A stretch of DNA of 64,000 nt. Source: Forficula auricularia. Lineage: Eukaryota; Arthropoda; Insecta; Dermaptera; Forficulidae. Shown one piece after another: positions 1 through 64,000 of this stretch. The position numbers were made by a program, and so were the translations under genes. The stretch lies in the NCBI GenBank assembly GCA_024734495.1, contig JALMQS010000104.1:496001-560000 (forward strand). Direction: 5' to 3'. The notes beneath the pieces were generated by a model, which was not told the DNA's origin, did no database searches, and saw nothing but the letters and a program-made list of their open reading frames with translations. How positions within the stretch are numbered: position 1 is the first letter of the stretch; every line of letters begins with the position of its first letter.

Positions 1-88
1 TATAAAAAAATAAAAATCTAAAAATTATTTTTTGTCGTTATTGAGAGTGCTGTTGGCGGGATTCGGGGGCGCAGGTTGAAGACCCTTG
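1..88. mobile_element. End of a hAT-type MITE cut by the window edge
   Basis: Mirror of 60282-60369. The terminal inverted repeat ends CCCTTG at base 88 and is followed by the 8-bp flank TTCTAAGT, the complement of the duplication seen at 60274-60281. The rest of the element lies left of the window. Confidence 0.7.
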
Positions 89-96
89 TTCTAAGT

Positions 97-1667
97 CATT
101 GATTGTTAGTTTCGAGATATTTAAAGTTTTATAAAATAAATAAGATTCGAATTCTGTATAATGAGAACTAGAAATCCACTTAACGGTTCAATTTTATGCG
201 ATTTTTCAAAACCGACTTCTTATTACTGTACTTTTTAAATGGATGGAACATAAAATATGAAAAAACTATTTTTTTAATTTTTTGACTTTGATCACTTTCA
301 TAATTATGGACACATATAAGAATTACATTCATTTATTGATTCATTTTACTTTACCATACAGGGTATAGAAAAAAATTGAAATATACTAGATCCTAGTGTA
401 TTAATTTTAATTCAACGGTAGGGATTTTATCGGCTATTAAAGTACCGTCCGGGGCTTCCCCTCACGCTACTCCATCTGGTTCTTGTACCAAAATATTTGT
501 ATTCCTAAAACGGAAAAATGATAAGATTTTGGGTTCTTAGGGTTTGGAAATGCAGAAAACTTATTTTTATTAATGATTTTATTAAGATTTTAATGTGAAG
601 CATAGTTCTCTCAAGGGGGTGAGGTCCAAGTGCTCCTGGGGGTCGTGACATGTCTTTTAAAGGGGATATGTTGGAAAAAAAGACACTTATTCCATAATAA
701 GGGCTCGCTTCTGATTTTGCGTCCCGGCCCCGAAATTTCATGAGATGTCTATGATGTGAAGTCATAATACAGGCAAAAAAAAAAATTATAAAAAGTTTAT
801 TATTTAATTAATAATAGAGCGCCTCTAGCTTTCTCCAATTAATTACTGAATCTACAAATCAATATATTTTTAAATGTCTATTCATTTGACCATGAAACCC
901 TTATTACGCAAGGGGATCTTTAAACATCGAAATCACTTGAATAATATTTTATTAAAAATTTTAAAATTTGTATCCCTTTACAATTTGCACTCTTCAATTT
1001 TTGAATGAATAAATTTATATTTGCCTCTGGTTACTCAAGAGACGATAGTACATAAATCCCTAAAATAAATGTTTTAATTTTTCTTGTAGAATGAAAAAGA
1101 CATATCCTAATTATAATTCGCTTAATTTTTATCTATGAATATGCATATTTAATTTTAAATTTACTTTTATTTTAATTATTATATTGATTTGGGTTGGCAA
1201 TGGCAATTAAACAAGATGGCTGCTTCAAATTGAATCTATTTGACATCTAATTAATTACAAATCAACTTTATATTTAATTAAATTAAATATTATAATGGTA
1301 TGTTTTGATATTCTATATATTTTTCTAAATAATTTTTAACTTTGTTAACATTTGCATTTTTTTGTTCATCCATTTTTGTTGAATGTTTCTTTGCAATATT
1401 CATTTCTTATAATTTTTTACCTTTATTTAAATTTTAATCATTATTCAATGATTATCAATTTCAAATTAAAACATAAAATTTAATATAGGAGTTCACATTT
1501 CCCGATATAAATAAACTTAGGTATTTATATTCAATTTGGGATAAGTCATTCTATGGCCCCTTCGAATTTTGAAGAAATTCAAAATTCGAAACATTCAACT
1601 ACTTTTATTTAAATTATTATATTCAGTGGTGGATTAGGAAATTATTTAAAGTAACATTATAATAAAT
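97..1667. other. No recognisable gene; AT-rich non-coding
   Basis: No domain or structural RNA was recognised. An 86-codon minus-strand frame at 505-765 is mostly conserved in the other arm (59624-59860) with a few changed residues, but resembles nothing I know and includes a more GC-rich patch (600-760). I do not call it a gene. Confidence 0.5.
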
Positions 1668-2644
1668 TATTTCTGAGGTGTTTCCAAATTTTTTTGTTTA
1701 CCAGATGTGAAGTAATGTGTGATTGAATTGAGGAATCCAATTTAATCTGTTTTAAAAGGTGTACCTACATTTATATATAATGTTTCAGTTCATTATTTCT
1801 GAAACTTCACCAGCACCTGCGATAAAGAAAGTGACAATTCTGTAAGTTTTAGTCTATGGATCATAATAAGTATGCTGAAAAATTCTCTTTTTTGATGTAC
1901 ATTACTTTGAAAGCAGGCTACCCCTTAACAAAAGTGTAAAAAATGTAAAAAAGATCCTTCAGAGAGGTCTTGAAAAGAAAATTAATGAAAAAACATAGAT
2001 TTTAATGAGTTCACATTCCCGATAGAAGTAGAATTCGGTATTTTATAGAGGTTTTTCACTTCAAATTGAACATTTTACAAATAAGATAAAATACAGTGAT
2101 ACCTCGAGATTCGAGTTTAATTCGTTCCGTAACCTTGCTCGTATCTCAAAGCAATTTTTCCCATTGAAATTAATTGAAATGCCATTAATCCGTTCCAGCC
2201 CCAAAAATGCTACCCCTAATTGTTTTTGTTACGTTTTTTTGAATAAGAAAAATGTATTTCATAAATGACAAATATTGTATAAAAACATAATAAAAGAGAA
2301 TGTAAAGCAAAAAAAACTGATTTTATAAAGTGTGCATACATATTTGTATTTTGGTCACTTAAATGCAACTTACCCACAACTTAAATGCTACTGTATGCTT
2401 AATTTTAGTCACTGCTTTTCTCTTCACTGGTCTTTGCCTTTTATTTTATTTTATTTATTGGGCCTCCGAGGAGCGGGCCGCCTCTTACAAGACAAAAGAT
2501 TACACAAATTTATTTACAAATATTTCACACTTTCGGCTTCAGACAAATTAATTCAGATTCAGAGCGGGTGGCTGAGAGAGCCAGGATTAATCCTGGCTCA
2601 CATTTCACATTTCTTTTTTTTTTTTTTTTATTCACAAAAAATAA

Positions 2645-3153
2645 TCATACGCCACCCGCTCTCCATGTTCTTCTGCCGAAAGTGTAAAAATTAAGAAGAG
2701 ATCCCCTCATCGCCCTATATGTCAAATCGTTTATTGTTTTTTGGGATATACCCAGGGCGATGAGGGACTCCACCGCTTTATGCCACCACACTCCCTTCCA
2801 CGAGAGTGTGATGGCCTCGACCCTGACCGAGCCCGCCCCGACGCCAAATCGCTCCGCAATATTATCCACCAGACTGGAGATGCCCCTATATTTTTCTATT
2901 TTGTTTCGGTGGGCAACACCCAGTCCTGCAAGCGCGGAAACGATCTGGACGTCCAAAACCCACACCACCCCCGCCGCATCCTTTGCCACGATGTCTGGCT
3001 TTCTATTGCCCGCCGAGCTGGAGTACAAGTACTCCAACTCGACACGCATTCCCTTTTTGATCAAATCGTCGGCCAGACATCGTACCACAGCGTCATGCCT
3101 CTTAACCCTCCCATCCGCGGTCCTATCACAACATTGGATGATGTGCGCCGTTT
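2645..3153 (-). pseudogene. R2-type LINE C-terminus: restriction-like endonuclease (REL-ENDO)
   Basis: The minus-strand frame gives the end of an R2-clade polyprotein. It starts with a zinc-knuckle-like stretch, then RHDAVVRCLADDLIKKG, then the endonuclease core with KPDIVA and VLDVQIVS (the PD...D pattern of the PD-(D/E)xK nuclease), AHRNKIEKY, an SWKGVWWHKAVESL segment and the terminal GSLLNFYTFGRRTWRA. About 165 codons are open; full R2 proteins exceed 1,000. It is 5'-truncated exactly where the hammerhead foldback begins. Probable 3' UTR continues to about 2440 and includes a perfect 22-bp palindrome around GGATTAATCC near 2590. The frame is intact but cannot be functional alone. Confidence 0.85.
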
Positions 3154-3380
3154 ATTGGATAAAAATACTTGGTAGGTTTCACATTAAGATATAAAAATAT
3201 AAAACGAATTTATTTTTGGAGAATCTTTAATCTCGATATATATATTTCGGGTGACTAACCCATCTTCAGGAGAAACAGAAGGTAACTGACTTTTTATATC
3301 TTAATGTGAAACCTACCAAGTATTTTTATCCAATAATTTTAAAAAATGTTTCACCAAGTACCAACACCAAATTCCTTAAA
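3154..3380 (-). mobile_element. Hammerhead-bearing foldback repeat inside Tigger
   Basis: Bases 3154-3197 (ATTGGATAAAAATACTTGG onward) are the inverse of 3291-3335, giving a ~44-bp stem with a ~95-base loop region that contains a hammerhead motif. On the minus strand the element starts with the family head GGTGTTGGTAC(C/T)TGGTGAAACAT, also seen near 10080, 14450, 21440 and 63510, followed by GGTAGGTTTCAC. It separates the Tigger C-terminus from the R2-like fragment. Confidence 0.75.
3228..3275 (-). ncRNA. Hammerhead ribozyme motif, type I-like
   Basis: On the minus strand the core reads CTGAAGA (complement of 3263-3269), a stem-loop GGGT-TAGTC-ACCC, GAAA (complement of 3245-3248), a short TA-rich stem III, then ATC before the predicted cleavage point (C opposite g3235). 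Stem I is open: TCTC before CTGAAGA pairs with GAGA after the cleavage C. All invariant hammerhead core positions are present. Stem III is very short, as in hammerheads described from Penelope-like elements and retrozymes. Activity is not shown. Confidence 0.7.
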
Positions 3381-4122
3381 AACTATTTGCCTTTTACGCC
3401 GGATTAAAAAAAAACTGTCCAAGGAGGTTTGTTTCTTCCTCCCTTTCAGAATGCTGCCGAAATGAGTTAGGCAAGTGTCATTAAATAGCTCCGATGCACG
3501 ACCAGTTGCAACTTTTTCGGGGTGTTTCTTTTCCACGAACTGTGAAACTCTCTCCGACATTCCCAACATCTCTTTTATCTCACTTGTAGAGATAACCTCC
3601 TCCACCTCTGGCTCTTCCTCGAAACCAATTTCTTGCAGAACCCCCGAATGCTGCTGCGACTGTAACTTTGTTGTAACTGTTTACCCACTGCACAAAGAAC
3701 TGCCTAGTGACCCATGCCTTCTTCGGTTTGCCCTCCACATAACTATGCAGTTTTTCTTTTAAAATCTTATGTGACTTAAAGGCTCTGGGGTTTTCCGAAT
3801 GGTATACAAGCAGAGCCTTTATTTTGCAGTCGCCACTCCCATTGGCGCACTGTACGTGAGTTAGTCTATCCTTCATGGGTTTGTGGCCTGGCATTATCTT
3901 CTCCTCTGCCGTTATGTAAGTCCTATTCGGCATCTTCTTCCAGAAAAGTCCTGTTTCGTCACAGTTGAAGACTTGCTGGGGGATGTATCCATTGGCTTCT
4001 ATCAGTTCGGAAAAAGGTTCGCAGGTGGCCGTTGCTCGTATTTCAAAGCAAAACTTCGCTCGCTCGACAGCTCGTATCTCAAACAACTCGTATGTTAGGG
4101 CACTCGTATCTCGAGGTACCAC
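3351..4122 (-). pseudogene. Tigger-type DDE transposase, fragmentary
   Basis: Two overlapping minus-strand frames (3580-4122 and 3351-3605) together give a partial pogo/Tigger transposase. The first holds the DDE_1 block around the catalytic aspartate (FNCDETGLFWKKMP), followed by a typical segment reading NPRAFK. The second carries the C-terminal tail QTSLDSFF, characteristic of Tigger proteins. The family is normally about 450-600 residues with N-terminal CENP-B helix-turn-helix domains. Those are missing, because the left side joins the TIR directly. A frameshift separates the two parts, so the copy is dead. In the other arm (56257-57028) several residues differ (CEPF/CETF, THVQ/TLVL), showing neutral drift. 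The last residues run into the inserted hammerhead repeat. Confidence 0.85.
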
Positions 4123-4132
4123 TGTAATAATG

Positions 4133-4569
4133 AATTAAAACAGGAATAGCAGGGAATTGGACAACAAATAAAAAACAGAGTTTTTATTAAATGGGCCAGA
4201 CGGTTCGTCGATTTATTTCGACTTCCTCAGTGGCCCATTTTATCACTCTTTGTGAAAAGACTAGTTTCAATTGCAAGTGCTTTGTCTGTTTAAAGATTAA
4301 AACAACATAAAGGATGTTTATAAGAATTTTTATTTTTTAATTGTTGAAAGAAGAAAAAAGGTTCCAAGATTGTTCAATAATTGAGATCATGTGTTGTAGT
4401 TATAATAAAAAAAAGATTAAAGATGTTTTGTCGCATAGTGGAATTGTCTTTTGACAAATAGTGATAGGATGGGCCACTGAGGAGGTCGAAATAAATCGAC
4501 TAAACGTCTGGCCCATTTAATAAAAACTTTATTTATTGTCCAATTCCCCGCTATTCCTGTTTTAATTAA
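4133..4569. mobile_element. Small foldback with inverted hammerhead-like motifs
   Basis: Bases 4133-4245 are the inverse of about 4465-4569 (AATTAAAACAGGAATAGC...). Each arm holds GGGCCACTGAGGA, GTCGAAATAAATCGAC and TCTGGCCC. CTGAGGA...GAAA resembles a hammerhead core, but only about four bases lie between the two parts, so no normal stem II can form. I regard these as decayed or only superficially similar. Confidence 0.65.
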
Positions 4570-5203
4570 TACTTATTATGGATGCGAGTGATATACCGTA
4601 AAATAATAATAATAAAATGTTCAATTTGAAGTGAAAAACCTGTATTAGCTTCAATGTGTCATAAATAAATTGGTCAAGGTAAATTCTATGTTATTTAATG
4701 AATTTTCTTTGTAAGACCTCTCTAAAGGGTTATTTTTACATTTTTTACCTTTTGTTAATGAGTAGCCTGTTTTCAAACTAACGTACATCAAAAAATAAAA
4801 ATTTTCATCGTAATTATTTTCCATAGACTAAAACTAATACAATTGTCACTTTCTGTATCGCAGATGCTGATGAAGGTTCGATCGAAATAATAAACTGAAA
4901 CATTATATATAAATGTAAATACACCTTTTAAAAACACATTCAAGTGGATTTCTCAATTCAATCACACATTACTTCACATCTGGTAAACAAAATTTGGAAA
5001 CCCCTCAGAAATCTTTCCAACCATTATTTATAAAGTATCAAATCAAATTCACAACAGGATCCATCGGCACTCCAACACTCATTGTAACTTATAATATTAA
5101 ATTTTTTAACTATATATTCTACCCCCTGTTCTTCGAAACTAATATGAGCTGGCCCTCCTAGCTCACGACCTGGGTATGCCCTTGCTAGTATATCATATAT
5201 ATA

Positions 5204-5787
5204 CAGGGTGTTTCAGGAGGAATAGTAAATATTTTAGGAGGCGGTAGTATAGACGAATTGCAATAAAAAATGCCAAATAACATGTGTCCAATTTTTATTG
5301 AGTACAGGGATACAGCGTTACACGTTCAGATGCAATATGACTGCTGGGCACTGTACCAGTGTCACGCAGTGTATTGAACACACGAGTAAACGCTCTTGAA
5401 TCTGATAATCTGCGATTAGGAAATCGTATGCCATATTCTCTACAAGCAGCAGCAGCGTTTCCATTACAAAATCCATAAACAAAAACCAAATTGGCATACT
5501 CAGCATTTGTAAATACGTGCGGCATGATTACACGCTACAGTACAGTAGACTTGGCCAACAAATCACAATGAAAACTTCAAGGTAAACTAAACCACAACTT
5601 GAACATCAACACTATACTGCTGACATTCGATAAATACGTCGATAGCAACCGGTGTACCAAGACACGAAACGAAAATGCATTGAAATCAGCTCTACTCAAT
5701 AAAAATAATGTTATATAGCATTTTATATTGCAGTTCCTCTATAGTACCACCTCCTAAAATATTTACTATTCCTCCTGAAACACCTTG
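5204..5787 (-). mobile_element. TA-flanked DNA transposon with DUF4817 helix-turn-helix
   Basis: The termini CAGGGTGTTTCAGGAGG and CCTCCTGAAACACCTTG are inverted repeats extending about 85 bp, and TA flanks both ends. At 584 bp it is an internally deleted Tc1/mariner-IS630-like element keeping only the N-terminal DNA-binding region of its transposase. Confidence 0.8.
5295..5525 (-). pseudogene. DUF4817-type N-terminal DNA-binding domain of a transposase
   Basis: A 76-codon frame starting MPHVFTNAEYANLVFVYGF and including GNAAAACREYGIRFPNRR and a DSRAFTRVFNTLRDTG segment. This matches the arthropod DUF4817 helix-turn-helix, found at the N-terminus of DDE transposase-like proteins. The catalytic domain is absent: the frame runs straight into the right-hand TIR. 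The protein is identical in the other arm (54855-55085). Confidence 0.75.
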
Positions 5788-5819
5788 TATATATATTTAT
5801 TAAAAAAAATCATTTCTTG

Positions 5820-5965
5820 CTTTAATTGAAAAGTTTTTGTTTTGCCGAGAGTAGCAGAGTTGTTGATTCACAAAGAGAAACAAAGAGGCTGTCCTCTGCT
5901 TGATGCAAATAAACATACACACATATATACTATATATCGAGATGATATATCTGTATATATATTAT
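5820..5965. repeat. Single arm of the 19.1-kb foldback family
   Basis: The stretch with GCCGAGAGTAGCAG, AGAGAAACAAAGAGG, TCCTCTGCTTGATGC and the ATATCGAGATGATATATC tract is the same as one arm of the palindrome at 19030-19275. Here only one arm is present. Confidence 0.7.
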
Positions 5966-5994
5966 TTATTTGTTTGAGACTATAATTTCTTGCT

Positions 5995-6330
5995 TTGCTT
6001 TTATTATTTTATATACAATTTTTGATCAAACTTTACTAAGTTAGAATAGCCTTTGACTCTATCTGAAAACTGAATTACCCATATCTATATCTTAATTGAT
6101 AGAAAATCAAGATTTTCATCTGCATTTTATTAAAACAATTGTTTATTATTTTTTCAGATTCATTACTCTCAATTATGACTGGCTGCTGTGAAAACTGGTT
6201 CTCTCTCTTAAATCCATTTAGTTTCTATTTTAAATTCATCTCTATTATTCAAAAATTGAGTTCAAATTGAAGACAAAAGGATATACCAACATTATGCAAA
6301 GGAAGTAAGTATATCGTATAAATATTTATT
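5995..6330. repeat. ~330-bp direct repeat, copy 1 (copy 2 at 10270-10610)
   Basis: Both copies run from TTTTATATACAATTTTTGATC through GGCTGCTGTGAAAACTGG to AAGTAAGTATATCGTA in the same orientation, with small differences. They bracket the two hAT elements and the 7.5-kb MITE, so the 4 kb between them may be a segmental or insertion-linked duplication. Confidence 0.75.
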
Positions 6331-6431
6331 AAAAAAATCATTTCTGGCTTTGGTCCTTTTATTATTTGAATCGCTTCATGCAAAAAGGTTAAAGAGTAAA
6401 GATGAATGCTTACGGTTTTCACTGTTTAGAT

Positions 6432-7378
6432 CAGGGGTTCCCAACCTTTTTGCACCTGCGTACCACTTGACTTTTTGAGAAATTTTGGCGTACCACCAGA
6501 CCTAAATATTTTAATAAACGTATAATATTTACTCTTCTAAAAGTGTTCAAAGGCTTTTTGAATTAAATTCCTGAGAAAACTTCATATTTAATGGCTAGAT
6601 ATTTATTTATTTATAACATGCTTATAATAAAGGAGAAATAAAAAGATTAAAATGGTATTAATTTACAGTTTTATTTATTACCCATAGGTCTAAAAACATA
6701 CAAATAAAAAATTAGTACAAACTCAGCAAAAAATTAATCATCATACAAAATATACTTTTATAGTCTTTAGTGCGAAACTTGTTGTTGTTTGCCTGTGATT
6801 AAAATATCAACATTAGGAGTAATGGAACTTATCTTCACTCTTAAATCCTCTTCAACACTTATTCTGCTTCTATGTTTATTTTTTATGTACAAGAGTTCAG
6901 AAAATCCACTCTCACACATGTAACTCGTAACAAATGGCATCAAAAATTGCAGAGCTTGCCGGAAGATCAAAGGGTACTCGGTTTTACATCCGATCCAGAA
7001 GTTAATTAAAGATTTCTCTTTAAAATAATCTTTCATGGAACTATCTTCTGTAAGATCGATAAAACTTTCTTTTAGTTCCAATTCATTTGGTGAGGTTCCC
7101 GAAAAAGGATTTATGATCCACCCCACTTTTGAATAATCTTCAGAGAAATACTTCTTAAAGCTTTTTTGAAGACCTTCCAAGTGAACAATGATATCTGCAA
7201 CCACATCTGGCTTTGGAGATATTTCATTTTCTTCAAAAAATGATGATAGAGTGGGAAATGCAAATAAATTCTCCTCCTGTATTTGTGAACAAAACAGAAG
7301 CTATTAATAGCATGTTGCTCACATCACTCACGCGTACCACCTGAAACGTTCCCGCGTACCACCGGTTGGGAACCCCTG
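6432..7378 (-). mobile_element. hAT transposon, internally deleted, with perfect 8-bp TSD
   Basis: The inverted termini CAGGGGTTCCCAACC and GGTTGGGAACCCCTG are each bordered by GTTTAGAT (6424-6431 and 7379-7386). The subterminal regions carry repeated GCGTACCAC. The 947-bp element keeps only the C-terminal end of its transposase on the minus strand. TIR sequence and 8-bp duplication both fit the hAT superfamily. Confidence 0.92.
6767..7280 (-). pseudogene. hAT transposase C-terminus (dimerisation region)
   Basis: The minus-strand frame is open from about 7280 to a stop at 6767. It contains FIDLTEDSSMKDYF, SLINFWIGCKTEYP, then the hAT C-terminal block FVTSYMCESGFSELLYIKNK followed by an RISVEEDLR segment, as in ZBED/SCAND3-like transposases. 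A complete protein would be 500-700 residues with a BED zinc finger and DDE core; roughly 170 remain. The other arm (53100-53613) carries the same frame. Confidence 0.85.
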
Positions 7379-7551
7379 GTTTAGATTGTAAACAATTTGC
7401 ATATATTTATATTAGATTAGTGTAACGAAATCACTTATCAATAATTTTTAAATAAATTTTAGATTGATGCTCTTTTCGCAGAAAATACCAGTTTTAAGGA
7501 CAATCTAAGCAAGTTTTTTATAAATAAAACGTCACATTTTTTACAAGAACA

Positions 7552-7810
7552 TATCATCGCCTTAGAGTGTAAACCTGCTAAATCCATTTTTTATCATATA
7601 TGACATATTAATACCGTTCGAAAGAAAAAGAGATACAGCATCGTCCAAGTAAAACTGCTACTTAAAATTACGATCGTAAGTTGTAGAAAAAAATGTGAAA
7701 AATAGTTTCTTTCCTAAATAACAATATTAAATTTTGTTTGTTTTTTGTCTGCCCTGTAAAATTTCCTTATTGGAGTTAGCAGGTTTACACTCACACACAA
7801 GGCGACGATA
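7552..7810. mobile_element. MITE with ~35-bp inverted termini
   Basis: TATCATCGCCTTAGAGTG at the left and CAAGGCGACGATA at the right belong to an inverted pair that also includes GTAAACCTGCTAA / TTAGCAGGTTTAC. No coding potential. Superfamily not determined. Confidence 0.65.
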
Positions 7811-8044
7811 TTGTTTATTGTTAGAAATATACCATATATTAAACATTATTACTCAATCTTCTTCACTACCTTGTTGAGTAGTTAGCCAAGAAAGTATTTC
7901 TTTGTAAAAGTTCATACCTATGGATGTCATCAACATACCAAATTACTTTTTTTATGTCCTCAACTTTTGCTTTTTATAAAGGCACTTTTTTTCATCTCTA
8001 TAGGCAATATTTTTTGGGGTGTTAGAAATTCTGTTTCTGATAAC

Positions 8045-9266
8045 TAGAGACCGGATTTTTATGCAGTAAAAACTTCCAAGATATGCCATAAAATATCCAG
8101 TTAAAAAGGCTGAAATATGCAAGTAATATGCAGTATACACTGAAATATGCAAATATATGCAGTAAAAGATGGCAAAATAAATTTTTTTATGCTCTAAAAA
8201 ATTAAAATTGAAGACAAAAATACTATATATTTGAAGGAGTCCTATGAAAGAATAAAATGATAAAGTAAGCTATAGACACCAAGTGTAAAATATCTACTTT
8301 TATTGCGTAAAAAATTGCCCGAAATTCTCATTACATATATTTAATATATTTAAACAATTTTTAAATTCAAAGAAATACTAAGTGAACTTGAATAAAATCA
8401 ACATAATAAATATAACAATGTTTCAAAAAATGTGAACGAAAAATTATGAGGGTGGGGGGGGAGGGGGAGAGAGGTAATTTTATTTAACAGACACGATTGT
8501 ATTGTATTCTTTTATTTGCAAATATTTGACCGGTTATAATCTGATCACTACACTAATTTACACACACTTAAACACACACACACGAACACTCAATGTCCAA
8601 AATGTCCCGAAGGTCGTTAAAAAAAAAGAAAGAAATAATTAACAAAGGATCTCAAAAATAATTAAAATTTGATTGTAATTGTGAATAATTTATGTTTACA
8701 AGTATTTTTCTAAATTATCTTCAGGTTATTATGTCTACGGTCACTTAAAATTGATTTATACTATGAAAAGGAGCTCTCCAAACCCTCAGACGTAATGGGG
8801 GCAAATTTAAAGGAAATTAAAACCCCAGTGGAAACTTTTCGTCATTTTCGTGTAGAGGAAAGTATCTAGTCAAATCAAAGCACAACTGAATAAAAAGAAA
8901 AATCAGTGGGTTGTTGTTTTGTAGCTACGTTTACATCCTTTGTAATTCCTTCGTAGTCCAACACTACACTCTTGTCGTTGAGGCCTATTTCAGTTTTCTT
9001 CGAATTTAAATTAGTGTCCTCCTGTTTGATTTCTTCATTTTTTTCATTCTTTCTCCGAAAATTTACTTTTAAAAAATCTGTATTTGGCGCGAAATAGGCA
9101 ATATTTGACAAAAAATCCTTCAAATATGCAATTTTATGCATAAATATGCAGTATAAAATTTAACCCACAGTATTCTAGATAGATACATGATTCGTATAGA
9201 TAATTGATTCCCTGGGTCGTATGTGGCGGCGAACAAAAATGCAATTGCATAGTAATCCGGTCTCTA
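8045..9266 (-). mobile_element. Second hAT transposon, decayed, with perfect 8-bp TSD
   Basis: The termini TAGAGACCGGATTTTTATGC and GCATAGTAATCCGGTCTCTA are bordered by CTGATAAC on both sides (8037-8044 and 9267-9274). The subterminal zones are crowded with ATATGCA repeats, a pattern typical of transposase-binding clusters. A G-rich tract lies at 8450-8475. Confidence 0.9.
8700..9145 (-). pseudogene. hAT transposase remnant of the 8.0-9.3 kb element
   Basis: An 88-codon minus-strand frame (8875-9141) of uncertain homology is followed, after stops, by a hAT dimerisation-domain relic. In the right arm this reads SEDVERSFS, a stop, then YKSILSDR; in the left arm the same place reads SEGLESSFS, so the two copies have drifted apart. 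No intact transposase remains. Confidence 0.65.
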
Positions 9267-9859
9267 CTGATAACGTTAGAGTGAGTGTATGTAGATCTCC
9301 TCCATCAATGAACTTATTCACTAATACTTCACCTTTATAGTGAAAAAGAGTGAAAACTTGAAATTGAGCTAGGACATTTTCCTCAGTTATCTCAAGGACG
9401 CTTTCCTACAACTGCTAAGTTTTGTAATCGTCTTACACGTTTAACAGAAACTGCATAAAGTGATAAAAATGCCTTCAAACACACTTGTTTCACTTTGTCA
9501 ACTAAGATATAATATTTATACGAATTTGAGTTAATTCTAGCACTTTCATCACTTCTAGGCCTTCTTTCTGGTCAGCAAATGTGAACCATCAATCAATCCT
9601 TGCAGAAATGTATCCTGCAGATGTGGCAACCAAAAAAAGATTCATGGTCCAAGACTGATGCTCTTTATGCATGAATTACTTGCCTACACACCTATTATTT
9701 CACATACAGAGTCATTGGACTGTTGTTCTTTTAGTATAAATCGAGGTAAATACAGAAAATTCTATATGAAAAGACATTTAACTCATTTTTGTAAAATTTG
9801 GACTGGACCCCTTTTTGCATGAAGCGATTCATTTTATAATAAAAAAAATAAGTAAAATT

Positions 9860-10292
9860 TCAAGGTAGAACTAATTTTTGGAGACGGACTGATAAGTGAA
9901 ATTGAGTGGATATTGATGAGGCAGTCCAAAAAAAGAAGAAGATAATTTATACTATCTTATTATTCATAAACCGACGTTTCGGAGGCTATTCCCATGACGA
10001 AGGGGGGAATTATCTTCTTCTTTTTTTGACTGCCTCATCAATATCCACTCAATTTCAAGGTAGGTTTCATAAAAAATGTTTCACCTTGAACCGAGAGGTG
10101 AACCGCGACCTAATATCGTGTACACCTACATCCACTTCCACTTTCATTTCCAAGTAGAAGACAATAGATGAAGGGGCATTATCTAATGAATTCCACATAA
10201 TTCCAAAGACACCTAATTCAAATCACGGTTCACCCCTCGCCTTGAACCGACACCTAACTCTTTAAAAATTATTCATTTTATATACAATTTTT
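9860..10292 (-). mobile_element. Hammerhead-family foldback, copy A
   Basis: GAAATTGAGTGGATATTGAT...AAGAAGAAGATAATT (9899-9950) is the inverse of about 10010-10065. On the minus strand the order is family head GTTAGGTGTCGGTTCAAGG-TGAAACAT, stem, hammerhead-like tip, stem, tail CAGTCCGTCTCCAAAAAT. The tip keeps the 3' half CCGAAACGTCGG but the CTGANGA half is replaced by CGTCATGGGAAT, so this ribozyme is lost. A 148-bp MITE interrupts the head. Confidence 0.7.
10092..10239. mobile_element. 148-bp MITE with 8-bp TSD
   Basis: The termini CGAGAGGTGAACCGCGA and TCACGGTTCACCCCTCG are bordered by CCTTGAAC at 10084-10091 and 10240-10247. A second copy lies at 22563-22702. No coding capacity. The 8-bp duplication suggests a hAT-type mobiliser. 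Confidence 0.85.
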
Positions 10293-10610
10293 GATCAAAC
10301 TTTACTAAGTTAGAATAGCCTTTGACTCTATCTGAAAACTGAATACCTATATCTATATCTACTATTCTATAATTGACACTAAATCAAGTAGTTTCATCTG
10401 CATTTTATTAAAACAATTGTTTATTATTTTTCAGATTCAATACTCTCAATTATGGCTGGCTGCTGTGAAAACTGGTTCTCTCTCTTAAATCCATTTGGCT
10501 TCTATTTTAAATTCATCTTTAACATTCAAAAATTGTATTCAAACTGAAGACAAAAGCATACTCGGATCACTTACCATCATTATGCAAAAGAAGTAAGTAT
10601 ATCGTATATT

Positions 10611-11250
10611 GTATATTATTTAGAAAAATCCTTAAATTATATTTTGATCAAACTTATACGAGCCTTTTATTTTGAGTGGCTTAAGTCCAGTGTTTCTTAT
10701 TTCGAGATATTTGTATTTATATTTTTATAAATACACATATTTATATATATTTCGATACTTTTATTTTGACGAATTCATGAGGATATTGTACTCCATTGAC
10801 TGAGATATTATGAAAAGAAGACATCTATGTCTAACTGAAACTGACATTAACTCCTTTTTTCAAAATTGGTCTTATTCCACTTTCAAAACGGCTCATATAT
10901 AAGTTTGAATAGTCTTTGACTCTATGATCAGAAACAAATTCTAACTGAAGTACAGTGGGTGGCCAAATTATTATACTCATTTGAAAAATTATATCTTTCA
11001 TACGTTTTTAAGTGTTTAGCTTTCTAGTAAACTCATAATATCGTTTCAATTGTAATCTTTATAGGTTTAATTATCTCAGAGCCGTATTTTTAAATAGACT
11101 AAATAGGCTTGCAAATTTTCAGGGGCGGCAGTTTGGCAATTTATTCAAAAGTTAAAATGAAGTATTTCAGACTTTAATAATATTTTCCTTTACGAATTTA
11201 AGAATACATGATACTTAAAAATATGTTTTAGTCCTTCTACATAGCTTACA
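10611..11250. other. No gene seen; one Tc1-like terminus
   Basis: AT-rich non-coding DNA. CAGTGGGTGGCCAAATTATT at 10953, preceded by TA, resembles a Tc1/mariner terminus, but I found no matching inverted end nearby. Confidence 0.4.
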
Positions 11251-11345
11251 ACGATGGAGGGGCCAGCGGAGGCTTTTAGGGGTTGCACCTTTTGGTGTCA
11301 ACTCCTTCTCTCATCATTGTCATAAAAAAAAAAAAAAAAAAAAAA
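11251..11345 (+). mobile_element. Dead-on-arrival 3' end of the LINE at 15.9-17.4 kb
   Basis: GATGGAGGGGCCAGCGGAGG, GGGGTTGCACCTTTTGGTG and CTCCTTCTCTCATCATTG followed by a poly-A run match the 3' UTR of the LINE at 15855-17430. Only about 70 bp plus tail were inserted, an extreme 5' truncation typical of non-LTR retroposition. Confidence 0.85.
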
Positions 11346-11733
11346 TTAAAATGTTAACACTTTCGATTAATTCATGGAAACTTAATATTATATCGAAAAT
11401 AAAAAAAAACGAATTTAATGAAAAATCAATCATTTATTCTTTGTCTTCGAAACTGTTCTTACTTTTATCGTATAAAAGCTCATATAAGAGACATAAAAAG
11501 ACATTTTTTTAATTAATCATATTTTTTTTTATTTTAATAGATAGCTCGTTATAATTTTCTGTTTTTTAAAATTATATTTATTAAGCCAAAAAAATTAAAA
11601 TACCATTTTCGCTTTAGAAATAATTTTTTTAATTACCTAGGTATCTAGTCATAATATGAAATATTTTTTAACATTGTACTTATTCATTTTATCTAAAAAT
11701 TATCAATTTCTTTTGAGTGTATATTAAATCTTC
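11346..11733. other. AT-rich, nothing recognised
   Basis: Poly-A/T rich sequence after the LINE tail; no open frame, TIR or RNA motif seen. Confidence 0.5.
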
Positions 11734-11866
11734 CAACAAATTGTCCTTATTTTAGTATGAACATTTATTATACAATTTTCCAAAGCATTCCAATCCCACT
11801 TCGGGAACTAAAACTAAAATTGTGATGAATGCTTTGGAAAATTGTATAATAAATGACGACAATTTG
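11734..11866. repeat. Strong hairpin (~28-bp uninterrupted arms)
   Basis: CATTTATTATACAATTTTCC plus AAAGCATTC (from 11762) is the inverse of GAATGCTTTGGAAAATTG...AAATG (to 11855). An outer AACAAATTGTC/GACAATTTGTT pair closes the stem. Probably a palindromic MITE. Confidence 0.7.
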
Positions 11867-11934
11867 TTAGAAATCATAAGTTTCCTGTATTTGTTTGATT
11901 CGATCGCGAATCGAATGCAGATGATTTTTGTCAA

Positions 11935-14220
11935 ATATTAAGTGAAAATAATATCCGAATTTATATATTTCTAACTTGAAATAATGAAGTTAATTTTCTC
12001 ATTAATATATCAAAGAATAATTAACACATTAACGAGAATTGTTTTTGATCGCGCTTTTTAAACAAGAGATACCTGGTGAGTTTTTACTTTTATCCAATGC
12101 GAAGCATGGGAGAAAGTATTGTAATCTCGTCTCGCGGCAAGCGCCGACTTCGAAGTGTCCCCAGGTAAAGACTTGCGGAACCCATAGACTCCAATTAAGG
12201 TCACAAATTGAAGTATTCAATGAGATTGATTTTTAGCACGTGACGGTTTTAAGCCAAAATTACCTGGAATCTCGTCGAGAGGCCATGCGCGCCATTTTTT
12301 TTGGAGGTGCATTGGGGAGGGACCTAGTGTGTGTGTGTTATCGTTTTTTTCGTCCACGATTTTCCACACCTTTGCGCTGATTGAAATGAAATTGAAAACC
12401 TACCATTAGTTTAACAAAATGAAGCGCTGATTAGTTTTTGGTACATATTGGTCCACAAACATTAGTACTTTATTTCAGTACTTTCTTAGTTTTTTCTAAA
12501 TATCTTGAAAATGACTTAACCAATTTTGATGAAATTTAATATCCTAATTAAGTACCTTGGGGGCCACAAAAAAGGTTAAATAAAGTTTTTAGTAAAATTA
12601 TATTTTTAAGTACTTTACTCAAAAACATATTAATATTTCAAATGAATTTGGATAAAGTTTAGCAACGATCCGTTGCAGTTTATTTATCTTGAGACAGTCT
12701 TATAATTCAAAAACAGTGCATTATATGGAAAAAAGTTTCAAATAAAAGTTTGTTTATATCGAGAGGGAAACTAAACTACTCTATTGTTTGTCGACCTAGA
12801 ACAAGCTTTCAAGGGTATTTTAATGTCAAGTTCTTGTTTTTAAATAGAACCCTATATTTTTCATATACGTCTACTTGATTCTACAAAAAAACTGAACCCT
12901 TTCATAAGAACTATTTTTGTACACATCAAATAAACAAAATACATGAATTAATTAGATCTCAAAAAAAATCTTAATAATTATTTTTAACAATTATTTAACT
13001 TAATTTTCAAATAATAATGATTAAACAATTAATTATTAAATAAATAATCTTTAAATCGAAAAGTCAAAATAATGAAAATAAGTGTTTATAATGATATTAA
13101 AACTTCTTTATACTCAGATTTAAGAGATTATTTTCTACTTAATAGAACTAGTTAAAATTCTTGAGTTTAAAAAAGTTTATTTCTCGTGTCAATCCAGTGG
13201 ATAGTTATATTTGTATTACCATAATAAAAATGGAGCATTTTTTTGTTGAACACAGAATTAAAATGGTCTAAATTTTTGCAGTGAAAGTGGAAGAAGTGTT
13301 ATGAGGCTGCCATTGAAATGAATGCCGATCGTTTTCCTGATAGGAATATACCCTCACAAGCTTCATTTGATTGAGGAAATGTAAAGGCTACGAAGAAACT
13401 AGAACAGGCCAAAATAAGGAAATTGGAACTGGAATTCATCCAGAAGACTTGCAATAAATTCTGGAATGTCTCAGAACAGTGTCGAAAAATTATTAAATTA
13501 TTAATTATTATTACATTATTTATTTATTTATTTTTTTTTTTTAAAGGGAGAAGGTTTTTTTTCCCCTTCCTGGCTTTTGGTCAGAACCATTTAGCCAATC
13601 ACATTCTTTGTATTATTTTATAATTTTAAATATTTACACTAGCCCTTAATACAAATCTCTGAAGAGCCATCACAACTTTTTCACTGCACTCACACAAGGA
13701 CAAAAGATAATCACTATTTATTGGGAATTTTACACTTTCGTTGATTTCACAGTATAGCAATTGTGTCCACTTTTTGTTTAGCTCACATACATTATTTATT
13801 TAATGTCGAATAAAAAAAATAGTTCTTATCAAAGTTGTTTAGAATTTTATGTAGATTAAGTAGACGTATAGAAAAATATAGGGTTCTATTTAAAAAACAG
13901 AACTTGACATTGAAATACCCTTGAAAGCTTGTTCTACGTCGACAAACAATATCGTAGTTTGGTTTCCCCCTCGATATAAATAAACTTTTATTTGAAACTT
14001 TTTTCCATTTAATGCACTGTTTGTGAATGATAAGACTGTCTCAAGATAAAAAACTCACCCGGTATATCGCGAGACTACTGCTGGGTTGAAACTATTAGAG
14101 TCTGCTGAGTCTTAAGTCTAAACCAAGAGAGATGAAAAAGATATGATCCATTTGGCTGTAATCCAGCATCGCTTCGCGTTAATGTGTTAATTATTCTTTG
14201 ATATATTAATGAGAAAATTA
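11935..14220. mobile_element. Foldback of the GATCGCGC family split by a later insertion
   Basis: The left half (to 12071) has ATTAACACATTAACGAGAAT and GATCGCGCTTTTTAAACAAG. The right half (14063-14220) has TATCGCGAGACTACTGCTGG and CATCGCTTCGCGTTAATGTG. The intact family member at 33990-34464 shows the two halves joined as AAACAAGATATATATGGCGA, which gives an empty site for the TA-flanked element between them. Confidence 0.7.
12072..14062 (+). mobile_element. Long-TIR TA-inserting element, copy P1
   Basis: The ends CCTGGTGAGTTTTTACTTTT and (inward from the right) CCGGGTGAGTTTTTTATCTT are bordered by TA. Long inner inverted repeats follow (12678 on, and back from 14062), containing TTGAGACAGTCTTATAA and TTGTTTGTCGACCTAGAACA. 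In the centre (about 13266-13440, plus strand) a broken frame reads AAIEMNADRFPDRN, a DUF4817-like helix-turn-helix remnant. About 600 bp of unrelated sequence (12090-12670) sits inside the left terminus; it includes a (GT)n tract near 12330 and the phrase AACCAATTTTGATGAAATT. Confidence 0.7.
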
Positions 14221-14260
14221 ACTTCACAATTTGTTTGATGATTTAATATATATTTACTAG

Positions 14261-14433
14261 TAAAGATAAGAGTAAATAAATATTATATTTAATATTGATT
14301 TACTATGAGCTAAAAAGTGGTACTAGGTCACTTATTTCACATTAAATTTTTTTAATGTGGAAATAAGTGACCTAGTATCCTTAACTCATAGTAAATCAAT
14401 ATTAAATATAATATTTATTTACTCTTATCTTTA
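14261..14433. repeat. ~170-bp near-perfect palindrome
   Basis: TAAAGATAAGAGTAAATAAA at the left is mirrored at 14414-14433. The tip around 14345 carries TAGGTCACTTATTTCC-type arms. It abuts GATGTTTCACCTTGCACC, the head of the hammerhead family in reverse, so it may be a hammerhead-less relative. Confidence 0.7.
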
Positions 14434-14907
14434 TTAAAGATGTTTCACCTTGCACCAACACCGCAATCTCTACTAATTATATTTACTAGCCTTAGCTCTC
14501 AGGATCGAAAACGTCAGCAGAAGGCTGAATAAATATATTAAACCGAGATTTTGGCCGGAATTTTCTTTTCTTCGATAAATAAAGACTATAAATTTTTTAT
14601 TAGTTTATTATATTTAAGCTTAGTACCAGAGCAGAATTATCTAAAATCTTAAAATTTTTACTTTTTCCTCAATCAATAACTATTATATCCTGAAGATACC
14701 GCAAATTGCTGAGCAATATCTATTAAAGCCGACGTTCTTGCAATGGAAAAATATTAAAAGCAACTTATTGGATGTTTTTTCTTGGAGACAGACTTATAGA
14801 TATAGAACTGAGGATTGAATGGAAGACAATCCAAGATCCAAGGATAAATAAAAAGATGGATGTTTCGCAACAAAAGAAAATATATTGGAACCTTTTCTTT
14901 TTATACT

Positions 14908-14957
14908 TTTTAACCGACATTTCGAATCATCTTTCCTCCTTCTTCAGGGTTCAAATG
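14908..14957 (-). ncRNA. Degenerate hammerhead motif (copy B, minus)
   Basis: The minus strand has CCCTGAAGAAGGAGG, GAAATGTC and GGTTAAAAAG. Stem I pairs (AACC/GGTT), and CTGAAGA and GAAA are intact. Stem II is broken here (GGAGG opposite GATTC) and in the other arm, so activity is unlikely. Confidence 0.55.
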
Positions 14958-14989
14958 AAGGAAAATTATTACATGCTTCCTTCATTGAC

Positions 14990-15040
14990 CTTTTAAACTC
15001 TGAAGAGGGAGCGAAGATCATCCGAAATTCCAGTTCAAAA
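14990..15040 (+). ncRNA. Degenerate hammerhead motif (copy B, plus)
   Basis: CTGAAGA at 15001-15007, then GGGAGCGAAGATCATCC, GAAA, TTCC and AGTTC. Stem I can pair (AACT/AGTT), but the conserved UH at the cleavage site is replaced by CC. It faces the minus-strand motif at 14908-14957, giving the inverted pair typical of this family. Confidence 0.5.
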
Positions 15041-15854
15041 GTATAAAAAGAAAAAGTTCCAATAAATTTTTTATGGTAATCATCTTTATATTAGTATATA
15101 CCGGATGAGTTTTTTATCTTGAGACAGTCTTATAACTCAAAAACAGTGCATTATATGAAAAAAAGTTTCAAATAAAAGTTTATTTAAATGGAGTGGAAAC
15201 TAAACTACGCTATTGTTTGTTTACCTAGAACAAGCTTTCAAGGGTATTTCAAGGTCAATTTCCTTTTTTTTTAATGGAATCCTATATATTTATTTACATA
15301 TTCTGAATCTACGAAAAAAACTGAACAACTTTCATAAGAACTATTTTTTTATTCGACATCAAATAAACAAAGTATTAAATCAATTATATCTCAGAAAAAA
15401 ACCTAATAATTATTTTTAACAATTATTCAACTTAATTATCATATAATAATGATCAAATATTTAATTAGGATGAATTCCTTTACATTTCCTAATATTTTTT
15501 TAAACAGATTTACAACACCATAAAATAAGGCTTGGAAGGGTGTATTCCTATCAGAAAAACGCTCGGCATCCATTTCAATGGCAGCCCCATAACACTTCTT
15601 CCACATTCACCATAAATTATGACCATTTTATGATAATTCTGTCTAAAACAAAAAAATGATCTATTTTTATTATAGTAATACAATATAACTATCTACTGGA
15701 TTGACACGAGAAATCAACTTTTTTAAACTCAAGAATTTTAAGTAGTTCTAATAAGTAGAAAATAATCTCTTAAATCTGTGTATGATGAAGTTTTATAAAT
15801 ACTTATTTTCATTGTTTTGACTTTTCGATTTAATAATTATTTATTTAATAATTA

Positions 15855-17430
15855 ATTTTTTTTTTTTTTTTTTTTTATGATAATGATGAGAGAAGGAGTT
15901 ACACCAAAAAAGGTGCAACCCCTAAAGGCCTGGGTTGGCCCCTCCATCGTGAAAAGAAGAAGAAAGAATTTTATGGGTTGGGCGGGGGTCGAAGGTATCT
16001 GTGGATACGGGTCTTAAATAGCTGAAGGTTATAGGTCGCGGGAAAGATGGTGGCAGGGAGCGAGTTCCAGTCTCTGGAGGTCAAAGGGATAAAAGAGTTG
16101 GCGAAAGCGCTTGTTCGAATTTTATCCAATTTGACAGCGAAGGGGTGCTGAGCGTTAGAAAACCGCGTGTTTCGCGTAAAGAGGGCATTAGGGGGGATAA
16201 TTGATTTCAGCTCGACTGAACAGACACCGTGATAGTATCTGTAGTACAGGGAAAGGGCAGAAACGGTTCTTCGGTGAGCCAGGGAGTCGAGTGAGTTGGT
16301 TAGAGCCGGTTCTCCTATTAGTTTAATTGCTCGCTTCTGAATTGCATCCAGTGTGGCAAGAGAATGCTTGGAGGCACCCCTCCACAGATGAGAGCCATAT
16401 TCGAGACAGGGACGAATTTGAGCCTTATACAGCATAAGGAGTTGACTGGGAGTATAACAGCGTCTAGACCTAAATAGGAGACCAAGCTTGCGCGCTGCAG
16501 CTTTAGCAGTGGTTGAGATATGGTCATTCCATGAAAGGTCAGACCCTAGAGTTACGCCTAGCATTGAAATTTTATCCCTGAATTCTAGTGAGTTTGAGTC
16601 GAATGATATATTTGGGAGGTTTCTGTCGACGCGCCTAGAAATAAGGCAACACTGAGTTTTCCCTGCATTGAAGTTAACTAAGTTTTGGGATCCCCAGTTT
16701 TTAAGTTTGCATAAGTCTAAATTAATTGAAGAGGCAATGTCTGCACGGTTTTTATGCGATGCAGGGGCGTTATGTAGGGTGCTGTCATCTGCGTAACAAT
16801 GTACCGGATTGGAGGGCAAGTTTAGAAGGTCGTTGATATAGATAAGAAAAAGCGTAGGGGAGATAACCGATCCCTGAGGAACTCCAGCGTTGGTGTGGAA
16901 GGGGGAAGATGATATTCCATCGATGACAACCTTAATACTACGGTCTGAAAGAAAACTTTCGAGCAACTTACAGAGTTTCGGTGCAAGGCCGACGGAGGTC
17001 AATTTGGCAAGAAGATTTTTGTGCCAGACCATATCGAAGGCTTTTGAAATGTCTAAAGCTACCGCGAGGGTCTCATTCCCGGCCTCCAAGGTTTTGTTCC
17101 AGATATGAGTTACATATGCTAGGATGTCACCTGTCGACCGGGATTGCCTGAAGCCGTATTGCCTATCGTGGATAAATTTATTTGACTCTAAGTGTCGTAG
17201 AACTTGCTCGTTGATGGCCTTTTCCATAATTTTGGATAAGACAGAAGTGATTGCTATGGGTCGATAGTTTTTTATGTTGGAAGAATCGCCTTTTTTCTTA
17301 ATTGGTTGGATTCTGGCTAGTTCTCCAGGCTTCCGGAAATATTCCAGAGTTATAGGAGAGATTGTATAATTTGGATAGGAGCAAGTTCAGGGGCACATTT
17401 TTTAATGAGAATGGCAGGGATATCGTCGGT
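15855..17430 (-). mobile_element. Non-LTR retrotransposon (jockey/CR1-like), 5' truncated
   Basis: On the minus strand the element begins inside the reverse-transcriptase domain near 17430 and ends in a 3' UTR with CTCCTTCTCTCATCATT and a poly-A tail (poly-T at 15855-15877). A second copy of just the tail lies at 11251-11345. The 5' part (17228-17430) still encodes KNYRPIAITSVLSKIMEK and the region before it, but with a frameshift near 17350. Confidence 0.88.
15971..17227 (-). pseudogene. LINE reverse transcriptase, C-terminal 418 residues
   Basis: The open frame carries the RT motifs in order: YGFRQSRSTGDILA (about residue 24), LDISKAFDMVWH (about 78), AGVPQGSVISPTLFLIYIND (about 133), the catalytic CYADDSTLH (about 164), KTQCCLISRR, LGVTLGSDLSWNDHI, and a tail with RPCLEYGSHLWRGASK. 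The spacing fits jockey/CR1-type ORF2. Endonuclease and N-terminal RT blocks are missing by 5' truncation and upstream frameshift, so it is a fragment although 418 codons are uninterrupted. Its mirror at 43144-44400 encodes an identical protein. No promoter is expected. Confidence 0.88.
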
Positions 17431-17842
17431 TTAATCATTATTATTTGATAATTAAGCTGAATAATTGTTAAAAATAATTATTAGGGGTTTTTCTGATTGA
17501 TTTAATATTTTGTTTATTTGATGTCGAATAAAAAAATAGTTCTTATGAAAGTTGTTCAGTTTTTTTGTAGATTCAGAATATGTAAACAAATATATAGGTT
17601 TCCATTTAAAAAACAGAACTTGACCTTGAAATACCCTTGAAAACTTGTTCTAAGTAAACAAACAATAACGTAGTTTAGTTTCCCCCTAGATATAAATAAA
17701 CTTTTATTTGAAACTTTTTTTCATAAAATGCACCTTTTTTGAGTTATAAGACTGTCTCAAGATAAAAAACTCACCCGGTATATATAGTATATATCCTTGG
17801 ACTGATTGCCTTCCATTTAATCCTCAGTTATTAAAAGCAACC

Positions 17843-18410
17843 TTTAAATATAAAATATCTTTTCTTGACATAATTTTTTTTAACCACATTCGGGTCCAAC
17901 GCAAGGAACAAGGGACCTCATGGCCCTTGAATCTTTACGCCTCACCTATAAGTTCCCTCCTTCTTGCACATATTCATTTCTACCCTCTTATTTATTTATT
18001 TTATTTGCTCTTTTTAGATTAATTCTTCTTCTCTGGAAATCTCCATCTCCTGTGAGCTGATCCTCCATCATCTGCTACCACTAGGATTAGGATCTTTTCT
18101 CCTAATAGTAAGTTTCTCCTATTGATTGATGCATTCTTATTCTATATATAACTTTGCCTAGCTAATTTTAAATTAATATCCATGATTTCTTTTGAATTTA
18201 GCTGAGTCTGAATAATTAATAATTTATATACAGAAATAATCGTTTACTTTTATTTAAATGATTTCGTCTTAAAATCAAAAAAATTATTAAAACTGTATTT
18301 TTCTTAATACATGTTTTGGATATTTTTGTTTCTCCATTTTCTGTTAATTTTTTTTAATATAAACATCTCTCTTTCTAAAAATAATAGCAATATTATAAAA
18401 AGTATAATTG
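17843..18410. repeat. Non-coding; first copy of a ~50-bp direct repeat (18172-18225)
   Basis: ATCCATGATTTCTTTTGAAT and the following TAGCTGAGTCTGAATAATTA occur at 18172-18225 and again at 18783-18835, flanking the hammerhead foldback C at a distance. The rest of the interval shows no gene. Confidence 0.6.
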
Positions 18411-18501
18411 AAGGTAATGGAAGGCAGCCCAGGGGTAGTCAGGAAAGAAAAATTAACACATATCCAAATAAGGTGTAATTTATTGGAATCCTTCCTCCTT
18501 T

Positions 18502-18557
18502 CCTTTCAAACCGACATTTCGGAGGATTCTTCCCTCCTTCTTCATGGTTTCAAGGGG
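18502..18557 (-). ncRNA. Hammerhead motif, inactivated (copy C, minus)
   Basis: On the minus strand stem II GGAGG/CCTCC and GAAA are kept, but the core CTGAAGA reads ATGAAGA in both arms (loss of the invariant first C). In this arm the following GTC is preceded by T rather than C. Self-cleavage should be abolished. Confidence 0.65.
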
Positions 18558-18631
18558 TCAATGATGGAAACAAATAAAATGCTTCCTTCCTCTCTCCACA
18601 ACAGTGTTTTCATTTTTTCATTTTTCATTGA

Positions 18632-18687
18632 CCCTTTGAAATCCTGAAGAAGGAGGGAAGAATCCTCCGAAACGTCGATTTGAAAGG
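18632..18687 (+). ncRNA. Hammerhead ribozyme motif, type I, complete core
   Basis: CTGAAGA (18644-18650), stem II GGAGG-GAAGAAT-CCTCC, GAAA (18669-18672), minimal stem III, and GTC with predicted cleavage after c18676. Stem I has five pairs (AAATC/GATTT), a G-G mismatch, then five more (CCTTT/AAAGG). All conserved core positions are present. The sequence is identical in the other arm. The very short stem III (A-CG-U) is like Penelope-associated minimal hammerheads. Confidence 0.8.
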
Positions 18688-19029
18688 AAAGGAGGAAGGA
18701 TTCCAATAAATTGCACCTTATTTGATATTTGTTAATTTTTTCTTTCCTCACTACCCCTGGGCTGCCTTCCATTACATTCAATTAAAATCCATGATTTCTT
18801 TTGAATTTAGCTGAGTCTGAATAATTAATAACTTTTAGTTCTACTTGTCCGTCTCTCTCCAGAGAAAATTTCGTTACAGATAAAAATTATATATATATAA
18901 AAAAAATATATATATATATGAAGGATTATTGTAATAACATAACAAGCCACGTGATTTTTAAAAAATACTTTATTCATTGCCTTTTATCCAACCATAGCTG
19001 ATAGGAATCGAAAAAAGCACACATTAAAA

Positions 19030-19275
19030 ATACTTACAAAGAGAAACAAAGAGTTGTCCTCTGCTTGATGCAAATAAACATACACACATATATATCGAGA
19101 TGATATATCTGTATATATATTATTTATTTCATCAAACAAATAAATAATATATATACAGATATATCATCTCGATATATATGTGTGTATGTTTATTTGCATC
19201 AAGCAGAGGACAACCTCTTTGTTTCTCTTTGTGAATCAACAACTCTGCTACTCTCGGCAAAACAAAAACTTTTCA
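19030..19275. mobile_element. Foldback with ATCGAGATGATATATC core
   Basis: AGAGAAACAAAGAG, TCCTCTGCTTGATGC, CAAATAAACATACACACAT and the ATATATCGAGATGATATA tract are mirrored around 19133, giving ~100-bp arms. Single arms recur at 5820-5965 and, diverged, at 31425-31470 and 22160-22300. Non-coding. Confidence 0.8.
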
Positions 19276-19854
19276 ATTAAAAATACTAGCTACCAAAAAT
19301 CTGTGGTAATTAATTTTATAGATTTTTCTAAAACTTTGAACCCTTTTATGTTATCATTTTTGTGCCTTATGTTATTGCAATAAGCCCTTTATAAATGAAA
19401 TTATATAAATGTACATTATATAAAGACACTTATTCCATTTTTTAATTACATACCAATTAGAAATAAATGTCCCAAAACATGTGTAAAGAAAATACAATTT
19501 TAATACATTTCTTGTCGTTTTTTTATTTATAATATTTAACTGCTGTTTGTATTGAAAAATATTCAAGAAATATTTATTTTTATATGTTATAAATCATGAG
19601 TATTAATTTGAATTCTAATCAGCAGCATAAAATTAACCATTTATTTTTTTGCTGAATTTTGTTTCTATTCACCCCATGAATATACCTTGATTCTTCTTTC
19701 TTTTTTTATCCTTGTAACATTGAAATATTTTGATTCTTTAATTTATTTGGTAGTTTTGAAAATAGACAATCTATTTGTTGAATGTTTGGTTAAATTGTAA
19801 ATCTCAAACTAATAATATCGAATCAATTCTCAATCACTTCTATTTAATAAATTT

Positions 19855-20445
19855 TTATAATTTTTCTAACTAATATAACAAAGAATAATTGCCATATCAA
19901 TGAGAATTGTTTTGACCGCGCTTATTTAAGATTATTATTTCAAGTTAGAAATATAAATATAAGTTCAAATATTATTTTCACTCAATATTTGACAAAAATT
20001 CCCTACAGTTGATTCGCGATTGAATCAAATGTAGAAAACATTCGATTAATTTATGGCAAGCATCTAACATACATGCTAATAGACCGAGCGCTCTGGGCTG
20101 GGAGATTGAATATATAACATCTGAGATTTCAAATTCACTTGGTGATCCATCCGAATGTCTAGCGGGCTATACGCGAAATGACGTTGGATTGTAGCTAAGT
20201 GGATCCATCTTTTTCTCTCTTGGTCCTTGGACTTAAGACTCCACAGACTTCAATAGCATAATCCGCAGTAGTCTCGTGATAAATATCTTTTTCAAATAAG
20301 CGCGGTCAAAACAATTCTCATTGATATGGCAATTATTCTTTGTTATATTAGTGAGAAAAATTAGTTCAAATATTATTTTCACTCAATATTTGACAAAAAT
20401 TCCCTACAGTTGATTCGCGATTGAATCAAATGTAGAAAACATTCG
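19855..20445. mobile_element. GATCGCGC-family foldback plus 83-bp direct repeat
   Basis: CATATCAATGAGAATTGTTT and TGACCGCGCTTATTT (19880-19930) are the inverse of 20300-20345. Adjacent is a direct repeat of 83 bp (19962-20044 and 20363-20445) with CAGTTGATTCGCGATTG. The middle (20050-20290) carries GCAGTAGTCTCGTG and ACTTAAGACTCCACAGAC as in the 33990-34464 copy. No coding frame. Confidence 0.7.
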
Positions 20446-20566
20446 GTTTCTATTTAATAATAATAATTATTTATTTATTTTATATTGAGTTTTGAGACTT
20501 GCCTTCATAAACAGTCTCAATATAAATATTCTTATAAAAGTTCAATTTGTTGATATTAGGAGACTT

Positions 20567-21075
20567 AAAATTTCTAAAGAAATCACGAAATATTGTCGAC
20601 TTATAACCCCGAGCGTTTGGGGTTCGATTCCCAAGGGGTCAATACCACCACACTGCTCACATGGAATAAAAAATTATCCATAACATATTAGAAGTATTTT
20701 ATTTTTGGAGAGACTGGTAGAATTTCAATGGAGAATCGATAGAAGGCAGCCCAAGGATAATGAAAAAAAATTCCTATTAAAACAAATTTATTGGAACGTT
20801 ATTTTTTCATCTTAAAAATTGAAGTTTAGGAGAATCTTCCCCCCTTCTTCAGGGTTTAAAAGGGTCAACGAAGGAAACATACAGAATACTTTCTTCTTCT
20901 TTCCTTCAGCAGTGCTTGAAATTTGCTCTTTTTTAACAGAAACATCAATAGAATTTGTTTCTTAAATTAAATTAATTATCCTTGGGCTTCCTCCCATCAA
21001 TTCTCTCCAGTGATTATCAATAATAACTGCTCGGATTTAGAAGACGACAATCTCTCGTTATTTCTTTAGAAATAT
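20567..21075. mobile_element. tRNA-related foldback carrying hammerhead-family copy D
   Basis: TTTCTAAAGAAATCACG (left) is inverted at 21055-21073. The left arm holds a pol III B-box GGTTCGATTCC at 20621-20631 within a T-arm-like stem, so a tRNA or tRNA-SINE contributed. Inside, 20695-21015 is hammerhead-family copy D: AGGCAGCCCAAGGATAAT at one side and TTATCCTTGGGCTTCCT at the other. Its minus-strand motif has CCCTGAAGAAGG but TAAA instead of GAAA, hence degenerate. Confidence 0.6.
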
Positions 21076-21779
21076 GATTTCATACAGTAATTTAATAGAA
21101 TTTAGGTCATCATTTAATTTAGTTCTTTAGTAAAGTTAGTAATTTCTTAAAATTAAAAATGGATTACTTTCTAGGTATGTTTGACAAATAAACTTTTATT
21201 TTTCTCACATTAGTTATTATATTTATATATAGCGGGATAAAAATAAATGGTTTTATATGTATATTATATTAGGGAGAAAAGTTAATAAAAATAAATATAA
21301 AAAATATTTTTATTAAAATGAATAGGTCGGTATTAAATACTTTGAGATCATAATTATTTCATATAGATATTTATTTCACAATTGAATTTTTTTTAAAAGA
21401 GAACTAATTTTATTGAGGGGGAAAATGGTGGAGGTTCAAGGTGAAACATAATTAATAAAATTAAAATTAAAAAAGGATTACTAGGTAGGTTTCACAAATA
21501 AAAGAAATAAGTATTTCTTATGAGCAAGAATCAATATCTACTCTTATTAAACGAGCAAAAATTGTATATTTGTATATATATTTATTTATTTGTTTATATA
21601 TTTGTATCTTGGTTCTATTTTGAAAACGGCTTTACCGATTTTGATGAAATTCACGGGGTTTTTGGGGTGACAATTCGATCTGTCACGGTCTCATCTTCGA
21701 GAAAATTGTTTTTGATGGGTTTTTTCGTAATCAAATTAATTATTCTCAGGTAGACAAATCCCATTCTTAGGGTTTTAAA

Positions 21780-21850
21780 AAAAGGTTTCCCTTTTCCTTT
21801 TGTGCTCAGGCAGACAATGGGTCGGGTAAATCCTTTATTCTCAAAGGCCT
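21780..21850 (+). pseudogene. Possible Helitron helicase scrap
   Basis: The plus frame reads RFPFSFCAQADNGSGKSFIL then KGLEE. This resembles the C-terminal motif VI of Helitron/PIF1 helicases (FPL.LAFAMTINKSQGQ). The neighbouring ACGGCTTTACCGATTTTG and TGATGAAATT is a phrase common in degenerate arthropod repeats. Only about 25 codons match, so this is tentative. Confidence 0.35.
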
Positions 21851-22562
21851 TGAAGAAGTATTGTGATTGTGGATTTTAACATATTTTGTTGTCCCTAAAC
21901 GTTAGAAATATTAATAAACGTTTTATAATTGTTTTTATAATGAACTTTATTTATTTAATAGAATAAAAAATAATCAAGAGCAGGTCTCAATTTTCTGAAA
22001 AAACAACACATTTTGATAGGTTTTATTTATTAACAATTGGATGAATAAAAATGAATCATATGGTTGAATCAAAACAGGTGCAGGAGTGGGTGATTCGGGT
22101 TTTAACTGAAGGAAGAAGTTACCGCGCATCGCTCGGTGCCTCCAGGTACTAGAATATAATAGGAGACAATAAAAGAGTGTGTCTTCTGCTGGAATTATAA
22201 ATTTTATTTATAACGAAACTATATAGTCTCGTTATAAATAAAATGATATACCTATATAAAAATTCTACTACCCTCGGCACAAAAACTTTCAATTTAATAG
22301 AATATATAATTTCGAGCAACGAGCCATTCCTCAGGAGTTTACATTGATAACTAAATATAAAATTAGTAATGAAGCTGTTGAAGCTTTTGTTTTTGTGATT
22401 AATTTTAAATATAAAATTATTTGAGCATTAACATAAGGGCCCCCCCCCCTTTTTTTGCAAAGGTAAAAATTGCCTCCCACATGTTCAAATAAATATTTTT
22501 CTATTTTAAATTTAGTTATCAATTTAAACTCGGCTCGTCGCCCGAAAATATATATATATATC

Positions 22563-22702
22563 CGAGGGGTGAACCGCGACCTAATATCGTGACACCTACT
22601 TCCACTTCCACTTTCATTTCCAAGTAGAAGAATGAATTCCAAAATAATTCCATTTAACTCCAAAGACGTGTACACCTAATTCCAATCGCGGTTCACCCCT
22701 CG
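22563..22702. mobile_element. 140-bp MITE, second copy
   Basis: Same family as 10092-10239: CGAGGGGTGAACCGCGA and TCGCGGTTCACCCCTCG as inverted ends. It sits in a TATATA-rich target (TATATATC / TATATACC). Confidence 0.8.
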
Positions 22703-22980
22703 TATATACCTATTGATTCTTGCTCATAATCCATTTTTAATTTTAATAAATGTTTCACCTTGAATGTTTCCCTGAATAAAATTAGTTCATTCTTTTAAAC
22801 AAAATTCAATTGTGAACAAGATTTTATAAAATACCAATGATCTCAAATTATTTAATACCTACCTATTCATTTTAATAAAAAGAATTTATATTTATTTTTA
22901 TTAATTTTTCTCCCTAATATAATATTATATAAAACAATTTATTTTTATCCCTCTATAAAATAAAATAACAAGCTAATTTG

Positions 22981-23543
22981 AAAAATATAAAATTTGGTTG
23001 ATTAACAAATTTGCATTTTGTACAATATTGCACAAATGATCATGCACATCTCTTAGTTAAGTATTAAAAATAAATCTTGTTTGTTAGGAAAAATAATTTA
23101 AAATAATTATAATAAGTACTTTTAATCAATAGTTAGTAAAAAAAGGTGACTACTTTTAATAAATAAAAAATAAATATTCAAATAACATTTCAGTTTGTTT
23201 TTTATTAAAATTAAGTAATTTCAATACATAGAAAATAATTTACTTGAAAATATTTTAATATAATATATAAAATATTGCAAGAGTATAATTTTTCTTCTTT
23301 CTTTTTGTTAATTTGTGGGATGGTCGAATCGAGTTGTCCATCTGAAAATAAACAAGATTGTAATTAATATATTTGAGAAAATAGGGAAATAAAAGAATAT
23401 TTTATATCGACGAATTAGAATTACTATGATAAAATATTAATTTATTTAATTACTGTATATTCTAATAATTTGATGTATTTCTTTTCCAGATAGCACTTGC
23501 TGATTCAACCTCCTGCTCATACTGTTCATCTTCAAGAAAACTT
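22981..23543. other. AT-rich, nothing recognised, ends at gap
   Basis: No open frame, inverted repeat or RNA motif seen. The last bases match the right arm exactly to the gap border. Confidence 0.5.
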
Positions 23544-23643
23544 NNNNNNNNNNNNNNNNNNNNNNNNNNNNNNNNNNNNNNNNNNNNNNNNNNNNNNNNN
23601 NNNNNNNNNNNNNNNNNNNNNNNNNNNNNNNNNNNNNNNNNNN
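23544..23643. other. Assembly gap (100 N)
   Basis: A run of exactly 100 N, the usual convention for a gap of unknown size. The last bases before it match the right arm down to 36828. The first bases after it belong to the leader of the gypsy-type element, so that element's 5' LTR is missing from the assembly here. Confidence 0.98.
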
Positions 23644-24122
23644 AAAGGTTAGAAACGAACAGACATCCTTCCGGTGTACCGTACCGTTAAACGGCCCACG
23701 AATTGAACTTTTGAACTTTTTATGAATAAAGTAATTAATTAACAATATAAAAATAAATTGTTAAAATAAATAAATAAATAATTAATTAACAATATAAAAA
23801 TAAATTGTTAAAAGCTTTGAAAAAATTGTGAAAATAATAAGCAGAGTAAATAATTGAAGAGGTTAATGCATGAAATAAGTGAATAAATAATTGTTAAATA
23901 AAGAAATAAATAAAGGTTAATGCACGAAATAAAATAATAAAATAATTGTGAAAGTTAAACAAAGTAATAATACAAGTAAATGAATAAAGTTGATGCATGA
24001 ATTGAAATAAATAAAAAAATAATATTATAAATAAAATAATACTAATATAAAATAATAGTAATTGCTTGAGAAAGATTTAACAGATTTAAATAAGTAATAA
24101 ATAATAATAAAAAGAATAAACA
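23644..24122 (+). other. Leader of the gypsy-type element (5' LTR missing)
   Basis: Untranslated, AT-rich sequence before gag. It includes an exact direct repeat (TAATTAATTAACAATATAAA at about 23733 and 23780) and a looser one (GGTTAATGCA(T/C)GAAATAA). The 5' LTR and primer-binding site should lie upstream but fall in the N gap. Confidence 0.6.
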
Positions 24123-24971
24123 ATGGCTCCATTATCTCATTCCGAACTCTTAAAATTGATTCCTAAATATAATGGTTCCCCCGAATTATTGGAGGAATTT
24201 ATTGAAAACACAGAGGCAGTTGTAAGAAATTTTAGCGAAGTCCCCATTGATCAACAGAATTTAATATTATTACATATCAAAAATCAAATAATAGGTGACG
24301 CGAGGCATAAAATATTAGGCCACCATGTCAGAAATTGGGACGAATTAATAATTTTATTAAGGAACTTATTCAAATCGCCAAAGAATGAAAATACAATTAA
24401 AATAGAATTATTTTCCTTAACAAATAAAAATCTAGGGATCGAGAAAAATTATGTAGAAATAAATAAGTTAATGACCCAGTATAATTCCAGAATAAACGCC
24501 AGGAACATTGAAGCAGATATTAAAACCGAATTAATTAAAGAATTTTCTAAAGATGCCACACAAATTTTTATAAAGACATTAAAGGAACCCACAGCAAGCC
24601 AGGTTTTAGCACAAAACTTAAACTCAGTATATGAAGTTTATGAGTATATTCTCAATCGAACGAATGCACTAACAGTTGAGGGCAGACCAAAAATAAATAA
24701 TAATAATTATAATAATACAAATCACAGAAATTTTCAACCTAGGAACTTTCAACCTAGACAGAATTTTCAACACAGACCCCCTTTCCAAAACTATCAAAAT
24801 GGTTATCAAAACTCTAATAATTATAGAAATCATAATAATTATAGGCCCCCACGTACACAATATTTCAATCAAACCCCAATGTCCACACAAACAATTCAGA
24901 ATCATTCAGGTCAGGAAAGAAGAGAAAATTATTTTTTAGGAAGTGGCCCCCGAGAGAACGAACTTACATAA
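24123..24971 (+). CDS. gag: Gypsy-type retrotransposon Gag
   Basis: A 282-residue open frame starting MAPLSHSELLKLIPKYNGSP, the usual opening of 17.6/297-like Ty3/gypsy Gag proteins. A helical capsid-like body follows (WDELIILLRNLFKSPKN, ELIKEFSKDATQIFIKTLKE). The C-terminal third is rich in Asn, Arg, Gln and Tyr (NFQPRNFQPRQNFQHR) with no CCHC zinc knuckle, as in many gypsy/errantivirus Gags where a basic tail binds RNA. The frame is intact. It ends 31 bases after an in-phase slippery heptamer that would pass ribosomes into the protease frame. The element is a probable endogenous retroelement copy. Confidence 0.88.
   Translation: MAPLSHSELLKLIPKYNGSPELLEEFIENTEAVVRNFSEVPIDQQNLILLHIKNQIIGDARHKILGHHVRNWDELIILLRNLFKSPKNENTIKIELFSLTNKNLGIEKNYVEINKLMTQYNSRINARNIEADIKTELIKEFSKDATQIFIKTLKEPTASQVLAQNLNSVYEVYEYILNRTNALTVEGRPKINNNNYNNTNHRNFQPRNFQPRQNFQHRPPFQNYQNGYQNSNNYRNHNNYRPPRTQYFNQTPMSTQTIQNHSGQERRENYFLGSGPRENELT
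24932..24938 (+). promoter_or_regulatory. Programmed -1 frameshift site U_UUU_UUA
   Basis: T24932 TTT TTA24938 lies exactly in phase with gag codons (…TAT TTT TTA…), the same heptamer class used by many retroviruses. After a -1 slip the frame is open from 24938 into the protease and on to 25511. A GC-richer stretch (GTGGCCCCCGAGAG) follows and could contribute a stimulatory structure. Gag ends at 24971, so the overlap is 34 bases. Confidence 0.75.
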
Positions 24972-25513
24972 CACCCCAAATTAATTATAATAATTTTGAA
25001 TATAGGGACAGCATAAACGAAAAATCAACATTACCATATTTAGAGTGGAGGAATTTAAAAGTATTAATAGATACAGGATCTACTGTAAATTTAATAAAAC
25101 CAGATATAGCTAATTTATATACAAAGTTTAAAGAGGATAATTTTATAAAATCTATTAATGGGTCCAGAAAAATAACTGAATATACCTATGTAAAAATTTT
25201 AGGAAAGGAATATATAAAAACACTAATAATTGATTTTCATAAGGATTTCGATATATTATTAGGATTAGATGCAATCAAAAAGTTAGAATTTGAATGGGAT
25301 TTTAAGAATGACGTAATTACATATGAGAATACAAAATATAAACTCAGATATCATATTAGCGAGATAGATAAAAAATTTTCCCACAAAAGTGATGACACAA
25401 GCAGTGATTCATCTAGTAGCATAGACAAAAAGGAAATAGTATATGATAAAACAGAGCCCACAGACGTTAAAAAGAAACATGAACCTGCTGTAGATAAACA
25501 AATAAAGCTTTAG
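24938..25513 (+). CDS. pol: Pol, aspartic protease part (frame -1 to gag)
   Basis: Open from the slippery site to TAG at 25511-25513. It contains the retropepsin active site VLIDTGSTVNLI (about 45 codons in) and the partner DILLGLDAIKKLEF, typical of Ty3/gypsy proteases. A charged serine-rich linker follows. The stop is best explained as a one-base frameshift: the next frame is open from 25498 onward, so protease and RT would otherwise be continuous. It is therefore broken or needs a second recoding event. Confidence 0.8.
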   Translation, partial: RKWPPRERTYITPQINYNNFEYRDSINEKSTLPYLEWRNLKVLIDTGSTVNLIKPDIANLYTKFKEDNFIKSINGSRKITEYTYVKILGKEYIKTLIIDFHKDFDILLGLDAIKKLEFEWDFKNDVITYENTKYKLRYHISEIDKKFSHKSDDTSSDSSSSIDKKEIVYDKTEPTDVKKKHEPAVDKQIKL

Positions 25514-27282
25514 CAAGGATAAATCTGGACAATGATAAAATTAAAACTAATAATAAGGTCAATGAACCTGAGATAAATAATAAAATAATTAATAAAAAAT
25601 ACGTAGGTAAGGTAAAGAATGTTAGCCAGTTAGTGAAAACAAAAGATCAAATGTTATATGATGGAAAACAAATTCATCAACCCACATACAAAAGATTAAA
25701 AATTAAAAATAGGAAAGACATTAAAAATACCCCAGAGATAGGTAATTTATGTCAGTATTCACATAGGGTAAAAGATGGAAAAAATTCAGAGGGTAAGGTG
25801 TCAATGGACGACCAAACAATAAACAGTTTGGGACCGAATTTAAAATGCGAAATAAATATGAATGAAAAATATTGTACAATGGAAATCGATAAACTAGTAA
25901 ATAATTTGTTAAATAGATATAGTCATTTAATATATTCAGAGGACACCCCACTAACGCACACACACGCAATTAAACACAAAATTAGAACTACCCACGAGAA
26001 CCCAACTTATACAAAAAATTATAAATACCCCATAATTTATCAGGGAGAAGTAAAAAGGCAAATAAAAGAAATGTTAAAAAATAATATTATTAGAGCCAGT
26101 ACGAGTCCATATAATTCCCCAATTTGGGTTGTACCAAAGAAAAATGGAAAAGTTAGAATAGTATTAGATTTGAGGAAAATAAATGAATGTACTATTGAAG
26201 ATAAATACCCAATACCTAATATAAACGATATGTTAACAAAATTCGTAAATCAAAAATATTTTACAACCCTTGACCTCGCATCAGGTTATCACCAGGTGCA
26301 AATGGACGAAGAGTCGATAGAAAAAACAGCATTTACTATAGAAAACGGGCATTACGAATTCCTTAGAATGCCCTTCGGATTGAAAAATGCCCCCGCGACA
26401 TTTCAAAGATTAATGAATAATATTTTGGAAGAATTAATTGATGAAAATATTTGTTTAGTATATCTAGATGATATTATTATTATGGGTCAAACTTTAGAAG
26501 AACATATACATAATATTGAAAAGGTTTTTAAAGCATTGGAAAAATATAATTTAAAAATATCAGATACAAAATGTGACTTTGTGAAAAAGGAAATAGAATT
26601 TTTAGGACACTTAGTAACAGACGAAGGAATTAAACCCCTAGCTAAAAAGGTAGAAGTAATAAATAATTACCCTATCCCTAAAACGCGAACAGAAATTAAA
26701 CAATTCACGGGCGCGATTGGTTTTTACCGCAAGTTCATACCTGGGTTTTCGCAAATAACGAAACCATTGAACAATTATTTGAAAAAGGGAGCAATTATAG
26801 ATATCAAAAATAAAGAATACATAAAAGCTTTTGAGGAATGCAAAAAATTAATTAGCAATCCCCCGATATTAATTTACCCAGATTTAAATAAGCCATTAGA
26901 ATTAACTACAGACGCATCAAATTTTGCATTAGGAGCAGTGTTAAGCCAAAATCAAAGACCAATATCTTATATTTCGAGAACTCTAACAAAAGCAGAACAA
27001 AATTACAGTACTACCGAACGCGAGCTACTTTCGGTACTTTGGAGTTGCCATTATCATCATAATTATCTATATGGAAGAAAATTTATAATTTATACAGATC
27101 ACAAACCCCTTGAGTGGTTATTTAATTTAAAAGATGCAAATTCAAGATTAATGCGCTGGAGAATTAAATTGCAAAATTACGATTACGATATAAAATATAT
27201 AAAGGGAAAATCAAATGTAGTGGCGGATGCCTTAAGCAGGATAGCACCCGAACACGAAGTTCATATAAAAGAAAATCGATAA
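25498..27282 (+). CDS. pol: Pol, reverse transcriptase and RNase H
   Basis: The frame is open from 25498; 549 codons follow from a GTG at 25633. The RT begins near KYPIIYQGEVKRQIKEML and has SPYNSPIWVVPKKNGKVRIV, TLDLASGYHQVQMDEES, FGLKNAPATFQRLMN and the catalytic YLDDIII at 26461-26472. The RNase H domain has TTDASNFALGAVLSQ, TERELLSVLW, TDHKPLEWLF and ends ADALSR. All blocks and catalytic aspartates of a Ty3/gypsy RT-RNase H are visible. The frame stops 11 codons after ADALSR, where the integrase should begin. I see no HHCC zinc finger or DDE core downstream, so the element is defective for integration. Confidence 0.9.
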   Translation, partial: TNKALARINLDNDKIKTNNKVNEPEINNKIINKKYVGKVKNVSQLVKTKDQMLYDGKQIHQPTYKRLKIKNRKDIKNTPEIGNLCQYSHRVKDGKNSEGKVSMDDQTINSLGPNLKCEINMNEKYCTMEIDKLVNNLLNRYSHLIYSEDTPLTHTHAIKHKIRTTHENPTYTKNYKYPIIYQGEVKRQIKEMLKNNIIRASTSPYNSPIWVVPKKNGKVRIVLDLRKINECTIEDKYPIPNINDMLTKFVNQKYFTTLDLASGYHQVQMDEESIEKTAFTIENGHYEFLRMPFGLKNAPATFQRLMNNILEELIDENICLVYLDDIIIMGQTLEEHIHNIEKVFKALEKYNLKISDTKCDFVKKEIEFLGHLVTDEGIKPLAKKVEVINNYPIPKTRTEIKQFTGAIGFYRKFIPGFSQITKPLNNYLKKGAIIDIKNKEYIKAFEECKKLISNPPILIYPDLNKPLELTTDASNFALGAVLSQNQRPISYISRTLTKAEQNYSTTERELLSVLWSCHYHHNYLYGRKFIIYTDHKPLEWLFNLKDANSRLMRWRIKLQNYDYDIKYIKGKSNVVADALSRIAPEHEVHIKENR

Positions 27283-28611
27283 AATATTAAATAACGATTT
27301 AGAATCTATTTTAGTAATAGCTAGAGAAAGTCAATTAATATAAAAATTAGAAATAATAAAATAACTTCAAGTCGATAGATTAAAAAGACCACGTTTATTT
27401 CAGAGAGAGAGAACAAATAATATTACTGACCCAGTTGATAACGCGATGAAATCTAAGATTTAAGTCAAGGATAATCAAAGCGAGAGATGCAAAGCGTAAG
27501 AATATATTTAATAATAGCTACTATAGGTTAATCAAGTATGAATAATTTAATTAGTTAGCAATATAGCAATTTAAAATATATAATAAATAATTAACACAAA
27601 TAATTATCTAAAAGTAAACAATTTAAGGAAATAGAATGATAAACAGTTAATTTAATAGGTATAAATGAAAAAGATTTTTGGGATTCCAATGATGAATTTT
27701 AATAGAGAAAACCAAATTGATAATTATAAAATAGTAATCAAATTCGAGAATTTTTGGGAAGCCACACAGTTCGTGAAACCCATTTGTGAAATTGAGAGTG
27801 AACTCGTAGATGTAATTTTAAAAAAAAAATACCCGAGTATGTAAATATGACTCAAGTGATTCAATTTATTCCTTTACCAATATTTCATAATAAATAAAAA
27901 ATAAATAATGAATTAAGAAACTGTAGAAATTGTTTATTCTCGAAATAAAAAGATTTACTATTGTAAAATAAAATAATTATTCTTTTAAGAATATAAAAGA
28001 AATTTTGTCAGAATAACTAATACCAAGTGAAATAATATAATTATTTTATAAAAATATAAAAATATCCATGTTATGTGTATTAAATGAATAAATATGATTA
28101 ATGAAATTTATTAAAATATCCATATTGTGTATTGAATAAAATAAAATAATTATTTGTTAAGATATCTATATCAAATAAAATAGTATAATTACCTATAAAT
28201 GTTTGTTAAAATATTTTATATATATTGTAAGGTGAAAAATAAAAAAGTGAAATATTAGTGAAATTTTAATGATTTGAAAATAAAGCAAATAGACGAAGTA
28301 GATTTATATATAATAATAATAATCATAATTGTAATAATATTGTTAATTATATTGTACTTATTAAACAAATATAAAATGAAAATTGCTGATATAATAAAAT
28401 GTAATAAATTAAGAAATAATATGAATATAAATGATTGAAATTTAAATGATTGTAATGATATAAATAATTCAAATGATTGTAATATAATTGATATAAATGT
28501 AAGAAATTCAAATAATTCAAATGATTGTAACGTAAACTCAATATTTTGATCAAAACTAAATTGTGAAGAAATTTCATATAAACATAATGAAATTTCTCCC
28601 TAGAGGAAGGA
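27283..28611 (+). pseudogene. Decayed or deleted integrase/env region of the gypsy element
   Basis: AT-rich with many stops. Two small items stand out. A 54-codon frame at about 27690-27844 (…KFENFWEATQFVKPICEIE…) is unrecognised. Near 28290-28440 a short frame reads a hydrophobic run of Ile/Val/Leu, a lone Tyr and then a Lys-rich tail, which looks like a membrane anchor with cytoplasmic tail, as at the end of an errantivirus Env. Low-complexity (ATA)n could produce the same by chance. A purine-rich stretch GAGGAAGGAGG ends the region. Confidence 0.45.
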
Positions 28612-28880
28612 GGAGTAACGTATAGATAAATGATGACGACTCCTTATCTCTTGCAAACTCAGCTGTCAGCAATAAAATAGTATATAAGGACAATGTAAGA
28701 TCATCGCAGCAAGGCTTGTCTTGACTTTGTTTGGATTGAGACCTCCAGTCTCAATCATAATAACCTGTTGTATTTATAATTCCAATCAATAAACCAATTA
28801 TTCGAAGTAAATATCGTTTTTTTTATAAATCATTCGATATTGAAGAAGAAAATTCGTATTTATAATTTTTTCCTGTATGA
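28612..28880 (+). repeat. Probable 3' LTR of the gypsy element
   Basis: Starts AGTAACGTATAG directly after the polypurine tract GAGGAAGGAGG. It contains a TATA-like TATATAAGG (28681), a plausible start region around ATCATCGCAGC, and AATAAA at 28790. The exact 3' end is unclear and the 5' partner is not in the assembly, so the LTR cannot be verified by comparison. Confidence 0.55.
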
Positions 28881-28938
28881 AAAATTAATTAAATCTATGA
28901 CTAATGCTTATTTTATTTCATTCATATACATGTAGTAA

Positions 28939-29407
28939 ACGAGCTGTCTGCAGACGTGCCTTCGGCACACCCTCTACAGCTCGGCCCTCCGGAGTAGGTG
29001 GCCTGGCGGGCGGCGTCTCGGCTTGTGATTATTAGATCTGTAATATATATTTGTAATATTTTGCCCCCTCTTTCGCCCCCATTTTGGCTATTGATTTTTA
29101 CAGCATACATTTTATATAGTCTTAAAAACTAACATTACAAAATTTGATCTATATCGGAGAGAGTATTAATTTTTTGCCCCCACTCACATTTTGGGAAGTT
29201 GAAATTATTTTTTAGATATTTGCAAATAAATAACTCTCAGTTTTCTAAAGAGTAAAAATCAATAGCCAAAATGAGTGCGTGGGGGCGAAAGATGGGGCAA
29301 AATATTACAAATATATATTACAGACCTGATAATCACATGCCGAGACGCCGCCCGCCAGGGCCGCCTGACCGGAGGGCGTGCCGAAGGCACGCGTGGAGCA
29401 GCTCGTC
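28939..29407. mobile_element. Foldback MITE with ~155-bp arms
   Basis: ACGAGCTG...GTGCCTTCGGCACAC, GCGGGCGGCGTCTCGGC and GTAATATTTTGCCCC (28939-29101) are the inverse of 29252-29407. Each arm has its own small hairpin (GTGCCTTCGGCAC). GC-rich tips in AT-rich surroundings. No coding capacity; short open frames are palindrome artefacts. Confidence 0.85.
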
Positions 29408-30353
29408 CTATATATCATTTAAAACTTTTAAAAAATACATGCTGCCTCACTGGAGATATCTCCTCAATATTAATTAAAAAAAATTAAAAATCTAATATCA
29501 ATCACGCTATTAGATATGTTTAATTTAGTTGTCAGAAGTTTTGAGCGAAATTTTTTAGCTATATATACATAATATATATATCCTCCCTTTATCAATTAAA
29601 AAATTGGCAATTGCAGCTGGTTATTTTATAAATTAACTGCATTTTGACTATTTTTTTCATTGTAAAGGGAGAATTTCTTCCCTAACCGTTGAGAATATTA
29701 ATAAAATTTAATCTGATTGTTATTAAAAAAACTATCATTTTCATATACTACCAAAATTGATTTTCATATCATATCTTAAAGCTTAGATTAAATTGAAAGA
29801 AAAAACCGAAAACTCTATAGCAAATTTTAGTGATTTGATAATTTTTTTGTTCTTAAACGGTTTGAGCTAGAAAGTTGAACCTGGCACAGAAGGATAGTTT
29901 ATTCATTTGAACTCGTCTGCCAAATTTTAGCTTATTTGTTCTACTCTTTCAAGAGCATCCAATATAATTGATTTTTTGTTATTACAGCAAACTCTCGATT
30001 ATTCATGCTAATCAGCAGACAAATCAGCCCGAATATTTGAAAATCACGGATAATAAAAAAGATCACATTTAGAAATGAAAAACTCATAAGATACCCATTG
30101 GTATTAATGTCATACGATTACCACATAACTTTAAAATTTAAACTATGAATATGAAGAAATATATAGGCTTTTAGTATATGTGTATACATTCAGTATATGA
30201 ATGCAGGCATATTTTGTTTTAAAACTAACCGGTATAATTGAAATAGGCAAATTTTTCCATGGCTGGCTTAAATGTTAGATAGATGGCCCAGAAAAATGTC
30301 ATTTTGTCCAAAAGTAAAGATCGGCAGATTTCTTTTTAAGATCATAGTATATA
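29408..30353. other. Non-coding; lone pogo-like terminus at 29985
   Basis: CAGCAAACTCTCGATTATTC at 29985, followed by AATCAGCCCGAATATTTGAA, resembles the end of Tigger/pogo elements. No partner terminus was found before the mariner. The rest shows no gene. Confidence 0.45.
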
Positions 30354-30355
30354 TA

Positions 30356-31276
30356 CCAGGTGTACCGGAAAGTCATTACCGGTTTTTCTCACCAACAGAT
30401 GCCGCTAGGCTTAAGTATGCAATGTTATGATTTGACACATATGCATTTTATTCTACTGACATCAAGCTTCAAAGCTATACATGTTATATTTTGCGAAAGT
30501 AACACCTTCATAGATTTATACCTCTTTGAAAATGTCAAGTTTCATGCCTGAAAACGTGCATTTGCGGCACGCATTACTTTTCTTATTTAATCAAAAGAAA
30601 AAAGCCGCTGAAAGTCATCGTTTGCTGATAGAAACTTACGGAGAGCATGCTTTAACCTTAAAAACATGTGAGGTGTGGTTTCGAAAATTCAAAAGTGGTG
30701 ATTTCGATATGCAAGATAAAGATCGTTCTGGTAGACCAAAAAAGTTTGAAGATGCGAAACTACAGGAGTTATTGGATGAAGACCCAACTCAAACTCAAAA
30801 ACAATTGAAAAAACAATACACCGACAATAAATAATCAATTTGAACCACGTATTGATCGAAAAACGTCCAGAATGGGCCCGAAGACACGGTAAAGTGATTT
30901 TACAACACGATAACGCGCCGTCTCATAAGGCAAAACCGGTCAAGGAAGCGTTGAAAGCACTTGGGTGGGACATATTATCGCACCCGCCGTACTCTCCAGA
31001 CCTTGCACCGTCCGACTATCAACTTTTCGCATCGATGGGACACGCGCTTGCAGAGCAGCACTTCGCCAATTTCGAAGAAGTTAGAAAATGGCTCGATGAA
31101 TGGTTTTGCTCAAAGGACAAACAGTTTTTTTGGGATGACATCCATAAATTGCCAGAAAGATGGACAAGATGTATAGAATCAAATGGCCAATACTTTGAAT
31201 AAATAAATTTTCCATTTTCTTAAAAATTACGTAGTTTTTTTCGAAAAAACCGGTAATGACTTTCCGGTACACCTAG
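30356..31276 (+). mobile_element. mariner transposon, internally deleted
   Basis: The termini CCAGGTGTACCGGAAAGTCA and TGACTTTCCGGTACACCTAG form ~28-bp imperfect inverted repeats with TA on both sides (30354-30355 and 31277-31278). At 921 bp it is shorter than the usual ~1,300 bp. The missing part is the middle of the transposase. Confidence 0.93.
30526..31202 (+). pseudogene. mariner transposase with central deletion
   Basis: The first frame (30526-30834) gives the N-terminal helix-turn-helix pair, including LRHALLFLFNQKKKAAES, CEVWFRKFKSGDFDMQDK and RSGRPKKFED with the SGRP/AT-hook-like spot. After a stop, a second frame (30840-31202) resumes at LNHVLIEKRPEWARRHGK and holds the second catalytic aspartate in LQHDNAPSHKA and the third in YSPDLAPSDYQLF, spaced as in D,D34D mariners. 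About 120 residues with the first aspartate are missing, so the protein is inactive. The terminal repeats could still be cross-mobilised. Confidence 0.92.
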
Positions 31277-31899
31277 TATATATTGATTTGTAAAATGTTC
31301 AATTTTAAGTGAAAAGCCTGTATATTTAGATAATCTGAGCACGAATTATCAAGAGTTTGATGAATCTCCATTTCCAAGTTGAATAAAATTTTGTTAAGAG
31401 TAGGAGATTTGATTTTTAAGAGCCAATAAAAGAGGGTGTCCTCTGCTTTGTGCAAATAAATATAAAGGAATTCATATCTATATACTTTTATTTGTACTCG
31501 TTTATAGTTTCGAACCCTGTATCTTAAGTTATCTGATAAATATATTTATTTTTCTTTTGAGCAATGACTCAAACTAATTTTCATTCAATTAAATATTCAT
31601 GTTCAAAAATATATATATAATATATATTTATAAGAAAAACTCAATATGAGAGTTAAGCCTACAAAACTTTAGTCTCGAGCACATAAAATTAGATGGATTT
31701 TTATATTCAGTATACAATTGAAAAGATTTATATGAGAGTAACTGAGTTTTTGATTTTTAATAAGAAATCAATTAGCTTTTTGCAAATAAACATATAGGCA
31801 TATATAATGAATAAATATATAATTTTATTTAATTGAAACTACAGCTCCGAAAATTTAGGCTTAAATCTTCATTTTTTTTTAATAAGTATTTATTTATTT
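31277..31899. other. Non-coding; diverged foldback arm
   Basis: AAGAGGGTGTCCTCTGCTTT (31431) and GTGCAAATAAATATA match an arm of the 19.1-kb foldback family. Otherwise AT-rich with no gene. Confidence 0.5.
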
Positions 31900-33775
31900 T
31901 AAGAACAGAAAAGACGAAGAAGGGAAAGAAACATATAAAAAATTAAGATGGAAAGTTATAAGAGAATGTAGAAAAGCAAAGAAAAAATGATTCAAGAAAA
32001 ATGTAAAGAAGTCAACGAAAATCTAGTATTGGGAAAAGTTGATGTAGCCTATAGGGCAATAAAAAGAAATTTTCAAGAAGACAAGCCAAAAAGCAAGAAC
32101 ATAAGAGATAAAGGAGGCCACATTATTCTAAACGAAAACGAACAGGCAAATAGATGGAAGGAACACCTAGAAGAACTCTATGGAGAAGAAAAAACAATGA
32201 ACCCAATAGAAGAAGAAGAATCTGTGGACGAAAACGAATTAGGAGACCCCATACTCAGGTCAGAATTCGAGACAGCTTTGAAGGAACTAAAAAATAATAG
32301 AGCACCCGGAATAGACAATATACAAGCTGAAATCCTAAAGAACTCTGGAGAAAAGGCACGTGACAAACTTTTTGAACTAATTAGCAAAATCTATAAATTG
32401 GGAATCATCCCAAAAGATTTCGAAAAAAACAAAATAGTCACACTTCCCAAAAAGACAGGCGCGGATAAATGTGAAAATTTCAGGACCATTAGCCTAACCT
32501 CACATGCCTCCAAAATCCTAACCAAAATAATCCAAAGAAGAATAGAACAAAGAGTTGAAGAAAATCTGGGGAAGACCAGTTCGGCTTTAGAAGAAACAGA
32601 GGCACCCGAGAAGCAATTCTCTCTCTTAGACTAATAATAGAAAGGGCTTTTATCAGGGAAGAATCTGTCTACATCGGATTCATAGACCTAGAAAAAGCAT
32701 TCGATAACGTCAATTGGGAAATTATGTTTAAAATATTAAAACAGGCGGGAATAAAATTCAGAGAGAGAAGACTAATCTACAATCTATATCAAAACCAGAC
32801 GGCAATTATAAATATTGGTGATGAACAAAGAGAAGCCAAAATAAAAAAGGTGTAAGACAAGGATGTGTGCTGTCACCCATGATTTTCAACTTATACATAG
32901 AAGAAGCGATTAAAGAATTCAAAGACAAAATTGATACAGGTATAGAAATCCAAGGTCAAAAGATCGCTATGTTAAGATTTGCCGATGACATTGCCCTTCT
33001 AGGAAGCAATAAAAAAGAATTAGAGGACGCCTTGAATGGAATTAACCAAATCCTAATAGAAGAAATCAAAATGAAAATAAACAAGAATAAAACCAAGGTC
33101 CTAGTATGTACAAAAAAAGAACAAACGAGACAGGAATGCATCAAAATTAACCAAGAAAACCTAGAAGGAGTTAAGGAATTCCGCTACCTAGGAAGTAAAA
33201 TAACATGGGATGGGAGGAGCAAAAACGAAATTAAATCAAGAATTGCCCAAGCAAAAATGGGGTTTAATTCAAAACAAAAACTAATATGCTCCTCCTCAAT
33301 CAGCTTAGCAAACAGGAAGTTGCTATTGAAGACATATGTATGGAGCATAGCCATGTACGGGTGTGAAACCTGGACAATTGGAAAAGCGGAGAGAAAGAGA
33401 TTGGAGGCTTTCGAAATGTGGTGCTACAGAAGAATGATGAATATCAAATGGATGGATAAAATTACAAATGAAGAAGTTCTTGGAAGAATCGGAGAAAGAA
33501 GAACCTTGTGGAAGAGTCTGAAGAAGAGAAGAGGTCAGATGATGGGGCACACACTGAGACATGGGGGACTGCTTAGGGATATCTTGGAGGGGAGGTGGGA
33601 AAGAAAAGGGGAAGGGGAAGAACCAGATTAGAATATTTCAACCAAATAATTGGGGATATGGGATGCCAGACATTTAGAGAGGTTAAACAGCTGGCGGGGG
33701 ACAGAGTCGAGTGGAGACGGATTGTTGCATCAAACCAGTCTTAGGACTGTATACTCAATGATGATGATGATTTAT
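31900..33775 (+). mobile_element. Non-LTR retrotransposon (RTE/L1-like), 5' truncated
   Basis: Starts within the region between endonuclease and RT, and ends in a (TGA)n microsatellite at 33758-33772, a 3' end style known from RTE-type elements. Carries one RT pseudogene in three frame segments. Confidence 0.75.
31930..33631 (+). pseudogene. RTE/L1-like reverse transcriptase, two frameshifts
   Basis: Segment 1 (31987-32634) has ALKELKNNRAPGIDNIQAEI and IVTLPKKTGADKCENFRTIS. Around 32570 the frame shifts, and 32570-32850 reads on with QFGFRR, then GFIDLEKAFDNVNW. Near 32850 it shifts back, with VRQGCVLSPMIFNLYIEEA and the catalytic LRFADDIALL in segment 3 (32867-33631). Segment 3 ends with the thumb and C-terminal ETWTIGKAERKRLEAFEMWC. 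This order is that of an arthropod endonuclease-reverse transcriptase. The N-terminal endonuclease is absent. Confidence 0.85.
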
Positions 33776-33989
33776 TTATATCCAAACGCCTCCCACCTGA
33801 TCGCGCATGCGAAGATCCCGGCTGATCCTTTTGTCTATAATATAAAAATCTTTTCTTCGTTCCCTAATGTATTTATTTAATCGTATCTTTCCTGTATTTG
33901 ATTGTGAGAATGGAAAGCAGGTGATTTTTGTCAAATATTAAGTGAAAATAATATCCGAATTTATATATTTCTAACTTGAAATAATGAAG

Positions 33990-34464
33990 TTAAATATATT
34001 TATAATTTTCTCATTAATATATTTAAGAATAATTAACACATTAACGAGAATTGTTTTGATCGCGCTTATTAAACAAGATATATATGGCGAGACTATTGCT
34101 GGTTGAAGCTATTGGAGTCTGCTGAGTCTTAAGTCTGGACCAGAGAGAATGAAAAAGATGTGATCCATTTGGCTATAACCCAGCATCATTTCGCGAATGG
34201 CCCGCATGACACTTTTCATATCAAACATCATATCACTGTTTGATATAAAAAGGCTGGCCATTCGCGAAATGATGCTGGATTATAGCCAAATGGATCACAT
34301 CTTTTCATTCTCTTTGGTCCAGACTTAAGACTCAGCAGACTCCAATAGCTTCAACCAGCAATAGTCTCGCCATATATATCTTGTTTAATAAGCGCGATCA
34401 AACAATTCTCGTTAATGTGTTAATTATTCTAAATATATTAATGAGAAAATTATAAATGTATTTA
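33990..34464. mobile_element. Intact GATCGCGC-family foldback (~475 bp)
   Basis: TATAATTTTCTCATTAATAT, GATCGCGCTTATTAAACAAG, GGCGAGACTATTGCTGG, CTTAAGTCTGGACCAGAGAG and ATCATTTCGCGAATGG form a left arm mirrored to 34464. The loop is about 34205-34250. This uninterrupted copy provides the empty-site reference for the split copies at 11935-14220 and 46156-48445. Confidence 0.85.
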
Positions 34465-34494
34465 TTTATATTTATTTGCACTCGTATGTTTAAA

Positions 34495-34745
34495 GCACCA
34501 TTTCTAGAAGATCACCAAAGTTAAGAAACATGTGGTGTGACTTGTTCTGAGCTGGGTAACCTCTCTGTGCTGTTGCTATTTTTACAGTCGTGGTGTGTAC
34601 TTTTGCATCCCATTGATTGAATAGAAAACCCTGAAAGGAGATACTGGGAGTTGTGCGGCCCTTTATCTTTGCTAGAAACGCAACAGCTCTACCCCTTAAG
34701 AGAGTATGCTGTATTGCATTGTCAGTAATGGCAAAAGCTGGCTAA
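34495..34745 (+). pseudogene. 5S rRNA-like sequence (possible SINE3 or pseudogene)
   Basis: GATCACCAAAGTTAAGAAAC (34510) and GAGCTGGGTAACCTCTCTG (34549) match the internal control region of 5S rRNA (GATCACCGAAGTTAAGCAAC and GGATGGGTGACCGCC) at the right spacing. The 5' 25 bases and the closing helix are not recognisable. About 165 bp downstream (to CAATGGCAAAAGCTGG-like sequence at 34735) look non-repetitive and could be a SINE body. Degenerate, so probably not a working 5S gene. Confidence 0.55.
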
Positions 34746-34921
34746 AGCATAATTAATTGTTTTGTTTACAATATTTTATTGATTATTAATTTGTATTGCT
34801 GAAAAAAAAATAAGGCTAAGGTAGGCACATACAGTCGATTTTCAGTCGACCAACAATTTAGTTGGGTTGGTTTGAAATCGTGATGCAGTATCAATTTATA
34901 ACCCACTCTAATTAACTAACT

Positions 34922-36168
34922 AAGGAGTCATTCCGTGCCAAATCAACACACTTTAAATTTTTTTAAACATAGAACCCATTACCATCCCATCATTATACTT
35001 TGCATAGTAGTTTATGAAAGTACTTGAAAAAAAAATTATTACAACCTATGTCATGTTGTATGTCTCTGAAAAGAGCATTTAAATTTTGGGTGCCTTTTTT
35101 ACTTGTATTGATAGGGAGGAGGAGAATAAAAAGTGGAAACAAAGAGAGAATTGTCCTAAGAAGAAATTAATAAGCCAATTGACGAATGATATGGTGCAAT
35201 TTTAATCTATATATTAAATTATTCTTATATATTTATAGTCGTAGGACGTCCGGTGCGTCGTTTATTTGACTAGCAAAGAACGAATTCAATTTTCGTTCCA
35301 TTACTATCTAAATGCAAAAAAAAGAGAGGAAAAAGTAAAACTTTTTCAAAACTCCGTAGGCTGTTTGAAGTTTTAGTGAATATCACAAAACACACCTTTC
35401 GATTGTTTATTATTTTTAACTATAGAAACTGATTAAAATCTCAAAAAAATTATTCAAAATAATTGTTTATTTTCAACAGAAAATTCTGGACCAAAATCTA
35501 ATCAGTCCTACACTGGAAATACAACAATTTAAGCACAAGAACTAACTTTTTAAGACTTTTCGATCTTAATATAAATTATTATATTTCTTAAATAAATCGA
35601 CCAATATATATATATATATATATATATATAATAATACAAAAAAGTGCAGATGCAACTCATCTAGTCCGCGTTATCTTGCATCGTAAAAAGGAGGATAGAA
35701 ATTTTTTTAGCAACAACTTGTTGATAAGACTTGAGAGGTAAGTGGGAATATTCTTTTAGAATGGTCCATTGATGGTGAAATAAGAGAATTAATTGAAAAA
35801 TAATTATTTTTTAAATTTAAATTTAGGGAACGAAGAAAAGATTATTTTTATTATAGACAAAAGAATCAGCCGGGGCTATTTTTTAAGTTTCGACTAGATT
35901 GTACTAGGCTAGGGTAAATTCAAATGATCACTAAAATTGGAGTGTTTGCAAATTTTAAATTTGCTTGATTTTTTTGTACTTTATGAAAAAGGCTTCTAGC
36001 TTAACTTTCAAACTATTTTGAAAAACCATTCTCTTGAACAGTTTGTCAAAAAAGTTTTAAAATTCACCCAGAAGCCTTATTCATAAAGTACAAAAAAAAA
36101 ACATGTAAAAAAATAAAGCAAATCATTAAAAATTTCTAAACTGTTCGATTTGGTGTGGGAATGGCCTT
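34922..36168. mobile_element. Element with imperfect TIRs, class unknown
   Basis: AAGGAGTCATTCCGTGCCAA at the left and, read inward from 36168, AAGGCCATTCCCACACCAAA share most positions over about 26 bp. Inside, GATTTTTTTGTACTTTATGA and GGCTTCT (35968-35996) are inverted at 36070-36110. No transposase frame. Confidence 0.5.
35598..35632. repeat. (TA)n microsatellite
   Basis: About 15 TA units. Similar TA/GA-rich tracts occur at 36265-36400. Confidence 0.9.
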
Positions 36169-36429
36169 CCATATATATTTTTATTATTAATCTAATTTCA
36201 CCATAGATGGTACAACCCAAAAGAATCTCCTAGGTATATTATTATTCCTATCTCTTGTGTATTATAGTTATATATATAGAGAGAGAGATACAGTATACAC
36301 CTATATTATATACTAATATATATATATATATACACACAATATATATTATAGTCTTATTTACTATAATATATACTAATATATATATATATATATATAAAAT
36401 ACTAATTATAATTCATAATACACAAATAT

Positions 36430-36665
36430 AAAGAATGTTGAATTGGCCATCCACCATCCCCAACCATCCACCCAACGCGAAACACGACTTATATAGCCGG
36501 GGTCCCCTCCAAACGGCCAGCCGAAAGCCAGCGGAGCCGACCGACTCCCGGCGGAGAAGCGGCATGAGCGGGGGAGATATCCCTCCCCGCCGCTTCTCCC
36601 ACGGGACTCGGCCGAGTCTCCTGTCAGCCGGCCGGCGGAGTTAGCGAGGTGGGAAGGGGCTTTCA
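36430..36665. repeat. GC-rich palindromic island
   Basis: GGCGGAGAAGCGGC (36550) pairs with GCCGCTTCTCCC (36589), with GCGGGGGAGATATCCCTCCC at the tip and outer CGACTCCCG/CGGGACTCGG arms. CpG-rich, in strong contrast with the flanking AT microsatellites. Short open frames on both strands reflect the palindrome. Origin unknown. Confidence 0.75.
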
Positions 36666-37390
36666 AAGGATCTCATTAGGATTTTTGAAATGAAAGGGGG
36701 TTTCTTTTAATAAATAGTATTTATTCAATTGTTTTTTTTTATACATACTATTATACATATAAATTATTATTCAAACATATATATATATAATAATTCGATT
36801 ATTTATATTTAAACATATCATATTCAAAAGTTTTCTTGAAGATGAACAGTATGAGCAGGAGGTTGAATCAGCAAGTGCTATCTGGAAAAGAAATACATCA
36901 AATTATTAGAATATACAGTAATTAAATAAATTAATATTTTATCATAGTAATTCTAATTCGTCGATATAAAATATTCTTTTATTTCCCTATTTTCTCAAAT
37001 ATATTAATTACAATCTTGTTTATTTTCAGATGGACAACTCGATTCGACCATCCCACAAATTAACAAAAAGAAAGAAGAAAAATTATACTCTTGCAATATT
37101 TTATATATTATATTAAAATATTTTCAAGTAAATTATTTTCTATGTATTGAAATTACTTAATTTTAATAAAAAACAAACTGAAATGTTATTTGAATATTTA
37201 TTTTTTATTTATTAAAAGTAGTCACCTTTTTTTACTAACTATTGATTAAAAGTACTTATTATAATTATTTTAAATTATTTTTCCTAACAAACAAGATTTA
37301 TTTTTAATACTTAACTAAGAGATGTGCATGATCATTTGTGCAATATTGTACAAAATGCAAATTTGTTAATCAACCAAATTTTATATTTTT

Positions 37391-39165
37391 CAAATTAGCT
37401 TGTTATTTTATTTTATAGAGGGATAAAAATAAATTGTTTTATATAATATTATATTAGGGAGAAAAATTAATAAAAATAAATATAAATTCTTTTTATTAAA
37501 ATGAATAGGTAGGTATTAAATAATTTGAGATCATTGGTATTTTATAAAATCTTGTTCACAATTGAATTTTGTTTAAAAGAATGAACTAATTTTATTCAGG
37601 GAAACATTCAAGGTGAAACATTTATTAAAATTAAAAATGGATTATGAGCAAGAATCAATAGGTATATACGAGGGGTGAACCGCGATTGGAATTAGGTGTA
37701 CACGTCTTTGGAGTTAAATGGAATTATTTTGGAATTCATTCTTCTACTTGGAAATGAAAGTGGAAGTGGAAGTAGGTGTCACGATATTAGGTCGCGGTTC
37801 ACCCCTCGGATATATATATATATTTTCGGGCGACGAGCCGAGTTTAAATTGATAACTAAATTTAAAATAGAAAAATATTTATTTGAACATGTGGGAGGCA
37901 ATTTTTACCTTTGCAAAAAAAGGGGGGGGGGCCCTTATGTTAATGCTCAAATAATTTTATATTTAAAATTAATCACAAAAACAAAAGCTTCAACAGCTTC
38001 ATTACTAATTTTATATTTAGTTATCAATGTAAACTCCTGAGGAATGGCTCGTTGCTCGAAATTATATATTCTATTAAATTGAAAGTTTTTGTGCCGAGGG
38101 TAGTAGAATTTTTATATAGGTATATCATTTTATTTATAACGAGACTATATAGTTTCGTTATAAATAAAATTTATAATTCCAGCAGAAGACACACTCTTTT
38201 ATTGTCTCCTATTATATTCTAGTACCTGGAGGCACCGAGCGATGCGCGGTAACTTCTTCCTTCAGTTAAAACCCGAATCACCCACTCCTGCACCTGTTTT
38301 GATTCAACCATATGATTCATTTTTATTCATCCAATTGTTAATAAATAAAACCTATCAAAATGTGTTGTTTTTTCAGAAAATTGAGACCTGCTCTTGATTA
38401 TTTTTTATTCTATTAAATAAATAAAGTTCATTATAAAAACAATTATAAAACGTTTATTAATATTTCTAACGTTTAGGGACAACAAAATATGTTAAAATCC
38501 ACAATCACAATACTTCTTCAAGGCCTTTGAGAATAAAGGATTTACCCGACCCATTGTCTGCCTGAGCACAAAAGGAAAAGGGAAACCTTTTTTTAAAACC
38601 CTAAGAATGGGATTTGTCTACCTGAGAATAATTAATTTGATTACGAAAAAACCCATCAAAAACAATTTTCTCGAAGATGAGACCGTGACAGATCGAATTG
38701 TCACCCCAAAAACCCCGTGAATTTCATCAAAATCGGTAAAGCCGTTTTCAAAATAGAACCAAGATACAAATATATAAACAAATAAATAAATATATATACA
38801 AATATACAATTTTTGCTCGTTTAATAAGAGTAGATATTGATTCTTGCTCATAAGAAATACTTATTTCTTTTATTTGTGAAACCTACCTAGTAATCCTTTT
38901 TTAATTTTAATTTTATTAATTATGTTTCACCTTGAACCTCCACCATTTTCCCCCTCAATAAAATTAGTTCTCTTTTAAAAAAAATTCAATTGTGAAATAA
39001 ATATCTATATGAAATAATTATGATCTCAAAGTATTTAATACCGACCTATTCATTTTAATAAAAATATTTTTTATATTTATTTTTATTAACTTTTCTCCCT
39101 AATATAATATACATATAAAACCATTTATTTTTATCCCGCTATAAAATATAATAACTAATGTGAGA
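37391..39165. mobile_element. Right-arm copy of the 21.2-23.0 kb foldback
   Basis: Mirror of 21206-22980, including the hammerhead-family head near 38930 (minus), the Helitron-like scrap (minus strand, about 38521-38591) and the MITE at 37669-37808. No notable difference seen. Confidence 0.7.
37669..37808. mobile_element. 140-bp MITE, right-arm copy
   Basis: Same inverted ends as 22563-22702 (CGAGGGGTGAACCGCGA). Confidence 0.8.
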
Positions 39166-39295
39166 AAAATAAAAGTTTATTTGTCAAACATACCTAGAAA
39201 GTAATCCATTTTTAATTTTAAGAAATTACTAACTTTACTAAAGAACTAAATTAAATGATGACCTAAATTCTATTAAATTACTGTATGAAATCATA

Positions 39296-39804
39296 TTTCT
39301 AAAGAAATAACGAGAGATTGTCGTCTTCTAAATCCGAGCAGTTATTATTGATAATCACTGGAGAGAATTGATGGGAGGAAGCCCAAGGATAATTAATTTA
39401 ATTTAAGAAACAAATTCTATTGATGTTTCTGTTAAAAAAGAGCAAATTTCAAGCACTGCTGAAGGAAAGAAGAAGAAAGTATTCTGTATGTTTCCTTCGT
39501 TGACCCTTTTAAACCCTGAAGAAGGGGGGAAGATTCTCCTAAACTTCAATTTTTAAGATGAAAAAATAACGTTCCAATAAATTTGTTTTAATAGGAATTT
39601 TTTTTCATTATCCTTGGGCTGCCTTCTATCGATTCTCCATTGAAATTCTACCAGTCTCTCCAAAAATAAAATACTTCTAATATGTTATGGATAATTTTTT
39701 ATTCCATGTGAGCAGTGTGGTGGTATTGACCCCTTGGGAATCGAACCCCAAACGCTCGGGGTTATAAGTCGACAATATTTCGTGATTTCTTTAGAAATTT
39801 TAAG
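39296..39804. mobile_element. tRNA-related foldback with hammerhead copy D, right arm
   Basis: Mirror of 20567-21075. On the plus strand the degenerate hammerhead has CTGAAGA at 39516-39522, GGGGGGAAGATTCTCC and TAAA in place of GAAA. The B-box is on the minus strand near 39741-39751. Confidence 0.6.
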
Positions 39805-39925
39805 TCTCCTAATATCAACAAATTGAACTTTTATAAGAATATTTATATTGAGACTGTTTATGAAGGCAAGTCTCAAAACTCAATATAAAATAAATAAATA
39901 ATTATTATTATTAAATAGAAACCGA

Positions 39926-40516
39926 ATGTTTTCTACATTTGATTCAATCGCGAATCAACTGTAGGGAATTTTTGTCAAATATTGAGTGAAAATAATATTT
40001 GAACTAATTTTTTCTCACTAATATAACAAAGAATAATTGCCATATCAATGAGAATTGTTTTGACCGCGCTTATTTGAAAAAGATATTTATCACGAGACTA
40101 CTGCGGATTATGCTATTGAAGTCTGTGGAGTCTTAAGTCCAAGGACCAAGAGAGAAAAAGATGGATCCACTTAGCTACAATCCAACGTCATTTCGCGTAT
40201 AGCCCGCTAGACATTCGGATGGATCACCAAGTGAATTTGAAATCTCAGATGTTATATATTCAATCTCCCAGCCCAGAGCGCTCGGTCTATTAGCATGTAT
40301 GTTAGATGCTTGCCATAAATTAATCGAATGTTTTCTACATTTGATTCAATCGCGAATCAACTGTAGGGAATTTTTGTCAAATATTGAGTGAAAATAATAT
40401 TTGAACTTATATTTATATTTCTAACTTGAAATAATAATCTTAAATAAGCGCGGTCAAAACAATTCTCATTGATATGGCAATTATTCTTTGTTATATTAGT
40501 TAGAAAAATTATAAAA
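39926..40516. mobile_element. GATCGCGC-family foldback, right arm
   Basis: Mirror of 19855-20445, including the 83-bp direct repeats (39926-40008 and 40327-40409). Confidence 0.7.
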
Positions 40517-41095
40517 ATTTATTAAATAGAAGTGATTGAGAATTGATTCGATATTATTAGTTTGAGATTTACAATTTAACCAAACATTCAACAAATAGAT
40601 TGTCTATTTTCAAAACTACCAAATAAATTAAAGAATCAAAATATTTCAATGTTACAAGGATAAAAAAAGAAAGAAGAATCAAGGTATATTCATGGGGTGA
40701 ATAGAAACAAAATTCAGCAAAAAAATAAATGGTTAATTTTATGCTGCTGATTAGAATTCAAATTAATACTCATGATTTATAACATATAAAAATAAATATT
40801 TCTTGAATATTTTTCAATACAAACAGCAGTTAAATATTATAAATAAAAAAACGACAAGAAATGTATTAAAATTGTATTTTCTTTACACATGTTTTGGGAC
40901 ATTTATTTCTAATTGGTATGTAATTAAAAAATGGAATAAGTGTCTTTATATAATGTACATTTATATAATTTCATTTATAAAGGGCTTATTGCAATAACAT
41001 AAGGCACAAAAATGATAACATAAAAGGGTTCAAAGTTTTAGAAAAATCTATAAAATTAATTACCACAGATTTTTGGTAGCTAGTATTTTTAATTG

Positions 41096-41341
41096 AAAAG
41101 TTTTTGTTTTGCCGAGAGTAGCAGAGTTGTTGATTCACAAAGAGAAACAAAGAGGTTGTCCTCTGCTTGATGCAAATAAACATACACACATATATATCGA
41201 GATGATATATCTGTATATATATTATTTATTTGTTTGATGAAATAAATAATATATATACAGATATATCATCTCGATATATATGTGTGTATGTTTATTTGCA
41301 TCAAGCAGAGGACAACTCTTTGTTTCTCTTTGTAAGTATTT
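41096..41341. mobile_element. ATCGAGATGATATATC foldback, right arm
   Basis: Mirror of 19030-19275; arms pair around 41238. Confidence 0.8.
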
Positions 41342-41682
41342 TTAATGTGTGCTTTTTTCGATTCCTATCAGCTATGGTTGGATAAAAGGCAATGAATAAA
41401 GTATTTTTTAAAAATCACGTGGCTTGTTATGTTATTACAATAATCCTTCATATATATATATATTTTTTTTATATATATATAATTTTTATCTGTAACGAAA
41501 TTTTCTCTGGAGAGAGACGGACAAGTAGAACTAAAAGTTATTAATTATTCAGACTCAGCTAAATTCAAAAGAAATCATGGATTTTAATTGAATGTAATGG
41601 AAGGCAGCCCAGGGGTAGTGAGGAAAGAAAAAAATTAACACATATCAAATAAGGTGTAATTTATTGGAATCCTTCCTCCTTT

Positions 41683-41738
41683 CCTTTCAAATCGACGTTT
41701 CGGAGGATTCTTCCCTCCTTCTTCAGGATTTCAAAGGG
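41683..41738 (-). ncRNA. Hammerhead ribozyme motif, type I, complete core (right arm)
   Basis: The minus strand is identical to 18632-18687: CTGAAGA (complement of 41720-41726), GGAGG/CCTCC stem II, GAAA, ACGTC, and an extended stem I. Confidence 0.8.
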
Positions 41739-41812
41739 TCAATGAAAAATGAAAAAATGAAAACACTGTTGTGGAGAGAGGAAGGAAGCATTTTATTTGT
41801 TTCCATCATTGA

Positions 41813-41868
41813 CCCCTTGAAACCATGAAGAAGGAGGGAAGAATCCTCCGAAACGTCGGTTTGAAAGG
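41813..41868 (+). ncRNA. Hammerhead motif, inactivated (copy C, right arm)
   Basis: ATGAAGAAGGAGGG then CCTCCGAAACGTCGG. The first core C is A as in the left arm, but the ACGTC at the cleavage site is intact here, so this base differs between arms. Confidence 0.65.
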
Positions 41869-42940
41869 AAAGGAGGAAGGATTCCAATAAATTACACCTT
41901 ATTTGGATATGTGTTAATTTTTTCTTTCCTGACTACCCCTGGGCTGCCTTCCATTACCTTCAATTATACTTTTTATAATATTGCTATTATTTTTAGAAAG
42001 AGAGATGTTTATATTAAAAAAAATTAACAGAAAATGGAGAAACAAAAATATCCAAAACATGTATTAAGAAAAATACAGTTTTAATAATTTTTTTGATTTT
42101 AAGACGAAATCATTTAAATAAAAGTAAACGATTATTTCTGTATATAAATTATTAATTATTCAGACTCAGCTAAATTCAAAAGAAATCATGGATATTAATT
42201 TAAAATTAGCTAGGCAAAGTTATATATAGAATAAGAATGCATCAATCAATAGGAGAAACTTACTATTAGGAGAAAAGATCCTAATCCTAGTGGTAGCAGA
42301 TGATGGAGGATCAGCTCACAGGAGATGGAGATTTCCAGAGAAGAAGAATTAATCTAAAAAGAGCAAATAAAATAAATAAATAAGAGGGTAGAAATGAATA
42401 TGTGCAAGAAGGAGGGAACTTATAGGTGAGGCGTAAAGATTCAAGGGCCATGAGGTCCCTTGTTCCTTGCGTTGGACCCGAATGTGGTTAAAAAAATTAT
42501 GTCAAGAAAAGATATTTTATATTTAAAGGTTGCTTTTAATAACTGAGGATTAAATGGAAGGCAATCAGTCCAAGGATATATACTATATATACCGGGTGAG
42601 TTTTTTTATCTTGAGACAGTCTTATAACTCAAAAAAGGTGCATTTTATGAAAAAAAGTTTCAAATAAAAGTTTATTTATATCTAGGGGGAAACTAAACTA
42701 CGTTATTGTTTGTTTACTTAGAACAAGTTTTCAAGGGTATTTCAAGGTCAACTTCTGTTTTTTAAATGGAAACCTATATATTTGTTTACATATTCTGAAT
42801 CTACAAAAAAACTGAACAACTTTCATAAGAACTATTTTTTTATTCGACATCAAATAAACAAAATATTAAATCAATCAGAAAAACCCCTAATAATTATTTT
42901 TAACAATTATTCAGCTTAATTATCAAATAATAATGATTAA

Positions 42941-44515
42941 ACCGACGATATCCCTGCCATTCTCATTAAAAAATGTGCCCCTGAACTTGCTCCTATCCAA
43001 ATTATACAATCTCTCCTATAACTCTGGAATATTTCCGGAAGCCTGGAGAACTAGCCAGAATCCAACCAATTAAGAAAAAAGGCGATTCTTCCAACATAAA
43101 AAACTATCGACCCATAGCAATCACTTCTGTCTTATCCAAAATTATGGAAAAGGCCATCAACGAGCAAGTTCTACGACACTTAGAGTCAAATAAATTTATC
43201 CACGATAGGCAATACGGCTTCAGGCAATCCCGGTCGACAGGTGACATCCTAGCATATGTAACTCATATCTGGAACAAAACCTTGGAGGCCGGGAATGAGA
43301 CCCTCGCGGTAGCTTTAGACATTTCAAAAGCCTTCGATATGGTCTGGCACAAAAATCTTCTTGCCAAATTGACCTCCGTCGGCCTTGCACCGAAACTCTG
43401 TAAGTTGCTCGAAAGTTTTCTTTCAGACCGTAGTATTAAGGTTGTCATCGATGGAATATCATCTTCCCCCTTCCACACCAACGCTGGAGTTCCTCAGGGA
43501 TCGGTTATCTCCCCTACGCTTTTTCTTATCTATATCAACGACCTTCTAAACTTGCCCTCCAATCCGGTACATTGTTACGCAGATGACAGCACCCTACATA
43601 ACGCCCCTGCATCGCATAAAAACCGTGCAGACATTGCCTCTTCAATTAATTTAGACTTATGCAAACTTAAAAACTGGGGATCCCAAAACTTAGTTAACTT
43701 CAATGCAGGGAAAACTCAGTGTTGCCTTATTTCTAGGCGCGTCGACAGAAACCTCCCAAATATATCATTCGACTCAAACTCACTAGAATTCAGGGATAAA
43801 ATTTCAATGCTAGGCGTAACTCTAGGGTCTGACCTTTCATGGAATGACCATATCTCAACCACTGCTAAAGCTGCAGCGCGCAAGCTTGGTCTCCTATTTA
43901 GGTCTAGACGCTGTTATACTCCCAGTCAACTCCTTATGCTGTATAAGGCTCAAATTCGTCCCTGTCTCGAATATGGCTCTCATCTGTGGAGGGGTGCCTC
44001 CAAGCATTCTCTTGCCACACTGGATGCAATTCAGAAGCGAGCAATTAAACTAATAGGAGAACCGGCTCTAACCAACTCACTCGACTCCCTGGCTCACCGA
44101 AGAACCGTTTCTGCCCTTTCCCTGTACTACAGATACTATCACGGTGTCTGTTCAGTCGAGCTGAAATCAATTATCCCCCCTAATGCCCTCTTTACGCGAA
44201 ACACGCGGTTTTCTAACGCTCAGCACCCCTTCGCTGTCAAATTGGATAAAATTCGAACAAGCGCTTTCGCCAACTCTTTTATCCCTTTGACCTCCAGAGA
44301 CTGGAACTCGCTCCCTGCCACCATCTTTCCCGCGACCTATAACCTTCAGCTATTTAAGACCCGTATCCACAGATACCTTCGACCCCCGCCCAACCCATAA
44401 AATTCTTTCTTCTTCTTTTCACGATGGAGGGGCCAACCCAGGCCTTTAGGGGTTGCACCTTTTTTGGTGTAACTCCTTCTCTCATCATTATCATAAAAAA
44501 AAAAAAAAAAAAAAA
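42941..44515 (+). mobile_element. Jockey/CR1-like LINE, right arm
   Basis: Mirror of 15855-17430: 5'-truncated at ACCGACGATATCCC, 3' UTR with GATGGAGGGGCCAACCCAGG and a poly-A tail of about 20 bases. Confidence 0.88.
43144..44400 (+). pseudogene. LINE reverse transcriptase fragment, right arm
   Basis: The 418-residue translation is identical to that of 15971-17227, with RT motifs LDISKAFDMVWH, GVPQGSVISPTLF and CYADDST. Upstream (42941-43143) the RT continues out of frame. Identity of the two copies over 1.25 kb, compared with visible differences farther out, shows that the arms are not uniformly diverged. Confidence 0.88.
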
Positions 44516-45410
44516 TTAATTATTAAATAAATAATTATTAAATCGAAAAGTCAAAACAATGAAAATAAGTATTTATAAAACTTCATCATACACAGATTTA
44601 AGAGATTATTTTCTACTTATTAGAACTACTTAAAATTCTTGAGTTTAAAAAAGTTGATTTCTCGTGTCAATCCAGTAGATAGTTATATTGTATTACTATA
44701 ATAAAAATAGATCATTTTTTTGTTTTAGACAGAATTATCATAAAATGGTCATAATTTATGGTGAATGTGGAAGAAGTGTTATGGGGCTGCCATTGAAATG
44801 GATGCCGAGCGTTTTTCTGATAGGAATACACCCTTCCAAGCCTTATTTTATGGTGTTGTAAATCTGTTTAAAAAAATATTAGGAAATGTAAAGGAATTCA
44901 TCCTAATTAAATATTTGATCATTATTATATGATAATTAAGTTGAATAATTGTTAAAAATAATTATTAGGTTTTTTTCTGAGATATAATTGATTTAATACT
45001 TTGTTTATTTGATGTCGAATAAAAAAATAGTTCTTATGAAAGTTGTTCAGTTTTTTTCGTAGATTCAGAATATGTAAATAAATATATAGGATTCCATTAA
45101 AAAAAAAGGAAATTGACCTTGAAATACCCTTGAAAGCTTGTTCTAGGTAAACAAACAATAGCGTAGTTTAGTTTCCACTCCATATAAATAAACTTTTATT
45201 TGAAACTTGTTTTCATATAATGCACTGTTTTTGAGTTATAAGACTGTCTCAAGATAAAAAACTCATCCGGTATATACTATATAAAGATGATTACCATAAA
45301 AAATTTATTGGAACTTTTTCTTTTTATACTTTTGAACTGGAATTTCGGATGATCTTCGCTCCCTCTTCAGAGTTTAAAAGGTCAATGAAGGAAGCATGTA
45401 ATAATTTTCC

Positions 45411-45466
45411 TTCATTTGAACCCTGAAGAAGGAGGAAAGATCATACGAAATGTCGGTTAAAAAGTA
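45411..45466 (+). ncRNA. Degenerate hammerhead motif (copy B, right arm)
   Basis: CTGAAGA at 45423-45429, GAAA at 45447-45450, TGTC then GGTT pairing with AACC upstream. Stem II is broken (GGAGG opposite CATAC). Confidence 0.55.
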
Positions 45467-45944
45467 TAAAAAGAAAAGGTTCCAATATATTTTCTTTTGT
45501 TGCGAAACATCCATCTTTTTATTTATCCTTGGATCTTGGGATTGTCTTCCATTCAATCCTCAGTTCTATATCTATAAGTCTGTCTCCAAGAAATCACATC
45601 GATTTAGTTGCTTTTAATATTTTTCAATTCATGCAAGAATGTCAGCTTTAATAGATATTTCTCACCAATTTGCGGTATCTTCAGGATATAATAGATATTG
45701 ATTGAGGAAAAAGTAAAAATTTTAGGACTAGGTCGCCAGATAATTCTGCTCTGGTACTAAGCTTAAATATAATAAACTAATAAAAAATTTATAGTCTTTA
45801 TTTATCGAAGAAAAGAAATTCCGGCCAAAATCTCGGTTTAATATATTTATTCAGCCTTCTGCTGACGTTTTCGATCCTGAGAGCTAAGGCTAGTAAATAT
45901 AATTAGTAGAGATTGTGGTGTTGGTGCAAGGTGAAACATCTTTA

Positions 45945-46118
45945 ATAAAGATAAGAGTAAATAAATATTATATTTAATATTGATTTACTATGAGTTAAGG
46001 ATACTAGGTCACTTATTTCCACATTAAAAAAATTTAATGTGAAATAAGTGACCTAGTACCACTTTTTAGCTCATAGTAAATCAATATTAAATATAATATT
46101 TATTTACTCTTATCTTTA
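45945..46118. repeat. ~170-bp palindrome, right arm
   Basis: Mirror of 14261-14433. Preceded on the plus strand by GTGGTGTTGGTGCAAGGTGA, the hammerhead-family head. Confidence 0.7.
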
Positions 46119-46155
46119 CTAGTAAATATATATTAAATCATCAAACAAATTGTGA

Positions 46156-48445
46156 AGTTAATTTTCTCATTAATATATCAAAGAATAATTAACACATTAA
46201 CGCGAAGCGATGCTGGATTACAGCCAAATGGATCATATCTTTTTCATCTCTCTTGGTTTAGACTTAAGACTCAGCAGACTCTAATAGTTTCAACCCAGCA
46301 GTAGTCTCGCGATATACCGGGTGAGTTTTTTATCTTGAGACAGTCTTATCATTCACAAACAGTGCATTAAATGGAAAAAAGTTTCAAATAAAAGTTTATT
46401 TTTATCGAGGGGGAAACTAAACTACGATATTGTTTGTCGACTTAGAACAAGCTTTCAAGGGTATTTCAACGTCAAGTTCTGTTTTTTAAATAGAACCCTA
46501 TATTTTTCTATACGTCTACTTAATCTACATAAAATTCTAAACAACTTTGATAAGAACTATTTTTTTTATTCGACATTAAATAAATAATGTATGTGAGCTA
46601 AACAAAAAGTGGACACAATTGCTATACTGTGAAATCAACGAAAGTGTAAAATTCCCAATAAATAGTGATTATCTTTTGTCCTTGTGTGAGTGCAGTGAAA
46701 AAGTTGTGATGGCTCTTCAGAGATTTGTATTAAGGGCTAGTGTAAATATTTAAAATTATAAAATAATACAAAGAATGTGATTGGCTAAATGGTTCTGACC
46801 AAAAGCCAGGAAGGGGAAAAAAAACCTTCTCCCTTTAAAAAAAAAAAATAAATAAATAAATAATGTAATAATAATTAATAATTTAATAATTTTTCGACAC
46901 TGTTCTGAGACATTCCAGAATTTATTGCAAGTCTTCTGGATGAATTCCAGTTCCAATTTCCTTATTTTGGCCTGTTCTAGTTTCTTCGTAGCCTTTACAT
47001 TTCCTCAATCAAATGAAGCTTGTGAGGGTATATTCCTATCAGGAAAACGATCGGCATTCATTTCAATGGCAGCCCCATAACACTTCTTCCACTTCCACCG
47101 CAAAAATTTAGACCATTTTAATTCTGTGTTCAACAAAAAAATGCTCCATTTTTATTATGGTAATACAAATATAACTATCCACTGGATTGACACGAGAAAT
47201 AAACTTTTTTAAACTCAAGAATTTTAACTAGTTCTATTAAGTAGAAAATAATCTCTTAAATCTGAGTATAAAGAAGTTTTAATATCATTATAAACACTTA
47301 TTTTCATTGTTGTGACTTTTCGATTTAATGATTATTTATTTAATAATTAATTGTTTAATCATTATTATTTGAAAATTAAGTTAAATAATTGTTAAAAATA
47401 ATTATTAAGATTTTTTTTGAGATCTAATTAATTCATGTATTTTGTTTATTTGATGTGTACAAAAATAGTTCTTATGAAAGGGTTCAGTTTTTTTGTAGAA
47501 TCAAGTAGACGTATATGAAAAATATAGGGTTCTATTTAAAAACAAGAACTTGACATTAAAATACCCTTGAAAGCTTGTTCTAGGTCGACAAACAATAGAG
47601 TAGTTTAGTTTCCCTCTCGATATAAACAAACTTTTATTTGAAACTTTTTTCCATATAATGCACTGTTTTTGAATTATAAGACTGTCTCAAGATAAATAAA
47701 CTGCAACGGATCGTTGCTAAACTTTATCCAAATTCATTTGAAATATTAATATGTTCTTGAGTAAAGTACATTAAAATATAATTTTACTAAAAACTTTATT
47801 TAACCTTTTTTGTGGCCCCCAAGGTACTTAATTAGGATATTAAATTTCATCAAAATTGGTTAAGTCATTTTCAAGATATTTAGAAAAAACTAAGAAAGTA
47901 CTGAAATAAAGTACTAATGTTTGTGGACCAATATGTACCAAAAACTAATCAGCGCTTCATTTTGTTAAACTAATGGTAGGTTTTCAATTTCATTTCAATC
48001 AGCGCAAAGGTGTGGAAAATCGTGGACGAAAAAAACGATAACACACACACACTAGGTCCCTCCCCAATGCACCTCCAAAAAAAATGGCGCGCATGGCCTC
48101 TCGACGAGATTCCAGGTAATTTTGGCTTAAAACCGTCACGTGCTAAAAATCAATCTCATTGAATACTTCAATTTGTGACCTTAATTGGAGTCTATGGGTT
48201 CCGCAAGTCTTTACCTGGGGACACTTCGAAGTCGGCGCTTGCCGCGAGACGAGATTACAATACTTTCTCCCATGCTTCGCATTGGATAAAAGTAAAAACT
48301 CACCAGGTATCTCTTGTTTAAAAAGCGCGATCAAAAACAATTCTCGTTAATGTGTTAATTATTCTTTGATATATTAATGAGAAAATTAACTTCATTATTT
48401 CAAGTTAGAAATATATAAATTCGGATATTATTTTCACTTAATATT
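46156..48445. mobile_element. Split GATCGCGC-family foldback, right arm
   Basis: Mirror of 11935-14220; halves separated by P1 (46317-48307). Confidence 0.7.
46317..48307 (-). mobile_element. Long-TIR TA-inserting element P1, right arm
   Basis: CCGGGTGAG at 46317 and CACCAGG ending at 48307, bordered by TA. The DUF4817-like remnant is on the minus strand near 46940-47110. Confidence 0.7.
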
Positions 48446-48512
48446 TGACAAAAATCATCTGCATTCGATTCGCGATCGAATCAAACAAATACAGGAAACT
48501 TATGATTTCTAA

Positions 48513-48645
48513 CAAATTGTCGTCATTTATTATACAATTTTCCAAAGCATTCATCACAATTTTAGTTTTAGTTCCCGAAGTGGGATTGGAATGCTTTGGA
48601 AAATTGTATAATAAATGTTCATACTAAAATAAGGACAATTTGTTG
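48513..48645. repeat. Hairpin, right arm
   Basis: Mirror of 11734-11866 with the same 28-bp stem. Confidence 0.7.
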
Positions 48646-49033
48646 GAAGATTTAATATACACTCAAAAGAAATTGATAATTTTTAGATAAAATGAATAAG
48701 TACAATGTTAAAAAATATTTCATATTATGACTAGATACCTAGGTAATTAAAAAAATTATTTCTAAAGCGAAAATGGTATTTTAATTTTTTTGGCTTAATA
48801 AATATAATTTTAAAAAACAGAAAATTATAACGAGCTATCTATTAAAATAAAAAAAAATATGATTAATTAAAAAAATGTCTTTTTATGTCTCTTATATGAG
48901 CTTTTATACGATAAAAGTAAGAACAGTTTCGAAGACAAAGAATAAATGATTGATTTTTCATTAAATTCGTTTTTTTTTATTTTCGATATAATATTAAGTT
49001 TCCATGAATTAATCGAAAGTGTTAACATTTTAA

Positions 49034-49128
49034 TTTTTTTTTTTTTTTTTTTTTTATGACAATGATGAGAGAAGGAGTTGACACCAAAAGGTGCAACCCC
49101 TAAAAGCCTCCGCTGGCCCCTCCATCGT
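49034..49128 (-). mobile_element. LINE 3' end, right arm
   Basis: Mirror of 11251-11345. Flanking 48646-49033 and 49129-49768 are non-coding. Confidence 0.85.
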
Positions 49129-50086
49129 TGTAAGCTATGTAGAAGGACTAAAACATATTTTTAAGTATCATGTATTCTTAAATTCGTAAGGAAAATATTA
49201 TTAAAGTCTGAAATACTTCATTTTAACTTTTGAATAAATTGCCAAACTGCCGCCCCTGAAAATTTGCAAGCCTATTTAGTCTATTTAAAAATACGGCTCT
49301 GAGATAATTAAACTCTATAAAGATTACAATTGAAACGATATTATGAGTTTACTAGAAAGCTAAACACTTAAAAACGTATGAAAGATATAATTTTTCAAAT
49401 GAGTATAATAATTTGGCCACCCACTGTACTTCAGTTAGAATTTGTTTCTGATCATAGAGTCAAAGACTATTCAAACTTATATATGAGCCGTTTTGAAAGT
49501 GGAATAAGACCAATTTTGAAAAAAGGAGTTAATGTCAGTTTCAGTTAGACATAGATGTCTTCTTTTCATATTATCACACTCAATAGAGTACAATATCATC
49601 ATGAATTCGTCAAAATAAAAGTATCGAAATATATATAAATATGTGTATTTATAAAAATATAAATACAAATATCTCGAAATAAGAAACACTGGACTTAAGC
49701 CACTCAAAATAAAAGGCTCGTATAAGTTTGATCAAAATATAATTTAAGGATTTTTCTAAATAATATACAATATACGATATACTTACTTCTTTTGCATAAT
49801 GATGGTAAGTGATCCGAGTATGCTTTTGTCTTCAGTTTGAATACAATTTTTGAATGTTAAAGATGAATTTAAAATAGAAGCCAAATGGATTTAAGAGAGA
49901 GAACCAGTTTTCACAGCAGCCAGCCATAATTGAGAGTATTGAATCTGAAAAATAATAAACAATTGTTTTAATAAAATGCAGATGAAACTACTTGATTTAG
50001 TGTCAATTATAGAATAGTAGATATAGATATAGGTATTCAGTTTTCAGATAGAGTCAAAGGCTATTCTAACTTAGTAAAGTTTGATC

Positions 50087-50519
50087 AAAAATTGTATATA
50101 AAATGAATAATTTTTAAAGAGTTAGGTGTCGGTTCAAGGCGAGGGGTGAACCGTGATTTGAATTAGGTGTCTTTGGAATTATGTGGAATTCATTAGATAA
50201 TGCCCCTTCATCTATTGTCTTCTACTTGGAAATGAAAGTGGAAGTGGATGTAGGTGTACACGATATTAGGTCGCGGTTCACCTCTCGGTTCAAGGTGAAA
50301 CATTTTTTATGAAACCTACCTTGAAATTGAGTGGATATTGATGAGGCAGTCAAAAAAAGAAGAAGATAATTCCCCCCTTCGTCATGGGAATAGCCTCCGA
50401 AACGTCGGTTTATGAATAATAAGATAGTATAAATTATCTTCTTCTTTTTTTGGACTGCCTCATCAATATCCACTCAATTTCACTTATCAGTCCGTCTCCA
50501 AAAATTAGTTCTACCTTGA
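50087..50519 (+). mobile_element. Hammerhead-family foldback A, right arm
   Basis: Plus-strand order: GAGTTAGGTGTCGGTTCAAG head, MITE, TGAAACATTTTTTATGAAAC, stem, tip with CCTCCGAAACGTCGG but no CTGANGA, inverse stem, CAGTCCGTCTCC tail. The 330-bp direct repeats of this arm are at about 49769-50109 and 54049-54384. Confidence 0.7.
50140..50287. mobile_element. 148-bp MITE with 8-bp TSD, right arm
   Basis: CGAGGGGTGAACCGTGA and TCGCGGTTCACCTCTCG bordered by GTTCAAGG on both sides. Confidence 0.85.
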
Positions 50520-51110
50520 AATTTTACTTATTTTTTTTATTATAAAATGAATCGCTTCATGCAAAAAGGGGTCCAGTCCAAATTTTACAAAAATGAGTTA
50601 AATGTCTTTTCATATAGAATTTTCTGTATTTACCTCGATTTATACTAAAAGAACAACAGTCCAATGACTCTGTATGTGAAATAATAGGTGTGTAGGCAAG
50701 TAATTCATGCATAAAGAGCATCAGTCTTGGACCATGAATCTTTTTGGTTGCCACATCTGCAGGATATATTTCCGCAAGGATTGATTGATGGTTCACATTT
50801 GCTGACCAGAAAGAAGGCCTAGAAGTGATGAAAGTGCTAGAATTAACTCAAATTCGTATAAATATTATATCTTAGTTGACAAAGTGAAACAAGTGTGTTT
50901 GAAGGCATTTTTATCACTTTATGCAGTTTCTGTTAAACGTGTAAGACGATTACAAAACTTAGCAGTTGTAGGAAAGCGTCCTTGAGATAACTGAGGAAAA
51001 TGTCCTAGCTCAATTTCAAGTTTTCACTCTTTTTCACTATAAAGGTGAAGTATTAGTGAATAAGTTCATTGATGGAGGAGATCTACATACACTCACTCTA
51101 ACGTTATCAG

Positions 51111-52334
51111 TAGAGACCGGATTACTATGCAATTGCATTTTTGTTCGCCGCCACATACGACCCAGGGGATCAATTATCTATACAAATCATGTATCTATCT
51201 AGAATACTATGGGTTAAATTTTATACTGCATATTGATGCATAAAATTGCATATTTGAAGGATTTTTTGTCAAATATTTCATATTTCGCGCCAAATACAGA
51301 TTTTTTAAAAGTAAATTTTCGGAGAAAGAATGAAAAAAATGAAGAAATCAAACAGGAGGACACTAATTTAAATTCGAAGAAAACTGAAATAGGCCTCAAC
51401 GACAAGAGTGTAGTGTTGGACTACGAAGGAATTACAAAGGATGTAAACGTAGCTACAAAACAACAACCCACTCATTTTTCTTTTTATTCAGTTGTGCTTT
51501 GATTTGACTAGATACTTTCCTCTACACGAAAATGACGAAAAGTTTCCACTGGGGTTTTAAGTTACTTTAAATTTTCCCCTATTACGTCTGAGGATGTGGA
51601 GCGCTCCTTTTCATAGTATAAATCAATTTTAAGTGACCGTAAACATAATAACCTGAAGATCATTTAGAAAAATACTTGTAAACATAAATTATTCACAATT
51701 ACAATCAAATTTTAATTATTTTTGAGATCCTTTGTTAATTATTTCTTTCTTTTTTTTTTAACGACCTTCGGGATATTTTGGACATTGAGTGTTCGTGTGT
51801 GTGTGTTTAAGTGTGTGTAAATTAGTGTAGTGATCAGATTATAGCCGGTCAAATATTTGCAAATAAAAGCAATACAATACAATCGTGTCTGTTAAATAAA
51901 ATTACCTCTCTCCCCCTCCCCCCCCACCCTCATAATTTTTCGTTCACATTTTTTGAAACATTGTTATATTTATTATGTTGATTTTATTCAAGTTCACTTA
52001 GTATTTCTTTGAATTTAAAAATTGTTTAAATATATTAAATATATGTAATGAGAATTTCGGGCAATTTTTTACGCAATAAAAGTAGATATTTTACACTTGG
52101 TGTCTATAGCTTACTTTATCATTTTATTCTTTCATAGGACTCCTTCAAATATATAGTATTTTTGTCTTCAATTTTAATTTTTTAGAGCATAAAAAAATTT
52201 ATTTTGCCAATTTTTACTGCATATATTTGCATATTTCAGTGTATACTGCATATTACTTGCATATTTCAGCCTTTTTAACTGGATATTTTATGGCATATCT
52301 TGGAAGTTTTTACTGCATAAAAATCCGGTCTCTA
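51111..52334 (+). mobile_element. Second hAT transposon, right arm
   Basis: TAGAGACCGG at 51111 and CCGGTCTCTA ending at 52334, bordered by GTTATCAG (51103-51110 and 52335-52342). Mirror of 8045-9266. Confidence 0.9.
51233..51690 (+). pseudogene. hAT transposase remnant, right arm
   Basis: An 89-codon frame (51233-51502), then stops, then SEDVERSFS-stop-YKSILSDR near 51588-51640. This is the better-preserved dimerisation relic of the two arms. Confidence 0.65.
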
Positions 52335-52568
52335 GTTATCAGAAACAGAATTTCTAACACCCCAAAAAATATTGCCTATAGAGATGAAAAAAAGTGCCTT
52401 TATAAAAAGCAAAAGTTGAGGACATAAAAAAAGTAATTTGGTATGTTGATGACATCCATAGGTATGAACTTTTACAAAGAAATACTTTCTTGGCTAACTA
52501 CTCAACAAGGTAGTGAAGAAGATTGAGTAATAATGTTTAATATATGGTATATTTCTAACAATAAACAA

Positions 52569-52828
52569 TATCGTCGCCTTGTGTGTGAGTGTAAACCTGC
52601 TAACTCCAATAAGGAAATTTTACAGGGCAGAGAAAAAACAAACAAAATTTAATATTGTTATTTAGGAAAGAAACTATTTTTCACATTTTTTTTCTACAAC
52701 TTACGATCGTAATTTTAAGTAGCAGTTTTACTTGGACGATGCTGTATCTCTTTTTCTTTCGAACTGTATTAAAATGTCATATATGATAAAAAATGGATTT
52801 AGCAGGTTTACACTCTAAGGCGATGATA
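52569..52828. mobile_element. MITE with ~35-bp TIRs, right arm
   Basis: Mirror of 7552-7810 (TATCGTCGCCTTG ... GGCGATGATA). Confidence 0.65.
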
Positions 52829-53001
52829 TGTTCTTGTAAAAAATGTGACGTTTTATTTATAAAAAACTTGCTTAGATTGTCCTTAAAACTGGTATTTTCT
52901 GCGAAAAGAGCATCAATCTAAAATTTATTTAAAAATTATTGATAAGTGATTTCGTTACACTAATCTAATATAAATATATGCAAATTGTTTACAATCTAAA
53001 C

Positions 53002-53948
53002 CAGGGGTTCCCAACCGGTGGTACGCGGGAACGTTTCAGGTGGTACGCGTGAGTGATGTGAGCAACATGCTATTAATAGCTTCTGTTTTGTTCACAAATA
53101 CAGGAGGAGAATTTATTTGCATTTCCCACTCTATCATCATTTTTTGAAGAAAATGAAATATCTCCAAAGCCAGATGTGGTTGCAGATATCATTGTTCACT
53201 TGGAAGGTCTTCAAAAAAGCTTTAAGAAGTATTTCTCTGAAGATTATTCAAAAGTGGGCTGGATCATAAATCCTTTTTCGGGAACCTCACCAAATGAATT
53301 GGAACTAAAAGAAAGTTTTATCGATCTTACAGAAGATAGTTCCATGAAAGATTATTTTAAAGAGAAATCTTTAATTAACTTCTGGATCGGATGTAAAACC
53401 GAGTACCCTTTGATCTTCCGGCAAGCTCTGCAATTTTTGATGCCATTTGTTACGAGTTACATGTGTGAGAGTGGATTTTCTGAACTCTTGTACATAAAAA
53501 ATAAACATAGAAGCAGAATAAGTGTTGAAGAGGATTTAAGAGTGAAGATAAGTTCCATTACTCCTAATGTTGATATTTTAATCACAGGCAAACAACAACA
53601 AGTTTCGCACTAAAGACTATAAAAGTATATTTTGTATGATGATTAATTTTTTGCTGAGTTTGTACTAATTTTTTATTTGTATGTTTTTAGACCTATGGGT
53701 AATAAATAAAACTGTAAATTAATACCATTTTAATCTTTTTATTTCTCCTTTATTATAAGCATGTTATAAATAAATAAATATCTAGCCATTAAATATGAAG
53801 TTTTCTCAGGAATTTAATTCAAAAAGCCTTTGAACACTTTTAGAAGAGTAAATATTATACGTTTATTAAAATATTTAGGTCTGGTGGTACGCCAAAATTT
53901 CTCAAAAAGTCAAGTGGTACGCAGGTGCAAAAAGGTTGGGAACCCCTG
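53002..53948 (+). mobile_element. First hAT transposon, right arm
   Basis: CAGGGGTTCCCAACCGG at 53002 and CCCAACC-type inverse ending at 53948, bordered by ATCTAAAC (52994-53001 and 53949-53956). Confidence 0.92.
53100..53613 (+). pseudogene. hAT transposase C-terminus, right arm
   Basis: Open from about 53101 to the stop at 53611-53613, with FVTSYMCESGFSELL and EEDLR. The 145 residues from 53176 on are identical to the left-arm copy. Confidence 0.85.
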
Positions 53949-54413
53949 ATCTAAACAGTGAAAACCGTAAGCATTCATCTTTACTCTTTAACCTTTTTGC
54001 ATGAAGCGATTCAAATAATAAAAGGACCAAAGCCAGAAATGATTTTTTTAATAAATATTTATACGATATACTTACTTCCTTTGCATAATGTTGGTATATC
54101 CTTTTGTCTTCAATTTGAACTCAATTTTTGAATAATAGAGATGAATTTAAAATAGAAACTAAATGGATTTAAGAGAGAGAACCAGTTTTCACAGCAGCCA
54201 GTCATAATTGAGAGTAATGAATCTGAAAAAATAATAAACAATTGTTTTAATAAAATGCAGATGAAAATCTTGATTTTCTATCAATTAAGATATAGATATG
54301 GGTAATTCAGTTTTCAGATAGAGTCAAAGGCTATTCTAACTTAGTAAAGTTTGATCAAAAATTGTATATAAAATAATAAAAGCAAAGCAAGAAATTATAG
54401 TCTCAAACAAATA

Positions 54414-54559
54414 AATAATATATATACAGATATATCATCTCGATATATAGTATATATGTGTGTATGTTTATTTGCATCAAGCAGAGGACAACCTCTTTGT
54501 TTCTCTTTGTGAATCAACAACTCTGCTACTCTCGGCAAAACAAAAACTTTTCAATTAAA
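54414..54559. repeat. Single arm of the 19.1-kb foldback family, right arm
   Basis: Mirror of 5820-5965. Confidence 0.7.
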
Positions 54560-54592
54560 GCAAGAAATGATTTTTTTTAATAAATATATATA

Positions 54593-55176
54593 CAAGGTGT
54601 TTCAGGAGGAATAGTAAATATTTTAGGAGGTGGTACTATAGAGGAACTGCAATATAAAATGCTATATAACATTATTTTTATTGAGTAGAGCTGATTTCAA
54701 TGCATTTTCGTTTCGTGTCTTGGTACACCGGTTGCTATCGACGTATTTATCGAATGTCAGCAGTAGAGTGTTGATGTTCAAGTTGTGGTTTAGTTTACCT
54801 TGAAGTTTTCATTGTGATTTGTTGGCCAAGTCTACTGTACTGTAGCGTGTAATCATGCCGCACGTATTTACAAATGCTGAGTATGCCAATTTGGTTTTTG
54901 TTTATGGATTTTGTAATGGAAACGCTGCTGCTGCTTGTAGAGAATATGGCATACGATTTCCTAATCGCAGATTATCAGATTCAAGAGCGTTTACTCGTGT
55001 GTTCAATACACTGCGTGACACTGGTACAGTGCCCAGCAGTCATATTGCATCTGAACGTGTAACGCTGTATCCCTGTACTCAATAAAAATTGGACACATGT
55101 TATTTGGCATTTTTTATTGCAATTCGTCTATACTACCGCCTCCTAAAATATTTACTATTCCTCCTGAAACACCCTG
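54593..55176 (+). mobile_element. TA-flanked DUF4817 element, right arm
   Basis: CAAGGTGTTTCAGGAGG at 54593 and CCTCCTGAAACACCCTG ending at 55176, TA on both sides. Confidence 0.8.
54855..55085 (+). pseudogene. DUF4817-type DNA-binding domain, right arm
   Basis: 76 residues identical to the left-arm copy (5295-5525). The catalytic domain is absent. Confidence 0.75.
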
Positions 55177-55810
55177 TATATATATGATATACTAGCAAGG
55201 GCATACCCAGGTCGTGAGCTAGGAGGGCCAGCTCATATTAGTTTCGAAGAACAGGGGGTAGAATATATAGTTAAAAAATTTAATATTATAAGTTACAATG
55301 AGTGTTGGAGTGCCGATGGATCCTGTTGTGAATTTGATTTGATACTTTATAAATAATGGTTGGAAAGATTTCTGAGGGGTTTCCAAATTTTGTTTACCAG
55401 ATGTGAAGTAATGTGTGATTGAATTGAGAAATCCACTTGAATGTGTTTTTAAAAGGTGTATTTACATTTATATATAATGTTTCAGTTTATTATTTCGATC
55501 GAACCTTCATCAGCATCTGCGATACAGAAAGTGACAATTGTATTAGTTTTAGTCTATGGAAAATAATTACGATGAAAATTTTTATTTTTTGATGTACGTT
55601 AGTTTGAAAACAGGCTACTCATTAACAAAAGGTAAAAAATGTAAAAATAACCCTTTAGAGAGGTCTTACAAAGAAAATTCATTAAATAACATAGAATTTA
55701 CCTTGACCAATTTATTTATGACACATTGAAGCTAATACAGGTTTTTCACTTCAAATTGAACATTTTATTATTATTATTTTACGGTATATCACTCGCATCC
55801 ATAATAAGTA

Positions 55811-56247
55811 TTAATTAAAACAGGAATAGCAGGGAATTGGACAATAAATAAAGTTTTTATTAAATGGGCCAGATGTTTAGTCGATTTATTTCGACTTCCT
55901 CAGTGGCCCATCTTATCACTATTTGTCAAAAGACAATTCCACTATGCGACAAAACATCTTTAATCTTTTTTTTATTATAACTACAACACATGATCTCAAT
56001 TATTGAACAATCTTGGAACCTTTTTTCTTCTTTCAACAATTAAAAAATAAAAATTTTTATAAACATCCTTTATGTTGTTTTATCTTTAAACAGACAAAGC
56101 ACTTGCAATTGAAACTAGTCTTTTCACAAAGAGTGATAAAATGGGCCACTGAGGGGGTCGAGATAAATCGACGAACCGTCTGGCCCATTTAATAAAAACT
56201 CTGTTTTTTATTTGTTGTCCAATTCCCTGCTATTCCTGTTTTAATTC
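55811..56247. mobile_element. Small foldback with CTGAGGA motifs, right arm
   Basis: Mirror of 4133-4569; GGGCCACTGAGG(G/A) motifs on opposite strands. Confidence 0.65.
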
Positions 56248-56256
56248 ATTATTACA

Positions 56257-57028
56257 GTGGTACCTCGAGATACGAGTGCCCTAACATACGAGTTATTTGA
56301 GATACGAGCTGTCGAGCGAGCGAAGTTTTGCTTTGAAATACGAGCAACGGCCACCTGCGAAACTTTTTCCGAACTGATAGAAGCCAATGGATACATCCCC
56401 CAGCAAGTCTTCAACTGTGACGAAACAGGACTTTTCTGGAAGAAGATGCCGAATAGGACTTACATAACGGCAGAGGAGAAGATAATGCCAGGCCACAAAC
56501 CCATGAAGGATAGACTAACTCTCGTACTGTGCGCCAATGCGAGTGGCGACTGCAAAATAAAGGCTCTGCTTGTATACCATTCGGAAAACCCCAGAGCCTT
56601 TAAGTCACATAAGATTTTAAAAGAAAAACTGCATAGTTATGTGGAGGGCAAACCGAAGAAGGCATGGGTCACTAGGCAGTTCTTTGTGCAGTGGGTAAAC
56701 AGTTACAACAAAGTTACAGTCGCAGCAGCATTCGGGGGTTCTGCAAGAAATTGGTTTCGAGGAAGAGCCAGAGGTGGAGGAGGTTATCTCTACAAGTGAG
56801 ATAAAAGAGATGTTGGGAATGTCGGAGAGAGTTTCACAGTTCGTGGAAAAGAAACACCCCGAAAAAGTTGCAACTGGTCGTGCATCGGAGCTATTTAATG
56901 ACACTTGCCTAACTCATTTCGGCAGCATTCTGAAAGGGAGGAAGAAACAAACCTCCTTGGACAGTTTTTTTTTAATCCGGCGTAAAAGGCAAATAGTTTT
57001 TAAGGAATTTGGTGTTGGTACTTGGTGA
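56257..57028 (+). pseudogene. Tigger transposase fragment, right arm
   Basis: Frames 56257-56799 and 56774-57028, overlapping by a frameshift, with FNCDETGLFW and QTSLDSFF. This copy reads TLVLCANASGD where the left arm reads THVQCANGSGD. The former is closer to the usual family wording, so the left copy is the more decayed. Confidence 0.85.
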
Positions 57029-57044
57029 AACATTTTTTAAAATT

Positions 57045-57228
57045 ATTGGATAAAAATACTTGGTAGGTTTCACATTAAGATATAAAAAGTCAGTTACCTT
57101 CTGTTTCTCCTGAAGATGGGTTAGTCACCCGAAATATATATATCGAGATTAAAGATTCTCCAAAAATAAATTCGTTTTATATTTTTATATCTTAATGTGA
57201 AACCTACCAAGTATTTTTATCCAATAAA
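57045..57228 (+). mobile_element. Hammerhead-bearing foldback in Tigger, right arm
   Basis: Stem 57045-57088 with its inverse at 57182-57226; head GGTGTTGGTACTTGGTGAAA at 57010. Confidence 0.75.
57103..57150 (+). ncRNA. Hammerhead ribozyme motif (Tigger-embedded, right arm)
   Basis: CTGAAGA at 57110-57116, stem II GGGT/ACCC, GAAA at 57131-57134, TA-rich mini stem III, predicted cleavage after c57144. Stem I TCTC (57106-57109) pairs with GAGA (57145-57148). Identical to the left arm. Confidence 0.7.
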
Positions 57229-57734
57229 CGGCGCACATCATCCAATGTTGTGATAGGACCGCGGATGGGAGGGTTAAGAGGCATGACGCTGTGGTACGAT
57301 GTCTGGCCGACGATTTGATCAAAAAGGGAATGCGTGTCGAGTTGGAGTACTTGTACTCCAGCTCGGCGGGCAATAGAAAGCCAGACATCGTGGCAAAGGA
57401 TGCGGCGGGGGTGGTGTGGGTTTTGGACGTCCAGATCGTTTCCGCGCTTGCAGGACTGGGTGTTGCCCACCGAAACAAAATAGAAAAATATAGGGGCAAC
57501 TCCAGTCTGGTGGATAATATTGCGGAGCGATTTGGCGTCGGGGCGGGCTCGGTCAGGGTCGAGGCCATCACACTCTCGTGGAAGGGAGTGTGGTGGCATA
57601 AAGCGGTGGAGTCCCTCATCGCCCTGGGTATATCCCAAAAAACAATAAACGATTTGACATATAGGGCGATGAGGGGATCTCTTCTTAATTTTTACACTTT
57701 CGGCAGAAGAACATGGAGAGCGGGTGGCGTATGA
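57226..57734 (+). pseudogene. R2-type LINE endonuclease end, right arm
   Basis: Reads RHDAVVRCLADDLIKKG, KPDIVA, VLDVQIVS and NFYTFGRRTWRA. One residue differs from the left arm (RGNSS versus RGISS). A stop lies directly before, at the junction with the foldback. Confidence 0.85.
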
Positions 57735-58712
57735 TTATTTTTTGTGAATAAAAAAAAAAAAAAAAGAAATGTGAAATGTGAGCCAGGATTAATCCTGGCT
57801 CTCTCAGCCACCCGCTCTGAATCTGAATTAATTTGTTCTGAAGCCGAAAGTGTGAAATATTTGTAAATAAAATTGTGTAATCTTTTGTCTTGTAAGAGGC
57901 GGCCCGCTCCTCGGAGGCCCAATAAATAAAATAAAATAAAAGGCAAAGACCAGTGAAGAGAAAAGCAGTGACTAAAATTAAGCATACAGTAGCATTTAAG
58001 TTGTGGGTAAGTTGCATTTAAGTGACCAAAATACAAATATGTATGCACACTTTATAAAATCAGTTTTTTTTGCTTTACATTCTCTTTTATTATGTTTTTA
58101 TACAATATTTGTCATTTATGAAATACATTTTTCTTATTCAAAAAAACGTAACAAAAACAATTAGGGGTAGCATTTTTGGGGCTGGAACGGATTAATGGCA
58201 TTTCAATTAATTTCAATGGGAAAAATTGCTTTGAGATACGAGCAAGGTTACGGAACGAATTAAACTCGAATCTCGAGGTATCACTGTATTTTATCTTATT
58301 TGTAAAATGTTCAATTTGAAGTGAAAAACCTCTATAAAATACCGAATTCTACTTCTATCGGGAATGTGAACTCATTAAAATCTATGTTTTTTCATTAATT
58401 TTCTTTTCAAGACCTCTCTGAAGGATCCTTTTTACATTTTTTACACTTTTGTTAAGGGGTAGCCTGCTTTCAAAGTAATGTACATCAAAAAAGAGAATTT
58501 TTCAGCATACTTATTATGATCCATAGACTAAAACTTACAGAATTGTCACTTTCTTTATCGCAGGTGCTGGTGAAGTTTCGAAATAATGAACTGAAACATT
58601 ATATATAAATGTAGGTACACCTTTTAAAACAGATTAAATTGGATTCCTCAATTCAATCACACATTACTTCACATCTGGTAAACAAAAAAATTTGGAAACA
58701 CCTCAGAAATAA

Positions 58713-60273
58713 TTTATTATAATGTTACTTTAAATAATTTCCTAATCCACCACTGAATATAATAATTTAAATAAAAGTAGTTGAATGTTTCGAATTTTGA
58801 ATTTCTTCAAAATTCGAAGGGGCCATAGAATGACTTATCCCAAATTGAATATAAATACCTAAGTTTATTTATATCGGGAAATGTGAACTCCTATATTAAA
58901 TTTTATGTTTTAATTTGAAATTGATAATCATTGAATAATGATTAAAATTTAAATAAAGGTAAAAAATTATAAGAAATGAATATTGCAAAGAAACATTCAA
59001 CAAAAATGGATGAACAAAAAAATGCAAATGTTAACAAAGTTAAAAATTATTTAGAAAAATATATAGAATATCAAAACATACCATTATAATATTTAATTTA
59101 ATTAAATATAAAGTTGATTTGTAATTAATTAGATGTCAAATAGATTCAATTTGAAGCAGCCATCTTGTTTAATTGCCATTGCCAACCCAAATCAATATAA
59201 TAATTAAAATAAAAGTAAATTTAAAATTAAATATGCATATTCATAGATAAAAATTAAGCGAATTATAATTAGGATATGTCTTTTTCATTCTACAAGAAAA
59301 ATTAAAACATTTATTTTAGGGATTTATGTACTATCGTCTCTTGAGTAACCAGAGGCAAATATAAATTTATTCATTCAAAAATTGAAGAGTGCAAATTGTA
59401 AAGGGATACAAATTTTAAAATTTTTAATAAAATATTATTCAAGTGATTTCGATGTTTAAAGATCCCCTTGCGTAATAAGGGTTTCATGGTCAAATGAATA
59501 GACATTTAAAAATATATTGATTTGTAGATTCAGTAATTAATTGGAGAAAGCTAGAGGCGCTCTATTATTAATTAAATAATAAACTATTTTATAATTTTTT
59601 TTTTGCCTGTATTATGACATCTCATGAAATTTCGGGGCCGGGACGCAAAATCAGAAGCGAGCCCTTATTATGGAATAAGTGTCTTTTTTTCCAACATATC
59701 CCCTTTAAAAGACATGTCACGACCCCCAGGAGCACTTGGACCTCACCCCCTTGAGGGAACTATGCTTCACATTAAAATGTTAATAAAATCATTAATAAAA
59801 ATAAGTTTTCTGCATTTCCAAACCCTAAGAACCCAAAATCTTATCATTTTTCCGTTTTAAGAATACAAATATTTTGGTACAAGAACCAGATGATGAGTAG
59901 CGTGAGGGGGCAGCCCTGGACGGTACTTTAATAGGGCCGATAAAATCCCTACCGTTGAATTAAAATTAATACACTAGGATCTAGTATATTTCAATTTTTT
60001 TATATACCCTGTATGGTAAAGTAAAATGAATCAATAAATGAATGTAATTCTTATATGTGTCCATAATTATGAAAGTGATCAAAGTCAAAAAATTAAAAAA
60101 ATAGTTTTTTCATATTTTATGTTCCATCCATTTAAAAAGTACAGTAATAAGAAGTCCGTTTTGAAAAATCGCATAAAATTGAACCGTTAAGTGGATTTCT
60201 AGTTCTCATTATACAGAATTCGAATCTTATTTATTTTATAAAACTTTAAATATCTCGAAACTAACAATCAATG
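58713..60273. other. Non-coding, right-arm mirror of 97-1667
   Basis: No gene recognised. The weak 79-codon frame at 59624-59860 lacks the first residues present in the left-arm version and has several substitutions. Confidence 0.5.
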
Positions 60274-60281
60274 ACTTAGAA

Positions 60282-60984
60282 CAAGGGTCTTCAACCTGCG
60301 CCCCCGAATCCCGCCAACAGCACTCTCAATAACGACAAAAAATAATTTTTAGATTTTTATTTTTTTATAACATTAAATTTTAACAGTGAAAACAAAGATT
60401 TAAGTATCTTTTTTTGAAAAAAAAGATGGAAATTATTTCAAAAATCAAGCCAGTATATAATATTATTAAATGAATTTAACTTTAAAGGACATCATAGATA
60501 TTAGTTGAAATATTTTTACATTGCATATCAGAGAGTTCGTCCCCTTGGGAATCGAACCCAAGCGTTAACTAAGCTTGCCGGGCCAGTAGCCAAACCCTTA
60601 AGGTCTGGTCTCTTGGGTTTGGCTACTGGCCCGGCAAGCTTAGTTAGCGCTTGGGTTCGATTCCGGCGACGAACCTCTCTGATATGCAATGTAAAAATAT
60701 TTCAACTAATATCTATGATGTCCTTTAAAGTTAAATTCATTTAATTAAATTTTAAAATTGAAGAAAATAAAAGTTCTATGTGGGGGAGGGGCGTCTCTGC
60801 CCTGCCCCCCCCCCCTCCCGCTTGGACAATTCGATCGCGACACACTTCCGAAATCAAAGGTAGATCTTATATACCGGCGACCCCCCCCCCCCCCCCCCCC
60901 CAAATCAGAGGGTCTGGGTCCGGCCCGCTGTTCAGAAAAAAAAAAAAATTTGGCCCTTGATTTGTAAAACGTTGAAGACCCCTG
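60282..60984. mobile_element. hAT-type MITE with 8-bp TSD, nested
   Basis: CAAGGGTCTTCAACCTGCG at 60282 and GTTGAAGACCCCTG ending at 60984. Flanks ACTTAGAA (60274-60281) and ACTTAGAC (60985-60992) match at 7 of 8 bases. It contains a tRNA-related palindrome, G/C-rich tracts and a C-run at 60881-60902. Confidence 0.8.
60480..60745. mobile_element. tRNA-related palindrome inside the MITE
   Basis: TTTAACTTTAAAGGACATCA... and GTTGAAATATTTTTACATTG are mirrored at 60700-60740. The inner arms carry GCTTGGGTTCGATTCC (plus, about 60650) and its inverse GGAATCGAACCCAAGC (60548). The B-box is perfect, and on the minus strand a 5-bp T-arm stem TTGGG/CCCAA forms. A TGGCTACTGGCCCGG stretch may be a worn A-box. 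Likely from an inverted pair of tRNA or tRNA-SINE copies; no intact cloverleaf found. Confidence 0.65.
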
Positions 60985-60992
60985 ACTTAGAC

Positions 60993-61855
60993 CACCACTT
61001 TCATAATTATGGGCACATATATTGATCAAGACATCGCCGTTAAAATCTTAGTACAATAATTGTTTCCGAACAAAAAATAAACAAAATGCTGTTGTTTTAT
61101 AAAAAATTGTAATTATTAAAGTTATTTTCAGTTTAGAAAATAAATTTAATGATGAATATGTAAAGAGAAAAATAATTAAAGGCCACCACTACCCGTTGTC
61201 TAGTTTGCCTTTAAGACCCCAAATTGACTTTATTTTTTTTTATTTCTTATATGTATGTTTTGCTCTGTAGAATTAAAGGCCATCGTGTTATTATATACTT
61301 ATATAAATTTATTAAGCTCTGCTTAAATTTCATTTCTGAAATTTTAAAATTTTATTTGAAAGATTCAATAACTTACCTTAATTATGGCATGCATGCCTAA
61401 TAGCTGATGAAATTTTTTCTTATTATTAATAATTAAAAATAATAACTCCATGAACATTTTAAATATACTAATAAATGGCTCAAACTGTGAATATCTTTTT
61501 TCTAATAATTTTCTATAAGTGTAAAGTACAAATTCAGAAGTTATTAGCATTTTAGTTTAAGCTCAAGTTTGGTTCTCAACCTTTTTAAGACGTGATCCAA
61601 TTTTGAGAAATATGTTCATGTCGCGACCCCAAAAAAAGTCTTTTTTACAACTTTACAATGATGTAATTTTTTTGTACAATTAAGATAAACAAACCTATTT
61701 TTCGACCCAGGGAAAATTTAATGAAAAAGCATGTTTTTAATATTTTTATTTTTTATAATATATTCAACAAATTAAAATATTTTTTAACTTATTGAAAATA
61801 AATGTAGTAAAATATATGGTTCTGATTCTGCGCGACTCATAGCTTAAGAATCAGT
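60993..61855. other. Non-coding; possible worn hAT MITE at 61568-61855
   Basis: TTGGTTCTCAACCTTTTTAA (61570) followed by GTCGCGACCCC is a wording common in hAT MITEs. The opposite end is only weakly similar (TTAAGAATCAGTG), with no duplication. Confidence 0.4.
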
Positions 61856-61863
61856 GATCTAGA

Positions 61864-62125
61864 GAGGCAGTTCCCTACATATATGTAGTAGGTAATAATT
61901 ATATAATAATGGCGTTTTTTTTACAATTTAATATTTAACGAAATACATAAATTTTTTCAAATAAAAAACTAGCTAGTATTTTATTAAAGACCGAAGTTTG
62001 GTAGTTTTTATTATGAGCTTCATTTGATTTTTTTTTTTTTTAGTGATGTATTGGGATAAGAGGAGTGGGGGTAGTCATAAAATGAAAAATCTAATAAACG
62101 AGAGAAAAAATGGTTAGGAAGTGCT
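61864..62125. mobile_element. Small element with 8-bp TSD GATCTAGA
   Basis: GATCTAGA occurs at 61856-61863 and 62126-62133. The ends between (GAGGCAGTTCCCTAC and GTTAGGAAGTGCT) are weak inverted repeats resembling hAT termini. Non-coding. Confidence 0.5.
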
Positions 62126-62133
62126 GATCTAGA

Positions 62134-62786
62134 TTATCTTAATCTATTCCTACGGGTTGGACGATCCAGTGAAATTGGCCAGCATGCTGAGATCCAGATT
62201 ACTTGCATGGATTAAAATTTTTTTTTAATTATAGTTGTAATCAAAAATACTGACGTCTTCTATGTTTATAATTCATAAAGATAATTTTTAATTTAGATGT
62301 AGAAATTGGAGGACAAGACTCGCTAAAATAAAATAATAATCACTAACAGAGACCTCTTCTTCAATTTCTACATCTAAATTATTTTTAAGAAAAATATTAT
62401 ATTCATTACTTTCTGTGTGAATATGTTTGTAATTTACCTATCACTAACTAATATTATAACTCTTGTTTTCTATTAAAGAGGCTAGTTACTATATAATTGA
62501 TGAAACTAATTGATTCTTGTTTAATGATTGCTTTGAAAACAGAAAAAAAATCTTAGCAGGGGGATATTGATTAAAATCTTCTAATAAAGTTGCAAATTCT
62601 AATCCCAAGTATCATGAGACTGATGTAGCGAAGTGGGCAAATCTTGGAGAAGCACTACGAAGACAATTTTTTTTTTATATTTCATTTATCTAAAGCTAGA
62701 ATGCTGTTTGAATTTTAAAGTTTGTTGTCATTGATTATATTACTGTCATTAAAGTGTTAATTTTGGGTTGTGTTTCACCCTTGGTA
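62134..62786. other. Non-coding with a hairpin at 62288-62385
   Basis: ATTTAGATGTAGAAATTG (62291) is inverted at about 62363-62382 with a 50-base loop. Nothing else recognised. Confidence 0.5.
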
Positions 62787-62836
62787 GGCCACTGCACATA
62801 GACCAGGATCTCAACCTGATTGAGTACGTTAAGAGT
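62787..62836 (+). pseudogene. Tc1-type transposase scrap
   Basis: The plus frame reads RPLHIDQDLNLIEYVKS, resembling the Tc1 signature WPAQSPDLNPIENLW around the second catalytic aspartate. Only about 16 codons. Confidence 0.4.
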
Positions 62837-63294
62837 GCTTTTATTTTTTTATTTTTGTTTACTGCTCTTTCAACCTATTTCTATTTTATATGAAAGATAT
62901 TAATTTGCCGATGGTAATAGATTCAAATTGATGACACCATCTTATGATTTTCTAGTAGTATTTCTATTTTAAAGTTGCATTTTGATTTTGGGTCTTTTGT
63001 AGTATTTCAGTTCTTCTTTTACATTTATAGATGAATATTTTGTGCTATTTAAAATGTATTTTGTTGAAAATTTAGCGACTTCCCCTATGGAAATTTAAGT
63101 TTTGCTGGAAATTCTCAGTTCAAAGACTTGTGAGCTATGAGAATTAATTTTTTTTTATAATAATTTCTTCTTATTAGAACTGCCTTTGAAAGTTTAAAAT
63201 TTTCAAAAATAATTTTGAAATAAATGCTAAGTACTTACTATTTGTGCAAATTTCTTAGATTCTATATTGTTCAAGTTATAAAATTTGAGTCTTT
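62837..63294. other. AT-rich, nothing recognised
   Basis: No open frame, repeat or RNA motif seen. Confidence 0.5.
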
Positions 63295-63540
63295 ATTTTT
63301 ATATAATAATAAAACTTGAGGAAAGAGAGGACAAAAAGAAATAAAAAAAAATTGAGTTTTGAATTCGATATATTTCGGGGGTGAGTCCATCATCAGGAGG
63401 CAAAGAAAAATGTTTTGAAAATTCAAAACTCAATTTTGTTTTATTTCTTTTTTTGTGAAACCTACCACGCATCTTTCTAAGTTTTATTATTATATTAAAA
63501 TGTTTCACCTAGAACCAACACTTAACTCCTTAAAAGTTGT
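63295..63540 (-). mobile_element. Hammerhead-family foldback outside the inverted repeat
   Basis: AAAAAGAAATAAAAAAAAAT and TGAGTTTTGAATT (63331-63366) are inverted at 63418-63455. On the minus strand it starts with head GGAGTTAAGTGTTGGTTC-TAGGTGAAACAT, then GGTAGGTTTCAC, stem, hammerhead, stem. Same plan as the Tigger-embedded copy, so the family is dispersed independently of the giant repeat. Confidence 0.75.
63361..63402 (-). ncRNA. Hammerhead motif with CTGATGA core
   Basis: The minus strand has CTGATGA (complement of 63390-63396), a short imperfect stem II (GG...CC), GAAA (complement of 63373-63376), and TATATC with predicted cleavage opposite g63367. Stem I offers only two pairs next to the core, so activity is doubtful. 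Confidence 0.55.
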
Positions 63541-64000
63541 GTATTTTTATCATTTAATGCTAATTTTGCAACAATTTAGCCTCCCTCACCACCTTGATAT
63601 TGATGCATGATGTACCAAAAAGGTGCAATCTGTTGGAAAAGCTTGCAATTCGGATAAGAGAGTTTAAGAGGATTATTGATTTTATCACGCCAGAACAAAC
63701 ACCATGACATAATATTTATTTAAAATCTGAAAATGAAACAAATTTAAATTTTTTTCATTTAAATTATAATTTTACTAATACATGCACCTGAACATTTAAC
63801 ATGTCATACATTTATAAGCTTTTTTTTTGAGAGCCTAAAATTATATTTTGCGAGGGGCCGGACTAGCACTATGAACATGTTGATGTATCATTGAGAAATC
63901 TGGCTTTTGCAAATAGTAAATCATCATCTGCTTTACCAGAAGCCGAAAATAAATATAAATATTGGGGAAGCAAAATATGCCATTTTAAATTTTTATAAAA
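63541..64000. other. AT-rich, nothing recognised
   Basis: No gene or clear repeat. GCGAGGGGCCGGACTAGC at 63851 is a GC patch of unknown origin. Confidence 0.5.

What the first reader, a model, noticed from the sequence alone, without database searches (positions are those of the whole stretch)
18411..18781. Foldback retroposon family carrying paired, opposed hammerhead ribozymes
Copy C is a ~370-bp palindrome in which each arm holds a type I hammerhead motif on opposite strands. The plus-strand one (18632-18687) has a full core, a 5-bp stem II, minimal stem III and a long stem I. The minus-strand one lost the invariant first C. Copies A, B and D in the arms, and separate foldbacks at 3154-3380 and 63295-63540, share the plan: head (GTGTTGGTTCAAGG-TGAAACAT), stem, hammerhead tip, inverse stem, tail. 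Hammerheads are known in Penelope-like elements and retrozymes. A dispersed foldback with two opposed ribozymes is not something I can match to a named family. Seen: motifs and palindromes. Inferred: one family, mobilised as RNA.
Basis: partly seen in the sequence, partly recalled or inferred. Interest (0 to 1): 0.88.

Follow-up and report, generated by a model that had tools for sequence, protein, structure and literature searches.

The report
Penelope insertions with ribozyme-cleavage footprints
The palindromes look like by-products of a known group of jumping genes (Penelope-like retrotransposons), and some of them end exactly where the element's own RNA-cutting ribozyme should cut, which suggests that the ribozyme works in the living animal.

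Summary
In detail: 18405-18784 is a foldback with a complete type I hammerhead on the + strand and a decayed one on the - strand; a strict descriptor found none in 200 random windows. It is probably not a new kind of retroposon. It has the plan of a Penelope-like element (PLE) insertion: two 5'-truncated pseudo-LTR copies joined head to head, a ~40-nt tail on one arm, target duplications of variable length. The same unnamed 1.06-Gb genome holds tandem PLEs with RT, GIY-YIG and minimal hammerheads, and a foldback of one of them (P1) lies 250 bp away. No ORF-bearing partner of family C was found. Turn-round points differ between copies, so foldbacks are probably made at insertion. New here: arms that start at the hammerhead scissile bond. 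P1 genome-wide counts: 407 at the bond, 102 and 112 one nucleotide either side; 12 of 15 inspected were breaks. Family C: raw counts equal (136 v 132), but 11 of 20 inspected were breaks at the bond (two of them ambiguous) and 0 of 10 beside it. This reads as a footprint of in vivo self-cleavage in a minority of templates. No RNA data were available.

The parts
18396..18608 (-). Family C, antisense (tail-less) arm; template positions 22-234; carries the decayed hammerhead (ATGAAGA)
18607..18788 (+). Family C, sense arm; template positions 51-229
18632..18687 (+). Complete type I hammerhead (PLE-type, no stem III loop); predicted scissile bond after 18676
18839..18875 (+). One-sided tail of family C, split from the arm by a ~50-bp stretch (about 18786-18834) that repeats 18176-18224
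19036..19129 (-). PLE family P1 foldback, tail-less arm (P1 239-333)
19132..19232 (+). P1 foldback, sense arm; starts at P1 233, the first nucleotide after the predicted hammerhead scissile bond
19233..19281 (+). P1 one-sided tail; shared flank ATTAAAAATACT at 19023-19034 / 19276-19287, of which the first 6 letters overlap the tail end (target duplication of 6-12 bp)
14877..15070 (.). Related short foldback of a second family with a hammerhead-like motif in each arm (14947-, 15000+), stem II weak
3154..3380 (.). Foldback of another pLTR family; hammerhead-like motif at the tip (about 3231-3272, minus strand), tail at the right end
63295..63540 (.). Same plan; hammerhead-like motif about 63361-63400, minus strand (read by eye), tail at the right end
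5816..5989 (-). P1 arm with tail (P1 221-387)
41585..41966 (-). Mirror image of copy C in the other arm of the giant inverted repeat (not an independent insertion)

Best explanation
The foldbacks are 5'-truncated insertions of Penelope-like elements. Shown: two copies of the pLTR region (hammerhead plus ~100 nt downstream) are joined head to head, mostly between short repeats of the target, with a tail on one arm. Inferred, from the in vitro PLE of PMC11167929: the PLE protein nicks both target strands and primes a cDNA from each. One cDNA starts at the outer RT start site (leaving the tail), the other at the inner site (no tail). Each runs towards the 5' end of the RNA, and the two are joined there. 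The two arms of a P1 copy often end at the same template position, so perhaps one RNA is copied twice. The hammerheads are the pLTR ribozyme of the PLE, duplicated and opposed by this joining. In a minority of insertions arms start exactly at the scissile bond, best read as run-off at the 5' end of an RNA that had already cut itself.
For: Autonomous tandem PLE in the same genome: L081, 858-aa frame with RVT_1 and GIY-YIG, pLTR with hammerhead; 150 scored GIY-YIG matches of 3423 candidates, eight in open frames of 825-864 aa. Relaxed hammerhead motif in 14 of the 20 fetched GIY-YIG loci, five of them with the loop-less GAAACGTT that resembles family C's GAAACGTC. A foldback of the L081 pLTR lies in the window. 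One tail only: 28 of 28 C copies (tail score 26-35 of 35 on one side, 5-9 on the other) and 13 of 13 P1 foldbacks with both outer ends visible (in one, L088, the arms lie 230 nt apart). Target repeats. Turn-round differs. Coinciding inner ends in P1, e.g. (233,233), (145,145), (98,98), (30,30). No separate arm lineages. Scissile-bond ends: P1 407 v 102 and 112, with 12 of 15 inspected being breaks at the bond, 2 of 6 and 1 of 6 beside it. Family C: 11 of 20 at the bond, 0 of 10 beside it, plus two foldbacks with both arms at the bond (L154, L155). Stem II of the P1 hammerhead changes A-T to G-C at two pairs with G.U intermediates. Published PLE plan.
Against: No ORF-bearing PLE with the family C pLTR was found, and no search for one was answered. 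In 27 tail-anchored P1 arms only 3 end at the scissile bond (one of them at 232 or 233), and none of 8 more does; other ends are as common or commoner. In 8 of those 27 no partner arm was aligned in the ~380 nt fetched (one, L131, has a partner by eye), so not every insertion need be a foldback; a single-arm C insertion exists (L076). In L132 the tail-less arm aligns 14 nt or so into the tail. None of 56 arms of 28 full-length C copies ends at the bond, but these were picked by length. Raw counts for family C are not raised (136 v 132); only inspection separates them. Some junctions are ambiguous: in L158 and L160 (family C) letters at the join fit both arms, and in four P1 arms the first T could belong to the other arm. 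Some P1 foldbacks have unequal inner ends. No RNA was seen. PMC11167929 found cleavage not needed in vitro and saw no RNA-seq ends at the site.
Confidence: 0.8

Rival explanations
1. A master foldback is transcribed and retroposed as one hairpin RNA; loops vary because palindrome centres are deleted after insertion.
For: Many similar full-length copies (40 scored of 3249 candidates); palindrome centres are known to be unstable (recalled); eight private variants are shared by both arms in six of 28 copies.
Against: Arms do not form separate 5' and 3' lineages. Either arm may be the longer one. P1 copies with arms 98-100% identical to L081 turn round at different positions (L084 at 233, L125 at 98, L085 at 110/174). 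A segmental duplicate pair kept nearly the same centre (L017/L021).
Confidence: 0.12
2. A palindromic MITE or foldback DNA transposon that picked up a hammerhead-like stretch.
For: Long inverted repeats, short size, no coding capacity seen.
Against: The two ends are unequal (tail on one side only) and shared flanks vary from about 9 to 17 bp; the genome holds an ORF-bearing PLE with the same anatomy.
Confidence: 0.02
3. Arms end at the scissile bond because the reverse transcriptase stops at ribozyme structure, or because joining favours that place, and not because the RNA was cut.
For: Stops at structure are common for reverse transcriptases (recalled); a few joins share one or more letters between the arms (seen).
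Against: The enzyme meets the 3' strand of stem I first; in family C that lies about 10 nt downstream of the bond, yet breaks are at the bond, and 0 of 10 sites inspected one nucleotide away were breaks. Two families with different sequences agree.
Confidence: 0.17
4. Metazoan non-LTR retrozyme (small tandem repeats with canonical type I hammerheads spreading through circular RNA).
For: Size and low G+C fit; PLEs are proposed helpers (PMC7229834, PMC7761336).
Against: Copies are head to head and not tandem; the hammerhead has no stem III loop, as described for PLEs.
Confidence: 0.06

Closest known systems
Penelope-like elements, Penelope/Poseidon type with GIY-YIG endonuclease (PMC3846280 passages, PMC11167929 parts 1-2 of 4)
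   Same: Head-to-head inverted pLTRs, optional ~30-40-nt tail on one of them, short target duplications, minimal hammerhead in the pLTR, tandem autonomous copies in the genome
   Different: Here many short pairs without ORF; one tail in each foldback checked (28 of 28 C, 13 of 13 P1); arms ending at the hammerhead scissile bond, which I did not find reported
Non-LTR retrozymes of animals (PMC7229834, parts 1-3 of 6)
   Same: Small, non-coding, type I hammerhead, presumed PLE help
   Different: Tandem and not inverted, canonical hammerheads, circular RNA intermediate
Twin-primed LINE-1 insertions (recalled, no call)
   Same: Second target end primes a second cDNA, giving an inverted segment
   Different: LINE-1 twin priming copies different parts of one RNA; here both arms cover the same part up to two neighbouring start sites

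Membership tests
Penelope-like element insertion | Source element encodes RT plus GIY-YIG endonuclease | tested here: met
   P1 only: L081 frame of 858 aa, RVT_1 and GIY-YIG
Penelope-like element insertion (family C itself) | ORF-bearing relative with the same pLTR and tail | not tested
   Searches meant for it did not complete; none seen in the loci held
Penelope-like element insertion | Tandem copies with pLTR between ORFs | tested here: met
   P1 only: L081, tandem period 2909 bp at 99.8%
Penelope-like element insertion | Minimal hammerhead in the pLTR | tested here: met
Penelope-like element insertion | Inverted head-to-head pLTRs, tail on one | tested here: met
   28 of 28 C copies, 13 of 13 P1 foldbacks with both ends visible
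Penelope-like element insertion | Short target duplications | tested here: met
   21 of 28 copies share 9 bp or more v 77 of 756 cross-pairs; not clear for the window's own copy C (8 bp at best)
Non-LTR retrozyme | Tandem repeats with canonical hammerhead including stem III | tested here: not met
   Inverted pairs and no stem III loop
Non-LTR retrozyme | Circular RNA intermediate | not testable with these tools
   no RNA data
MITE / foldback DNA transposon | Equal inverted ends with a fixed-length target duplication | tested here: not met
Catalytically active hammerhead | Self-cleavage at the predicted bond | tested here: inconclusive
   Genomic ends at the bond; no biochemical test

The most novel reading that the evidence does not exclude
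PLE hammerheads cut in the germ line, and the cut RNAs are used as templates. A GIY-YIG/RT complex copies the same RNA from both nicked target strands, once from each of two start sites, so that many insertions become fresh palindromes with one tail, whose centre records the 5' end (cut or uncut) of the RNA used. Such genomes then hold a nucleotide-resolution record of ribozyme activity.
Probability: 0.55. Interest if true: 0.78.

Novelty: new member of a known kind. Interest (0 to 1): 0.62.

Why it matters
[quoted passage not shown] If genomic arms end at the scissile bond at single-nucleotide resolution in two families, then cut RNAs serve as templates in animals, and other PLE-rich genomes can be used to measure it. 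The one-tail pattern and the coinciding inner ends also constrain how PLEs integrate, which is an open question.

Tried and rejected
Rejected: chance motif; MITE; microRNA genes suggested by Rfam hits in the foldbacks (all below gathering scores; long hairpins draw such hits, my inference); a new unrelated retroposon; the non-LTR reverse transcriptase next door (15971-17386, RVT_1, weak likeness to LINE-1 ORF2) as the mobiliser, set aside because no hammerhead or tail link was seen, not because it was excluded. Led nowhere: Rfam hammerhead family in the own genome (not completed); an own-genome search with 63280-63560 (not completed); a short P1 DNA query (0 candidates, its words are probably too common, says nothing); Cervera 2014 and Lunse 2017 are not held, so I know them only from citations. 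Novelty is judged from the listings of searches in an open-access library and from the papers read in part. Selection: the 30 C copies are the best-scoring of 3249 candidates, so biased to full-length foldbacks. L002 (mirror) and L021 (duplicate of L017) were dropped before the counts; one search dropped L002 only. The 44 P1 regions follow contig order from C3 to C4:11756980 of the places listed, but skip six listed sites beside GIY-YIG matches (C4 near 3.65, 4.87 and 10.58 Mb). The 27 tail-anchored sites are the first 27 of the list. L154 and L155 were fetched because their arms lie close together and are not in the 20.

Full report
WHAT IS THERE. Copy C (18405-18784) is a foldback, 85.6% self-complementary. 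The + strand holds a complete type I hammerhead (core at 18644, stem II GGAGG/CCTCC, GAAAC-GTC, predicted bond after 18676), and the - strand one has lost its first C. Alone the + strand motif folds with stems I and II around the core, z-score only -1.76; in the RNA 18405-18890 it is buried in a -270 kcal/mol hairpin. A strict descriptor with the core letters and stems I and II finds this motif and its mirror only, and nothing in 200 Markov windows. Rfam is silent, but equally silent on PLE pLTR loci of this genome.

THE WINDOW. It is a 23.5-kb inverted repeat around a 13.3-kb centre with a 100-N gap. So 41585-41966, 45300-45493 and 57042-57228 mirror other copies and are not independent. The genome is 1.06 Gb in 845 contigs, unnamed.

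COPIES. The own-genome search scored 40 of 3249 candidates, and 30 were fetched. In sense orientation the outer ends are constant. One arm carries a tail (..CTACCAGTCCGTCTCTCTCCAGAGAAAATTTCGTTGC, often then a few A); the other stops near TTCAATT. In 28 copies (mirror L002 and duplicate L021 dropped) the tail scores 26-35 of 35 on one side and 5-9 on the other, and shared flanks of 9 bp or more occur in 21 of 28 against 77 of 756 cross-pairs. The centre differs between copies, and either arm can be the longer. Mean distances are 0.060 within a copy, 0.069 (sense-sense) and 0.084 (antisense-antisense) between copies, and 0.076 between kinds; 4 of 56 arms have their own partner as nearest; eight private variants are shared by both arms in six copies. 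Arms thus do not descend as two lineages.

LINK TO PENELOPE-LIKE ELEMENTS. The genome has 150 scored GIY-YIG matches of 3423 candidates, eight of them in open frames of 825-864 aa. A relaxed hammerhead motif was found in 14 of 20 fetched GIY-YIG loci. L081 is a tandem array with an 858-aa frame carrying RVT_1 and GIY-YIG. Its pLTR (P1) holds CTGATGA-TGAAGAC CAA GTCTTC-GAAACTATAGTC^TCAAAC. Another PLE type has GAAACGTT with no stem III loop, close to family C's GAAACGTC. The window has a P1 foldback at 19036-19281, 250 bp from copy C, with arms P1 239-333 and 233-382, a tail on one arm, and a shared flank of up to 12 bp, of which 6 overlap the tail end. Published PLE inserts have an inverted pLTR, an optional tail on one of the inverted pLTRs, short duplications and palindromes at the inverted junction (PMC3846280, passages). 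The in vitro PLE cuts and extends both strands and starts at two sites that bound the tail (PMC11167929, parts 1-2 of 4). The foldback plan is therefore known, and the paired ribozymes follow from it. In 13 of 13 P1 foldbacks with both outer ends visible exactly one arm has the tail; in one of them (L088) the arms lie 230 nt apart, and a 14th, L087, is a more complex triple and was left out. Inner ends often coincide (233/233, 145/145, 98/98, 90/92, 30/30), with exceptions such as 194/148, 110/174, 136/101 and 156/67. Foldbacks are not universal: a single-arm, tail-less C insertion exists (L076), and in 8 of 27 tail-anchored P1 sites no partner arm was aligned in the ~380 nt fetched (one, L131, has a partner by eye, and others may be cut off or diverged). 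In L132 the tail-less arm aligns some 14 nt into the tail.

SCISSILE-BOND ENDS, P1. The stretch 233-259 occurs 7794 times with up to one mismatch. Of 56 arms read in 44 regions, 7 start at 233 with no upstream match, one more has a substitution there, and two others break within the 45 nt before it. Genome-wide exact counts of arms whose next upstream letter is wrong: 407 at 233, 102 at 232, 112 at 234, reversed-pattern controls 0. Inspection of the first 16 listed sites at 233: 13 breaks (one the mirror of another, so 12 of 15, from ten loci) and 3 substitutions. At 232: 2 of 6 breaks, both also explained by a break at 233 with a chance C. At 234: 1 of 6. In four of the breaks at 233 the first T fits the other arm too, so 234 is possible there.

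SCISSILE-BOND ENDS, FAMILY C. Raw counts at the bond (position 118) and one nucleotide downstream are equal, 136 and 132. Inspection separates them. At the bond 11 of the first 20 listed are breaks (in L158 and L160 the joined letters fit both arms, so 9 are clear), 2 more join the 5' part of the hammerhead to the bond, and 7 are substitutions. At the control 0 of 10 are breaks. Two more foldbacks, fetched because their arms lie close together, have both arms at the bond (L154, L155).

AGAINST OVER-READING. In 27 tail-anchored P1 arms only 3 end at the bond (L084, L087, and L143 at 232 or 233), in 8 more none does, and other ends are as common or commoner. None of 56 arms of the length-selected C copies ends there. 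Cut RNAs would therefore be a minority of templates, consistent with the in vitro finding that unprocessed RNA is the main one.

RIBOZYME CONSTRAINT. Among 70 P1-type stem-loops (14 variants) two stem II pairs change A-T to G-C with G.U intermediates; a few variants break a pair. These are related copies, so this supports the fold but not present-day activity.

MECHANISM. Shown: head-to-head truncated pLTRs, one tail, target repeats, variable turn-round, ends at the bond. Inferred: two-ended target-primed reverse transcription from two neighbouring start sites, perhaps on one RNA, with run-off at its 5' end. Not shown: any RNA, any cleavage, any transposition.

LITERATURE. Read: parts 1-3 of 6 of PMC7229834 and parts 1-2 of 4 of PMC11167929; passages of PMC3846280, PMC12910113, PMC6155905, PMC7761336. 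The listings of searches (titles and abstract starts) pointed to no report of PLE insertion ends at hammerhead bonds, but subscription papers are missing.

Noticed in passing
window 1-23543 and 36828-60369: Near-perfect (99.4%) 23.5-kb inverted repeat with a 100-N gap at 23544-23643 just past the first arm; could be a real inverted duplication or a haplotype/assembly fold-back.
   Followed up: partly
window 18176-18224 and about 18786-18834: A ~50-bp stretch upstream of copy C is repeated between its arm and its tail; not seen in the other independent copies aligned.
   Followed up: no
window 33991-34464: A 94% palindrome of ~470 bp without any hammerhead-like motif in the scan; partial relatives at 20162-20391, 39977-40207, 11894-12071.
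   Followed up: no
window 20708-20938 and 39427-39656: Stretch 73% like the family C arm over template positions 3-246: perhaps an older or sister PLE pLTR.
   Followed up: no
window 15087-15457 and 17430-17791: Inverted ~370-bp repeats flank a non-LTR-type reverse transcriptase frame (15971-17386, RVT_1), with further relatives at 12677-13035.
   Followed up: partly
own genome, L017 and L021: Same insertion in a segmental duplicate, with nearly the same foldback centre: palindrome centres can stay stable after insertion.
   Followed up: partly
own genome, P1 tail: 7466 exact copies of a 26-nt P1 tail: this PLE family has expanded massively.
   Followed up: partly
P1 243-296 (pLTR of L081): The pLTR itself contains a local inverted repeat; several P1 foldbacks seem to turn round inside it (read by eye).
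   Followed up: no
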